A DNA stretch of 64,000 nucleotides. Source: Chalara sp. BL73 (Eukaryota > Ascomycota > Leotiomycetes > Helotiales). The stretch's first letter is position 1, and each line of letters starts with the position of its first letter. Position numbers and translations under genes: made by a program. The stretch covers positions 496,001-560,000 of the forward strand of contig CAKJVC010000123.1 in the NCBI GenBank assembly GCA_918026815.1, given 5' to 3'. The notes under the pieces are model-generated. The model searched no databases. It saw only the letters and a list, made by a program, of their open reading frames with translations, and was not told the DNA's origin. Positions 1 to 64,000 of this stretch are shown piece after piece.

Positions 1-262
1 CCACCCCATCTCCAGTCTCCAATCTCTAATCTCCATCTTGCCCCCCCATTCAACTCTATCTGGACGACAAAGCAGGTCGGTTTTTGTCAATTGGGGATCT
101 GCTTCGTTGCCAGAATTCCATTCTCAGGTCGCGATAGTAGTACCGGCTCACCCTCGTTTATTAGCAGTACTCTTCCGCCCACCACCCTTCTAGAAGCTTT
201 TTGCTGGCCGTGTCTGTGCTGATCGAATCTTCATTCTTCATTCTTCACCACAATCGATCCAT
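1..262 (+). promoter_or_regulatory. Pyrimidine-rich promoter/5' UTR of the bHLH gene
   Basis: The stretch before the first gene is rich in C and T (runs such as CTCCAATCTC and TCATTCTTCATTCTTC). This is typical of fungal core promoters and 5' leaders. No TATA box is evident. The window edge cuts it, so the full promoter is not seen. Confidence 0.45.
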
Positions 263-1928
263 ATGTCCCAAAGCCCCCCACAAACCACCATAACAAATCC
301 CGCTGTCATGAGCACTGAACAACATTCGTCTCTGCCTGCAGGGCTGGCCGGCGTATTAAACAGACCAGATGAGCAGCGAGATTCGGCATATTATTCCAAC
401 ATGGACGCTTCGTCTAAGCGTAAGAATCTTCCGCTTGCGACACCAATTTCTGTACACTGACCTTCAACTAGATACTTCTGTTCAGTCTGCGAATGGAAAC
501 AATGTTCTTACGCCTCCTTCGACGTATCAATCGTCAACAGCAGACCACACTCCGTCTCCCATCAACACCTCCATGCTGAACCAACCCCTCCCCTCACCAG
601 GCTCAATGAGTGTGGCCTCAATGGTATCTCCCACGGCAGATCAATCCATGCTCCGCCGCTTAGATCGACAATCATACGAATCAGGGACCGTGAGCGCGGG
701 GTTGCATAATTATGATGCGGATTCTCGAAGGCAGAGCGTTAACTCAACGGTCGCGCAAGGACTCGGAGAGTTGAGACTCGCTAGCTCGCCATATGCCAGC
801 AACAACCAGTCGACCACTTCAATCCAGTCTACCTTGCAGCAGCAGCGCAATCCAGGTGGTGCGGAACGAAACTCGCTGGGTCGGTTCTATTCGAATGGCC
901 AAACCACGCCAGCTCAACGAACGAGCATACCGATGAGCTTGCCAGACCCAATATCACCTAAGGGCCCAAGAGCTCCTATCATTGCTCCAGCGATTACTGG
1001 GCCGGCGCAGGGAAGTATCGCTCGTGCCCCAGAAGCTATTCCAGGTCAAGCATGGGCATTTCCCGAAGAACCCATCCAGCAACTCAACTCTAGAGCAAGG
1101 CCTAGCGCGGAGCCCATCAATCGTCAAGGTACCTCTTTCTTGGACTCAAGACGAAGCAGTTTCGCGGAGTCAATCGCTAGTAGTCAATATACTACAGAAT
1201 CGAGGTATCCTCCTGGACAACGCAGACTGGAAGAAGGTGTACCTGGTCAAGACTACCAGAGATTATCACGTGCCTCATCAGAGCTGCAAAATGTATCAAC
1301 GCATCACCACAGTCTACAACATAAGCAGGTCAGCGACCTGCAGAGCGAATCTGGTTCTCCAAGCAGCAGCCAGCCATATTCTCGAACACCAGAGCTGAGA
1401 GTTTCTCATAAGCTTGCCGAGCGAAAGAGACGAACTGAAATGAAAGACCTGTTTGATCAGCTGCGTGATTTGATGCCGCAAGAGCGTGGCTCCAAGGCTA
1501 GCAAGTGGGAGATCTTAACCAAAGGTATGTATCAGGCCATAAATAAGGATCTCCAGTACTAACGATCCTAAGCCATCGCTGAGTATACCCGTCTCAAAGA
1601 GACACTTGAAAAAGACCGAATTAAGATGACGACTATCACCAAAGAGAGGGATGATCTATATCGTGAATGTAACAACATGCGGGTTGAGAATGCTCAGCTT
1701 CGCGGTGAGATGGCACGCATGACCGGCGGTGCTGGCTATCGTGGTGATCATGTCAATCGGGAACATGAGCGTATGATTGATCCTAATCATCCTCACTATC
1801 AAGGATCTGCTCGCATTCCTCCCTCCGAGCAGCTGCCCCCGCTTCGTATGCAGAGCGGACCATCTTCGGAGTCCATGAACGGTATTCAGTACCAGAACGC
1901 ACCTCGTGTTGGGTATCATCAGTTCTAA
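263..1928 (+). CDS. Class B bHLH transcription factor
   Basis: Three exons, 263-419, 472-1524 and 1573-1928, give 521 residues. Both introns have good signals: the second starts GTATGT and contains TACTAAC. The reading frame is kept across both joins. The first 330 residues are Ser/Pro/Gln-rich and low in complexity. A basic helix-loop-helix domain follows, starting around HKLAERKRRTEMKDLFDQL. It has the His-Glu-Arg pattern at basic positions 5, 9 and 13 that defines class B factors binding CACGTG E-boxes. The second helix is interrupted by the last intron and continues as AIAEYTRLKETLEKD into a short coiled coil (KERDDLYRECNNMRVENAQL), a likely dimer extension. The product should be nuclear and dimeric. 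Related fungal proteins are often database-named 'GlcD gamma-like HLH', which tells little about function. Target genes cannot be inferred. Confidence 0.88.
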
Positions 1929-3076
1929 ATAGATGGTGTCTCTCACGGCTTAGCAGCAAGACTGTAGTCAAGCTCGAGTCCGCTCATCTCGAGGCATATG
2001 TGTGTTAATCAATCGCACCGCCTGCCCGTGGAGCATCATGACGTTCTGAAGCATTCGATTCATGCGTTTGCTTTCTCGATGAAGCATGTTATATCACCTC
2101 TTGAGGCCCGCTCTCCAGATTACAGCAGTGGGCCTCTTGTACGATTAGACCACCTTCGGTTATTTTCCTCTGTTTTCAACTGTCTGGGATAGTCTCATAT
2201 TGGGCCGGTACTTTCCTTTAAATACCCGCCGTAGATCTACATATATATCTGCTAGGTGGCGCTTTCGACTTCGCCATCGCTCGGCTCGGGATGTAGCTTC
2301 GGGACGCGAATTTTGATCTTTATTTCCTTTGTATCCAATAAAAAGTATGGGATTGGTGTCCGACATAATCGACTATCGATTGGTGGAATTGGTTGTCTGC
2401 ATGGGATGACAACTGGCGTTTTCTCTTTATCATTATACCCGCGATTTTCTTATCCTTTCGATTCAAACCACCTTCGATCGCTCGAAAGAGTTGGACAAAT
2501 CTGGAGTTCATATTGGAAAGGATATTTTCTATTGGGGGATATTGCACGGGACGGATCGGTTGTGGATGGGAAAAGATATGGATGGGCGTTGCCCTAGGGG
2601 GAGCATCATGCTGGGAATTAATCTCAAGGATATTCATGGATTGGGATAATACGGTGATGTTATTTAAGTAACGAACGTCTGTACTATGTTGCGATGCGCC
2701 CTGGGCTTTTGCTGCTTAGTGGGACCGTCTGGAAAAAAGGGGGGTATTAGCAACAATACAGAAATGAATGAGCATTGAGCATCTTAAAGCTTATCCTTTT
2801 TAGAGTGACAATAGGTTGTGCTCTTTTTGTTTACTGTTCATTATTTGCGGTGAGCTCGTGCATCCAGGTGAATATTATGGTAGGAACATCATATTAGGTA
2901 CCCACATTAGAAGAAATACTGAAATACCGCACGCAGGCTACGAAATATCCATTTATTGATCTCTCTATGGTTAGAGGTGCTAAAGTTACAAATGATTTTC
3001 CTTGCTACAACGTAAACTCCATATTTTGATGGCACATCATAAGGGGCTTTTCGATTGATCCCCCCCAAACCACGTC
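1929..3076. other. Intergenic / long 3' UTR region
   Basis: About 1.1 kb between the convergent bHLH and GT69 genes. Several overlapping hydrophobic ORFs of about 100 codons occur in it, but all are mutually antisense or begin with non-ATG codons and show no domain. I see no gene. The first few hundred bases are probably 3' UTR of the bHLH gene. Confidence 0.5.
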
Positions 3077-4423
3077 TTAAACGTGACCCCACCCATTATC
3101 ATACAGAATTTGCATCTCGTTCACCAAACACTCCACCCCAGGTTCTTTCCTCATCTCATTCATTTCCACCTCCCTCATCCCTCCCTCATGTCCCCCTTTC
3201 CTTCCTCCCTTCACCCACTTGTTGACTCTCCGTCTGATAACAGCATTCTCACTCCACAGCGTCAAACGCCCTATCCAGCGCGCCCACCTGTTTCCCCAGA
3301 TTCCCACGATTACATCCCAGTTACTGGGCCAGCTGTGGGATGATGGGTTGATCCGATCATAGTTCGGGATGCTGTAGCTCACGCGGACGTTCGGGTTCAG
3401 CCACACCCCTAGCTTCTCACTCAATGGGTTATCGGCGTGTATCAAGCAGCACTCCGAGCCTTCGACATGCCAGCTTGCCAAGCTGTCGCTGATGCCGCGA
3501 AATTTGAGCGGTTTTGCTCCGTAGAACGGCCGCGATTCAAAGACCATCATCCCGTTCCAACACGACTTGACGGGTACGGGCGACATGGAGCGGAGAGCAT
3601 GCAGGGACGGCGAGGAGCGGAAGTAGGGATAGGACTGTGTGGCGGTTTTGTAGCCGTAGACGTCTCGCAGGGCGAAGGTGTCGTAGTAGCTGGTCGGCGA
3701 GGAGTGAAAATCTAGCGCGCAGGCTGCAGCGTAGGATCCGTGATTCGTATCCAGCAAAGTCAGCACGTCCTCGGTGGTGAACACGACGTCGTTGATCCAA
3801 AGCACTTTATCGTAATGATGCTTTGTATCCTGAAACAGAGGCTCCATCACCCTATTCCTCTCCGCTGCGAGGTACGGTATGCGCCGCATTTCCCACCCGT
3901 CAAAACCGGCTTTGCTTTCTGGACGTCCGGTATACACCCAACCTTTCCGTTGGCCGGCATTTGGGAGGGAACGCAGCATGTCGAGCTGCTCGTCGTGGTT
4001 TATACCGGTGAGGATCCGGTGTGCTACGCCCATCCTCTCGAGGTCGGATTGCAGGTCCAGTAGGGCGCCTTTCGTATCGTCAAAGCTCCCGCTCTCCATG
4101 ATTGAGATAAATATATTTGAGGGCCCAAGATCGGAAATAAGCTGTAAGAGCGAGTTAGTATATGAGAGTCGAAGGATGTATCTGTATAATGGTCAGTCAC
4201 GTGACCTACAGGCAAATGATGGTTGGAGGTACTCAGTATTGCGAAACATTGAGGCGATGAATATCTTTTGATTTGGAGGAGCAGTTGCTAAGGTTACTCG
4301 TGTTAGAGGCGGCCGGGTGTGAGTATTATAGATGGCGTCGAGGATGAATAGGAAAGACATTAGGAAGATCAAGGGGTGTGGCCGGAAATATCTTCGCCGG
4401 AAGGAGCGTGAGATATAGAGCAT
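3077..4423 (-). CDS. GT69 CAP59-like alpha-mannosyltransferase
   Basis: Two exons on the minus strand, 4423-4233 and 4181-3077, give 431 residues. The 51-nt intron join produces FRNTEYILRLSYTN, matching the family's conserved IFIASMFRNTEYI...SIMESGSFDDTKGALLDL block. The protein starts with a short basic tail and one hydrophobic segment (PLIFLMSFLFILDAIY, residues about 17-32), a type II anchor. This predicts a lumenal Golgi enzyme. The catalytic region carries DKVLWINDVVFTTEDVL, the acidic motif typical of the CAP59/CMT1 family (PF11735). Known members transfer mannose to capsule or cell-wall glycans in Cryptococcus; the substrate here is unknown. The C-terminus is a basic, glycine-rich tail (about residues 380-431). 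It is convergent with the bHLH gene. Confidence 0.87.
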
Positions 4424-5245
4424 TTCGAGGATCTGGTAGACAGATAACTGGCGATGCTAAACAGGAAATCGTCTTTCGCGGATGGCCAGGCCATGTCAGG
4501 TCAAGTGTATGCGATTTAGATCAGCTTTTTTTCTCCCCCTTGGAGATTGACTGACTGTCTGGCGATAAGATTGCTGAGGTTAATATGTAATTTTAGTTCA
4601 GCAAAGTAAGAAAGAGCTAATGTCGAGAAAACAGCGAAATCACCACTGTTGCTCTATTGAGTGTCGTCTACGCTGTTGAAGTCGTGATTGAAATTCTATG
4701 CCGGTTGAGGTTTACGGTAAGTCGCAAATGATTGGCGGGCTAGTCCAACATCATATTGTATCCACTTTTCTTAGCTGTCCAAGACTTAGACTACACCCTA
4801 CTTCCAGCTTGGAGTCTATCGAATTCTATAATGCTCGGGTTGATAAATCTGCTCTTGAAATCAGACTTTGTAGCGTTAGTATGAAATGCCATGTTTGCCT
4901 TTAGATAGATGTGCTGACAACCGTGAGAAATCCGAACCTAAACTTCACCTGTTGACAGACTAAAGGAAGTCAACGATCATCATATATCTGAAATGTCTTT
5001 TCTTTGGAATTAGGGGCCATCAGTTGCTACCCCTTATGTTGATTGAGTAGAGAGTATGTACCGATACCCTTAGATTTATGAGATAAACTGTCCGGCTTGC
5101 CCTTATATCTGTTCCTTTGAGCAACATTGCAAAATCATACCCAAAGTGGACATCTCACCCAAGATGGTCTTCTTCCTCCGAACTGCCACTTGGAAACACA
5201 CTGGAGGGAATTGCCGAGGAACAAATTGAATAGCCTAGTAGGTCT
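4424..5245. other. Gene-free stretch
   Basis: No ORF with coding character. It should include the promoter of the minus-strand GT69 gene, whose ATG lies at 4423. Short ORFs here show no recognisable domain. Confidence 0.45.
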
Positions 5246-5702
5246 ACGAAATTAAATGAGTTGCCGATGGATGTTCCGGATATGATATTGAATATTGTCT
5301 ATGATCAAGAAGCGTCCCGGTTACGCTGTCGTTGTTCACGGCTTCGCACCTCATATGTGACGCTAAAAGCAACAACTCTGAGCACCATATAGCCAATACT
5401 GCTGTTCTTCGAGCGACCTGCTCAGCCTTTCATGCCTGGGCTCGCTTCCGCATGTTCAGTATGACGGCTAGATATGTGGATCAACCTCTCGGATTTGAAA
5501 GTCTTCAATACGGACTTGGAGGAATTTCTTCCAGCGAAACCTCAAGCGGGCTTTTCGGCGATTTTCCAGAATTGAAGTAAGCAGGAATTGGATGGCAGCT
5601 TGGAATATGACACTCCATGTTCCGAATATGGAGTTACTGGACCCATTCGAAACTAGTCGAACACATGACATTGTCTTTGTACCGCTGCATGAGCCACGTT
5701 AG
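5246..5702 (+). pseudogene. Possible decayed F-box-like gene
   Basis: The frame from about 5246 to 5392 reads an F-box-like start (NELPMDVPDMILNIV, then DQEASRLRCR). It lacks an ATG and soon meets a stop. Downstream, coding-like patches continue in other frames, for example ATGACACTCCATGTTCCG near 5607 opening MTLHVPNMELLDPFE, ending at the TAG near 5702. The LPxxVxxxIL pattern is the only clue to the F-box assignment, and the rest matches nothing I recognise. This may be a frameshifted relic or a chance resemblance. Confidence 0.25.
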
Positions 5703-6554
5703 GCACTGTTGAAGGGATGTAATGGGCATTACCCCCACAAGCCGGGCTTGTATGGGGAGAAGTCTGTATTGAACTGTAGGAGCCGGAAATGACACTTTTC
5801 AAACACGACTAACCACAAGCAAATATAACACAGTCCCTACCACTTCTAGGATGACACGCAAGAAACTAACTTGGAACATTGAGCGTGATGGCGGTGAGTA
5901 ATAGAAAGTGGTTTCCAGAATGATGGATGTGCGTTGGAATGTCTTCAGCTTTATTACAACTTGTGAGTTGAGACTACTGAATTTGGGATAGGACTTGATG
6001 AGAAAGGATAGGAGCGTGATTTTTGACCTGGCAGTGCGAGTTCAGCGCGTGAGTATGTACTCAGAGAATATATTTGCAGAAGCGTAGGCTTCGATTATTC
6101 TTCTGCTAGGGGGAGAGAATAATATTTCTAATTCATAAGGGTCAGGTGTACAAATAGAATATGCTTTGTCTTCGCTTTTGTCTAAACGTAATATCTGGAG
6201 CTGGGGTATGTAGACAATGAAGGAATACACCGAGTAACTATGAACTCATCAAGATCGATGCCACTTGACGAGTATGAATGTTCTTGTAACTGTTTGTATG
6301 ATGACATAAGGATGCCAAGAGCGCGCCTTGGGAAAGGAGGTTCCCCACATAAAAGCTCAAAAAAGTCTAGCCCGGCACGCTAAAAGTCAAATGATTTTGC
6401 CAATGTCCCGTCATTTTTTCCTCCAGTACAGAAGACAAGTTCAACACATCAAGTTCATCAACCTTGAACAAACATTCCATTTCCCCTTTCGCCTCAGTAC
6501 AAGTTTTACGGCAGTTCATTCCTTGTACGATCTTCTCACGACTTATCCGCAATC
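5703..6554. other. Gene-free stretch and promoter of the RRM gene
   Basis: No convincing ORF. The last 150 bases before the split start codon at 6555 are CT-rich and probably form the 5' leader of the downstream gene. Confidence 0.45.
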
Positions 6555-7671
6555 ATGTAAGCTATAACCAATTAATTCTTGCTAGAAAGCACATACTAAT
6601 GCAAAATCTGCAAAGGCACTTCGTCCGCCGTGCAGCTCTCCGTGCTGCTTCATCAGGTCCTTCCGCCTCGTTTGTATCAAAATCCCGCTCAATCAACACA
6701 TCCTCTCCATTTGCTCTGCGGTCAAAGACACAACAGGCCGTCACACCATCGGTCTTTAGAAGATTTGCCCACGAAGACGCCGAGTCAAAAGTCCAGTCTG
6801 CTGATAATGAAGATACGGGTGCTATTCGATCAGCTGTCAACTCTGCTAGTGAGACCACTTCGACATATGCTAGCAATGCTGCTGAGAGCATAAGTCAAGG
6901 TATTGAGCAGGCCAGAGATGTGGTTGCGGATGGCGCTCAGGAAATTGGTGCTGCTGCTGGCTACAACTCTGCTCCAAGAGAGCGACGTCAGTTCAGTGAT
7001 TCTCGTGCGCCAACAAGCTTAGGTTCCCGCGTCGGTGAATATCAGCGACATCAGAGAAAAGAGGATAATCATCTTTCTCCAACTTCTTCCATATATATTG
7101 GGAACTTGCTCTTTGACGTTACTGGCGCCGATCTTGCGAAAGAATTCTCGGAGTATGGAACCGTTAAGTCAGCCATCATTGCACAAGATTCAAGAGGGTT
7201 GAGCAAAGGGTTATTTTTGATCTCCCCGGACAAATTGATGCAAACGCTAATCGAATCACTAGTTTTGGATATGTTGAGTTTGAGACCACTCAGCAAGCTA
7301 CTGCCGCAATTGAGGCACGCCACCTGACTGTTTTTGAGGGCCGCCGCCTGATTGTCAATTACATGGCAAAGACCCAGCGTGACCGCTCGCCGAGCGAGCC
7401 GTCCAAAACACTCTTCATTGGTAATCTTGCTTTTGAGATGTCTGATGCCGATCTCAATAAGCTCTTCCGCGAGATCCGCAATGTCATCGATGTTCGGGTT
7501 GCCATTGACAGACGCACTGGACAACCAAGAGGGTTCGCTCACGCAGACTTTGTTGATATCGATAGTGCTACCAAGGCCATGGGTCAACTCGCTAATAAGG
7601 AGGTTTACGGACGAAAGTTGAGGGTGGACTTTAGTGCTGGAAGCCGTAATCGTGGGACGATCGACAACTAA
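6555..7671 (+). CDS. Two-RRM RNA-binding protein, likely mitochondrial
   Basis: Proposed exons are 6555-6556, 6616-7209 and 7263-7671, giving 334 residues. The first exon contributes only AT of the start codon. The 59-nt intron begins GTAAGC and carries TACTAAT 15 nt before its AG. The alternative is an unspliced start at the in-frame ATG at 6599. Either way the N-terminus is Arg/Ala/Ser-rich (HFVRRAALRAASSG) and free of acidic residues until about residue 48 (FRRFAHEDAESK), a typical mitochondrial presequence. Two RRMs follow. RRM1 has RNP2 IYIGNL and RNP1 KGFGYVEF, with RNP1 restored by splicing the second intron. RRM2 has RNP2 LFIGNL and RNP1 RGFAHADF. The protein probably acts in organellar RNA metabolism; its RNA targets are unknown. 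Confidence 0.82.
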
Positions 7672-8480
7672 ACCTATGGTAGAGCATAAATAGAAGTTTC
7701 TCGACTAGGGCAGGGATGTAAGAGCCTGGATGAGGTTGGGGATGCTGGACATGTAAGATCAATGGGAATCAGATAGGCTGATTTAGAAGTGGATGGGGTG
7801 TGTATTAAAAGCTGCGGGATATCATGGATGCTCTTTGGGTCTAAACTTTTTGTTTCTTGTCTTGATGCCCTTACGCATTTAGAAACGATTGTAACATAAG
7901 GGTTTGGGCAGGCGCAGGTAGATGATTGAGAAAACTCAGACATAATTCCGCTCTTGATTCTCATACATGATAATTTTGGTACTAGTAGGCTGGCACCGAC
8001 GGTAATTTAGCCAGGAATCCAAAGAGTTTCCATTAGATGCATCGCATGGGAAGCGAGCGCCAGACGTCTGTCATTTGTTCCTAAATGAAATCTTGACTCA
8101 TAGATCGCTTTTAAATCAGATGAGATGATACTTACCTACCAGCCTACATGTGAGTATGAGGATGGGCTTTTCAAATATTGCCTCGGCGCGAGGTTGCCAC
8201 GGAACCCCAAACGTCAACCTTCCAAACCCCACATGCATGCTGACGAAGGTGCCCGGCTGGCCTCCCCTCTTTTGATATAATTTGACAACAACCACAATCA
8301 GACACGTACATTCACCACAAGAGAGATATCTCTGCACCCTTTCTTTTTTCTGTATAGTAATTCTTTACGAAGCCGCATATAAAACGAATCTTCTTTGGTC
8401 TAGTTCTGCAGCAAATCTTCTTGCAAGTGATAAAGGGCATTCCTCCAATATTCCGACGCCTTCCATATCTATCTCTTATA
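7672..8480. other. Intergenic region upstream of PEX5
   Basis: About 0.8 kb with no coding signal. It should contain the RRM gene's 3' UTR and the PEX5 promoter and 5' leader. Confidence 0.45.
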
Positions 8481-10466
8481 ATGTCATTCATGGGTGGCGC
8501 CGAGTGCTCGACAGCTGGGAATCCTCTAAGCCAGTTTACAAAACATGTGCAAGATGACAAGAGTCTGCAGAGAGATCGGCTGGTGGGAAGAGCACCTGGA
8601 GGTAGCATGCAGGGTATGCGCACCTCCAATATGAATGGTAATCAGGATCATGTAAGTCTGAGCTTCTATTGGCGAACTCTCTACTAACACGCCTTGTAGA
8701 TGATGAATGATTTTATGCAACAAACCGGACAGATGCCAGAAGCATTCGCCATGCAACACAGCCTTCACCAAGAGCCACTAATGAGAGCTGGGTCGGCATC
8801 TCCAGGACTGAATGGATGGGCAAACGAATTTCGTCCAGGAGTCGAAGATCAGGCGCGGATGGAGGCTGCGTTCCAAGCCCCTAAAGGTGCAGCCTTTAGC
8901 CCAGCAGACTTTGCGCGATTTCAGCAGATGAACCAGCAGTCGGCGAGGGCAGGAAGTCCGATGGCACAAAATATGGGCTATCAACCACAAATGGGCATGA
9001 ACAGAATGGGGATGGGGATGGGGATGGGTTATGGTGGTATGGGAATGGGTATGGGCATGATGAACCGACCGTACGAGATGGCACCAAATATCTCACAACA
9101 GGATCTAAAAGGAAAGGGAAAGATGGTTGAGCTTGATGACGAGCATTGGGAAGAGCAATTCAAGAAAATGGATTTGCAGCATAAGGAACAGGAAGAGGCT
9201 ATGGCTGCAGAGGCAGAACTTGATCAAATGGACAGGTCAGTCCTTGAATCCGAAACGAATGAATTTGGTGATTTTGAATCTATTTGGAGAGGAATACAAG
9301 CTGAGAAAGCTGCCGCTAGGGACATGATTGCAGAGGAAAATATCCTGGATGGCATGAGCATGGACGATATATATGCGAAAGGCAATTTTGATCAGTGGGA
9401 TGGATTTGATAGTATAGGAACCCATCAGTCTCCATTCAGGGATCCACAACTAGGAGATTACATGTTCGAGCAAGACAACAAGTTTAGAGACGTCACCAAT
9501 CCTTTCGAGGAGGGCGTCAAGATTATGCAAGAGGGTGGAAACCTTTCTCTTGCAGCATTGGCATTTGAAGCCGCATGTCAAAAAGACCCACAACATATTG
9601 AGGCTTGGGTTCTTCTTGGATCTGCTCAAGCTCAAAACGAGAAAGAGAGCCCCGCAATTCGCGCTCTAGAGCAAGCTCTTCAGCTTGATCCGAGTAATCT
9701 TACCGCCTTAATGGGACTGGCAGTATCATACACAAACGAAGGTTACGACAGTACTGCATATCGCACCTTAGAACGATGGCTCTCTGTCAAGTACCCGTCA
9801 ATCATCTCACCAGACGCCTTATCCTCAGATGCCGAAGTCGGGTTCACGGACCGCCATCAGTTACATGAGAAGGTTACGGATCTCTTCATCCTCGCGGCTC
9901 AACTCTCGCCAGATGGGGAGCACATGGATCCTGACGTACAAGTTGGTCTCGGTGTTCTATTCTATGGGGCTGAAGAGTATGATAAGGCAGTAGACTGCTT
10001 TACTGCTGCTTTGGCATCCACAGAGCAAGGCACCGTGAACCAACGCGATCAGCTCCATCTCCTACAAAATCGGCTGGGTGCAACGCTCGCTAATTCTGGC
10101 CGCTCAGAAGAGGCAATCACAGCATACTCTGAAGCGTTGACTTTGCGACCAAATTTCGTCCGTGCGAGATACAATTTGGGAGTCTCGTGTATAAACATTG
10201 GATGTTATGAGGAAGCAGCAGCTCACCTGCTGAGAGCGCTGGAGATGCATAAGATCGATGAAGTCGAGGGACGACAGAAAGCGAGGGATATTCTTGGCGG
10301 TGGAGCAAGTGATGCGGAGCTTGATGGTATGATTAGTGCGAACCAGAGCACAAATCTGTACGATACATTACGGAGGGTATTTAGTCAGATGGGACGCAGG
10401 GATCTGAGTGAACGGGTGGTCGTCGGAATGGACGTACAGAGCTTTAGAGGCGATTTTGACTTCTGA
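8481..10466 (+). CDS. PEX5: Peroxisomal targeting signal 1 receptor PEX5
   Basis: Two exons, 8481-8651 and 8700-10466, give 645 residues. The intron has a GTAAGT donor and a CTAAC branch site. The N-terminus MSFMGGAEC carries the conserved Cys (residue 9) that is mono-ubiquitinated during receptor export. Diaromatic WxxxF/Y-type peptides, used for docking to PEX14/PEX13, lie at about W97 (WANEF), W207 (WEEQF), W253 and W290. The C-terminal half, from about residue 320, is a TPR array that recognises the SKL-type tripeptide of matrix enzymes. The receptor shuttles between cytosol and peroxisome membrane. A Met/Gly-rich tract at about residues 148-179 is unusual. Length and motif order match fungal PEX5. 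Confidence 0.97.
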
Positions 10467-10954
10467 GCGGCGAAGTTCAGATGAGCAACAGTGGAGGAAA
10501 TAAGATGAAAAGATGCTTTGGCTAGCACGTAAATCTACATAGACAACTCATGATAATGCAACGAGATTCACAAACGAAACTTTTGTATTTCCTTTGCTCC
10601 GAGTCGATCTTTCTAAAGGTCCGTTTGATAGCTCTGTATATAAATTGTCATATGTGTTTGAAATCATTCACTTGGAATTGCCAGAAATAGATCAGAAAAG
10701 CAGTAGATTCGTGTTCTCATCTTCTGTTTACAGTCATAAGCATACGTAATGACCAAAGCCAGAACTACCCACGTTGTTCATTCTAAAAAGAGCCTCTGTG
10801 CCATTGGTCATGCCGCGGCAAGACCCACCAATATAAACATTTAACATCAACTTTTCCTATCAAGCCAAACGCCACATTCAGCAATAGGCGTCCCCTTTTC
10901 TATCCTCTCCCCCTCTTGGAATTCTCGACCTCCCCTTGAGACTTGTAACGACTC
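10467..10954. other. Intergenic region between PEX5 and the SET/MYND gene
   Basis: About 490 bases with no ORF of note. The 100 bases before ATG 10955 are CT-rich, as expected of a fungal leader. Confidence 0.45.
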
Positions 10955-13042
10955 ATGGACTTTAACCACACTGCCGTGGCTCGCTACCCAAAACTTGGCA
11001 ATGGCCTTAAAGCCACACGTGATCTCGCACCTGGAGATGACATTGTCAGAATCGATGAACCGTATCTGATTATTGTTGAGAAGGCGGCTTTGAATTTGGT
11101 TAGTAATCGCTTGTCTCTTGAACCCGGATGATTAAAGAGCTGATTGTGAGTAGGTGTGTTCACAGTAAGTTCTCTGTAGGGATGTTGATAGAGCACTGCT
11201 GTGACTTTGAGAGGTTGGATCAGATAGAGTTCAAGCTGATGGCTAACAGGTGTTTGCACGAGAAAGAGAAGCTACAGAGATGCACCGGCTGTAAAGTGGT
11301 ATATTACTGCTCCAGGGCCTGCCAGTCTATTGCGTGGAGAGAAGGACATAAACTTGAGTGTCCAATCTATCAACGATTACCAGATGTGTTACCTACAGAG
11401 GTCGTTCCCCATTCTTAATCCCACAATCCTCATTTCTGGCCATAAAAAACCACACTGGAGCAAAAAATATCACTAACCTAACTTAGGTCCGCGGTGTAAT
11501 GGGCTTGCTTCTGAAAAAGAAGTTCGGACTCAAACCAGACCTTCGATGGATAAGCCTAGAAGGACACGCACCCGCATTACGCAGAACGGGAAGATGGGAC
11601 GATATTGTCCTCCAAGCCAAAGCCGCGGTCGAGTTTAGTGGAAGCCCGGCTCGCTGCATTGAAACGGCTGTTGAGTTTCTATGTCGTGTATGTACTACCT
11701 TGTGTTTCACTTCTGGAAGGGACGAATCCACAAGTATAGATTTTGTGTGATCAAAGAGAGTGACTGTATTGTGGTGCAGATATGGGAGCGGATGTAACGC
11801 AAGACGAGGTGATGCTGATGGTGAACAGATGGCTGCAAACGCGTTCCGTGTTACGCTCCCAGAGGCCACAGAGACGGGATTGTGTTTTGAGCCGGTCCTG
11901 GCGATGGCGAACCATGACTGTGATCCTGTAAGCTCTCATGCGGGGATGCGAGGATTTATATTGCAGGCTAGATTGGGATATACATCTAACTTGGGTAATC
12001 ATAGAACGCATTCGTAATGTTCGACGGCCGCAAAGTCTTTCTACGAACCCTAAACCCAATCAAGCAGGGGGAACAGATCTTCATCTCATACATAGATACT
12101 GTCCTACCACGAGATACTAGTGAGTGTAGCAAACTTATACCGCTGGTGTATGGCTAATGAAGCGGATAGGACTCGCCGACCTTCAAGCCTCATACTTCTT
12201 TACCTGTACCTGCCACAAATGCACGTCAGATTCAGGCACATACACGACGTTCATCCGCGCGTTCCCGCCAATCTCCTATCCTCGACTGGATCTTTTCGTT
12301 GATCCCAAGTCTTTGGATCTAACGCATAACCTTGAACCATGGGCAGACAAAGTTCAACAGGTCTGGGAATTCCATATCAAGAATTCCTTTGGTCCTGTTA
12401 GTTCTTCCCTATTTCTCCTCCTCACTCGTGATCTGAACATGAGATGGCTAATATGACAGGCACTTATTATGTTACTATACATTTTTTTGAACTACGATAT
12501 CTACCGCTATCCGCAGCCTATCCATCCGCATCGTGTACATACGCTCTGGCAGATCTTTCGGATCATGAAGATCATCGCACAAACCGCAGACGACGAACAG
12601 CTTGTGAAAAACGCAGCTTGTGTCCCGAGAAATCTCATGGTGGACTTTGATTATATATCCGGTGTCCAGGTAATCCTGATCCTGATCGTAGGTCCTCCAT
12701 GGCTATTTCCGTCGTGGGATGACGCTGATGGGCATAGATGGACCTAGCACCCAAGTCCCATGGTGAGAGCTCGAAGTTTGTACAGGATATGCGCGAGGAA
12801 CTGGCGTTCGTCGAGGGGGTTCAGAGACAACGAGGAAGTCCCCTCGGGGAGAAGTTTAAGGAATGGGTACGTATAGTTTCGTCTAGTTGGTCTTGGCAAA
12901 GTATTGTCTAGGAGAAGTTGTTGACAAATCGATCTAGGCACATGATGAACATGCAGAAGGACAAGGATACGCGAGGAAGATCTTTGAGGGATTAAGGGAA
13001 TTGGCGGGTTATGGGACGAAGCTTGTTGATGAGGTTTCGTAG
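10955..13042 (+). CDS. SET and MYND domain (SMYD-like) protein
   Basis: Ten exons: 10955-11098, 11154-11164, 11250-11400, 11487-11687, 11829-11927, 12005-12119, 12170-12396, 12460-12669, 12738-12866 and 12938-13042. They give 463 residues with all junctions in frame. The layout is SMYD-like. The split SET domain begins at residues about 14-45 (NGLKATRDLAPGD). A complete MYND finger follows, with Cys50, 53, 63, 66, 72, 76, His85 and Cys89 (C-x2-C-x9-C-x2-C-x5-C-x3-C-x8-H-x3-C). The SET core then resumes with EFLCRMAANAF, the NHDCDPN motif and the FISYID strand. A Cys-rich post-SET stretch (FTCTCHKC) completes it. SMYD proteins methylate lysines on histones or cytosolic proteins; the substrate here is unknown. 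The fifth exon's acceptor was chosen because NAFRV follows directly in the family. The 11-nt second exon supplies VCSQ of the zinc finger. Confidence 0.85.
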
Positions 13043-13298
13043 GGAGACTAGAATGTAACAAAGGGGACTTAGACTTGATAGTAACGGGGAGCCAAGTGTG
13101 TCTATCAATGAATATTAACAAATGAAACTGAATGAGGAACGGAAGAAGCATATGGCCCACGTTGTGCAAGATAATAGCTTTTGAGGCTGCTTCCGAAAAG
13201 TGGATTTCGTGCTTACAACTCTCCAAGCGCATGGTCTTAAAAACATTCACAGTGCAGCAAACCCAGGTTAGGATATCTTTAGGCTTGTTGATTGGCAT

Positions 13299-16016
13299 TC
13301 ACCCTAAGTCATCCTTTAACGCTTGAACAACCAATCTTTCTCGCTCTGCCAGCTTCTGTTTTCTTTTCTCCTCCTCATATTCACTCGGCACCTCGTCGAA
13401 CTCTGTATGCATACACGCCGAGAACCTCTTATGCTACTCTATGTTAGCTTCGCTTCCAATTTCCGTGGAAGAGAAAAGGGATACTCACACGGCGAAAGTC
13501 TTTTCCAATGTCGAATCCCATTCCGCATACGCCACATCGGAAAGGCATTACACGGCTTAATGTCGTGGGGTCGGGGGTACGGAATTTTGGAAGGACGACT
13601 CGGAAACTGGTGCCTTTCTCGGTCTGTTAAGTGTTAGTATTTGGATTTGGCGGTTGAGGTTAGTGATGTTGGTGGTATATTCAAATCTGCTTCTATGAGA
13701 GGGGCATACCATAGAGCTTCTGGGCTGAGATTTAGCTGTGGATATGGAAGAGGCTACAACGATGGGACCAGCAGCCTCGATAACGGCATAAGGATCTTTG
13801 GCTGGAGTGGTCCCTAAGAGTTCTGACGGCATTGGCTTGTAACGGAAGGATCGCTTATCTATCTTCCCAGACACTGTCAATTTATAACCATTCGAATTTC
13901 GATGTTTTAGAGATTGTCTAGATTGATCGGATATTCTTGATTTTCTCACGGCGGTTTTTGTAGGGGATGGTGATTGAGATACTTGCTTCTGAGGTTCTAT
14001 GCTTGGGACAGGCTCCAGAATGGAATTTGATGTGGATTCAACAAATTTAGGAGATAAAGCCTGTTTCTTTATACTTTCGGTATCTGCGGCATCTACGAAT
14101 GGTGGCTCCGAAGCACGCTTCCTCCGCTTTTGGCTAACATTCTCAAGAGGGCTATGTTCTCGCTTTCGTTGCGCTGACAATTCCCTCTTGGGTCCGGCGG
14201 ATGTGGCAGCACCTGCAGGATTTTGGGTATGATGCTGCGGCATCTTTTCTATATCTTCATTGGCGCCTCTGCACGTAGCTGCGATTGCAATTGTACCATA
14301 TTTCTGAGCATCATCACTGTGTAGAAGACCATTTCCATTTACAACCTTCTCGATTTGACCTATCATCTCTGGCTTACTCATTTTGGTATGCGTGATGCCA
14401 AATAGCTGACACACCTTGGCGAGTGTCTGTTTATGGGTTGATCCTGTGTAGCTCCAGACCTGGGTCGCACTCAGTGGATGCTCAATTGGAGTTGCGGCTG
14501 CCACAGAATGTGACCGTTCGCCTATCTTTAGTTTCAGATCATTATCTCTCACTAGCAAGGGATCTTTTGGCGTAATAAGACGTTCTGGCGTATGTGTGTC
14601 TAAGTTCTGAGTACTGTCAGAATCTTGACTATCAGGGACTTTTTGTCCTCCATCTTCCCTTGAAGGGGAGCTAGAGTTTGGAATCTGAAGAACTCTATAG
14701 TCAGTATCTGTTCTTAGCCAAGAGGTAAGAGCTTTGAGTACCTGTCGAACCGCAACTACCAATTCTCTGCGTGAGTCACTAGGATAGTTTTCCTTTCGCC
14801 AGGCAGACGTTTCGTAGTTGTCTAGATCCACGATCCGAAGGCGCTCCTCTGTGCTGTGCGCAGGCAGGAGAAGAGCACCCGAAATTGTCTCCTCAGACTT
14901 ATCGGCCTGTACTGCAACCTCCACCTCAATATGTCGACTTATGGCGTCGTTAACATGCTCGTCTTCCTGCGATGCGCCAGCATGTGGCAATGCTGCATTT
15001 TCTAGAGAATTTAGGCGTAGTTTTAAATATTCCAGCTCTACTTTCAATGCATCGACCTCGCAGACTTTGTGTTGCACTTTCTGTACGTTCCTTGAAATCT
15101 GGTTAAACTCATGGGCTGAAATATCGGGCGCGCTCATTCTTGAATTAATATGATCTTGTTTCTGTTTATATGTGGCGAGTTCATCTCTGAATCCATTTAA
15201 GTCTCTTCTGACATCCATTAGATCTTCATCGGCCAAGCTTTCTTGTTGAACTATGGCAATATCTGTTCGTAGTTCATTCATAAAATCTCTGAAAGACTTC
15301 ATTCCCTTTTCTATTCGATCCACTGCACTGCCGATACGGTCGATATCTTGTCGTTGAAGGGCAATTGCTGCTTCCGCCCACGTTTTGAATTTGTCTGGGA
15401 TTGCCTGAGTTAGCAAAGAACTTCACACGCCATCTTACACCAACTTACTCAAATCTCGTTGAGTTTTGTCCTGACTTAAAACTCCATCCACTGGGGGTAA
15501 CATAAGGCTATCAACATTTTTCTTTCCATTCGTAATATATGTGTGAGAACTTCCAGTGACTGGTTGCTCAGAGGGTTCCCTCCTCGGCGTTAAAGATTTC
15601 TTTGTACCCGGTAGTGTAAGCGCAAACCTTGCTTGTACGGAAAGTGCAGCTGTTGACTGGGTTTGAGCGGATATGACAGACATATAGGCTAAGCGTAGTA
15701 GCAACTGGTGCCTCTTCAACAAGTGTCCACTAGGCGCGCTGTGGCATCGTATACCCAGCACAGTCTTGCATCCTGAACAAGCTAGGTCCTGAAGTACAGT
15801 ATTTTCAACACGCGAACCTGTTGCAGCCTGATATGCTTCTCCCGTTGTTACAAATCCATCTGTTTGAGTGACGGCAGGATATAGTGGGCTAAAATAGGTA
15901 CTTCCGATCCCATTGAAGCTATTCTTAAAAGTCCCCAACTCGGTATTGCATTTCAGACAATAACACACCACTTGTTCCATTTTCGGCCCACATAGGGTAA
16001 TTCCTGTGTATACCAT
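13299..16016 (-). CDS. Mis18-domain protein with long coiled-coil extension
   Basis: Four minus-strand exons, 16016-15449, 15394-13710, 13623-13489 and 13427-13299, give 838 residues. The N-terminal domain (residues about 13-115) has two CxxC pairs, C20/C23 and C80/C83, within CYCLKCNTELG and LACSGCKTVLGIRC. This fits the Yippee-Mis18 fold (PF03226). Mis18 proteins prime centromeres for CENP-A loading, so a nuclear, centromeric role is likely. From about residue 190 comes coiled coil (FKTWAEAAIALQRQDIDRIG onward), then a charged, Ser-rich disordered region with KRRKR-type nuclear signals. A basic block (GTSFRVVLPKFRTPDP) follows. The end is a possible zinc finger, C-x2-C-x16-C-x-H, and a Glu/Lys-rich helix. 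The large exon stays open past the true third donor, so a naive reading stops falsely at 13557. Other Yippee-like roles cannot be excluded. Confidence 0.72.
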
Positions 16017-16506
16017 CCAGATCTGAACACTGCATCCAGTATTCCCGGGAAGTTGGCCCCTTAACGCGTCAAGACGCGCTCCAGCGCATACGGCTTAAGT
16101 TATGCGCCGATGCACTCACACAGTCGGCAGGGGGCAAAGACGTCCTTGTAGTTGTTGAAGTCAGATATTTGTTACCCAGCGCACACGAATATTCTATTAC
16201 GGGAGAGGAGAATATTGTTCAGAGTGGTGTAAATAACGATTTAGCTAAGTAGTCCTTGATTGCCTGATGCGGGCCCCGCATTTGACAAACTGGGACTCAG
16301 TTGGATGTTGTGTTAAATAAAGTGCTTTCAGCCTCACCCCCCCCGAGCCACATATGGGTCCAGCCACATAAAAGCCTCGTCCCCGCTGCCAAGCCAAGGC
16401 AGAGAAATTCAGATGCAGCCTTCTAACGATATTCTTTCAAACGCGACAGAGTACTTCCCTTCCTCGCCTTCTCGCTTATATTTCAGCAGTATTTGGTTCT
16501 TACACA
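16017..16506. promoter_or_regulatory. Divergent promoter between Mis18-like gene and REX1
   Basis: The two genes are transcribed away from each other, with about 490 bases between their ATGs. The right side contains a C-run (CACCCCCCCCGAG near 16337) and CT-rich leader sequence before the REX1 start. No TATA box stands out. Confidence 0.5.
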
Positions 16507-19083
16507 ATGGAATCCCCCCAGGCCGAGGAGGTCGCTCCCTTCAGCAATTCCGCTGCATCGGATGGTACCAACCGCAAAGACAAAAAGAGGAAGTGGGATT
16601 CTGTCGATGCAAACCTAGCCACCTCCAAGCTTGGTATGGACTCAATCCCATCTCTGCTTCGCCAGCCAGAGCTCCCAGAGTTCAATCTGACATCTGAAAG
16701 ACCCCCCAGTCAAGATGCTGGATCTCCCGCTTCAACCAATGGTGATAGCAAGGACGAATGGCAGACTGTGATAAACGCGCGACCATCGAAGAAGGTGAAG
16801 AAGATACCCAAAAAGCACTCGAACAATTATCCCCAGATCAAATTCTCTCCTGATTCTAGATTAAATACTCAACTCAAGATTAGTGATCTGCAAAACTTGG
16901 TCTTATATATTCTGGCGGATGGAACCTCTCCTCAATTTGTCTCCGTTCGACATAGAAATGAGATACGAAAGGTGGTTGTTCTGATGGTGCCTGGTCTGGA
17001 AATGGAGATGTTCAAACTGGAGCGAAAAGAAGCAGAGTATAAAAGGCCCAACGTCAGTTCTCCAGAGTACTACTATCCCAGTAAATTGAAGGAAGACGAG
17101 CTTCCCTTATCTCTCAAACCTTTTGCAGAAATTTTTGAGCATATCTGGCCCGTTAAGACACCCGGCGATGACAAATATGGAAAGATGCACTCTCCGCTCC
17201 ATGCTATGCTCACGGCGCCTATGCCAAAGAGTAAGGAGGAGAAGAAATGGAATGGTGGAAAGAACGGCAAAGGGAGAGGCGTCTCCCAAGCCAAGGAGCC
17301 CGAAGGTTGGAAAAACACTCGAACTCGAGTCACGGAGTTTATTCATGATACAGAAGAGCTTCTCGAGAATGACTACACCCTTCATCCTGCCGCTTACATC
17401 GCCAAAGAGCAGAAAGCCGCTTTGATAGAACACCGAAGCACCACAGGAAGCTCGACGGATGAAGGATGGGTGGATACATCAGTGACCAACTTTGAAGAAG
17501 GCGTCATACCAGAAAAGGATATTGAAGATGGAAGCATAACTGCAGGTAAAACAATCCTTGCTATGGATTGTGAGATGTGCATGACTGGAGAAAAGGAATT
17601 CTCTTTGACTCGCATAAGCATTGTAGGCTGGGATGGCTCTGTGGTGCTGGATGAGCTCGTTGTACCAGATAAACCCATTGTCAACTATCTTACTCAGTCA
17701 GTAAATCCATCACGGGCAGTCGAATGAACTAATTATAACTCTAGGTACTCTGGCATCACGGAGAAGATGCTTCAAGGTGTAACTACAAGGCTCCCAGATA
17801 TCCAGAAGAAGCTGCAAGACATCTTAACCCCACAGACTATACTCGTTGGTCACTCTCTCAACTCGGATTTGAACGCTCTGAAACTCACTCATCCCTTCAT
17901 AATCGACACCGCATTAATATATCCTCATCCAAGGGGACCACCTCTCAAATCCTCGCTGAAGTGGCTAGCCCAGAAGTACCTGAATCGAGAAATTCAAAAG
18001 GGCGTAAGTGAACTCCTTTTAAGAGCAACCCGCTGGAAACGTCCGTTCCGTGGAATTGATGGTCATGTCGCTGACAATTATTTGCAATTAGCATGGTACA
18101 ATTGGTCCTGGTGCGGGTCATGATTCCATTGAAGATGCGAAAACTTGCCTCGATCTCTTGAAACAGAAGTGTGAGAAAGGAAAAGAATGGGGAACTGGCG
18201 ATGCCATGGGCGAGAACATATTCAAGCGCGTGAGTAGAGCAGGTGTGAAATACAAAAATCAAGGAGGATCAGCTGTTCCATCTCCCCTAAGCGGCAAATC
18301 TAGCGCTGTCGTAGATTGGGGTGATCCAAAGAAAGGACCGGGAGGTGCAGCTACCTTCGTCGTTGGCTGTAAAAGCGATGAAGAAGTAATGGAAGGCGTG
18401 ATTCGTGCTGTCAAGGGCGATGTGGATGGGAAGGAGATCCCTGGCGGCGGAGTCGATTTTGTCTGGGCAAGGATGAGAGAGATTGAGGCATTGAAAGGGT
18501 GGTGGAACAATAACAGGTCAACTACGGTAGCAGCAAAGAGTTCTGCCGAACTGATTCCTCCATTTGCAGCGCCAGGAACAAAGCCTTTGGCGGCAACACC
18601 TGAGGATGAACTCTTTGACACCCCAAGTATTGTCCGAGGAGACGCTATAGCTGCCGCGGAGACGGTTGCGGCGGCTCAAGATGGCTTTCCGCTTTCGAAT
18701 TCCCTCCCACCTTTTACTACGAGTTCTCCATCCAATCTTATCACAACGACAGCGGCACTTACTGACAGGATCGCCAAAATTCACACATCGCTGCCACCAT
18801 GCACAGCACTTATCATATACTCAGGCAGTGGTGACCCGCGGGAAATGTCTCGAATGCAGGCTATGCAGTCACAGTTTAAGAAGGAGTATAAGTTCAAAAA
18901 ATGGGATCAATTGAGTGTTAGGTGGACTGACACTGAGGAGCAAGCGCTGGTATGTTATAACCATGCCTTATAGATTCCAAAGGCTCCATGGGAATCCATT
19001 CACATTTACTGACTTGTCACTCTAAACAGAAGCGGGCAGTTGCAGATGCGAGGCAAGGGATTGCATTTATGTGCGTGAAGTGA
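16507..19083 (+). CDS. REX1: 3'-5' RNA exonuclease REX1/RNH70
   Basis: Four exons, 16507-17696, 17745-18003, 18092-18949 and 19030-19083, give 786 residues. The DEDDh exonuclease domain spans about residues 350-500. Its motifs are MDCEMC (Asp and Glu), GHSLNSDLNAL (Asp) and HDSIEDA (His and Asp); the last is split by the second intron. LTRISIVGWDG and DELVVPDKPI...YLTQYSGITE agree with the yeast Rex1 (Rnh70) line rather than other DEDD enzymes. Yeast Rex1 trims 3' ends of 5S rRNA, 5.8S rRNA and tRNA precursors in the nucleus. N-terminal KKRKWD and KKVKKIPKKH tracts look like nuclear or nucleolar signals. The C-terminal region (from about 505) is loosely conserved. The last exon adds only 17 residues. 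Confidence 0.93.
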
Positions 19084-20293
19084 TATGAGGCGCCAAAAGT
19101 ATGATACCATGGACCCTTATATCCTGCGCGGCTTCTTGTGGCTAGGGACAACTCAGTCAACAAAAGATATACAGACCATGATAGATGACCCAAATTGACT
19201 GGAGAGCATATCAACAGCGGCTGAAAAACTCGCAACCTCAAAGCTATTTGTTGAATCCGGTTTTCGATCAACGCTGCCATCCATGCCCTTTGATTGCTTT
19301 AAAATGCTACACCTTAGGGGGGAATAAAGTGAGTTTGCGCAAGTGTATTGGTTGGTTTCTTCTTGTTGGCTTATGAACAAGATAAGGCAGTGCGACGAGT
19401 CTGCGATGCACAGGCATTGTATGTTACCAATCGTATCTCCTCCAATATGCTTATCAGCATCTCGTTCCATGATCTGCTATCAACTTGCTTCAAGGTAGTA
19501 CTTTATTTGGCAGCTGGACGAACAGTGGTGGCCCCTCGTGACTCCAATAACTCTACACATTGTGGAGAGGGTAAGGCCTGTAAGTACGGCACATCGGCAA
19601 GAGTTCCAGAAGTTCCAGAACCATGAATGCAGTCAATAACCACTCCTATGATCTAAAACTTGTATCAAAGTTCTTTGTCAGCTGCTCATATGAATTAAGC
19701 CTTGCTAAGGCGCAAGTGCATCTCTCTATATTAATTTCTCCAAACAGGTAGGACATAAATATTGTATCCGGGTGATGTTGCAACGCTACGTTCTATACGA
19801 TACACCTCAACAGTTTCCCCATACGATCGACATATTTCCTCACTTTCAACCAATCGTACATTCGACAGTGCGAACTGCCGGATCGGCAATGTGGAAGGTG
19901 GGACTGTGTTGTGCAGTTTATTCGGCACAGAGCCCCGTACATACCCCAGTCCTGTGGGATTGCCAAGTACAGAAATCTTATCTCCTTCCCAGTATTCGAT
20001 ATACCTCCGCTCAGATTTTCTTGCAGCGATATTTATGAATTACTACTTACAAGATATTTCGGAGTCTCTTAAAGTTTTCGGCGGCTGACTTGAAATGCTT
20101 GCGGGCCAATGGTACAATTAACACAACCCTATTACCAACCAAGCCGGATCTCCCAAGCATTGGCTGGAATTAGAAGGTCGTGACCTGTTGGCAAATATGA
20201 AATTGTATATGAATGCAGCCTTGTCCATGGTGCTTGAATGGTTGCCCTCTTAGATCTCGGGAATCTCATCTAAAAGCCACCAGATCAAAAGCC
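19084..20293. other. Gene-free stretch, 1.2 kb
   Basis: Only short, overlapping ORFs in several frames without domain signal. It probably holds the REX1 3' UTR and the promoter of the secreted LVIVD-type gene. Confidence 0.45.
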
Positions 20294-21974
20294 ATGATGT
20301 TGTTCAACCTCTACGTTCTTGGCCTAGCCGTGTGTGGTACCAGCGTTTTCGCGAAAGAGATGCCGGTGGATGCAGCCTTGGCTGAAAGTCTTTACGATAA
20401 TGGAAGTCGTCATATGGAGATTATGGCCAAGAAGGAGGTACGGAGCAGACTTTTGATGATTGACCTTTGACGACAAACGCTGATGGTTATCATTATAGAA
20501 AACTTGGCGGAAACAACGCATAGCAGGGAACTTCAAGTCCGAGAACTACGAGTCTCTCTCCGCTGCCCTTGCTGTGACTTATCCGGTCAAATGTGTCAGT
20601 GGCAAAGCTACTGCCGTAGCTGGCGATGCACTGAACACGTTCAGATGTAAGAACGTAAGCATTCTTCAGGATCACAAGAATTGTTTCAACACTGACCTCC
20701 CTAAGATTGACCTGTATGACTTCTTGACTCACGCTCAGCTCGGAAGCAACGGCGGCGAAGGGTCTAGCTCTTGGGGATGGACCGATACAGCCAGTAAACG
20801 AGAGTTTATTGCTATCGGTCAATCTGACGGAGCTTCATTTGCCGAGATCCTCCCAACCGGAAGGCTCAGCTATCTTGGGCGTTTGCCACAATACTCCACT
20901 GCATCCATTTGGCGTGAGATCCGTGGTTACAAGAACTACATGATCATTGGAAGCGAGGCTGCAAGGCACAATGTCCAGGTCTTTGATATGACCAAGGTAA
21001 AACATCACTTTCGTGTTTTTGGGTGAATTATCGATTAATGTTTACTATAGCTTCTCACTGTCAATCCAGCAAGCCCAAAAACCTTCAGCAACTCGGCAGA
21101 TCTCACTGGGCTCTTCACTGGTCTTCCAAACGGGCGATCACACACCATTACCGTGAACGAAGAGCTGAATTACGCGGTAGCAAACGGTGGTAAGGCTCTG
21201 CCAATAAGGTTTATGTTCCTCATGTTCCATGTTGACTTGTCTCTAGCACAACCTCGAAGCAGTACCTGCGCTGGTGGCTTAATCTTCATCGACCTCACTG
21301 ACCCAGCAAAGCCTACCAGCCCAGGATGTGCATCACAAGACGGCTACGTCCATGACTCTCAATGCCTCGTCTATCGCGGCCCAGATACCGCCTACGTAGG
21401 GAAGGACATTTGCTACGGCTACAACGAGGATTCGTTGACAATTTACGATGTCACTGACAAGAAGGCCCCAAAGGTCATTTCCAAGACTTCGTACACTGGT
21501 GTCGCGTATGCGCATCAAGGATGGGTTCTTGATAAGCAGAATCAGACTTTCCTCCTCCTAGACGACGAATACGACGAATATGACAAGACGGCCCCTGCTG
21601 CGGATGGCCACCCTGTGACATATATTTGGGATATCCGATCACTTGCGAAGCCGAAGCAAACAGGTTATTATAAGTCGGCCTCTTCCTACTCAATAGACCA
21701 TAATCAATATGTGAAGGATGGTTACAGCTACCAGAGCAATTATGGAGCTGGACTAAGAGTTTTGGATGTCAGAAGCATCCCTAACGACCCAACCGGAAAG
21801 GGTGTCACTGAAGTGGCATTCTTCGATGTTTATCCTGAAGATGATGCAAAGACTAACGGCGGTGTGATCGATTTCGTTGGCAGCTGGAGTAGTTACGCGT
21901 TCTTCCCTAGTGGGTATATCTTTGTCAATACTATTGAGAGAGGAGGATTTGTTGTCAAGAGAACGGATATCTAG
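20294..21974 (+). CDS. Secreted LVIVD / choice-of-anchor-B type protein
   Basis: Four exons, 20294-20437, 20499-20996, 21051-21189 and 21247-21974, give 502 residues. The N-terminus MMLFNLYVLGLAVCGTSVFAK is a clear signal peptide. The mature part has repeated beta-propeller-like blades with the pattern 'xxVxVFDMTKLLTV' and 'STCAGGLIFIDLTDPAKP' (LVIVD-type repeats). A pair of Cys-containing stretches flanks them (CVSGKATAVAGD). Fungal and bacterial relatives are annotated as choice-of-anchor B or regulatory P-domain proteins; no activity is established. The third intron is 57 nt, a multiple of three, and contains no stop. Its splicing is supported by the resulting VANGAQPRSSTCAGG join. Extracellular location is likely. 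Confidence 0.82.
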
Positions 21975-22547
21975 ATGGTACCATGATGCGTATATATGTA
22001 ACCACGGCTTTGAGGGCTGAGAGCTTTAATCCGACTCTTTGTTGTCGAAAGCGGAGAGCGGATGTGAGGGTTGGAATAATGTATATTGCAGATAAAAGGC
22101 AACGAGGCTAAATCAAGTCTTCGTCCCGTCCTATTCCTAGATTCTGAGAAATCGGTATATTAATTTATTCTAACATCTGCGGCATGAACCTCATGTTTCA
22201 AAGCATGACGCTGGCCTGTTCCAATGCCAGAATTGATGAGCTAACTTTGGATCACTGTACTGAGGACCTCTTCCTGAGCAGGTATTGTTGGTAGCCGGAA
22301 ATAGTTTAAATGTGTGGTGCCATGCTCTCCAGTACGTCAACATAAGATATAGAGTAGCTTAAGTAGCTGCAGTAGCACCCCTGAGTGTGTCGCTTATCCC
22401 ACCAATCTTTGCTAGATCAGGAAGGTGATCCATGCAGGTAGATGAGTCGCGAGCTAGCTTTTGTGTTTATACGAGACCCTACGACTCCACAGCGGAAGCT
22501 GATCTTGAAACAGTTACTTGTCTTATGTGTTACGGAAATGGTGAGCG
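21975..22547. other. Intergenic region before the GH127-like gene
   Basis: About 570 bases without a coding signal. It includes the promoter of the secreted glycosidase that follows. Confidence 0.45.
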
Positions 22548-24834
22548 ATGCGTATTTTGAGTAGTGTTGCCGCCTTAATAGGATTGGTTGTCCAGATCCG
22601 GGCAGAGAGTGCTTGTATTAAAGTCCCCCACCTTCCTTGCCGGATCCAAAGACTGATTGTCTCAGTACTGCCTCTTGTTTTTTCACCTGTACCGCTCGGC
22701 ACCACCAAGCCTAACGGATGGTTGGAAGACCAACTCCAGCTCATCGCTGATGGCCTAGGGGGCCATGAGAGGGACTTCTACCGTTATGTGAAAGACAGCT
22801 CTTGGACTGGTGGTGACCAAGAATACTCAACGTTAAATGAAGCGTGGCCATACTGGCTCAATGGCATTGTTCCGCTTGCTTATTCTCTTGATGACGAGAG
22901 GCTGAAAGAGCAGGTGAAGGATGGAATTGACTACGTTTTCGAGCATCAGTGGGACGATGGATGGCTGGGTCCCGAAGGGACCGACCAGACGAGGATGTTC
23001 TGGCCAAGAACGCTGTTTCTAATGGCTGTCACGCAGTACTTAGAGGCCGAGCCAAAGGAGGCAGAGAGGTTGGTGCCAAATATCTATAAATTTTTGGAGC
23101 TGAGTAATGATATGCTCGAGGATGATTATTTGGGCTACGTTGGTCGGGAGGATAGTGCTTTTGATTATCGTTGGGGAATCGTTAGATCTCATGATATGAT
23201 CTTGAGCTTGCAGTGGCTGTATCAAAAGTATCCTCAGGGTAATGAAGAGCTACTGCTCGATATTATGAGGTTGCTGAATGAGAAGGCGTGGGACTGGGCG
23301 TGGTTTTATAGCGAAGAGGTATTCCCCAAAGGAGACCTCGAGCTTGACCCGCCGAAAGACGAAGAACTGTTTTGGTTCTACCATGGGGTCAACTCCGCGA
23401 TGGGTATGAAGGCGGGTGCAGTGGTGAGGAGGTTCACACATAACGAGACTTTGCTGGAAATTACCAGGAGAGGTGTCGATTGGACATTCAGATATCATGG
23501 ATCCCCTTCCGGTTCAATCATTGGTAAGTTCAAGCTGACTTTTCTCTTGAAGATTGATTCTGATGGTAGAGCAGGTGATGAACCATGGGTTGGGCTTTCG
23601 CCAACCAGAGGATCAGAGCTCTGCACAACTGTAGAAACTATGTATTCACTTACATACCTCTACTCTGCAATTGGTGATAAGAACTTTGCGGATCGAGCAG
23701 AGTTGGCCGCTTTTAATGCCTTACCAGCTGCTGTGGATCCAGATTGGTGGTCTCATCAATACGTCACTCAGATAAATCAAGTATGCTATAGAACTATGGT
23801 TGTGTATTCGTTGTCGATTGACAGTATTCTAGCCGTTCTCATATAATTTGAGTGAATCTCCATTCAATAATGTCGGCCCAACTGGCCAAATGTATGGGCT
23901 CGAGCCGGACTATCCTTGCTGTACAGTTAATCATCCCCAAGGGTAAGTCATTGCAATCTAATCTCTTATTTCCAACCGACGTACTGACTCTAGGAGATTT
24001 CCAAAGCTTCTATCGGCAGCATACGTGAAAATTGGGGGAAATGGAATCGGGCATGCCGTATTGCTACCCTCAAGTATTTCAATCACTCTCGATGATGGGA
24101 ACGAAGTAAGCATTCGCTGTAACACGACATATCCTTTCAGCGGCTCAATCCGATACATCATATCTTCCACCAAGTCACTTGACTTCTATATTAGAGTTCC
24201 AGAGTGGGCGGTCTTGAGAACGTCCTATATTGCGATCAACGATGGAGAGAATCTAGACCTTAACCCGGATTTAGTAACAGGGTTCCACCAAGTATTCGTT
24301 TCCACTGGGATTACGACTATCTCATACACGATTGATGCAAAAATTGTGATAAAACCACGCGCGAATGACACCGTGACCATATATCATGGCTCACTGCTGT
24401 ACGCACTCGATATCGAAGCCACGACTCAGTCCTCCTGGCCGATCGGCTATAAGGACGAGCTCCCGGTCGCCAAAAAATGGACAACACCCCGTGCGAGAGA
24501 TCATACATATTTGAACATCAAGCCCTGGAATATAGCGATCGACCCAAACACTCTGAAGTATCATACTGCGGTTGATAAAAGCACATTGCGGAATCCAATT
24601 TTTACCTCAAGCGCACCACCGGGATATATATTGGGAAAAGGTTGCCAAATTGCCTGGGGTTTGTTCAGAGGAACGGCGGCGCCTCCACCTCCGCTCGAAG
24701 AAAGGCAGTGTCTTGGGGACTTCTTCGAGGTCAGGCTCATCCCATATGGTGCTGCAAAATTGCATATGGCGGAACTACCCACTATTGACTCGAACAAGTC
24801 TGTTAGTAAAAAGCTGCTGATGCAGGAGTTGTGA
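22548..24834 (+). CDS. GH127-like secreted glycosidase (DUF1680)
   Basis: Proposed exons are 22548-23523, 23575-23780, 23833-23942 and 23997-24834, giving 709 residues. A signal peptide (MRILSSVAALIGLVVQIRAES) precedes the family opening PVPLGTTKPNGWLEDQLQ. The helical barrel contains the hallmark residues of GH127: Glu and Cys in GSELCTTVETMYS and the adjacent cysteines in YPCCTVNHPQG. In the studied beta-L-arabinofuranosidase HypBA1 these bind zinc and one cysteine is the nucleophile. A plant cell-wall arabinosyl substrate is plausible but unproven, because GH127-related families (GH137, GH142, GH146) share the fold. The first intron (51 nt, no stop) is uncertain at its acceptor. The C-terminal beta-sandwich ends normally. 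Confidence 0.83.
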
Positions 24835-25158
24835 ACATATAGATGTAACAAGTACTGCTAGTGTGCTTCTATATTTGTCTCGGGTAAAATAATCAAGAGT
24901 GATAGATGACTGAGTATTCTGTCCCGCTTACAGTGCACTAGATAGTGAACGGAGTGATAAAGGTTCAAAGGCTCGGCGCTATCTCACTCGAGAAGATGCC
25001 AGTAAGTGATCTGTAAATATCCTCGTAGCATCTAAAGAATAAATCCAAATACTAAGACTCTGGTCTGCGGGTGATGGATTACCCTTCTTCCCAATCTATG
25101 TCATTATGCTCGCCTTGAATACTTGCGCCTATAATACATTTGCTGATTCCCCATGGGT
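24835..25158. other. Convergent 3' region
   Basis: About 320 bases between the convergent GH127-like and RPT1 genes; nothing but 3' UTR sequence is apparent. Confidence 0.45.
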
Positions 25159-26626
25159 CTAATTATACTGCATGTAGGTAGCGGTGGAATTGAACTTCAA
25201 GTTGCCCTTGATGACCTTATCGACTGCGCTTAAGAAATCCTTCTCGGTGGCGACCTTCCTCCTAGCTCGGATGGCAAACATGCCTGCCTCCGTGCATACA
25301 CTTCTGAGTTCAGCACCAGTAGAATTTGGGCAAAGACGTGAGATCAGCTCCCATCTAATATCACGCTCAACGGACATGCTCTTGGCATGAATACGTAGAA
25401 TATTGGCTCGACCTTCCAGATCTGGGAGGGAAAACTCGATCTTTCGGTCGATACGTCCCGGTCTCATCAAAGCTGGATCTAGGGTTGAGGGTCTGTTGGT
25501 TGCGAACATGACCTTGATATTTCCACGGGCGTCGAATCCATCAAGTTGTGTGATCAGTTCCAACATAGTTCTTTGGACTTCGTTGTCTCCTCCGGCACCA
25601 TCATCGAAACGTGCTCCTCCGATAGCATCAATCTCATCAAAGAAGATGATGCAAGCCTTCTTCGTCCGCGCCATCTCGAAAAGCTCTCTAACCATCCTCG
25701 CACCCTCTCCTACATACTTTTGTACCAGCTCACTTCCAATGACTCGAATGAATGTGGCATCGGTTCTGTTCGCGACAGCTCTCGCGCACAGGGTCTTTCC
25801 AGTTCCTGGCGGGCCGTAGAGTAAAGCACCCTTAGGGGGATCGATACCGAGATTGACGAATCTTTCTGGAGATAGAAGTGGCATTTCAACGACTTCTCGG
25901 AGCTTCTCAACTTGCTCCTTGCATCCTCCAACATCACCATATGTAACATCCGGCTTCTCTTCCACAGTCATCATCGTAACGCTAGCATCGATCTTTGGCG
26001 GTAGAGGTAATAAGATTTGATATTTGGTCCGATCGACACTGTAAAAAGTCAGCTTGTCCAGCAATTTACTGCCGTCATATCTTACCCAACTCTCATGCCC
26101 TCCTCAATATCCGTAGGACTGACTCGCTCGCCAAGATTCACGACGAACTTGGCTATTTGCTTAACATTGATAACATATTTGCTCTTCTCGGCATCCTTTT
26201 CATCCTGTATGATCTTGGTACACCTCGCGACTTGTAAAGGTTGTTCCTCTGACATTCGTTGTCTATCTGCAGCAACATCCCATAGATGTGGAGGCGCCAA
26301 TCCAGTATCTGATTCCTTCACGCCGATTTTGTCATTTACACTTGTCTGCTTCTCCTTTATCTGCTGCTCGAGCTTCTTTAGTGCTGCACCATAGGGAGCT
26401 GCACCATAGGTCTTCAGAACTTGAATATCCCTGTGCCGCCATGTTAACAGCCATCCTCAACGTAGGTTCGGGGCCACCTACTCATCAGACAAAGGGGTGA
26501 TCTTCTTTTCCTCTACCTCATCATCTGCGAACTCCTTTTTGTACTTCTCCCAGTTGGATCCTGGAATTATGTTAGCTCGAGTAACTAGAGGTCGATTCTG
26601 GTTGTCACACCTGTCGCGGAAGGCAT
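25159..26626 (-). CDS. RPT1: 26S proteasome regulatory ATPase RPT1
   Basis: Four minus-strand exons, 26626-26611, 26560-26482, 26430-26086 and 26038-25159, give 439 residues, the usual length. The first exon encodes only MPSAT plus one base. An N-terminal helix ([14 protein letters not shown]) leads to the OB domain and the AAA module. That module carries Walker A GPPGTGKT, Walker [13 protein letters not shown], and the arginine fingers in [11 protein letters not shown]. The C-terminus [10 protein letters not shown], with no HbYX motif, is RPT1-like. The protein is one of six ATPases unfolding substrates at the base of the 19S particle. Sequence around [19 protein letters not shown] is essentially invariant in eukaryotic RPT1. 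Confidence 0.97.
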
Positions 26627-27728
26627 CTTGGATCAATGATTTGCCTCACCGTCAAGATCCCGTGTATTCTGAATGTATAGGCGAAAAGGGTATTGGTGGA
26701 GTGGTGGCTGAGAAGAAGATGAGGTTGTGATGCTACAATGCCGCTCCTTAAGGCTCAAGGCAAGCTGTTGACGACGCCTGGGAGATGGAGCTGACAAAAT
26801 CGCGCTAGCATCATAGACACGTGACCAAAGTCTTGGCGAAGACTCGGCGTATTTGGCAACCCTCAACCTTCGATACAGGAATAGCGACTGTGATATAATG
26901 TTGGCGAAGAGGAAGCTTTTGCATTGTGGCTCGCACATCTCTTTTATGTCAGCAAAAGATCTGATCCTTGTAGAAAGTTCTGGATCGATTGTTGGCTTCC
27001 ATTCAGTCAACGACAGATTCATAATCTCTACCTGGGGTGACCACCATATAGACCCATCAAACTTCAACGAGACCTGCATGTAGCTCGTGCTGCTTAACTC
27101 TTCTTCAACTCTTTCATTGTTCTTACTCCGAGTGTTGATTCAATGTCACGTCATGAATCTCTATTTTCACAACATCTTTTGTTCCTTTTAGGGTAAGGCT
27201 TTTCATATATTTCTTTTTGGGATGGAGTAGGCTGAAATTGGATGATATTTACTTGCTTTTGTCAATTGACGATCTCCAGGCGAGAACCTCTCTAAGTAGT
27301 GGGCTGTTTTCCCTGCCTCGATTGCTGAACAATGGCCTTTTACAACAACAACGACAACAACAGGCGACTTAAATGTCTTCCCCAAAACTTTACACTTACA
27401 AGGAATCGTTCCAAAGTGCAGCTCCTCGCAAGCTTTCTGGGCATCGAGCTTGAACATGTTGGGCTAGATTCCTAAATGATTCAACAGCACTTTCCTGATT
27501 TCTTGGCCATAAATCTGAGGAGAAGTTCCTGCGCTTTTTGACGGGGATCAAGTGTTCACTGATTCTGCTGCCATCCTCACCTACCTGGCGGGCATACACC
27601 CCGATCCGGGCTCTACCAAGACGCCTTCTTCTTGGTAGTCCAGGGATGTAATTGAACAAGCAGTCATCGTGGATTAGTTAGCGTTTGCTGCGAGTTGGGT
27701 ACAATTTGGCGTCGTCACTGCTCGTGCG
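26627..27728. promoter_or_regulatory. Divergent promoter region between RPT1 and a small membrane-protein gene
   Basis: About 1.1 kb. Two or three Arg-rich ORFs of 80-150 codons overlap here on the minus strand, but they lack domains and overlap each other in different frames, so I do not call them. A (GTT)n/(GTC) microsatellite-like run lies near 27340-27365 (ACAACAACGACAACAACAGG). Confidence 0.4.
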
Positions 27729-28052
27729 ATGCTTTCATTCAAAGGTCCGTACAATAGAGTGGGCACGGCGAACACGGAACAGAGACTTGTGCAAGCAAAG
27801 ATTAGGCGTAACAAATCATTGGGCATCTTGCAAGAGCCGCTTGAGAAAAAGGATTGGCTGGCGTTTGATCGGCCGACAATTGCTCTTCTGGCGGCCTTTG
27901 TCTATGTAGCTCTCGCTCCTAGTAAGTACTATATGTGACTCGTGCCCTCAGCAACCAGAGTTGCGTGGAAGATAGTGCACATGAGGTATGAAGCTTTACT
28001 GACTGCTTCATTGATAGTGGGTGATATTCGCTTGAGCCATATCCTGCTGTAA
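27729..28052 (+). CDS. Small single-pass membrane protein, 75 residues
   Basis: Proposed exons 27729-27921 and 28018-28052. The donor is GTAAGT, and CTGAC lies before the acceptor. Joining them turns the last codons into ALAPMGDIRLSHILL and ends on TAA. The N-terminal 45 residues are basic and polar (QAKIRRNKSLGILQEPLEKK). One hydrophobic helix follows (PTIALLAAFVYVALAP, residues about 49-64), with a short tail. The shape resembles small mitochondrial or ER membrane proteins, but I recognise no family. Without the join the ORF would end six codons later. Confidence 0.5.
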
Positions 28053-28562
28053 AAAGGCGGATTGAAAGAGTACGCAGGCTACCTCGCTTCATTCCTATTG
28101 ACGGACTTGATGATCCACTTTACTGCAGGCATGGTTGAATGACAGGGTTTGCTTTTTATTGATATGAAGTTCTAGGCGTTTTCTGCGATGGCTTTCATCC
28201 TCATGTTGTTGGAATAGCGGTCTGACATTTGGTTGAGGATTGTTTGTATGCGAGACACTCTTGGAAGGCTCTGCGCTTTATGAAATAGAACTTTCGAATA
28301 TATTTCCAGAACATGGATAGGTAGAGAATACTGAATTCAAGCCTTTCCGAATAGGTAGTATTGTATGGTACATTGAAGCTATATCATTGCCGAAGCGAAG
28401 GAAATAGAGGCAAGTATGTACAAATGAATTCGCTCGCGTCATAAGATCCTCTAGTCTACATGTATATTCCTTTCTTGTGCTATGCAAAAACATTATCAAG
28501 TCTACTACCCCTCCAAGGAATCGAGCACTGTCCCAATTCCTTATTTCTCATCTTCATATTCC
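28053..28562. other. Convergent 3' region
   Basis: About 500 bases between the small membrane-protein gene and PXMP4, which converge. No coding signal. Confidence 0.45.
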
Positions 28563-29387
28563 TTATTTATTGTGCACGATGAAATTTCGTAAGCTATCCC
28601 AATGATCGCTCTGTACATAGATATAATCCATACTGCTCCGTAGACCCATCTGTACCGTCTCCGGATACCACCTGAAAAGCCACATCACGCTTGCCCAACT
28701 CAATGCTGCAAATACTGGCCAAGCATCGTGTGATATCCGTTTGGTCAGCTGTGGATTCTTGATTATGCCTGCTCCTGGTTGAATCGAGAGTTTGGCTAGC
28801 GAAAGAACGACTCTTGCAAATACTAATTCACAATTAGCCAACATTCCCGACTCAAACTAATGGGTCAAACCTACCAAATATGACAATCTGTTTGCTCACC
28901 GAGCTAACATGGCCCCTTTTGCTCCGCCGGCCGAAGACTAGGTAGCCTCCTGTCAAGCCCGCGAGGAAGGTATCGAAACTCTGCTCCTTTCCACCATTTA
29001 TGGTCTTCAGCAGTAGCATCATCGACTTGTATATTGTCGCATACTTGGCTAGGTTCGTGGCATGGGTTCTCGTCGCTTTGAAAATCAGCGACAGCTTCTC
29101 CTGCACTGTGCCGGATCGAAACATAAAGATCATCCTGCCGTCGCCATATCAGTATCTGCAGGTATTTTAAAGAGTCGGCCTTCCTTACACCAGCGCATGC
29201 GGAAACCGCACCTTCGCCCCGTAGACTGCGCCATTCCGCGCACCTTTGACAATAGCTAGCCAATTCGCATTATTTGGATCAAGTATGACTCTTTCGAGCG
29301 CTTTCTGTGAGGCACCACAGTTAATAATCTTGTGCTAGCCAAAGGGGCTGGGATTGACCAAACCTGTAGAGCTTGAATTGTAGACAT
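28563..29387 (-). CDS. PXMP4: Peroxisomal membrane protein PXMP4/PMP24
   Basis: Four minus-strand exons, 29387-29364, 29304-29189, 29134-28875 and 28822-28563, give 219 residues. Each join restores family sequence. VYGAKVRFPHALVMIFMFRSG leads to the conserved block QEKLSLIFKATRTHATNLAK and then YATIYKSMMLLL. The third join gives IVIFVFARVVLSLAK. These are signatures of the PMP24/PXMP4 branch of the Tim17/Tim22/Tim23/PMP24 superfamily. Three to four membrane segments are visible. The protein is abundant in peroxisome membranes; its transport role is not established. It is split by four short exons yet encodes the normal length. Confidence 0.92.
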
Positions 29388-29882
29388 TTTGCCGGAAACA
29401 AGCCTCGGCAACGAAGTCGAAGAACTGGAGCGTGCAAAAGCACAAACTGGAGAGATTATTGCTACCGTGATGTGTTCATGGATGTATATCGAACGCACGA
29501 TATGACTGGGCCAAAAGAGTATTTAGTATGATGTCGGGGACCGTGTTGTTGGATGCAGTTCAAGGAATGAGTTTCGGCTCAATTTCACAAGCAAACTACT
29601 GTAGACGTGATGGCGACCTTGGAGAGCCTGGAGGTTTCCCCCACAGATGCCAAGACAGGGATGCAGACCTGGAATTGCATGTGATGAATGACTCGCTATG
29701 TGGCTGGTGGATTTCATTTACTGTGGCTGGTATTCTGCCAAGCTTTTGAGCTTATCTTATCGTCGAATTGGTTAATCGTTACTTGGGAAAAAAAATAAAA
29801 AATCAATCTTGGTCCAAGTCTACTGCGCTGTGACAAGCATCCTGTCCCTCTCCACGACTTCTGCCCGAAATTAGTGCCCAAA
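29388..29882. promoter_or_regulatory. Divergent promoter between PXMP4 and RPF2
   Basis: The two genes face away from each other, with 495 bases between ATGs. A short A-run (near 29788-29801) lies on the RPF2 side. No ORF with coding character. Confidence 0.45.
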
Positions 29883-30985
29883 ATGCTACGTCAGATGTAA
29901 TAAGCTCTGCCTGCCTCTACTTTAGCATAATCTGCTGCGAAGACTAACACACTACAACAGAAAACCCCGCAATGCCCGTAGCAAGCGGGCTCTCGACAAG
30001 AGAGCACCGAAAGCCATCGAGAACCCAAAGCATGCCCTTTTCTTGCGCGGCACTTCCTGCTCGCAGATCACTCAGGACGCTCTCACAGATCTCTATCAAT
30101 TGCGCATACCTCTGGCTAAGAAGTTTACCAAGAAGAATGAAGGTATAGCAGATTGTTCTGGAGATATCCTTTTACCCAATACAAGCTCTAATTAGGCTCT
30201 TGATAGTTCATCCATTCGAAGATCCCTCCTCTCTCGAATTCTTTTCCGAGAAAAATGATGCGTCGATAGTCCTATTCGGGAGCACCAGCAAGAAGCGGCC
30301 TCACTGTCTCACTTGTGTGCGAATGTTTGGGCACAGGGTTCTTGATATGCTAGAGCTCTATCTTGACCCGGAAAGCTTCAGAACCCTTGCTCAATTCAAG
30401 AACAAGAAGTGTGCAGTTGGATTGAAGCCAATGCTAGTTTTTGCAGGCACGCCATTTGAGAGTCCAATATCTAATGAGTATACTTTGGCGAAGAACTTCT
30501 TCACGGACTTTTTCAAAGGCGAGCCGGCCGACAAAGTTGATGTGGAAGGTTTACAATATATTGTGTCAATTAATGCAAGAGATACAGTGGATGGGGAGGA
30601 AAGCAAACCAAAAATTCATCTACGAGTGTATTTGATTCGGACAAAGAGGAGTGGACAACGTTTACCGAGAGTTGAAGTGGAGGAGATGGGTCCTCGAATG
30701 GACTTTCGGGTCGGCCGAGTCAAGGAAGCAGATGAAAGCATGATGAAGGAGGCACTGAAGCAAGCGAAAACTACTGCTGAGAGACCAAAGAAGAACATCT
30801 CGACTGACGTCATGGGCGATAAGCTTGGAAGAATTCATATCGGAAAGCAAGATTTGAAGGAGTTACAAACGAGGAAGATGAAAGGGTTAAAGAGAAGCAG
30901 GGATATTGAGGACTCTGAAGATGGAATGGAGGATGTTACCAGTGAGGATGAGCCTGCTACGAAAAAGAAGACAAAGAAAGTATGA
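29883..30985 (+). CDS. RPF2: Ribosome biogenesis factor RPF2 (Brix domain)
   Basis: Three exons, 29883-29896, 29961-30142 and 30207-30985, give 324 residues. The first exon encodes only MLRQ plus two bases. After splicing the start reads MLRQIKPRNARSKRALDKR, matching RPF2. The Brix domain follows: NPKHALFLRGTSCSQITQD, then FEDPSSLEFFSEKNDASIVL and GLKPMLVFAGTPFE. The C-terminal tail is Lys-rich and nucleolar in style. In yeast, Rpf2 with Rrs1 brings the 5S RNP (5S rRNA, uL18, uL5) into the pre-60S particle. Confidence 0.95.
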
Positions 30986-32158
30986 GTTCCAATGGGACCT
31001 CGGAGTCTTGGAGTTTGGAGTCTCGTACGGAACCAAAAGGATTTTCATTGCAGCGAGAATCACGTTAATCATACAGACCAGAAGACCGGATGTAGTCTGG
31101 ATGTCACAGTAAATCATACGAAGCGTCTTGTGAGCTTAGGCAAAGTGAAGTGGTGTCATTGCTCCTGGGTACCACACATGTTTTTGAAATATGGCTATTG
31201 TGTCAAGAGCTTTTGATCTTTCGTTCAAAGTTGTTCGAATAAGGTGGTCTATGATCATTGATATTCCTCCATTCCGTTTGCTCCACTGACATGTAGCAGA
31301 CGCGCAGCGCTGGTCAGAAGAATAATGACCAAGTAACTTGTTCTTGTGGTAATCCTCCCACCAATGACCTTTACACTGTATGATAGAATACGGGTGTTCG
31401 CAGTGTGACTACCTGTGATGAATTATTGTATTCGAAGGGATGAAGATGTCTTTTCCGAAGCTATATTGTATATAAGAAGATTTATGTGAGGTTGTTGACA
31501 CTGAGATAGAGACTGGTTTTGAGTCGTAGATATCTACTGCAATGCCTTTTCTAGCCAAGTTCTGGCCACTTTATATCGTCGAAATTCAAGCTGTCCTGCC
31601 CCAAACTGGCCGTTTCTTTTGAAATGCTCTTACGTGTATTTTATTATTTAGTTTCTTCGTGACAGGTTTATTTGAATGTCTGCCTGTATGTGGCTACGGA
31701 GCGAGCCTTGTTATCATTGACGCCTGTAAGTACATGTCGAATGGAGTTTTGATATGAAAATCCTCAACAGGATTGAGGATAACATTGTCTTGCGTCAATT
31801 TTGTTACAACATCCGAACTCGTCCTTGCACGGATACGCTGTTGTCAATTCTTAGGGGCAATTGCTGTTGGAGTAATCATGCCCTTTACCCCGACTTGACT
31901 GCATGGCAATTTGCTGATTGGCTCTATTATAAATGCAACCACTCGATTCGGGGCTGAATGTGCTCGAGGCGGTGCCGTTCCAAGCGGGATTGCGGCCTCG
32001 AGTCGAACACACCATGACGGAACTACCCCACTATGTTATATACCATGCTCCACACCCCACTTCTCCACAAGCAAAACAGTTGCGTGCAAAGACGCAAAGT
32101 ATATATTTGACCAAGTTCTTCACTCCGAATTCATGCAACAACAGCACAGATTCTTATA
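30986..32158. other. Gene-free stretch, 1.2 kb
   Basis: AT-leaning sequence with only short ORFs. This gap marks the change from the conserved gene block to accessory genes. Confidence 0.45.
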
Positions 32159-33187
32159 ATGTCTACTCCAAAGAATATCATCGTCACAGGAGCTGGTGGA
32201 CTGAGTAAGTTTTCTGGAGTCATCCACTGATTCTAGCACATTATTAACTAGACTCTAGTTGGCCCCCTGCTCTCTAAAAGGCTTCTTAATGATGGCTATC
32301 GAGTTATTATGACAGACATCGTTGAACCAGTTATTCCTAAGGGGGTGAAAGCCCCAGAAAACGCCGTATGCTTAAAGGGCGATATATGTGACTCTACTTT
32401 CGTCAAGACTTTGCTTGATGTAGCGCAACCACTTCACGCCATTTATATCTTCCATGGAATCATGTCGGCAGGCTCCGAGGCAAACTTTGATCTTTCCTGG
32501 AAGGTCAATATTGAGAGTGTTCATGGACTCCTTCTTAGCCTCCGACAGACGAACCTTGGAGTCCGAGTCATCTACTCAAGCTCGCAAGCTGTATACGGAG
32601 CGCCATTACCACCAGTCGTCACTGACAGCGTCACTCCCACGCCAGAAGGCACATATGGCTCGCACAAGCTAGCCACCGAAGTAATCGTCAACGATATGCA
32701 TCGAAAAGGCTTCATTGATGCCTTCATCGTGCGCTTCCCAACCCTAGTGGTTCGTCCTGGGGCTCCTAGCAACGCCGCTTCCTCCTTCCTCTCAGGCATG
32801 ATTCGTGAGCCAATGAAGGGGGAAGTCTGTGTCATCCCTCTCAAAGACAGAGCTTTTAAATCGTATATCTGCTCTCCCAGCGGCGTAATCGAAAACTTGG
32901 TCAGAGTTTTAAATTTGGCAAGCGACGCATTGCCAAAGCACATTCGACACATCAACTTCCCTGGTGTATCAGCTTCAACTCAAGCTCTAATGGATGGTTT
33001 AGCGAAGTATGGGGGAGAGGATAAGTTGAAGCTGCTGAAGGAGGAAACTGTCCCCGAGATTGAGAGAATTCTGAGAAGCTGGCCACAAGATTTTGATCCA
33101 AGCACACCGGACAGGCTTGGGTTACTCCGGGATACAAAACCCGAGGATCTTGTGAAGGAGTACATCGATTCGTTGACATCTACTTAA
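32159..33187 (+). CDS. DenD-like NAD-dependent dehydrogenase (extended SDR)
   Basis: Two exons, 32159-32204 and 32259-33187, give 324 residues. Splicing restores the Rossmann motif VTGAGGLIGPLL. The SDR active site is visible as Ser in IYSSSQAVYGAPLPPV and Tyr/Lys in TYGSHKLATE. Blocks such as RFPTLVVRPGAPSNAASSF and MIREPMKGE closely follow D-erythronate dehydrogenases (DenD), which oxidise four-carbon sugar acids. No secretion signal is seen, so it is cytosolic. Other sugar-acid or nucleotide-sugar substrates are possible. It lies 540 bases upstream of a secreted SMP-30-like lactonase transcribed in the same direction. Confidence 0.85.
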
Positions 33188-33729
33188 TATCGTACTTAGA
33201 TGCTCAAAATTGTAATCGCTTTACCTTACTTGAACCTTTCATTTCAAGTCTTTATTTCTTAGTCTCCATTGAATCATTTTATGCATGTACGAGTTTTGTT
33301 TGGGCACATAAAATGTCATGCAATTGTCCTCGAAGTGCGAGTCAGTACTTGGTACATCGGCAGGGATTTAGAGCATAGCCTAAGGGCGAGTTTTTACTCT
33401 ACAGCAGTGGATGTTGTTATCCCTGATGTCACCGGCTTGGCTTACCACCCACTTTTGCCTTTTATGAACCTTCAAGTTTGCTTTTGGACTGCGGGGTCAG
33501 CATCAATACTTGCGTACCTTGTATGGCAATTTCGGATATGCGCTTCGCATCGAAGTTTGCCCGGCATCTGTTCAACAAAAGATTACCGGTTATAATATAG
33601 TTTGGGAGCTCCGGTCGGAGCATTCATTTAATGTTGCATAACTTCTTCTCACAGGATAACCTTAGCTTTTCAGAGGATTTATTTGGATCTTTGGCTTCAC
33701 TTAGCTCTCAATTATCTTGTCCAAATAAG
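33188..33729. other. Intergenic region before the lactonase-like gene
   Basis: About 540 bases. A possible upstream ATG at 33631 lies in frame with the following gene, but starting there would bury the signal peptide, so the 33730 start is preferred. Confidence 0.4.
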
Positions 33730-35381
33730 ATGCATACTCTAAGTCTTGCTACGTGCATGCTTGCTCCAAGCGTTGGTGTTCTGGCATACTCTACCACTTC
33801 GCTCCTTAACGAGAGAGACCTTTCCTGGGTCGAGCTTCCATCCCAAGCCCAACGAATTGACCAGAAGGCAGATAATGTGCTCGCGACGGTTCTTCCCCCC
33901 AGCCAGTTCAATGGAACAAATGTAGGATAATGACACTTCTCAGCTTGGTCCCATATCCAACAGAAGCGTAGCTAATGAAGAGTGCAGGTTTTCATCCCAA
34001 CAGGAACGAACAAGTCTTCTCTCTTTGACAAGCCGTTCCATGTTTATGATGATGAATTCCTCTCTGTCATTGGCGAGAGTCCAACATTGACATTGCTTGC
34101 CAATGCCGGAACAGATCCTCTATTTCATGAAGCTGTGGTGTGGTTAGTAGATATGGTCCTTCTTTAACGGCATTCCCAATTATTTATACACGTTGTAGGT
34201 ATCCTCGAACAGACGAAGTTTTCATTGCACAGAATGCTGGAGCCAAAGCAGCTGGCACAGGATTGAATAAATCATCAATCATCTTGAAGATTTCTCTTTC
34301 AGAAGCGAGCGCTGTTGCAAATCAGCGTAATGCTAGTGGTCAGGTAAAGGTCACAACTGTTGGCTCAAATCCCCAAGTGATCAATCCAAATGGTAAATGA
34401 GTTATGAATCTGGTGGTTTTGGTGAAGCTGTAGTTGACGAACCCTTAGGTGCAACAAACTACAAAGGCCAGATATTATACATGGCTGAGGGACAAGGTGC
34501 AGATATTCCATCTGCACTTGTTGTGATGAATCCCAAGGAACCATACAATACAACTAGTAGGCTATTGGTATTCTTTTGACCGATATTTGTACTAAAGGGG
34601 AATAGTTCTTCTGAATAATTACTATGGTAGACAATTCAATTCAGTCAATGATGTGGCTATCAACCCTCGAAATCAAGATATTTATTTTACTGATCCAACA
34701 TATGGTTATCTACAAGATTTCCGGCCGAGCCCAGGCCTTCCAAATCAGGTGTATCGATTTAATGATAGAACTGGTGCTGTTACCGTGGTAGCAGATGGTC
34801 TCTATGAGCCCAATGGTAGGCTAGCTTATAAATTTGAGAGTAGGGTCATCATCAGTAAAGTGTAGCTAATATTTTCAGGAATTACATTTTCTCCTGGTGC
34901 AGACTATGCTTATGTCACTGATACGGGCGCTGGCCAGGGATACAGAGGCTATAACCTCACATATCCCTCTAGCATGTTAGTCTCCATTCTATTCGCTGAA
35001 GATATTACTTCTTATATTCATACAATTTTAGATACCGATGGGATGTTAAAGAAGACGGCACGTGGGAGAACCGCAAGCTGTTCGCTTTCGTAAATTCTAG
35101 AATTCCTGATGGCAAGTTCCTCCAATCTCTTCACGATTTTCAGAATGGACTAACCAGATAAACTACCAGGTGTTCATTGTGACAGCAATGGAAACGTATA
35201 CTCAGGCTGTGGTGATGGGGTGCAAGTATGGAACCCTTCTGGCAAACTGATTGGAAAGATCTATTTGGGTGAGACATCGGCAAACTTTAGATTTGCTGGG
35301 AACGGAAGAATGGTTATTGCCGCAGAGACTAATCTGTACTATGCCACTCTGGCGGCTTCTGGTGCCGATTACATAGAGTAG
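33730..35381 (+). CDS. Secreted SMP-30/gluconolactonase-like protein
   Basis: Eight exons: 33730-33921, 33988-34142, 34199-34392, 34449-34556, 34606-34815, 34879-34975, 35032-35111 and 35170-35381. They give 351 residues. The start MHTLSLATCMLAPSVGVLAYS is a signal peptide. The body is a six-bladed propeller of the SMP-30/gluconolactonase/LRE type, with FNSVNDVAINPRNQDIYFTDP, GLYEPNGITFSPGADYAYVTD and GVHCDSNGNVYSGCGDGVQVW. These carry the Asn/Asp residues that bind the catalytic divalent metal in family members. It likely hydrolyses a lactone outside the cell. The last intron begins GCAAGT, a GC-AG intron, and is needed to join IPDG to VHCDSN. Confidence 0.85.
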
Positions 35382-36165
35382 ATGTGTAAACTCAGATGCT
35401 CCTGTTTTGGCTTGTTATTGATGGAAACTATTGCGTAGACTGCATCAAATAATTCAAATGTGGATTTCGCCTGCAAGTAAAGGTTCTATGGCCAAGGTAT
35501 GAACACTACCGATTGGATATTATTGAAACGTCATCTGCAAAGTCTTATTTTATATATGAAATAATCAGGCGCAAGGCAGTTATTAGCTGCGCTCTTTGTT
35601 CCCCATGATCAAAATCATCTAGAACTAGTCAGGGGTTGTGGTAAGGATGGAACTGTCAGTTATGTGTGCTGCAAAGAACTTTAAAAAAACGTGACTAAAA
35701 GAGAATTGTCAATAACAGAATTCGTTCTAGCAGCCTATTTATATATATGTACTTGACTGACATAGTTGTTTTCATGAATGAGTCAATTAGCCACATTGAA
35801 AAAGATTGACAAAGAGTTCTTTGTTCTATGAGAATGCCAACAACGAGTGATAAACACATAAATGGGTAGAGCTCGAGGCTCAACAGGTATTAGTGCCATT
35901 GTCTTCTTTTCATGAATATAAAGACAAGAGGTGATTGTTTGTTTGGAATTTGAGCCCTGGTAAGTAACTGGCTAAAGTGAGCCAATCTTCTTCCATAGAA
36001 CAAGAAATTATGAGTATAAGATCGATGTTCAAGGGGCATATATCCAAGCCACCAGAGCGAGATTCATAATCATCATTTAAATTTGTGGGTATTTTCTGTC
36101 AGCCAAACACTAAAGTCAAACTGTTTCTTTCAAATTTAATCAAAACAGCCTCCAAATCAAGAGTC
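35382..36165. other. AT-rich intergenic region
   Basis: About 780 bases, visibly AT-rich, with no ORF of note. The frame of the next gene is open upstream of its ATG, but only with a GTG and no methionine. Confidence 0.45.
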
Positions 36166-38484
36166 ATGCTTTCCCTAAAGCACAAGGCAATGGCAGTCGC
36201 TTCTAAAGAGAGACATGACAAGATTGAGAACCGTTGCGCAGCAGTCATGGAAATGATTCGAACCCTACAAGAAGGGCAACTAAAAGAACCAGGAGATTTG
36301 GGTAAGACCATCCCACGCTTTTCAACCGAGACCCAAGAGCTTATCAACAGCACTTTACACAATCTAGAGTACGAAATCGTGCTGGCAGAGGATGACCTAG
36401 AATCAGCAGAGGCCGAGCTGATGGCAACAAAGGCAGAACTCCGGAAGGTCATTGCTGCTTGCGAGATGGATAGCGATGAACCGAACCACCTTGAGATAGT
36501 TCAACAAATGATAGAGCGTATCGTCAATGCCACAAAACTAGCAAAGGGGCCGAAAGCCACAGCCGTCACTAACTCAGACTCAATGTCCAATCTCGAAAAA
36601 CGTATATCATGGCTCGAAACTGATGATGACTTAATGTCAGGCCTCGAACGCCGCCTGGCAGACATGGAATTCAACCACAAAATATCTGTAAAGCAAAAAG
36701 CGAAGATTGAAATTCTCCAACAGGACATTCAAGAAGCTCAAAACAGAGCTGAAGAGGCTTTGGGGAAAGTTGAGGAAGCTGAAGCCAGGGTAAAAGAGGC
36801 TGACCGGATTGCCCGAGACGCGGTGAAAGAGGCGCAGAGCGCTGAGGCTAAAATAAGACAAGCTCAAGATAAAACTCAAGCTGCTAAACAACAGGCCGAA
36901 AATGCTGCTCAAGACGCACTGAGAAGTGTTCAAGATGCTGAAGCAAGGATGAGCAAGGCTCAGCAAGACGCTAGTGCCTCAAAACGGCAGACTGAACAAG
37001 CAATAAAAGAGGCAGAGAATGCTAGGAAACAAGCCGCTTTTGCAAAGTTGGCTGAAACAGCGCGAACTGGCGAGCTCAACGCGCTGCAAACAACGTATGA
37101 TGAGACGGTAGCTCTTGGGAAGAAGCAAAGACTCGAGGATGAAGAAAGACTTGCCAAAATGCAACAGGACCTTTTCTATGCGCAGGACAATGCTCGCAAA
37201 AACTTCGATGAAATCCAAGACCTCAAAGGGAACCTGCGAGTGATGTGCCGGATCCGACCACAGCTTAAGGCAGCACACACTGAGTTAGAAAATTTCAAAC
37301 TGGATGTAGGCCCAGACAGTGGACATCTGCAGCTACTATCTATATCCAAGCGTCAATCGCCGGAGGTGGATTCTTTCCAGATGGAACGAATCTTCGATAA
37401 GAACGAGTCTAACGACCAGATCTTCAGTGAAGTAAGTCAGCTAGTCAGATCGGCGATCAACGGCAGAAACGTCTGCATCTTCGCGTACGGGCAAACTGGG
37501 TCAGGGAAGACCCATACAATGACATATCCTTGGAATGAAGACAACAAAATCGCTGCTTCTGGAGCCGTCGATGAAGGCATCATACCAAGGACTGTGCGAA
37601 TGATCTCCAATGCCATCTCGGAAACTAAAGATAGCTGGACATTTACAGTTAAAGGTAGGTTCATCGAGATATACATGGATCATGTCTATGATCTTCTCAG
37701 AAATGAAACGGGTCCCATTCAAGATATCCCGGTAAAGTATGCTACAGAGCGGCGTAACGGTAAGGACGAGAACATCTACAAGGCCGAGAGCAACGAGGTA
37801 GAGTTGACAACGCTTTGTGGTGACTTCCACGAAGCCAAAGTACGGGAAATGCTTCTGCAAGCTGCCAAGTCTCGACATACCCGGGCTACTGGTAAAAACG
37901 CACAAAGCTCGCGATCCCACTCGATTTTGTCCCTGAAAATCGAAGGAGAACGAGTCGATATGAGCAGCGGCAAGATAACTGAGACCTGTGGTACTCTGAA
38001 TCTGATAGATCTTGCTGGCTCCGAAAAGCCGACCGATAGCTCTCTTGATAAGGAGAGCCAGGCCGAAGGCACTAAAATCAACAAATCATTGCTTGTGCTA
38101 CGAAATGTGCTTGAGGCCATGGCAAACCCAAAAGCCGCTCAAGTTCCATTCCGCGAATCGACGCTAACGAAGTTACTCCAGCCTTCACTCGGTGAAGGAT
38201 GCAGAACCCTGATGTTCGTAATGGTAAGTCCACTGACCAAAGACAGAGAAGAGACTCGCAATACTTTGAGCTTCGCAAAGGTAGCTCAAAATGCTAAACT
38301 CAGGACCCTAAGATTGGAACCAGAGACCCCAGTAAGACCAATAGGAAAGCCAGCTATACCACCCAGACAGGCAAGACAACCAGGTCAAGCCTCCAGATCT
38401 CTATATCGTCCCTTGCAACCACGAAGCGTTACCCCGACTCCAGCTCCAAAGAAGAAAGAAGAGGGCAAGAACGGTAAGCAATGA
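36166..38484 (+). CDS. Kinesin-14 type C-terminal motor protein
   Basis: A single exon of 772 residues, starting at ATG 36166 (MLSLKHKAMAVASKERHDK). Residues up to about 350 are helical, with a long Ala/Glu/Lys coiled coil (from about 190). The kinesin-14 neck (DLKGNLRVMCRIRP) then leads into a C-terminal motor. P-loop GQTGSGKTHTM (about residue 443), switch I NAQSSRSHSI and switch II DLAGSEK are all present. Kinesin-14s move toward microtubule minus ends and act in the spindle or cytoplasm. The neck reads VMCRIRP where VFCRVRP is usual. The tail after the motor is basic and Pro-rich. Absence of introns is unusual in this window. It may be a second, divergent paralogue beside the standard KlpA-type kinesin. 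Confidence 0.92.
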   Translation: MLSLKHKAMAVASKERHDKIENRCAAVMEMIRTLQEGQLKEPGDLGKTIPRFSTETQELINSTLHNLEYEIVLAEDDLESAEAELMATKAELRKVIAACEMDSDEPNHLEIVQQMIERIVNATKLAKGPKATAVTNSDSMSNLEKRISWLETDDDLMSGLERRLADMEFNHKISVKQKAKIEILQQDIQEAQNRAEEALGKVEEAEARVKEADRIARDAVKEAQSAEAKIRQAQDKTQAAKQQAENAAQDALRSVQDAEARMSKAQQDASASKRQTEQAIKEAENARKQAAFAKLAETARTGELNALQTTYDETVALGKKQRLEDEERLAKMQQDLFYAQDNARKNFDEIQDLKGNLRVMCRIRPQLKAAHTELENFKLDVGPDSGHLQLLSISKRQSPEVDSFQMERIFDKNESNDQIFSEVSQLVRSAINGRNVCIFAYGQTGSGKTHTMTYPWNEDNKIAASGAVDEGIIPRTVRMISNAISETKDSWTFTVKGRFIEIYMDHVYDLLRNETGPIQDIPVKYATERRNGKDENIYKAESNEVELTTLCGDFHEAKVREMLLQAAKSRHTRATGKNAQSSRSHSILSLKIEGERVDMSSGKITETCGTLNLIDLAGSEKPTDSSLDKESQAEGTKINKSLLVLRNVLEAMANPKAAQVPFRESTLTKLLQPSLGEGCRTLMFVMVSPLTKDREETRNTLSFAKVAQNAKLRTLRLEPETPVRPIGKPAIPPRQARQPGQASRSLYRPLQPRSVTPTPAPKKKEEGKNGKQ

Positions 38485-40164
38485 AGGCGACTGCCTGACC
38501 TTGGTAAATGCTAGAGTGGTTGCATGAACGAAACAAACAATGAAGACACAGATTAGTTGTACAGCAGGATAAAGGATAATAGTAAATCTACCCTAGGCTA
38601 TTGAAATATGACTATTAGTTGTACTTCTGAGGTTTCTTTTTATAAATAATGAATGAATATTGAGACTTGGTAGGTTTAAGATTACCTGACTTCGAAATTA
38701 TATCACTGTATACCTACAGAATAGAATATCTTTGTGGCGTGAGTCCTGCTCAATGGATGCTTCAGTCACAGTGGATGACAACGAGGAATTGGTCCATATT
38801 TCAACAAGATGATTAGCTGCACTATAGATAATATTGGCGCACTGATACGTTCCTCCCACGGATTTATTTAACGGAAGATCTCACACATTCCTTGCCACTG
38901 ATTGAGCATCGTGGAGGCGCTTTGCGGTCACGCCTAGAATACCGTTATCATGGCTTGCGGGTGGCGAACCCTTATTCTCTTATGGCTTGTAGTGTGGCGC
39001 TTGCCTCTTTGACAGACCAGTTTGGTGGCTTAGGACATCTTCGGCAGTGAGCCGCTGAGGTGCTTAGAGATTCAACGCGACCAAGTCGTCAGGGCTTTTG
39101 TTATTGAAACCGGGGCTTTCTAATGTAGTTGACGATTGTTTTGAACACCTTCAACAAGCATAGCACGTGTAGCCGCCGTTACGATTTCGGAACACGAGGC
39201 GGTATGGAACCAAGTATTCCAGGGTTCATAGATTTATGGATGCTTGACTCAAAGCCGTTCGTTGAACGAATATCTAACCCTGTAAAAGACCACAAGTGCT
39301 ATCCCTGGTACGTGGAAATTGATCAGTAGATCATTGATGTGGCTTGCAAATGCGGAGTCTTCTAGCCGTTTTTAACACGTTTGCGAAATGATTGGACAGA
39401 GTCACCGGTGGAGGGGTTCTTCTATATTATACCGCGGAACTGGGTCTGTTATTGACAAGGACATCGCGCGGTGCTGCCATTCCAACTGAATCATGAAGTA
39501 GAGCCTTTTTTACCAAGGGAAATTGGAGGTTGGAAGATCTGGTACTGAAGTCCTACATGTCTGACTAGCCAAACTGACTAAGCATATTATGTAAGTGAAC
39601 TTGGTGCCCCATTTTTTAAGGTTAATCTAATGGTCTCGTGACCCAACATTACGTCCCCTTTCACAAACAAACAAACCGTCAATAATTGTACTGTGAGGCT
39701 TCGATAACAAATGCTTGTGTTAAATGGGAAACGGGCCGAAATGTACCTGCATACGGGCACTGCATTTGGAGTAGCTTACCGTAAGAGTATGTCATTGACC
39801 AGTCGGTCTAACCTGTGGTGCCAGCCACCTTTGATTTCGCATCGTTAAACTACTGTGGAGGCGGCGGGCGACAACTTCTTTTCAGGCAAGTTGCCCGGTC
39901 AAGGCCTCGGCATACTTGACGAAAACACCCCAACGCTCCCCATCCCGATGATGCTTGGAGGACCCCAGAGTGGGATAACAAGCTTGTCGTGGATCTCATT
40001 CCGGTTCAATTCTAGCGAACTTGACCTCATTTCCAGTTGATGATGCGGACTCCAGCGGGGTAGCCAGAAGCTAAAAAGCATATAATCATGGCAAGACCAC
40101 AGGCTGGCGTGGAAAAGCGGCCTTTTCACAGCACTCGCCAATATTTCTCAGTTCGCTTTCCAAA
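38485..40164. other. Gene-free stretch, 1.7 kb
   Basis: No convincing ORF; one 61-codon ORF near 39855 starts at GTG and has no domain. The final 200 bases presumably hold the promoter of the secreted protein gene that follows. Confidence 0.45.
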
Positions 40165-42020
40165 ATGTTGAGCAGTCTCCTTTGCCTGACCATCGCCGGT
40201 CTCACCTCGTTTTGCAGTGCATCCGTGCATCACAATGCTCAGCAGCTCCTCCATGAATCCATGTCATGGATGGATGGATGGTACGACAGCGATATAGGCT
40301 ATCTTTACGATCTTGATGGAGCATCAGCTCTTCGTCATGAAACACGCAGTTCTGCCTGGTATGCTCTGGGCCTGCTCGCACGGAACAGGGGCCATGATGT
40401 ACAAGAAGCTGAGCAGATTGTCGCGAATATTATTCGCGGCCAGTTTACGAATGAGTCTGAGCAATGGTACGGCGATTACCAGAAATATCCCGAAGAGCCT
40501 TATGTTGGAACCTCTGTGTATCCCGCTTCCATCTACAATTCTTGGGATCCAAATTGGCGCGGTTTTATCGGTACTACCTTCGTGATGATGATTGAGGAGT
40601 TTTCAGAACTTTTGAGCAACGACACAAAGGATCTGATTCTTGAATCACTATTTGTCACGAGCGTAGGCGACAGTTATAGGGTCGGCGGCGTGGATAATGA
40701 CAATTTGTATCCGTCATATAGCAATCCAGCCATCATGCGTGCCTTCGTGTCTGGCTGGACTGGTCGGAGACTCAATGACAGTAATATGACAACTGCTGGC
40801 GAAAATTATGCCCAAGAAATCATTGATCTGTTCACGTCATTCAACACCTTGTCGGAATTTAACAGCGGCACCTATACGGGTGTTTCTCTTTTCGGGCTTG
40901 TGCTGTGGTCTAAATACCTTCCGGCAGACTCCATAATGAGCCAGTATGGGCCAAAAATGCTTCAAGAAACGTGGAAGGCTGTGGGGCAATTGTAAGTCTT
41001 CGTATTTCTCCAATTGAGAATTTAGTATGCTCTCCGGAGTAGTGTACCCTGGGTGTACGTCCTTTGCGATGCAATACTTGATGTGCACTTCATTTCTGCC
41101 TGAATTGAGAAGCTAATCATATTCCTCATAATAGATGGCACCCTGGCATGAAGAACATGGCTGGGCCTTGGGATCGCTCTTACGGGTATGACATGAATCG
41201 ATACGTCAGTCTAATGGCACTCTGGTTTTGGACTCTGGTTGGAAAGGATAATTCTTCCTTAATTTCGCGAGTAGGTCTGAGACTCCCCGGGTTCTTAACT
41301 CGATGCTAACCGTTTATCTAGCCTCAAATCATGTCTCACGCGGCAGATTATGCCTGGGCACCGCTCATGGCTGTTCTTGCAGAGTTTCATGCATCATTGA
41401 TTCCTGAGTCTATTATCAAGTCTCTTACAACATTCAGTGGAGAGCACACCTTCACTGCCCAGGCGTACTACCCTCCATATGATACTGTCCCACGCAATAT
41501 CACCACCTGGCTGACAAACAACTTGACCATTGGAGCCGAATCATTCAACGAGACTGTTGTTGGAGGCCCCGCCAGATCTAAAGAAGCGTTCAATCCTGCA
41601 GTAGTCCAATGGACCACGAGTGGGGAAATTGGTTTCTTATCGGTAAGTGCTTATTGAAACAGATGACTTCCGGAGTCTAATGAAACGTAGCTTTGGCCTA
41701 CTGAGACTGCACTCTCTGTCGATGTCTCACCAGGAAAGCTCAGTTTAACGTATCCGTATGGGAGTAGCTCCTCAGTCTTCTCGCTAATTGTCTCAACGTT
41801 CGCGAGCCAGAGAATTGTCTCCAGTTGGGATGATATTCAAGGAGTAAATGTCAGTGTCTCAGGAAATGTTGATCCATCTTATATCCTCACATTTGGTGGT
41901 TCAAATGGAGGAGCAAGCAGCACAATCCGAGATTTTGAGATCTGGAACTTTACATATGTAATGCCGAAGGACTATGAGGGTAACCCAACGTTATCTTTAG
42001 AATTTGAGCTTTGGGAGTAA
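40165..42020 (+). CDS. Secreted protein of uncharacterised helical-barrel-like family
   Basis: Four exons, 40165-40991, 41135-41270, 41322-41642 and 41691-42020, give 537 residues. The signal peptide is MLSSLLCLTIAGLTSFCSAS. The first 330 residues are helix-rich with repeated aromatic/acidic motifs (SWMDGWYDSDIGYLYDLDG, ETRSSAWYALGLLARNRG). These resemble the (alpha/alpha)6 barrels of glycosidases and of the linalool dehydratase-isomerase family. A C-terminal beta-rich part follows (PGKLSLTYPYGSSSSVFSL). Many N-x-S/T sites fit secretion. I recognise fungal hypothetical proteins of this kind but no tested function. The first intron is 143 nt, the longest called here. Confidence 0.78.
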
Positions 42021-44494
42021 ATTTGTGTAGAATTTTGAACTAATAAAAATAAAATAGTTTCAAGGATTTTTTCCCCTCCAATTTTAACAAAATTAAATTA
42101 TTCTATAATAGTTTTTAAATATACTATATATCGAATTTTATACTATTATTTTATTATCTTGCTGCCGCGGCATGCCCCTATGAAAAGGGAAATACAGTGG
42201 TCCAGATGAGAGACCTCAGCCGCTCGTGGAAACAAATCGTGAAGCTTTATTCGGCCGGTGCCTAAAGAAGATCCGGGTCTATCATTCAAAATTGTTGAAA
42301 GAAAGAGATCAATCTTGTCCAGTTGTGTAGAGTTCACAAAGTTGACGTTGAGAGAAGAACAAGATAATGCTTGATCTATCTACATGATAGCCCTTAAGTT
42401 TCTTTAGTTCTTGTACTTTGGCGGTTGACATACTACCGGAGGCGTCATAACAATTCAGTCTAAGCTTGGAGATGCCTTGCAGTTATAGTTTTCAAGGATG
42501 CTGAGGTTATCGCTCCTCGGGAACGGAACCTTAGTAAACGCCTCAAAGGCTGAGCTGTTGCCAGCAGACTGATTTTCGCACACGGCCAACTAGTTTGGAG
42601 CATGAGCATCCAGTGAAATCTTACTATCCCTAATGTAGGTTATTGTAACATTACCTAATACATATTGAATGATACAGTGGAACGAAGGCGAGGGATCCGA
42701 CCAACATCCACATCTTTTACCACACAACTTTTATCACGATATCAGAATTTCTTCCTTGTCATGTTATTATAGACCTACCCAAATGCGGTTGGGGCGTTTG
42801 CTGTGCAGTTTCGTACATAACACATTGGCCTTGAAAGCCTGTCAAAAATGCTATGATACTGTACTTGCTAGGGTTCCAATCGGTTTTGTCCGTGATTGCT
42901 GTGAGAGTGCGGTTTGTTATTAACTTGTAGTGGGTCCCCGCTTGTGGTAAGGCCCATACACAGGAACCGCCTTGGAATGGATTTTCTTTGTTGTCTTCTC
43001 TGTTGTCCAGGGATCTTGAGACGAATTCAGGACATTTCGTAGCCGTAACGTTCTTTGTATTGGATGTGAGTCGATGTTCTGAATTGCAGGAGTGGCAATT
43101 TATCAAAGTGTAAAGTGCTTGATTGCTTTTCTAATGAGACAAAACGAGTGATACTGTATATACATATTATACATATTGCAGGCTGAGACCAAACCTATTC
43201 CGTACAGTGATCACATGACATTTCACGTGACACATTAGCCTTCAACAGCATGGCTTGTCTCCGGGACTAGTGAATAGCAATCACAGTAAGCGTGATGATT
43301 GGCATTTGGAGGACCCATATATCGAGAAGGAGGAATTCATGAATTTGATGGAGGTGGCCGTTAAAACGCTGTACAACAAGGGGTACATGAATTTTGATGT
43401 GTAGTGATGTGCAATCCTTGAACTTGCTGGTAATTGCCAGCGATGGCGAATAGGACAGATGGAGAGCTGTCCAAAATGGCGTTCAGGTATACACTGCTGT
43501 TTGATAAACTTGTAAATGCAAAAACTATATTCAAGTTTTAATATTAATAATTTTCAAAGGCTTTGTAATAAACCTAATCTACTACAGATTTTGTATTGTT
43601 AACAGCTTGAAAATTTTTTATTATAATTTTTTGGGGGGTTTATTATCTCAAGACTTCCGTCTCCTTCCAGACCTCTGCATCAGACAAGGTGCATGCGTGG
43701 GACAGCGCTAACCCCAAGTGTAATTAAACCTAGTCCTTTATGGTGTTCACCAGTAGATTTCTACTAGTAGTTTTGGTTTTACTGTTTATCAGTAGATTTT
43801 TACTGATTCAAATCTCTGTTTAGTATGTTGAGGGTTTAGTTGTGGACCGATCGTTCGAGAAAGGTGGCTCCTGGGCCGGCTTTAATATACGCAGTTATAG
43901 GACTCGTGTCAGAAGTCAGAGATTAGTTTGTCTATTGAATGGAAACCTTTTGAGGTGCTTTTGACTTGTAACACTCTGCCTACAGGTTCTTACATTTGGA
44001 GGCAGAGTAGCATATCCAACTGTGGGTCGAATTATTCAAAACGAACATTTCATGCCACGCTGATTTTGATTAACCCTTATTTCTACTCTGTGTCGAAGTC
44101 CTTTACGACGATTTCCCAAGTAAATATATCACTACACTACTTCCGTTGTTACTCTTCCTCGGCATACATATCAGTGATCTTTTTAACTATTAGCAGCACT
44201 TATCTTCTCAGACCATCTGCTGAGTATAGTTCATGAGATAAGTAACAAAAAGAGAAATCAAGCAAAGTAAGTAAAAGCAGGAAACTAAAGATTCGGATTC
44301 AATTCGCAGTATAACCAAGTACGCACGAAACCAACACGAATTAGATCATGCTATATATATCCTTTAAAGACCATCAAGTACCCAGTATACCAAAATAATC
44401 CTTTAAACAAAAACTTCAGAAACAAAACAAAAACTTATAGCCAAGGAAACATACTTCTTCGAACATCGAATACAAACGAGAAGAGAAATATCTA
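42021..44494. other. AT-rich, gene-poor region of 2.5 kb
   Basis: Contains patches of very high AT (42040-42150 and 43500-43650) and many TpA steps, which recall RIP-degraded repeats. No complete gene. A stop-free 60-codon frame ending at 43404 reads coding-like sequence (DDWHLEDPYIEKEEFMNLM) and might be a gene remnant. The motif AGTAGATTT(C/T)TACT occurs twice near 43750-43805. Confidence 0.45.
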
Positions 44495-45676
44495 TTACAA
44501 TGCTAAACCTTGTTGTCGCCAGATCAGGGATCTGTGTGTCTTAGGCATAGTAGGAACACCTTTCGCTGTAGCGCTTGCTGCCTTCTGGGGGGCTCCCTTA
44601 GCAGCCGGAGATAGCTTGGCGGCGCCTTTCTTAGTTGTCCCTGATGTAGTACTTTTCACGAGACCAGAAGGAAAGGCAGGCTGAGGTGTCTTAAGAGCAA
44701 CGTCGCTAGACTCTTGGGGCTGGGAGGGCTTAAGAGCGGAAGTGCCGGGATTTATAGGCGGAGCTTCTGCCTTGGGAATTGGAGGGAGAACTTTTGACCC
44801 TTTAGAGCAAGTGGACACAGCATTATGATCAGTTTTGGCGGTGGCGGTGGCGGTGTTGGCTTTAGTAGGCGTGCCAAGCCTAGGACTAGAGCTGTCTTTG
44901 GCAGGGTTGGGTTTTGATGCTTTGTTAGCCGTTGTGGGCTTTTTAGTGGATTTAATAACGGCTGGTGGTGTTTGACGCGAACACGCCCGAGTGGGGGGTT
45001 CCCATTGAACTTGACCAGATGCAGTTGTGTAGTAATAAATATCTTCCTCATCGCTGAAATGCATACTCCATCCCTCTGGTAAGCGTGGCTGTTGTGCTGG
45101 TGCTGGCAGAAATACGCCCGAGTATTTGACTCGTCTGTCATAAGTAGAGCCGTAATAGTACGATTTATTATCAGGATCCCAATAAATATTGAAGCCTGTC
45201 ACGTTTCGAGGTGGGGTTGGGCGTCTTCCCTGGAGGTCTGGGAAGAGATCTCGTGCCTGTCGAGGGGTGACATTTTCATTTCTGCAGGCATTGCAAGCCG
45301 CGCTGAAACCACGACATATGCGCTGGGCATCTGGGGACGTGTCCCATGTGATAATACTGCCCTGATTGAGTCCGTTCGGGTTTCGCCCGTAATTATTGCT
45401 TCTACTGGCAGTCAAAATGTTGTCTTCCGCATGAGAACCTGACTGAATAGATGGACCAGAGCCACTAGAGGTGGCGATAAAAATGTTATTCAGTCCATCT
45501 TGCCAGACAGCAACTGCTACTGGAGCAAGCGATCCAATCAATCTGTTGGCGACCATCTGTTTCATCTCTTGTGCAGCTCGATAGACCAAGTCGCCTTGCT
45601 CTGTCGGGCTTAACCTAATACCGTGGCTAGGGTAATAACCAATCAAAAAACCTTGTCCATTACGGTCGATTTCCAT
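44495..45676 (-). CDS. WW-domain protein with deaminase-like N-terminal domain
   Basis: A single minus-strand exon of 393 residues, starting at ATG 45676. The N-terminal 140 residues are predicted as helix (VYRAAQEMKQMVANRL), strands (PVAVAVW, NNIFIATSSG), then GSHAEDNIL, a strand (GSIITWDTSP) and CNAC. The His82-Ala-Glu84 and Cys128-x2-Cys131 layout is that of zinc-dependent cytidine-deaminase-fold enzymes. This is an inference from motif order. A canonical WW domain lies at about 199-230 (LPEGWSMHFSD... to W225). A possible related tryptophan/tyrosine-rich unit (FNIYWDPDNKSYYYGS) precedes it. WW domains bind Pro-rich ligands. The last 150 residues are Ala/Lys/Pro/Thr-rich and disordered. 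The function is unknown. Confidence 0.62.
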   Translation of the reverse strand: MEIDRNGQGFLIGYYPSHGIRLSPTEQGDLVYRAAQEMKQMVANRLIGSLAPVAVAVWQDGLNNIFIATSSGSGPSIQSGSHAEDNILTASRSNNYGRNPNGLNQGSIITWDTSPDAQRICRGFSAACNACRNENVTPRQARDLFPDLQGRRPTPPRNVTGFNIYWDPDNKSYYYGSTYDRRVKYSGVFLPAPAQQPRLPEGWSMHFSDEEDIYYYTTASGQVQWEPPTRACSRQTPPAVIKSTKKPTTANKASKPNPAKDSSSPRLGTPTKANTATATAKTDHNAVSTCSKGSKVLPPIPKAEAPPINPGTSALKPSQPQESSDVALKTPQPAFPSGLVKSTTSGTTKKGAAKLSPAAKGAPQKAASATAKGVPTMPKTHRSLIWRQQGLAL

Positions 45677-46878
45677 CAACCATCCATCATACCTCCCTTA
45701 GAGGGGGACACAACAACCAAGCTTCGCCAGGACCAATATAACAGTACATGTTGTAGAAATCCAGGAGAGAATCATATTTATAGTTGCCGATAATATGCGC
45801 TAGTGTCTACAGATAAACAGCTGAAAGAAGCAGTCGTGGGAGGAGTTTGGATATTGAAAGTTCCTTTGAGATATTGGAAAATGACGCGTGGTAACCAGGA
45901 GAGAGTGCTTTGAAACAGGTAAATTTATAGCAAGCAAAGTAAAGATAATATAGATGAATCGCAGGTTACAAATGGCAAAGCATGTGGAAAATAAAGCAAC
46001 AAAATTGCTAGCCTCCTTGACTTTATAGAAAGACATATTGAAATCTCTATAAGCTTATAACCACCTTCGCAACCTCTGTCTACCTTAACATTTCAATACT
46101 CTAAATCCCTTTGAAGGCTGGTGTCTGCCGTAGGCTTTGGGAGGAGCAGTTCCATTTGGAAATTCGAGGCTGGAAAGCCATTGGACCTTGTTATGGGGAG
46201 TTAGTCGACCTTGAATCCAAAATTTATCTGGTACAACTGACCCTTTTGTTGGTTGAAAGCTTTTCTCCACCTCTCTAATTGGCTATTGTTCCAGGCGTGG
46301 GCTTTTCGCAGGTCCTACAGGGTCATGTTGGTGTTTTAGCTATAGCGTTAATCTTATCTTGGCGGCATCCTTTTGCATGTCCAATGTTCAAAGACTAGGA
46401 TCTCATCCCACCCAGCCTTGAAGGACATTTAAAGTATGCTGGTTTTCAAAAATAGAAACCTGGAATATCGTATCGACCTTGCAGAGGTAAAGCCACTTAC
46501 GGATTTTTTGATATCTGTCCCTTAGACGGTAAATTTGTTTGCAAGTATTAGAAGCTGATATGGTGAGTAAACTTTTCTAAGTATGCGTAACATTAAACTA
46601 GATTGATATATCCTTTGGAGTTGTATATATACACTCTAAAGAGGAATGTGACAAAGGTGGCTGGTGCTAACTCGTGATATACATAACCGCCCCAGCCTAC
46701 TGTCCCGACCAAGGCGCCAAGGCAAGGTTATAGGCTCCCAACAGGATACCATCTATTCCTCAAACCAACGGCAGAGTGGAGTTTGACAATTTTTATTATG
46801 AAAAGGAAAGGAAGATGCTGTATTTGGTCAGACAGTCAAGTTTACTTTCAAATTTGATCTGATAAGATTGTACTGGAC
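45677..46878. other. Gene-free stretch, 1.2 kb
   Basis: Promoter side of the WW protein gene and 3' side of the 2EXR gene. No convincing ORF. Confidence 0.45.
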
Positions 46879-48060
46879 CTATGCCGCTTGGCTGTTATAT
46901 AGGCTATCCTTAGGAATATCCTTCCATGCCTCATAATCACGTCCCCAGTAGGATTGGGCCTCTTCCTCTTCCTCTTCCTCTTTTTTCTTAGAGATCTCAT
47001 CGCCTTTGACGTCAACTTGCCTCGCTTTCTCATACCAATAACTATCCCTTGCGGTAATAAGCTTGTTGGCCTCAGTCCTGGGCATGACCGCCACAACCAT
47101 AACCTTGGGAATAGTTCCAATTGAGGCACTTGGGCGGACAGGAGGTCGATAATCGATGGGGGGTAAACTGGGAGGCCGGGGTTGCGGAGCTGTAGAAGCC
47201 AATTCTTTCAAACTCATAAACCATTCCTCCCACTCCTTTTCAAAATATCTGAAATATCCACTCCAATCACCCCTATTGGCCTTCGCATATTGATGAAGCC
47301 GCCAGTAATGCACCAGCGACAAGAGCCTCCCATGTGGCCACACCCCTACCTTTGCATCAATGCCATTACACTCTACGTAGTCCCACAGATCACCTCTTCT
47401 GTCTCTTACTTTATTCCCAACGTGCTTCTCCACGATCAGAAGCTCGCTCAAACTTCCAAATCTCAAAACCAGTTCATACAATTCTAAGGATCGCTCATGA
47501 TCCGAAGAACTTATGAACATAGGGCCTGGGATCGGGTCGCGAACAGTGGTTGTATCCATCACAGCGATGCGTTGAATGCGCCTTATATCCTTGGGCAATA
47601 TTGTCGGAAAAGAAGCACCAGCCTTTGTCGCGTTCCACAAGGTCTCTTCTCGAGGCGAAGCGAGCTCAAATTCCTTTCTAGCATATAACTCATCCCGAAG
47701 CATAGGAGCTTTTATTAAATACAAAGTATCTATCTGAAAGTTAAACCAGGTAAAGGGTTCTGCCTCCTCGGTCCCAAAAGCGAGTTCGTACCCGAGATCC
47801 AACATCATGTGGCGGGACTCCCGACATGTATGTAGCGGTGCTGGGATAGGGGACCTGCTGAAAAGATAATTATGGTTCGGGTGATCTTTTTTGAGTACAG
47901 AGATTGGTGTGAGGATAGGTTCATGATTATAATTGTGGGTGAAAGTAAAGAAGTGTGAGTGGGTAAGCAGGACGAGACGGGGTTGGACAGCGAGTGTCCA
48001 AATGCCATAGCGGAGTTCGAGGGGAAGACGGGAAAAGTGGTGGAATGTGCTTGGAGCCAT
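46879..48060 (-). CDS. 2EXR domain protein
   Basis: A single minus-strand exon of 393 residues. The opening FHHFSRLPLELRYGIWTLAV is the 2EXR signature (PF20150). The family's second conserved part follows as PLHTCRESRHMMLDLGYELAF. 2EXR proteins are strongly expanded in Pezizomycotina and have no established biochemical role. The C-terminal part is charged, with a KKKEEEEEEEAQ tract (an imperfect GAA/GAG repeat near 46960-46990) and a Pro-rich linker (PQPRPPSLPPIDYRPP). No signal peptide or membrane segment. It lies beside transposon-derived sequence, as such families often do. Confidence 0.83.
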   Translation of the reverse strand: MAPSTFHHFSRLPLELRYGIWTLAVQPRLVLLTHSHFFTFTHNYNHEPILTPISVLKKDHPNHNYLFSRSPIPAPLHTCRESRHMMLDLGYELAFGTEEAEPFTWFNFQIDTLYLIKAPMLRDELYARKEFELASPREETLWNATKAGASFPTILPKDIRRIQRIAVMDTTTVRDPIPGPMFISSSDHERSLELYELVLRFGSLSELLIVEKHVGNKVRDRRGDLWDYVECNGIDAKVGVWPHGRLLSLVHYWRLHQYAKANRGDWSGYFRYFEKEWEEWFMSLKELASTAPQPRPPSLPPIDYRPPVRPSASIGTIPKVMVVAVMPRTEANKLITARDSYWYEKARQVDVKGDEISKKKEEEEEEEAQSYWGRDYEAWKDIPKDSLYNSQAA

Positions 48061-48603
48061 TTTTGGGATATGAATGAAAAATGAACTTGAAAAGTTAAAG
48101 TAGAAAAGAGATGCTGGCTTTAAAGAGGGTCAAGTGGCGGGTTTTTGACAGTGGCCATGTCAGAAGTGGGTGGGAATAGCATCATTTTGATAGTCATTAT
48201 CATGCCTTCATAACCCGTATCCTGTGATCCATAATTGGTAGATAACACTATCGGCTCGTCCCCTGTTGCTCGTTTTGTTAGATTCAATTAAATACTAGCA
48301 ATAGTTTGGATAATTCTAGTTGTCAGGTAAACGGTAGGCAACACAGTGCCCACTAGTACAGTAATCCACAATTGAGTTTGATTGAGTGGACTACTTTTTA
48401 TCCAAATGGTCGATGTTTATTGTGAATAATATAGCCGTCTGTCATCTTTCCACAAAATAATTAATTATTATTTCAATTATACTTCAAATTGCTCCATATT
48501 TTGGATTTAGCATTTTAGAGTAATTATGCATTATTATACCGGACACGATTTACTTAAAGCTTTTAAAAATATCCCAAAAATTTAAAAAAAATTAAAGTCG
48601 GCT
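48061..48603. other. AT-rich region before a solo LTR
   Basis: About 540 bases; 48440-48600 is strongly AT-rich. Part must be the 2EXR promoter. No ORF. Confidence 0.45.
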
Positions 48604-48774
48604 TGTCACGACACGCGCTGTGGATCTACAGATACAGAGGGCAACGGTGGTATCATACGAGAATCTATAGCTGAGGAAGGAAAAAAGAGGTCAGGAGAGC
48701 AAGCTATATATATACGAGGCGGCCCTAGTGGCTCGGCAGCTGGGCACGTGCTTGACCAGGGTCGGGACGTGACA
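48604..48774 (-). mobile_element. Solo-LTR-like element, copy A
   Basis: Read on the minus strand, a 171-bp unit starts TGTCACGTCCCG and ends GTGTCGTGACA. That gives TG...CA termini with an imperfect inverted repeat, as in LTR retrotransposons. It shares several blocks, in the same order, with 57909-58079: GCCGAGCC, GTATATA, a T-run followed by AGCT.TAGATTCT, ATACCACCGTTGCCC, TATCTGTAGAT and AGCGCGTG. No internal retroelement genes adjoin it. I do not see a clear target-site duplication (CGGCT versus GTCAC), so recombination or decay is likely. Confidence 0.7.
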
Positions 48775-48929
48775 GTCACTCTTATCATCAGGACCCCAAT
48801 TTTCATCACTCTAGATAGTTAATTCTATTAGCTCTACAATCAAATTCGTATGCCCTATTATACAACCTATTCTGTGATAAGATCACCTACAATCTATCTG
48901 TTTGACATCATGCGCGACCTATAGGCGAT

Positions 48930-49769
48930 TTAGAGAATTTTCTGGTCAACCCATGCCGCAGAATCGCACTTTGCCTCATCCGCAACCACAAAAGCATTCG
49001 ATGAGTTTAGTGTGGTGTAGCCGAAACACTGACCAGGAAAATTGTCATTGTCAAGGCTGTTCCGCCAACACACAGCATTGCAAACAAAGCTCTGGCCAGA
49101 TGCAATCGCAGAAGCATTCTGTACGTTATAGGCGGCGCAGGAGTTGATGCAGCTGTCAAGGCTTGCGGCTTTGGAGTTCACCACGACTCCTCCATCCGGT
49201 CCCAGGAGGATGTTGAAGTAAGACTTCCCACAGATCTTGCGGAAGTTCATATTGGTTGAGCCGAGCGTTATGCCGTAAAGTGTGTTGTTCGATGAAGGGC
49301 AGTCGCGGATGAGAGTGTAAGAGGGGCCGATGATTTGCGTGGTAGTCAAGGCGACTGTACTTGTCATGGAGGGAGTCATCAAGACCGTGGATCGTTCACT
49401 GCTTGCAGGAGACGTGATTGAAGACTGCACCGAGCTTTCTGAAGCACTAGAAGAACTTTCAGCGCCACTGCTGCTCTTCGTGCTGCTGCTCTTTGATGCA
49501 ATGCTTCCTCCGACACCTCCACCTACTGCTACCCCAATGACCACCACTATTCCGACAACCGCAATTATCCAGAAGTTTCTGGGAGCCAAGCCGCAAATGC
49601 GCCGGTGTTGTCGAGGGAGAACAGAGCTGTACGCCTGCTTATGCGAGTCAAGATGGGCTTGCGGCGAAATGGGCTTGGTTGTGTCGTGTTCCAGCCCTTG
49701 GTAATACTTCGTATAATGCTCGAGGCCAGAACTAGGAGCCACTTCAAGATCAGAAAATGGAGCAGCCAT
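48930..49769 (-). CDS. Single-pass membrane protein with Ser-rich stalk and Cys-rich ectodomain
   Basis: A single minus-strand exon of 279 residues. There is no signal peptide. A cytosolic 60-residue N-terminus precedes one membrane helix at about 66-90 (WIIAVVGIVVVIGVAVGGG). A Ser/Thr-rich stalk then runs to about 150. The outer domain has about eight Cys residues in the pattern RDCPSSNN...FRKICGKSY...LDSCINSCAAYN...FVCNAVCWR...GQCFGY, reminiscent of fungal PAN/WSC-like surface modules. Many relatives occur in Pezizomycotina as hypothetical cell-surface proteins. A sensing or wall-contact role is conceivable but not shown. Confidence 0.72.
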   Translation of the reverse strand: MAAPFSDLEVAPSSGLEHYTKYYQGLEHDTTKPISPQAHLDSHKQAYSSVLPRQHRRICGLAPRNFWIIAVVGIVVVIGVAVGGGVGGSIASKSSSTKSSSGAESSSSASESSVQSSITSPASSERSTVLMTPSMTSTVALTTTQIIGPSYTLIRDCPSSNNTLYGITLGSTNMNFRKICGKSYFNILLGPDGGVVVNSKAASLDSCINSCAAYNVQNASAIASGQSFVCNAVCWRNSLDNDNFPGQCFGYTTLNSSNAFVVADEAKCDSAAWVDQKIL

Positions 49770-50889
49770 ATCTCCTACTAAGGCAATTGCATGAGTATGG
49801 AGTATGGAGTGCGGATGTGGCTATTGAAAGCTCACAAAGAAAGTCCAAGGTGTTTTGGGGAGGTGTGAATTGCGGCGCAGCATGTGCAACAGTGACATAT
49901 CTTAGGTGCCTTAGCATCATCTCTAGTATTTATTAATTATCCGCGGGAAATAGTTTAGCGCGGCTATGAATTGCGACGAAAGGTGGGCGGGTAGCTTTAC
50001 TCTTGGGAGCGAATAAAAGTAAAGTAGTGTCCAGGACGCATACTGTAGCAGCAGTGGACAAGGGTTAGAGAGGGTGAATCTAATCAGATAAGGGTAATAG
50101 CATGCTGCTTTTCGAGTAGATTTCTGTCTTGAAGTATCGACTGCGACCGCTTAGCAGTATAGATTCTGTCGTTTCAGGTAAAGCAGCGAGCTAAGAGTGG
50201 CAAGCCTACTTACAACTATTACCCATGTATAAGAGTATTCTCAGGCGCTCAAAAGCGAATCGGTTAATTAAGCGAAATGTTGGTTTTGCAGATTATCGCT
50301 CCCTATTGGTGCTACCAGACTGTCGGTGCCAGCCAAAACATAACACAGCCCCTGAGCCCCGCTTTAACCGCCGCCGCTGCACGCCCAAAAAAGAATCCTC
50401 CAAATGATGGCGAGCAGGTCCCAGTTCAAGACGAGACGTCTAAATACGCGAAGACTGACAATAATGAGGATTTGACGGCTGTTGCAGCCATGACCTAATT
50501 ATGAAATGCTGTAGAGACATACTGATATTCATTCGCTCAAGAGAAAACGTCAGACGCCAGTCCCATCCATACGGACTCTAGACTTTACACGTTATACCCT
50601 GTCCTTCATTATCTAGCCAGCACCTCTGTAGTAGCCATTCTGTGCTCCAGGTGCCATTCATCCGTCATGTGTATCTTGTCCCTATGCCATCTATCCACTT
50701 GGTGATAACCCAGCGGAGTCTCGTACCACTTTGTCTAGACCGAGAATTTCCTCGCAACCTCCAGAGGAGCAACTCTGGCAGCTGGTGTTTTCTTGAGAAG
50801 CTACTAATCTTCGAACTTGACGTTTGACTCGTCTGAGTTGACTGCGGAATCTCTTTCGGACTTCCAACCAAACTTTGTAACGATATCGA
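49770..50889. other. Gene-free stretch
   Basis: Contains only short ORFs without domains. One of about 70 codons ending near 50498 starts at TTG and is not called. Confidence 0.4.
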
Positions 50890-51222
50890 TTACCATCGAC
50901 CGATCCCTGAGAGATAAGCTGCCACTGTAGCTTTCGTTGGTATTGAATCGTGTGTCAGTGTTGTGAAGAGAACAACAGACCAGGCAGGACCGAGAACTGA
51001 TGAAAATTGCAATAGCAAAGGCGCCAATTTCATAAGTGGGCTGTCTTCGATGATTGCGGCTACATTCCTGGGAGTGGCCATGACGGCTAGGATAGAGTGA
51101 GACTCAAGCCTTGAGGAGACTGCTAAAGTAAAGATTGGAATTCCCAGTCCGCAGATTGCAAATGACTCTGAAAAAGCACACCAAGCATAGTAGGCAACAA
51201 AGTTGTGAACAAGAATAACCAT
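50890..51222 (-). pseudogene. Possible remnant of a membrane-protein gene
   Basis: A 110-codon ATG-initiated ORF with two or three hydrophobic segments (YYAWCAFSESFAICGLGIPI and LLLQFSSVLGPAWSVVLFTTL). It lies in a decayed region next to a kinase pseudogene. No family is recognised. It may be a fragment, a small gene or chance. Confidence 0.25.
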
Positions 51223-51464
51223 GTGACAAAGTCTGCTTAGGCGCTCAGCCAGTTGTGGTGCAATCCGCTAAGACATGGTTTACTTTAGCGTGTTACAAGA
51301 TGGCACATAGCGAGGCAACAGCCGCACGCCAAAGCTGCTTCGTGTCTCAATACACGCTTCTCGAGATAGCTTGGAAGCAGCAAGCAATTATTGTGCGCAA
51401 ACAACTTTGTTAACGCGTTCAGCCATTTCGCTCACGTTTGCTATATACTATATCAAATTCGATA

Positions 51465-51857
51465 ATGAGCTACTCTCAACCTCCAAGAATTCTACCTGCC
51501 GACGTCCTGATCGAGGAGGAGCGAGTACCGGGCTACCAACCTGAGTTTTACCCTGCAAACCCGGGCGAAGTCCTCAATAATTGATATAAGATCCTAACGA
51601 AGATAGGATGGAGCACAGCTTCTACTGTATGACTTGCGGAGGATCTAGAGCGGTGGAGCCCTTCGCCCGTTCTCAAATCAAGCCAGCCGTTTTGAAGAAT
51701 ACCTTTCCAATACGTGACTCTCAAGATTACCACTTTGTCAAGAATAGGAGGTATTATTTAGAGGATCAAATAGAGGATCTGCGAGGGTATCACAGCGATA
51801 GAATACAGGTTCAACTGAGGGTGATACGAGTATCATTCTACGGTTCTCCACTGTGAT
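51465..51857 (+). pseudogene. SRPK-type protein kinase relic with in-frame nonsense codons
   Basis: One frame reads the conserved SRPK start: EEERVPGYQPEFYPANPGEV, LNN, a stop, then YKILTKIGWSTASTV, a stop, LAEDLERW. Farther on comes QYVTLKITTL, the strand with the VAIK lysine. Stops sit at 51582, 51630, 51693, 51759 and 51771. In living relatives the first two positions are normally Arg (NNRY) and Trp (VWLARD), so CGA to TGA and TGG to TGA transitions explain them. Homology fades after the N-lobe; the rest of the kinase is missing. No frameshift is needed within the aligned part. Confidence 0.78.
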
Positions 51858-51948
51858 ATCAAGGTAAGAGAGCTAAGTTAATACAACCTCCTCAACCACT
51901 GCAATACGGCAGACCTTGCGTGCAATACAAGCTTCCGCTACAGTACCC

Positions 51949-51966
51949 ATTTAATACGTATTAAAT
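51949..51966. repeat. Perfect 18-bp AT-rich palindrome
   Basis: ATTTAATACGTATTAAAT is its own reverse complement. It sits in the short AT-rich gap between the kinase relic and the 3' end of the GH79 gene. It could form a cruciform or be part of a decayed element; no function is evident. Confidence 0.55.
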
Positions 51967-52046
51967 TTACAACTGTAAAAACATATTATTTTAGTAATTC
52001 GAAAGACTTAGGGCTAGAAATATTTAATTTTTGAAAAAGTAGTTGA

Positions 52047-53743
52047 TCAGTTGAAATTAAGGATGACAGCCTCTGAATCTAATACGCTGACTTTTATGCT
52101 TCCATCCTCAACCTTGGTGATCTCCTTATTAGTGATATTGTGTAGTCTCACAGGATTTCCGTTGTCTAGCTCCCAATTATAACTGAACCCATCCCACGAA
52201 ATTCCTGAGATCGCATCGCTACCATTTGCATACAATCTCTGAATACGAACTGCGTCGCCACAGTCTGCCGGAACTTTGAGAGTGTATTCTCGCGCTAGTC
52301 TATCAACTGTATTTCGGACCGAACTAGTACCATTAACTGTATAATTGTACTGCTTCATGTTGATAATCACAACCCTTGCTAGCTTATTCCCGGAATACGC
52401 AGCATAGGCGGCTTCTGTATCCTGCTCCAACTGGATATTAGCAATTCTCGTCTTCTGTTTCGTCAAGTCACCCATCATTGCAGCAACCACAATATTACCA
52501 TAGTATGGTGGCTTAGTTCCGACAGTTGTGGTGTTCGTGTGGATCGGCTGCCAGCTCTGATATCTGTAGTTTGTTCCCATGTGCATATGAACGCGACGAA
52601 TTCCGACAGATGCACAATATAGGTTGAAGTCAATACCCCAAAGAGCAGCGCCAAAAGTGTTCGAGAGCCCAGGTTTTCCTTGGTTGTAAAGACTATTCGT
52701 CTCGCCAAGAATGAAGGGAATCCCTGTATATGAAAGGTTCTGCTGAAGCTGGGTTATAGCATGGACAGATTGAACAGTAACAGTGTGATTCATGAGAGTA
52801 CCTTGAAGAGTAACTCCAGGTCGGTTGGCACCATTAATGTAACTTTTTGATATTAGTGGCACTATTGACAGTTGGAAGGATCTATAATTAACTCACTTAT
52901 GATGCGAATTGAGTTTGATGACCTCATCCACATCAAGTCCGGATTGCCAAGCCTTGACTGGATTTAGCTGGTTAGTGAGACTTGCAAAAGATGGCGCAAG
53001 GTACCCATATGTCGAGTTCGATGTAAGTTCGGGACAGTATTTTCCAAGCTGGAGTTTTATCGCTCTTGTTCCATTAAGCCATTGGCTGACGTAAGTGGCT
53101 TCATTCCAAGAAGGCGGTCGGGCAGCTGCTCTTGCAAAAAGGTCCGGTTCGTTTCCATATTCCCACCACAGCAGCTTTCCGCTTCCGAGCGCTTTACATG
53201 CAAGGGGAACAGTATCGAGCAAAGTTTGCCATCCCACAGAATTATTGCCACCAAGGCCCATATTAAATCCATGTACAAACTTTGTATCTGGCCATGTATT
53301 ATAGGACTCGAAATACGACGGCCCAATGGAGATTGTAGTTGGATAATCAGGTGATCTGGATGGGTCGACAATGCCGATCAAGGAAGTTTCCAGACTTGGA
53401 TCATAGAGGTACAAGTCCTGGGTATTGCCGCCTACCCGGATGTATGGTTTTGTCCCTGTGAGATTGCCAAGGTTGTTCAATAGATTGTTCGAAAAAATAT
53501 TAGGAGAAGAGCGGTTTCCTAGACATTGTCACCCATGGTCTAGCAGAGGTAAGGAAGAAGTATGCAACCTGCAAAATCTGGAAACGAAGAAAACTCAATC
53601 GAATAGCTGACGAAAGCTTCCGGGATGGGATCACTGGCAACTGCGGGAGGGGAGCTGGACAAAAGCATAGGGTAACCTCGAGTCAACCTCACCAACCCAG
53701 CAATAACGCCGGCCATAGCTACCGTTCCCTCCGCAAATCTCAT
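52047..53743 (-). CDS. GH79 beta-glucuronidase-like enzyme
   Basis: Three minus-strand exons, 53743-53569, 53518-52897 and 52842-52047, give 530 residues. A hydrophobic N-terminus (AMAGVIAGLVRL) suggests secretion. The first join reads SFPDFAGNRSSPNIFSNNLL, a family hallmark, leading to the strand PYIRVGGNTQD. The acid/base Glu lies in WEYGNEPDLF (about residue 182) and the nucleophile in ILGETNSLYNQG (about residue 315). The C-terminal beta-sandwich (GH79 C domain) is complete. Fungal GH79 enzymes remove glucuronate or 4-O-methylglucuronate from arabinogalactan proteins. The last intron acceptor (ATCAAAAAG) is weak, but the join HHNYINGANRPG fits. Confidence 0.86.
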
Positions 53744-55888
53744 GATGAATCTCCTTTATATGACTTGTCCTAGGGCTTAAAATCAGAGGAGGAGAATTAA
53801 TGAACCTTGGATCCAACGCATGATGAGAAAGATCGTATTAATATATGTAAGAGAGGAGTAATAGCGATTAGAGTTTCATTGCAAAACTTGAGCAATCCGA
53901 CCTTCCATATCTGAGATTGTGCAAGCTGATTAAACCCATTACGGCAAAATCCAGCGAAATTTCGATGCTATATTGGTTAGCCCCTCCTGTTTCTGTATGA
54001 CCTTTGAGGAATGCAGAGACAGATTGTACACGCATATACATCAATGACAGGTTGGGGACAATATGGATTGGGCGGGGTAACCAATATCCCTGTACATATC
54101 CCACTCTTGTATAATCCTGCATTTTAACACCCTAAACGTAATTTAACATACTTTAGCTCAATACTATTTTCTTTTTTATAAAAGTTAAATACAGTATAGT
54201 ATTAGTTATCTTACACTTGCAAATCAATTTGTTTTGCCTCTATTAAAGCTATTGTACATCCTTTTTCTACCATATATTTCCTCCAATTTTTGTATATGAA
54301 TAGTACCTAACCGTGGGTGCGCTGTTATCTGGGCTAAATATTAAGCAGCATGGGAACTCTACTTAGTGTGGTATAAATCCAAAACTTGTAAGTGAAATGC
54401 TTTGAATTAGAAAATAAACAGACTATATACCCTTTATATCTAGCATTATAAATCTAAAATGCTGTTTATAAAGCTCCATGCTTTTTTGTGAGTATTTGTA
54501 CATTAATGCGGAAAGAAAACAGTAGAAGTTATAAGATATGCGTTTGTATATTGAGATCGAAGTAGCTCAATTGTCCAAAAGATTATTCTAAAATGCGAGC
54601 TGTGGGTTGGCCTGAAATAATTGCAGTATCCTTGCAAATTCCTTGTCGGAGCGCTTTTTTAATACGTTTTGGACCCTTGATGGTAGTCATTTGCAAATAG
54701 CCTGGCGTAATTTGTAACAACACAAGGAGTCACGGGCTAGAATAGAGGCATATGGGAGTGCGTACAATAGGCTGAATATGGCTCCTTATAGGTCTGCTAC
54801 GGAGGATACAAAACATGAGGAACAACTGTAGAAAGTAGGAGCAGGCTTTTATATAGGCGACTCCGACTTTCCTCCGTCTCGACTCTGTAACCTCTCATGC
54901 CCTGCTTGTCAACCCCCTAATCCTGACCTTTGCTTATGCTTCCGCTGTTACATAATTGATACTAGGATAACCAAAACTGTTGAACATTTTAGAACACGGA
55001 CCCGGCAATTGTTATACGGAAAATCACCTATAAATGGAAAACTAAGAAATGCGTGCTTTGCTAGTCTCGCAATTATATGTTTTTACATGGTAGCGAAGTA
55101 TACCGAGGTGTTTACTAATAATAACTCGTTTAATTAGTCAATTATTGCGTGAATCGGCCCGTACCATTTAGCCGGTTAATGTGACGTTCAAGGTAGCATA
55201 ACATTATTTGTTGTAAAAGCTGCTTGGTGGACAAACAACCGGACAATATTTTGGTGTAACAGTAACCGTTCGTGACTATATATGTGACCGGCTAATAGTG
55301 TGGTAGAGTTAAGAGTCAGTACGGTCCTAACCTCCTAATTATTCGGACTACGGTAGTTGAAAAAAGGTATTAAATAAATTATCCAATTTACAGATCAATG
55401 TTATTAAAAAATAAGCTAATAAACTAGCCTTTTTATTTTGCGGTTACCACGTGATAAATATTGGATATGATTCCTATTCAGGACTAGTGTTCCGCATGCT
55501 TGGCTTTACAGTTACATTTCCCTACAGTAACAAAATCAACAATAACTCAACTAATAAAATATAGAATAGATTATCTGCTAGCTTAATTGAAATCCTAAAA
55601 TCGCGGCTTTTAATTTCATTAATATTTTAAATGATTGTATTAGTAGTTACTAAGGTAGTCAAAAATAGTGAAAATCGCGTATGTAAATTTTGGGTGATTG
55701 GGTAAAAATCACGATGGCACGTGATCCAAGGCTTTTTCGCCACTAGAGTACGGCGACTCAGATCGATTTGAAATTATTTTACACTATATATTGTAGCAAA
55801 ATTGTAGAGATATATTCTGTAGAGATTATAATAAAACAAATAGTACTTTATTATTTTAAGCAAATTACGTATTTACTGCAACCTAAAG
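53744..55888. other. AT-rich, gene-free region of 2.1 kb
   Basis: Mostly AT-rich DNA with many short T and A runs, particularly 54120-54300 and 55340-55860. No ORF of note. It probably contains the GH79 promoter near its left end and degraded repeats elsewhere. Confidence 0.5.
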
Positions 55889-55981
55889 GTGGCTGTGCAT
55901 CGCAGCAGCAAACCTACGAAACAAAAACTGTTTACACCACCTAAGGCACTGAAAAACATAGCAAAGTTGTGCCAACTCATC

Positions 55982-57796
55982 ATGGTTAACAGGCTTGATC
56001 CAGGCCAAATTCGAGTTCTTTATATCCAGCCTGGGAATGCAGAGCACATTGTTTGCGACACTGAAATCACTACGTTGGCCTTATCCATTCACAAGTACGA
56101 TGCCCTCTCCTATGCCTGGGGCGGTCAAGATCTCACCCATACAATCACCGTCTCCAATAAGCCTTATGCAGTAACCTCAAACCTATATGGAGCATTGAAA
56201 CATTTACGACCCAAGGATGGCAAGAAACGAGCCGTCTGGATTGATGCCATCTGCATTAACCAGCAAGATCACGATGAACAGACTCAGCAAGTGAACATGA
56301 TGGCACATATTTATCGGAACGCACGGCTGGTGGTCATGTGGTTAGGTGAAGAAGTTAAGATGGACAACATATCAATTGATGGCGTGGCTTTCTCTCTTCT
56401 TGAGCAGCTGCGAAGAGTTTTCGAAGATAATGGACATGTTGAATTTGATTTTCAGCGAAAAGGACCGGAAGGGATTGCGTGCCCCGGCTATGGATTACCA
56501 AATTCCAATGCAAGGGAGTGGATTGCACTCGCACGACTCTTTTCAAAGCCGTATTTTGAAAGGATCTGGATTATTCAGGAGGTGGTGATGGCGACTAGAG
56601 CTATCATCGCATGTGGGGATCTGAGAGCTGAGTGGGAGGTCGTGAGAAATGTTGCAAGGAGTTTGCAAAGGTGTGGCTCGCTGGGAAGTTTAGAATATGT
56701 CGGAGCCGCACCTGGTGTCATTTCAGTGAACGCTATGGCCGATTTGAAACATGGAAAGGGTGTAGATCTCATTACCTTACTTGTGAAAACAAGAACGTAT
56801 CAGGCGACGAAGGAAGTAGATAAGGCCTTTGCCCTTATGAACTTATCCTCAAATCCACATAATGCAGGTATTGTAGTCGATTACTCACTGGAAGGGAAGC
56901 CACAAAAGGTCTGGGAGAAGCTTGCTCTGCATAGCTTGACTGTGCACCAGAGTCTGCTGTGTCTCTCCAACGCAGGAATTCGTTCATCGCCTCAGCAATC
57001 TTGGATTCCAAACTGGAGCGACAATGACGATGGTCGTACATGCCTTGCGCTTCATGGCAAAGACCATTTTAGAGCCTCAGGAGATTTGCAGGCAATAATC
57101 AGTGTCTCCGAGAACAGCAAAGTCCTCACAGTAGAAGGTTATATTGTAGACAGCGTTGCCATTGTTGCACCTTCTATCCCAAATTTCGTACCAAAAGCTA
57201 TGAGAACCGGACCTCTTGAGATTTGGTTGACCATTGAAGAACTTGAAGAACGAAAATCATTGATGGTTGCTGCTCTTCAAAGCTCTCTAGAAACCGCCAA
57301 ATCTGCTTTTCGATACAACGAGGGCTTCCCTCGAGACAGAGAGTTGGCGCGAACGTTATGCTGTGACATACTCATGACAGGAGAGAAGGCCAACATTGAT
57401 GCTGGGTACGAAATTCTTCAATGGATGATCAAAGTCGCAAAATTATTTGGATTGGAACCTTTACCCAAAGATCTAGAGAAAGTAGACGATATCCAACGTC
57501 AAGTGGAAACTATAATGCCCTCTGGTGTTGATACAGAAGGGTTTCTACACTCTTGGCTCTCGTTTGGGACAGGCAGGAATGTGTGCGCTACTGTAAAGGG
57601 TGATCTTGGTCGTGTGGCCTTTGGCGCCCGGCCTGGTGACTCGATTTGTATACTCAAAGGCGGTAAAGTGCCATATTTGTTAAGAAAAGATGGCAGTGGT
57701 TATAAGCTTGTTGGAGAATGCTTTGTAAATGGGATTATGTATAGTGAAGCATTAAAATGCAAAAACTTAAATGAGCAAACTTTTAAAATTAATTAA
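55982..57796 (+). CDS. HET domain protein
   Basis: A single exon of 604 residues from ATG 55982 (MVNRLDPGQIRVL). An upstream in-frame extension to 55889 lacks an ATG. The HET domain (PF06985) has its three blocks: YDALSYAWGGQDLTHTITVS, RAVWIDAICINQQDHDEQTQQV and MMAHIYRNARLVVMWLGE. Farther on are typical ARLFSKPYFERIWIIQEVVM and DKAFALMNLSS segments and the C-terminal conserved module. HET proteins trigger allorecognition cell death when unlike fungal cells fuse; the partner specificity here is unknown. The stop lies only 112 bases before a solo-LTR-like element, and the flanks are AT-rich. Confidence 0.9.
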   Translation: MVNRLDPGQIRVLYIQPGNAEHIVCDTEITTLALSIHKYDALSYAWGGQDLTHTITVSNKPYAVTSNLYGALKHLRPKDGKKRAVWIDAICINQQDHDEQTQQVNMMAHIYRNARLVVMWLGEEVKMDNISIDGVAFSLLEQLRRVFEDNGHVEFDFQRKGPEGIACPGYGLPNSNAREWIALARLFSKPYFERIWIIQEVVMATRAIIACGDLRAEWEVVRNVARSLQRCGSLGSLEYVGAAPGVISVNAMADLKHGKGVDLITLLVKTRTYQATKEVDKAFALMNLSSNPHNAGIVVDYSLEGKPQKVWEKLALHSLTVHQSLLCLSNAGIRSSPQQSWIPNWSDNDDGRTCLALHGKDHFRASGDLQAIISVSENSKVLTVEGYIVDSVAIVAPSIPNFVPKAMRTGPLEIWLTIEELEERKSLMVAALQSSLETAKSAFRYNEGFPRDRELARTLCCDILMTGEKANIDAGYEILQWMIKVAKLFGLEPLPKDLEKVDDIQRQVETIMPSGVDTEGFLHSWLSFGTGRNVCATVKGDLGRVAFGARPGDSICILKGGKVPYLLRKDGSGYKLVGECFVNGIMYSEALKCKNLNEQTFKIN

Positions 57797-57908
57797 ATTT
57801 CTTACCATAATTTTTAATTTTTAAGTGTTACTATTTCAAATCCTGGAGCACGTAACTGTTCTAGGACAACAAGATATTTTAGGAAGTTTTAGAAATACCA
57901 CAACTTTT

Positions 57909-58079
57909 TGTCACGTCCCGTCCCCGAAAAATACGTTACTTACTGTAGCCGAGCCCCCAGAGCTTCCCACGTATATAAAGCCCGTTCTCTTCGAGCTCAT
58001 TTTTCTTTTTTAGCTTTAGATTCTTACGTATTATACCACCGTTGCCCACTATATCTGTAGATGCAGAGCGCGTGCCGTT
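57909..58079 (+). mobile_element. Solo-LTR-like element, copy B
   Basis: Starts TGTCACGTCCCG, like copy A at 48604-48774, but in the opposite orientation. Shared blocks include GCCGAGCC, ACGTATATAAAG, the T-run with TAGCTTTAGATTCT, ATACCACCGTTGCCC, TATCTGTAGAT and AGCGCGTG. The right end is less clear (GTGCCGTTGTCACGA), so the end coordinate is approximate. A TATATAA-like promoter stretch lies within, as in active LTRs. Confidence 0.68.
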
Positions 58080-58721
58080 GTCACGAAACCAATACGGGTG
58101 CTATTACAGCCGTTCGTAAGGTATCTTAATGCTCTGATTCTAAACTAAGAAGGAAAGGCATAGCTGGTGCTTGCAGCGCCTTTATGTAAAGAGGGTGCAT
58201 CACGTGAAAAGGACCATGCCTTTAATAAACGCGCTTGTTAGGCAAAACCGATCGAAGAACGAAAGCTTGCTTTGTACTACTATTAGTAGTATTATTAGTC
58301 ATATAAGTTATCACGTTTTTATATAGGGGCCAGCCCCCAAACCCCTATATTTCGCTGAGTTCAAAGGATTTTATGGGTGGCATTTAGTCACCAAGGGAGA
58401 CGCTGCCAGCGTGAGCAATCTTTAGGTGGCCATTGGCGCTTGTTGGGATGAGGGCAAATGACAGCGGGAACAGAGTAGGGCCGAGTAGGCTGGGTCGAAA
58501 TGGATGAAATCCACGTGCTATAAGCACTAAGTTGAACGCTACCGCCATAAAGAATATGCGCGGGGTGCTTTAGTACGTGGGTACCGGCGGGTTGAAGAGG
58601 GCTTCGCTTTGGGGACTAATGAGCGGCTCGAGAAACGAAACTCATAGCAGTTTCATTTAAGCATACTAATAAGAAAATATATATAGTAAATAATCCTCTT
58701 TATAACTATATCAACCACAAT
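58080..58721. other. Intergenic region with a G/C hairpin
   Basis: Between the LTR-like element and the 3' end of the transporter gene. At 58321-58350, ATATAGGGG and CCCCTATAT form a 9-bp stem around the loop CCAGCCCCCAAA. Such ends are common in decayed DNA transposons, but no second copy is seen here. Confidence 0.45.
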
Positions 58722-60639
58722 CTAATTCAATCTAAATGATAGATAGGCTGCTGCTGCTGCGGAGAAGCATCCAATTCGCAACATCCAAGCAAGCGCTACA
58801 ATTTCTCCCAGTTCAAAATAGCCAAAGCTCCAGAACACTACACTACCCACAATTGCAGCAACAATTTGTGGCATAGCAATTGCAATGTTATGGACTCCCA
58901 TGATTGTTGCAGCCTTTAAACTGATATCATAACCACCAAGCTCTGAAGATGACCGCTGACTCTCTATTCCACCTAACTCTAGCTCCTGACTCAGTAATCT
59001 GGTCCTTGAGCAGTCTTCTATAAATGAACATGACTCAGACGGACTAATAATGTCTAACCCCTTGCTCATTTCCTCATGGGCTCTTGCAATCTCGGCTCCA
59101 ATAATAGCAAAGGGTGCCCACTGTGTCAGAGCCCAGGAAGTGCCAAGAGCCGCCGTAAAAATAACAGCACATATAAAACCGTTGGTCAGTGATGTACCAA
59201 GTAACGAAGCAGTGGCCACTATATGGGAGATTGTCCAAGCTCGTGAGAGACTAAACCAATGTGCCCTCTGGCAGATACTGAATCTTTCCGTTTGTCGAAC
59301 TCGTATCTGAAATTGATCAGATCTCTCCTTAGTAGTATGGGATTCCAATGCTTGGTAAAGTCCAACATCGTCCGTCTCCAAATTGGCGAGTGTACCTTCT
59401 GAGACGACATATGGAAGTCCCAAACTCGTTAGAAGGGCAACAATTGCAAAGAGCAGCATTGCCAGGGTTCCGTTTCGAGTAGCTTGGTCGTGCAAAAAAG
59501 TGCTTGTCTGGAAATTTTGACTTTCAATTCGAGTAGAAACTGCTTGATATTCAACTGTGACTGTTAGCGTGTTGTGGATTTTAAAATGGTATCTTTCGGG
59601 AAATTGTACATAGTTTACTCAGGTATCTGCAATACATTATTAGACTTCCCAGCTTTTCGCGACGGAGGTTATAATTAACATACGTTGATATGAAAAATAG
59701 AAATGGAAACCAGGCTAGCCATGAGAAGAACTGTACTACGCAGACAGCCTTAATCCTTTCAGGTAGCATGGAAACTGTTTTCAAAATATCTCGATAGCAA
59801 TGACCGATTTCCATCTTTGGCTCTGCTCCTAGAAACTGGCTTTCCTGGATTAAGGTGCTAGTTATCGCGACAGTGACACCCAAGCAGATCGAAGCAACCA
59901 GGCAGAAACCCTTGAATTCAATGTGTGTCACCCAGTTTAACCCTTTGGGTATCTCTAGAAGCCCGCAACCGTACCCGACGACACTTCCGACAAACACTAT
60001 TGAGCTGGTGATGGAACTTGCCTGAACTTGTTGTTCGGCTGGACAAGAATCAACAATCAAGGCTCGAATCCCGGCTTGAATAGGTTGGATTGCGATATTC
60101 AGTCCCCATACCCAGAAAACAGCCACGGCTCTCTTTAATATATCTATCGCAGCTGACTCTCTTGTAATACCCGCGAGACCGCAGCTCAAGTTGACTAACT
60201 CATTGCTCCAAGCAAGCAAACTGATACAGAAAATGGTGGCCGCCGTGCCATACACTATGAAAGGCTTTCGTCGACCCCATCTGTGTGTAGAACAGTCGCT
60301 TCTATATCCAATATATGGTTGCAAGACTGATCCGCAAATTGGCCCAGCCAGCCATACGAGAGACACCAGCGACGGATGGAGACCCAGTGAGAGCAAATAT
60401 GGCTATATTAGGCACATTAGTAGCACCTCTCAAGTTGTGATTGCAAGAACTCACTGATCCTTGTGACATGACAGTAGCCCAAACAACTTGCAATCTATGA
60501 GTTGTCAGCATGTTTATCACTAATTGGGACATATTCATGTCACTTGCCCTCCAAGACCTATTGCCAAACAGAACAGGTACCACCTACTGACCTTTCCGAC
60601 TATTGGGCCCTGTAGTTCGTTGCCATCTTCGTAGAGCAT
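58722..60639 (-). CDS. SUT-type MFS sucrose/alpha-glucoside:proton symporter
   Basis: Proposed exons on the minus strand are 60639-60548, 60494-60455, 60402-59684, 59626-59610 and 59554-58722, giving 566 residues with all junctions in frame. The N-terminus reads WYLFCLAIGLGGLQVVWATV, then MSQGSPYLLSLGLHPSLVSL and WLAGPICGSVLQPYIGYRSD. This is the conserved SUT/GPH opening, followed by RWGRRKPFIVYG. Late helices ALTQWAPFAIIGAEIARAHEE and IMGVHNIAIAMPQIVAAIVG also match. About twelve membrane segments are present. Plant SUTs and fission yeast Sut1 take up sucrose or maltose with protons. The first intron starts GCAAGT (GC-AG). The 17-nt exon is tentative. Confidence 0.82.
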
Positions 60640-63238
60640 GATTCTGATCTATTTACCCATAAATTCTCTACGTAGACGCTGTTTTTTTTAGAGATGTAAC
60701 TCGCTCTAGCTATGCAAGGGTTTTCCCCTGAGAGTCTTCTTTGCCCTAGTTTACGCCATCGCAATGCTAAGACACTTTCCCTTGAGATAGAACATACACC
60801 ATGAGGTTTAACAATAGCTTGCCTTCTGGAGGCGCACTATCACGAGTTATCTTGAAGAATGCTAGAAAGGGAAGCCCCGGCAGTTTCGGAGGTGGATTCG
60901 GAAGGTGAAACCTCTAAAACTCGGATGTACCCCCCACCATACTGTACACACTCCGACGATTCCTCCGTTTCTTTCATCTAGTTTGTTTTTTCGACCTCAG
61001 CAAAATATCAATCGAGGGCTTTTTGAAGTGGTACCATACAGAGGGCTCGCATATTATGAGTGCTCCATAGCAACTGTCCTATTTTGCATGGTTCGACTAC
61101 ATTCAGCCGTTTACCGCCCCGACACTCAATTCACACTCACCATCAAAGACGCTCAACCTTCCTGTCTCTCGTAAACTTTCTCAGCATGTAAATGCCCCTG
61201 GATATCGAGGATAAAGAATACGGAGAGTAGCACATCGTTAGAAACCTTGCGGATTTTGCTCTTTATATTTTTTTGGTTTTTGGTGGTAGAATTGGAGGAG
61301 CAGTGTCGGCATCGCTGGAGCAACATTCGCAATCCTTTAGCTCCAACGAACTCCTTGGTAGTTGTGGTGATAATCCCACCACCACTCGAGAGCGAGGCTG
61401 CGTCTTTGGTGTGTCCAGATTAAAGTGGGATGTTTCTGCCTGCTCTAATTAGGAGCTCTTCAACAAATATATATTGTAAAAAAATTCTAATTTTGCAGGT
61501 GGGGAGGGGTCGAAGCGGTACCTCACAGCCCAGTAGAACTTGGGGAGAGGGGCCTGTATGCTACTTGGTAACTGGACCTCATTCATTCACTATCTTTATA
61601 TGTGGACGAAATTCCACATGGCAAGTGGCGACGGATTGCCATTTAACGGCTCCATCAGCAACTACAACCATACACAACACTGGTCTAACATGGTCATGAA
61701 CCAAATTTTAAACCCCACAGACACGTCTACAATTATCACTTGGAATGCTGTTAAGTATCCTACATGTATCTCAAGTGTGTAGAGGCAATGTGTTTATAAA
61801 TATTCTACCGCAATATACATTTCGCTTTTTCTCTTCGCACTTCGCAATTGTTCTCAGTGATCTGTCAACAATATAGGAATATTAATCGAGACTCCGCCAT
61901 TCTCTAACATTTGACATCTCATTGTAATACTTTAGATATATTGAAGAGATGGTAAGGGAGATTAGAGCTGTTCCTTTCGTTATCACTGGTGGGGGGTTTG
62001 TTAGGCGGGGGTGTGGCGCGATGTATCGGGATTCTTGATTCTCCAAAAATAGGCGATCGTGGACCTCAGTGTCTGCTACAACATCCAAAGGGTTAGTGTC
62101 AACCACCTTTGGACTCAACGGTCCGGCCCCATCGGTAACGACTAATCCCGACTGATTCCATGTCAAAATAATATGTCATAAGATGTGTAGTAATAGTAAG
62201 ACGGTCAGCGAATGTAAAAAGTTGCGGGGTGAAAATCCCGAGATTATGTTGTAAGCAAGTAGAGGGATCTAGAGGGATCTAGATATGCATAGCTAGGCAC
62301 AATCAAGCGTCCTGCTTGAAAACTCAACAAACATCCGATTACCGAAGCTAAGATTACTGAACTAAAGCTTGATGTATAGACCCATGAGAGTTTAGTAATA
62401 AGGTGCTTATAGAGATCCACATAAGACGGCCAGTTAAGGGACCGAAGAAGGGAAAGTTGTAATCACTATTATCATCTCTATAGTTCAGTGGTCACCTCTC
62501 AATTTTATGCTCTAACCATACATGCCACTGCTCTGTTCTGCTCCAAGAACAAGTCACATACTATATCGTAAATTGAAAAGGTGGATATTTCAGTAGACAT
62601 TTATGTTATCAAAAAGTATAGAATGCCTAGAATCTCAATGATACTTCTCAAACATTGACAAGGGTCACGTCACGGCTTAATATTTTCGGAGGAGAATGGA
62701 AGTACGATGGCCCTGCAGTTTGCGATGAGCTAGTAGGGCGGTAAACATTTTCGATGCACATATACCTCTCGGAGTCAATCAGGATGGTAAGGGGGTGGGG
62801 GCTAGGCGAACAATCAAGTGCTAATTTCTTACATTGAAGGATGCATCTAAAAGATCTAATACTTCAGATTTAGTCTCTCATTCATTATAATGTGTATCTT
62901 GGAGAAAGTGTTTGTCTATCTAGTAAGTTTGAAGTATTAAAGAATGATTGGTGTCTGACATCGGGATCTCAGCCGCTGCCAACCTTCCTTCAACGGGAGG
63001 CATGGAGATCTTAAACTAGCCCATCAAGTAAGAGCCGCAGGGATTAACAGTATGGCGTAGCCCCTCCACACCGCGTGCGTCCAGCCGCACTTTATACATC
63101 TGCAGACTGTGGGAGAGTAATACAACTTAAAGTAAAGAAGTTCCATTTTTTATCACCTGGACTAAAGTTACGCCGGAAATTATTAAGCATTACGCTCGTT
63201 AAACTAAAATATGCATTCTGAATTCGTGAAGAAGCGAC
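60640..63238. other. Gene-free stretch, 2.6 kb
   Basis: No recognised gene. One frame near 61540-61782 reads protein-like sequence (LLGNWTSFIHYLYMWTKFHM, then DGLPFNGSISNYNHTQHWSN) but has no suitable start and no family I know, so it may be a remnant. A TAGAGGGATC repeat occurs twice near 62260-62280. Confidence 0.4.
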
Positions 63239-63779
63239 ATGCTTCCTAAAGTTACCGTGGGTGCATATGTCTTTGAAGTGAAAGAAGGACCAAGTCAGAA
63301 GAGACGAGAGGCTGGTGCAACCCTGAAAGATGCTGCACTCTGCAAGCCACTAACTATCACGAACCAGGATACTACACAATCAGGCACCTCCGATCTTATT
63401 TATCTGGCATAAGCTTGGGCTCTGACGCTCAAAATATTGATGGTTTATGTAGGTATGGTGTGGGAGGGGTAGAAGGGGCATCGTTGTGGCACGGCTCGGG
63501 GAACACCATCATGACACTAGTCGGTCTTACGTTCCGGTATGAGTTTAAGTACTTTAATTAGCCCGTTCCCTCAGATGGTAAAGAGATACCCATCAATGAG
63601 GCTTCGCCTTCTATTTTGTGGTTAGAACAGATGCGTACTTTGGAGATTGGAAGTATGGCAGAAGTGCATGGCTCTCAGTTTGAAACAAACGCCTGTGACC
63701 AATGGTATGATTAGTTGTTATTAGAACAAGTCCTCTTTTGTCTTACAGGCTGTGGTCTCTTCAGGAATTTTTCAAATAA
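63239..63779 (+). other. Possible unrecognised spliced gene at the right edge
   Basis: Three stop-free, protein-like pieces lie in a row. An ATG at 63239 opens MLPKVTVGAYVFEVKEGPSQ. A second frame (about 63355-63558) reads SYLSGISLGSDAQNIDGLCR and then WHGSGNTIMTLVGLTFRYEF. After a TAG the same frame continues from 63562 as PVPSDGKEIPINEASPSILW up to 63704. A GTATGA...TTACAG intron (63705-63748) then gives TNACDQWLWSLQEFFK and a stop at 63779. The junctions between the first pieces are unresolved. No family is recognised; it may be a gene, a pseudogene or chance. Confidence 0.28.
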
Positions 63780-64000
63780 TATTTCTATATACACTTCGCT
63801 GAGAGATCAGGCTACCTCAGTTTGCAGGACAGCTGCTATGCATAAAGGCTTCATATAGTTTTGACTCCATGCGCTGATATATTGAGTAGCTTCAGAACAA
63901 AGGTTACATGCTCAAGGCATACTCCGCAGTGCCAACGGTGCCAGAAGTCATCAACTCCATGCACATATAGTTTTGGAAAGTTCATGGGCAAGCCAAAGAG

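Follow-up and report, generated by a model that had tools for sequence, protein, structure and literature searches.

Deaminases are built on a five-stranded β-sheet; helices 2 and 3 begin with the zinc ligands, and the CxxC motif lies at a helix start. Among fungal proteins, comparison with the gene described here is invited by the OTT_1508-like deaminases (OLD of fungi, PF14441), in which an HAE motif is followed by CxxC. In Neurospora, for which two OLD genes are described, A-to-I editing by OLD-ZAO has lately been tied to antiviral defence (PMC12754623). Bacterial polymorphic toxin systems offer a second comparison in their deaminase toxins: some of these have been acquired by fungi, according to the authors who describe them, and one clade combines HAE with a C-terminal β-hairpin (PMC3482391). 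The participation of fungal deaminases in conflict is an established idea, as presented in these two sources (PMC3482391, PMC12754623).

The window analysed is a 64-kb stretch, bases 496001 to 560000 of contig C112, from a host assembly of 58.7 Mb in 199 contigs. The gene of interest is a complete open frame (table 1), single-copy in the genome and not a repeat, which stays open for 7 codons upstream of its ATG and so leaves approximately 400 codons free of stops. The length of the frame suggests that it is translated; synonymous codon usage in this genome is biased too slightly to tell coding frames apart. The gene model's 5′ end is a prediction, and an upstream intron may exist. A mini upstream frame of four codons plus stop, with two ATGs (window 45676–45690, minus strand), ends in TGATG and overlaps the start codon of the gene, an arrangement possibly reflecting reinitiation or a mis-set start, and a TATA-like sequence can be seen by eye about 100 bases upstream. 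On balance, we favour the view that the product is a lineage-restricted fungal WW adaptor, with an N-terminal effector domain whose HAE and CxxC motifs may bind zinc.

Table 1. Features of the WW-domain gene and of its neighbours (positions in the window).
Feature	Position	Strand	Basis or remark
Complete open frame, 393 aa	44495..45676	minus	ATG 45676, stop 44495–44497
N-terminal domain, residues 1–150 (boundary by eye), deaminase-like motifs	45227..45676	minus	sequence
HAE motif, residues 82–84	45425..45433	minus	candidate zinc ligand His82, candidate catalytic Glu84
CxxC motif, residues 128–131	45284..45295	minus	candidate zinc ligands, 46 residues after His82
Predicted strands, residues 160–188	45113..45199	minus	low-confidence model: strands 161–167, 172–179, 182–187
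WW domain, residues 199–228	44993..45082	minus	Pfam PF00397
Low-complexity A/P/K/T/S-rich tail, residues 235–393	44498..44974	minus	composition
Kinesin	36070–38481		Pfam match
2EXR protein	46882–48129		Pfam match
GH79 C-terminal domain	52050–52892		Pfam match
HET protein	55844–57793		Pfam match
Transporter	59584–60402		Pfam match

The preliminary description had recognized a canonical WW domain, and the profile searches bear this out: PF00397 matches the whole protein with an E-value of 5.4e-7 and 30 bits (cut-off 26.9), and the domain also exceeded the cut-off in a whole-genome PF00397 scan (31.6 bits). Both Trp residues can be read in the sequence, as can the three consecutive aromatic residues and the Pro at the end, so that its LPEGW...YYY...QWEPP domain is canonical for PF00397; matches to WW-domain sequences of the PDB are weak, the best being 2ho2_A (E-value 0.0045). 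What sets this protein apart from other WW proteins of the genome is the HxE...CxxC pattern, absent from the frames of all 19 other WW loci fetched and hence confined to this gene among 20 loci (of 21 genome matches; one frame is common to three of the 20). Two pairs of these loci, L035/L036 (contigs C91/C166) and L022/L023 (C11/C179), carry near-identical WW-containing stretches on different contigs, which represent either recent duplications or duplicated assembly. Pfam counted a second WW stretch in the protein at a limit of E-value 10, which was not located, and residues 150–197 alone gave no WW match at E-values up to 1. The strands predicted for residues 160–188 could, if the low-confidence model is taken at face value, form either a β-hairpin that closes off the N-terminal domain or a WW-like repeat that has degenerated. 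The tail is 15% A, 14% P, 13% K, 13% T and 11% S, with 24 K+R against 5 D+E. As an adaptor, the protein would dock on a proline-rich partner through its WW domain, while the basic, presumably disordered tail could add charge-based binding to nucleic acid or to an acidic partner; the N-terminal alpha/beta domain of about 150 residues would act as the effector, and any zinc ion held by HAE and CxxC might serve structurally or catalytically.

The N-terminal motifs admit another reading, which we consider somewhat unlikely: the domain would be a zinc-dependent deaminase that has diverged very far, its substrate would be nucleic acid or a nucleotide, and the WW domain would bring the enzyme to a proline-rich partner. 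Judging from the motifs, H82, C128 and C131 would bind zinc and E84 would shuttle the proton. HAE and CxxC do occur in the right order ahead of the WW domain, as had been claimed, and H82, E84, C128 and C131 follow the [HC]xE then (P)CxxC order of the deaminase superfamily, although the first Cys has no preceding Pro, which counts against the assignment; the cysteines ahead of the WW domain are residues 121, 128 and 131. The rarity of the pair in shuffled sequences is in favour of a deaminase. With CxxC placed 15–70 residues after HAE or [HC]xE, the strict pattern arose in 6 of 100 000 shuffles of residues 1–165 and the looser [HC]xE + CxxC in 83 of 100 000; for shuffles of the whole protein, the corresponding counts were 11 and 155 per 100 000. 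Among 190 distinct frames of at least 110 aa from the window and the fetched loci (L001–L003 and L032 set aside), the looser pattern was found in 10: this gene, eight OTT_1508 deaminases, which had been fetched for being deaminases, and one frame that is zinc-finger-like by eye and lacks HAE. The eight also carry the strict pattern, which is found in none of the 181 frames remaining once they and this gene are removed. On sequence grounds the HAE/CxxC pair is unusual, yet four residues do not make a fold.

Profile searches argue against a deaminase. No deaminase model from Pfam, NCBIfam or PADLOC matched the whole protein at E-values up to 10, and none was matched by residues 1–165 searched against Pfam and PHROGs or by two smaller pieces searched against Pfam, with the caveat that HMMER filters hide most weak matches in searches of this kind. 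Residues 1–165, and the two pieces of them, gave no Pfam match of any sort at E-values up to 10. The weak hits that did surface were put down to chance: CI-B14_5a (Pfam, E-value 0.2), DUF530 (E-value 0.13), a PHROGs family of unknown function (E-value 0.3) and PDB spike proteins (best E-value 0.045, with a single spike chain at 0.062 for residues 1–165).

Comparison with the deaminases of the same genome gave a similar outcome. A genome-wide search with OTT_1508 (PF14441) yielded 11 matches over the cut-off and 13 at E-values up to 10; the present locus is not among the 13, and the protein itself has no PF14441 match. The 11 compare with the two OLD genes described for Neurospora (PMC12754623) and comprise loci L004–L011 and three more; of the 11, two lie on contig C133 and two on C14, where one of the pair has an internal stop. 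Within the 3.2-kb locus of one OTT_1508 frame (L009), another frame on the minus strand encodes 437 aa in which the Cys and His residues form a zinc-finger-like pattern (MYND-like by eye). Membership of OTT_1508 was considered since 'RICRGFSAACNAC' and a TPR...LFP stretch resembled the OLD frames by eye, and was rejected with a profile score of only −0.6 bits. Against a profile of eight OLD frames, 1415 of 5000 shuffles that kept HAE and CxxC scored at least as well as the protein, as did 264 of 5000 free shuffles. Likewise, hhalign gave the protein 1.2 against OTT_1508, within the range of 30 shuffles (0.4–6.8), whereas in the control each of the eight OTT_1508 members was recognized by the other seven with a probability of 98.4–99.9%. 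The His–Cys spacing also differs, at 28–34 in the eight fetched OTT_1508 frames and 46 here. The protein is therefore no closer to OTT_1508 than motif-keeping shuffles are, and this, with the spacing, weighs against a diverged deaminase.

The dCMP_cyt_deam_1 family has eight matches over the cut-off in the genome, none of them at this locus. In one of its frames, L041, His and Cys are 67 residues apart, more than the 46 seen here. By eye, the PVAVAV segment 30 residues before His82 resembles several dCMP_cyt_deam_1 strand-one segments, a point in favour of a deaminase. A Tad2/dCMP-like origin was nevertheless set aside, as profiles built from frames of the genome itself lend it no support, both tests being weak. 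The first, a gappy alignment of four of the eight fetched frames (L042, L043, L044 and L046, without a [HC]xE...PCxxC string, were omitted), was scored at least as well as by the protein in 670 of 5000 motif-keeping and 316 of 5000 free shuffles. The second covered the N-terminal half, from strand 1 to HAE, in six frames (L040 and L046 omitted); 12 252 of 20 000 shuffles equalled or exceeded the protein, and two of the six genuine deaminases (L044 and L045) failed the leave-one-out control too, so this test cannot exclude the dCMP_cyt_deam_1 family.

The protein was modelled in two AlphaFold runs without homologues, each giving a mean pLDDT of 35, far below usable confidence; AlphaFold on single sequences often fails for folded proteins as well. 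The predicted secondary structure, at this low confidence, comprised helix 24–45, strands 53–59 and 65–71 and helix 115–132/133, with nothing around HAE; the strands of a cytidine-deaminase fold named in the preliminary description are accordingly no more than putative. A helix, two strands, HAE and a helix bearing CxxC would be the order expected of a deaminase. However, both models put CxxC at the end of its helix, the opposite of the deaminase arrangement. A Foldseek search with the second model returned 252 matches at E-values up to 10 and none at 0.001 or below, with no deaminase among the best 50 of the 252, an outcome that is meaningless for a model of pLDDT 35.

Bacterial polymorphic-toxin deaminases share with this protein the HAE signature and, possibly, a β-hairpin after the CxxC helix: residues 161–187 could be the counterpart of the hairpin in the HAE toxin clade, which would favour a deaminase (PMC3482391). 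Were the domain a deaminase, the nearest described kind would be this clade rather than OLD (PMC3482391). YwqJ had no match in the genome, while its control matched in Bacillus subtilis; XOO_2897 had none either, and neither did its control. A Pfam scan of 19 other frames of the window detected no toxin-delivery or immunity domain, and a combination of WW and deaminase domains was not seen in the titles and abstract openings listed by searches of an open-licence literature library.

No homologue emerged from the searches made. Against 5.8 billion proteins, the full protein gave 6589 candidates, none at an E-value of 1 or below, and residues 1–188 gave 54, none at 10 or below. No relative was confirmed among 26 pattern matches in prokaryote genome contigs, nor in plasmids and viral contigs, the collections covered besides the protein database and this genome. 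The neighbouring 2EXR protein, which has the same length of 393 aa, served as a control and found eight relatives in that protein database, two of them at 66% identity (76% of the query covered) and 73% (55%), and the sole named one, from Phialocephala subalpina, at 28% identity. This named relative, together with the HET and 2EXR genes of the window, points to a filamentous ascomycete as host. The database therefore contains sequences from relatives that are fairly close, and its yielding no homologue here suggests that the gene is restricted or fast-evolving, though one control gene is no proof. Within the genome, a weak match to residues 52–121 (contig C79, L003, E-value 1.26) was rejected as a paralogue, its 354-aa frame lacking HAE. 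HAEDN is encoded at nine places (three for the pattern read backwards); eight of these were fetched, including this gene, and the other seven hold no similar frame (the place on contig C173 was left out).

The gene had been assigned to a variable region beside HET and 2EXR genes, in keeping with a conflict role. The neighbours are confirmed, with the 2EXR gene about 1.2 kb and the HET gene about 10 kb away. Contig C112 ends in TTAGGG repeats, partly degenerate (L048, position 9227 onward), some 81 kb from the gene. This places the gene in a subtelomere, so that a variable region is plausible; for the conflict role, location is the sole argument, and a subtelomeric position fits conflict genes but also any lineage-specific gene. 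The final 9.3 kb of the contig has a GC content of 34%, and within the window GC falls to 36% at 54001–56000, just ahead of the HET gene.

The WW adaptor is thus the reading best served by these data: the WW domain exceeds its cut-off, the N-terminal part has no significant domain match, no homologue was found in the databases searched, and the gene is single-copy and subtelomeric. What it leaves unexplained is the rare coincidence of HAE and CxxC in the shuffles and frames counted above. Should that coincidence instead mark a diverged deaminase, the protein might found a fungal deaminase family not yet described, of the HAE/C-terminal-hairpin kind whose other described examples are bacterial conflict toxins (PMC3482391), with an added WW domain and basic tail: a partner-aimed modifier of RNA or DNA in the variable subtelomere of one lineage. 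We hold this to be unlikely. The lack of relatives in the searches made, the subtelomeric position and the low model confidence throughout might suggest a frame that is specific to its lineage and either young or decaying, with a captured WW domain, no stable N-terminal fold and a coincidental HAE/CxxC pair. This is improbable, given 400 open codons, an intact WW domain, helix- and strand-like stretches visible by eye in the N-terminal part and the frequency with which single-sequence AlphaFold fails on folded proteins too.

As a WW adaptor whose N-terminal domain is not a deaminase, the gene would be one among many lineage-specific subtelomeric genes of fungi and of modest interest. If the N-terminal domain does prove to be a deaminase, fungi would possess a partner-targeted base-modifying enzyme beside the OLD editors of Neurospora (PMC12754623), and the gene would provide a clue to the re-use of conflict enzymes.
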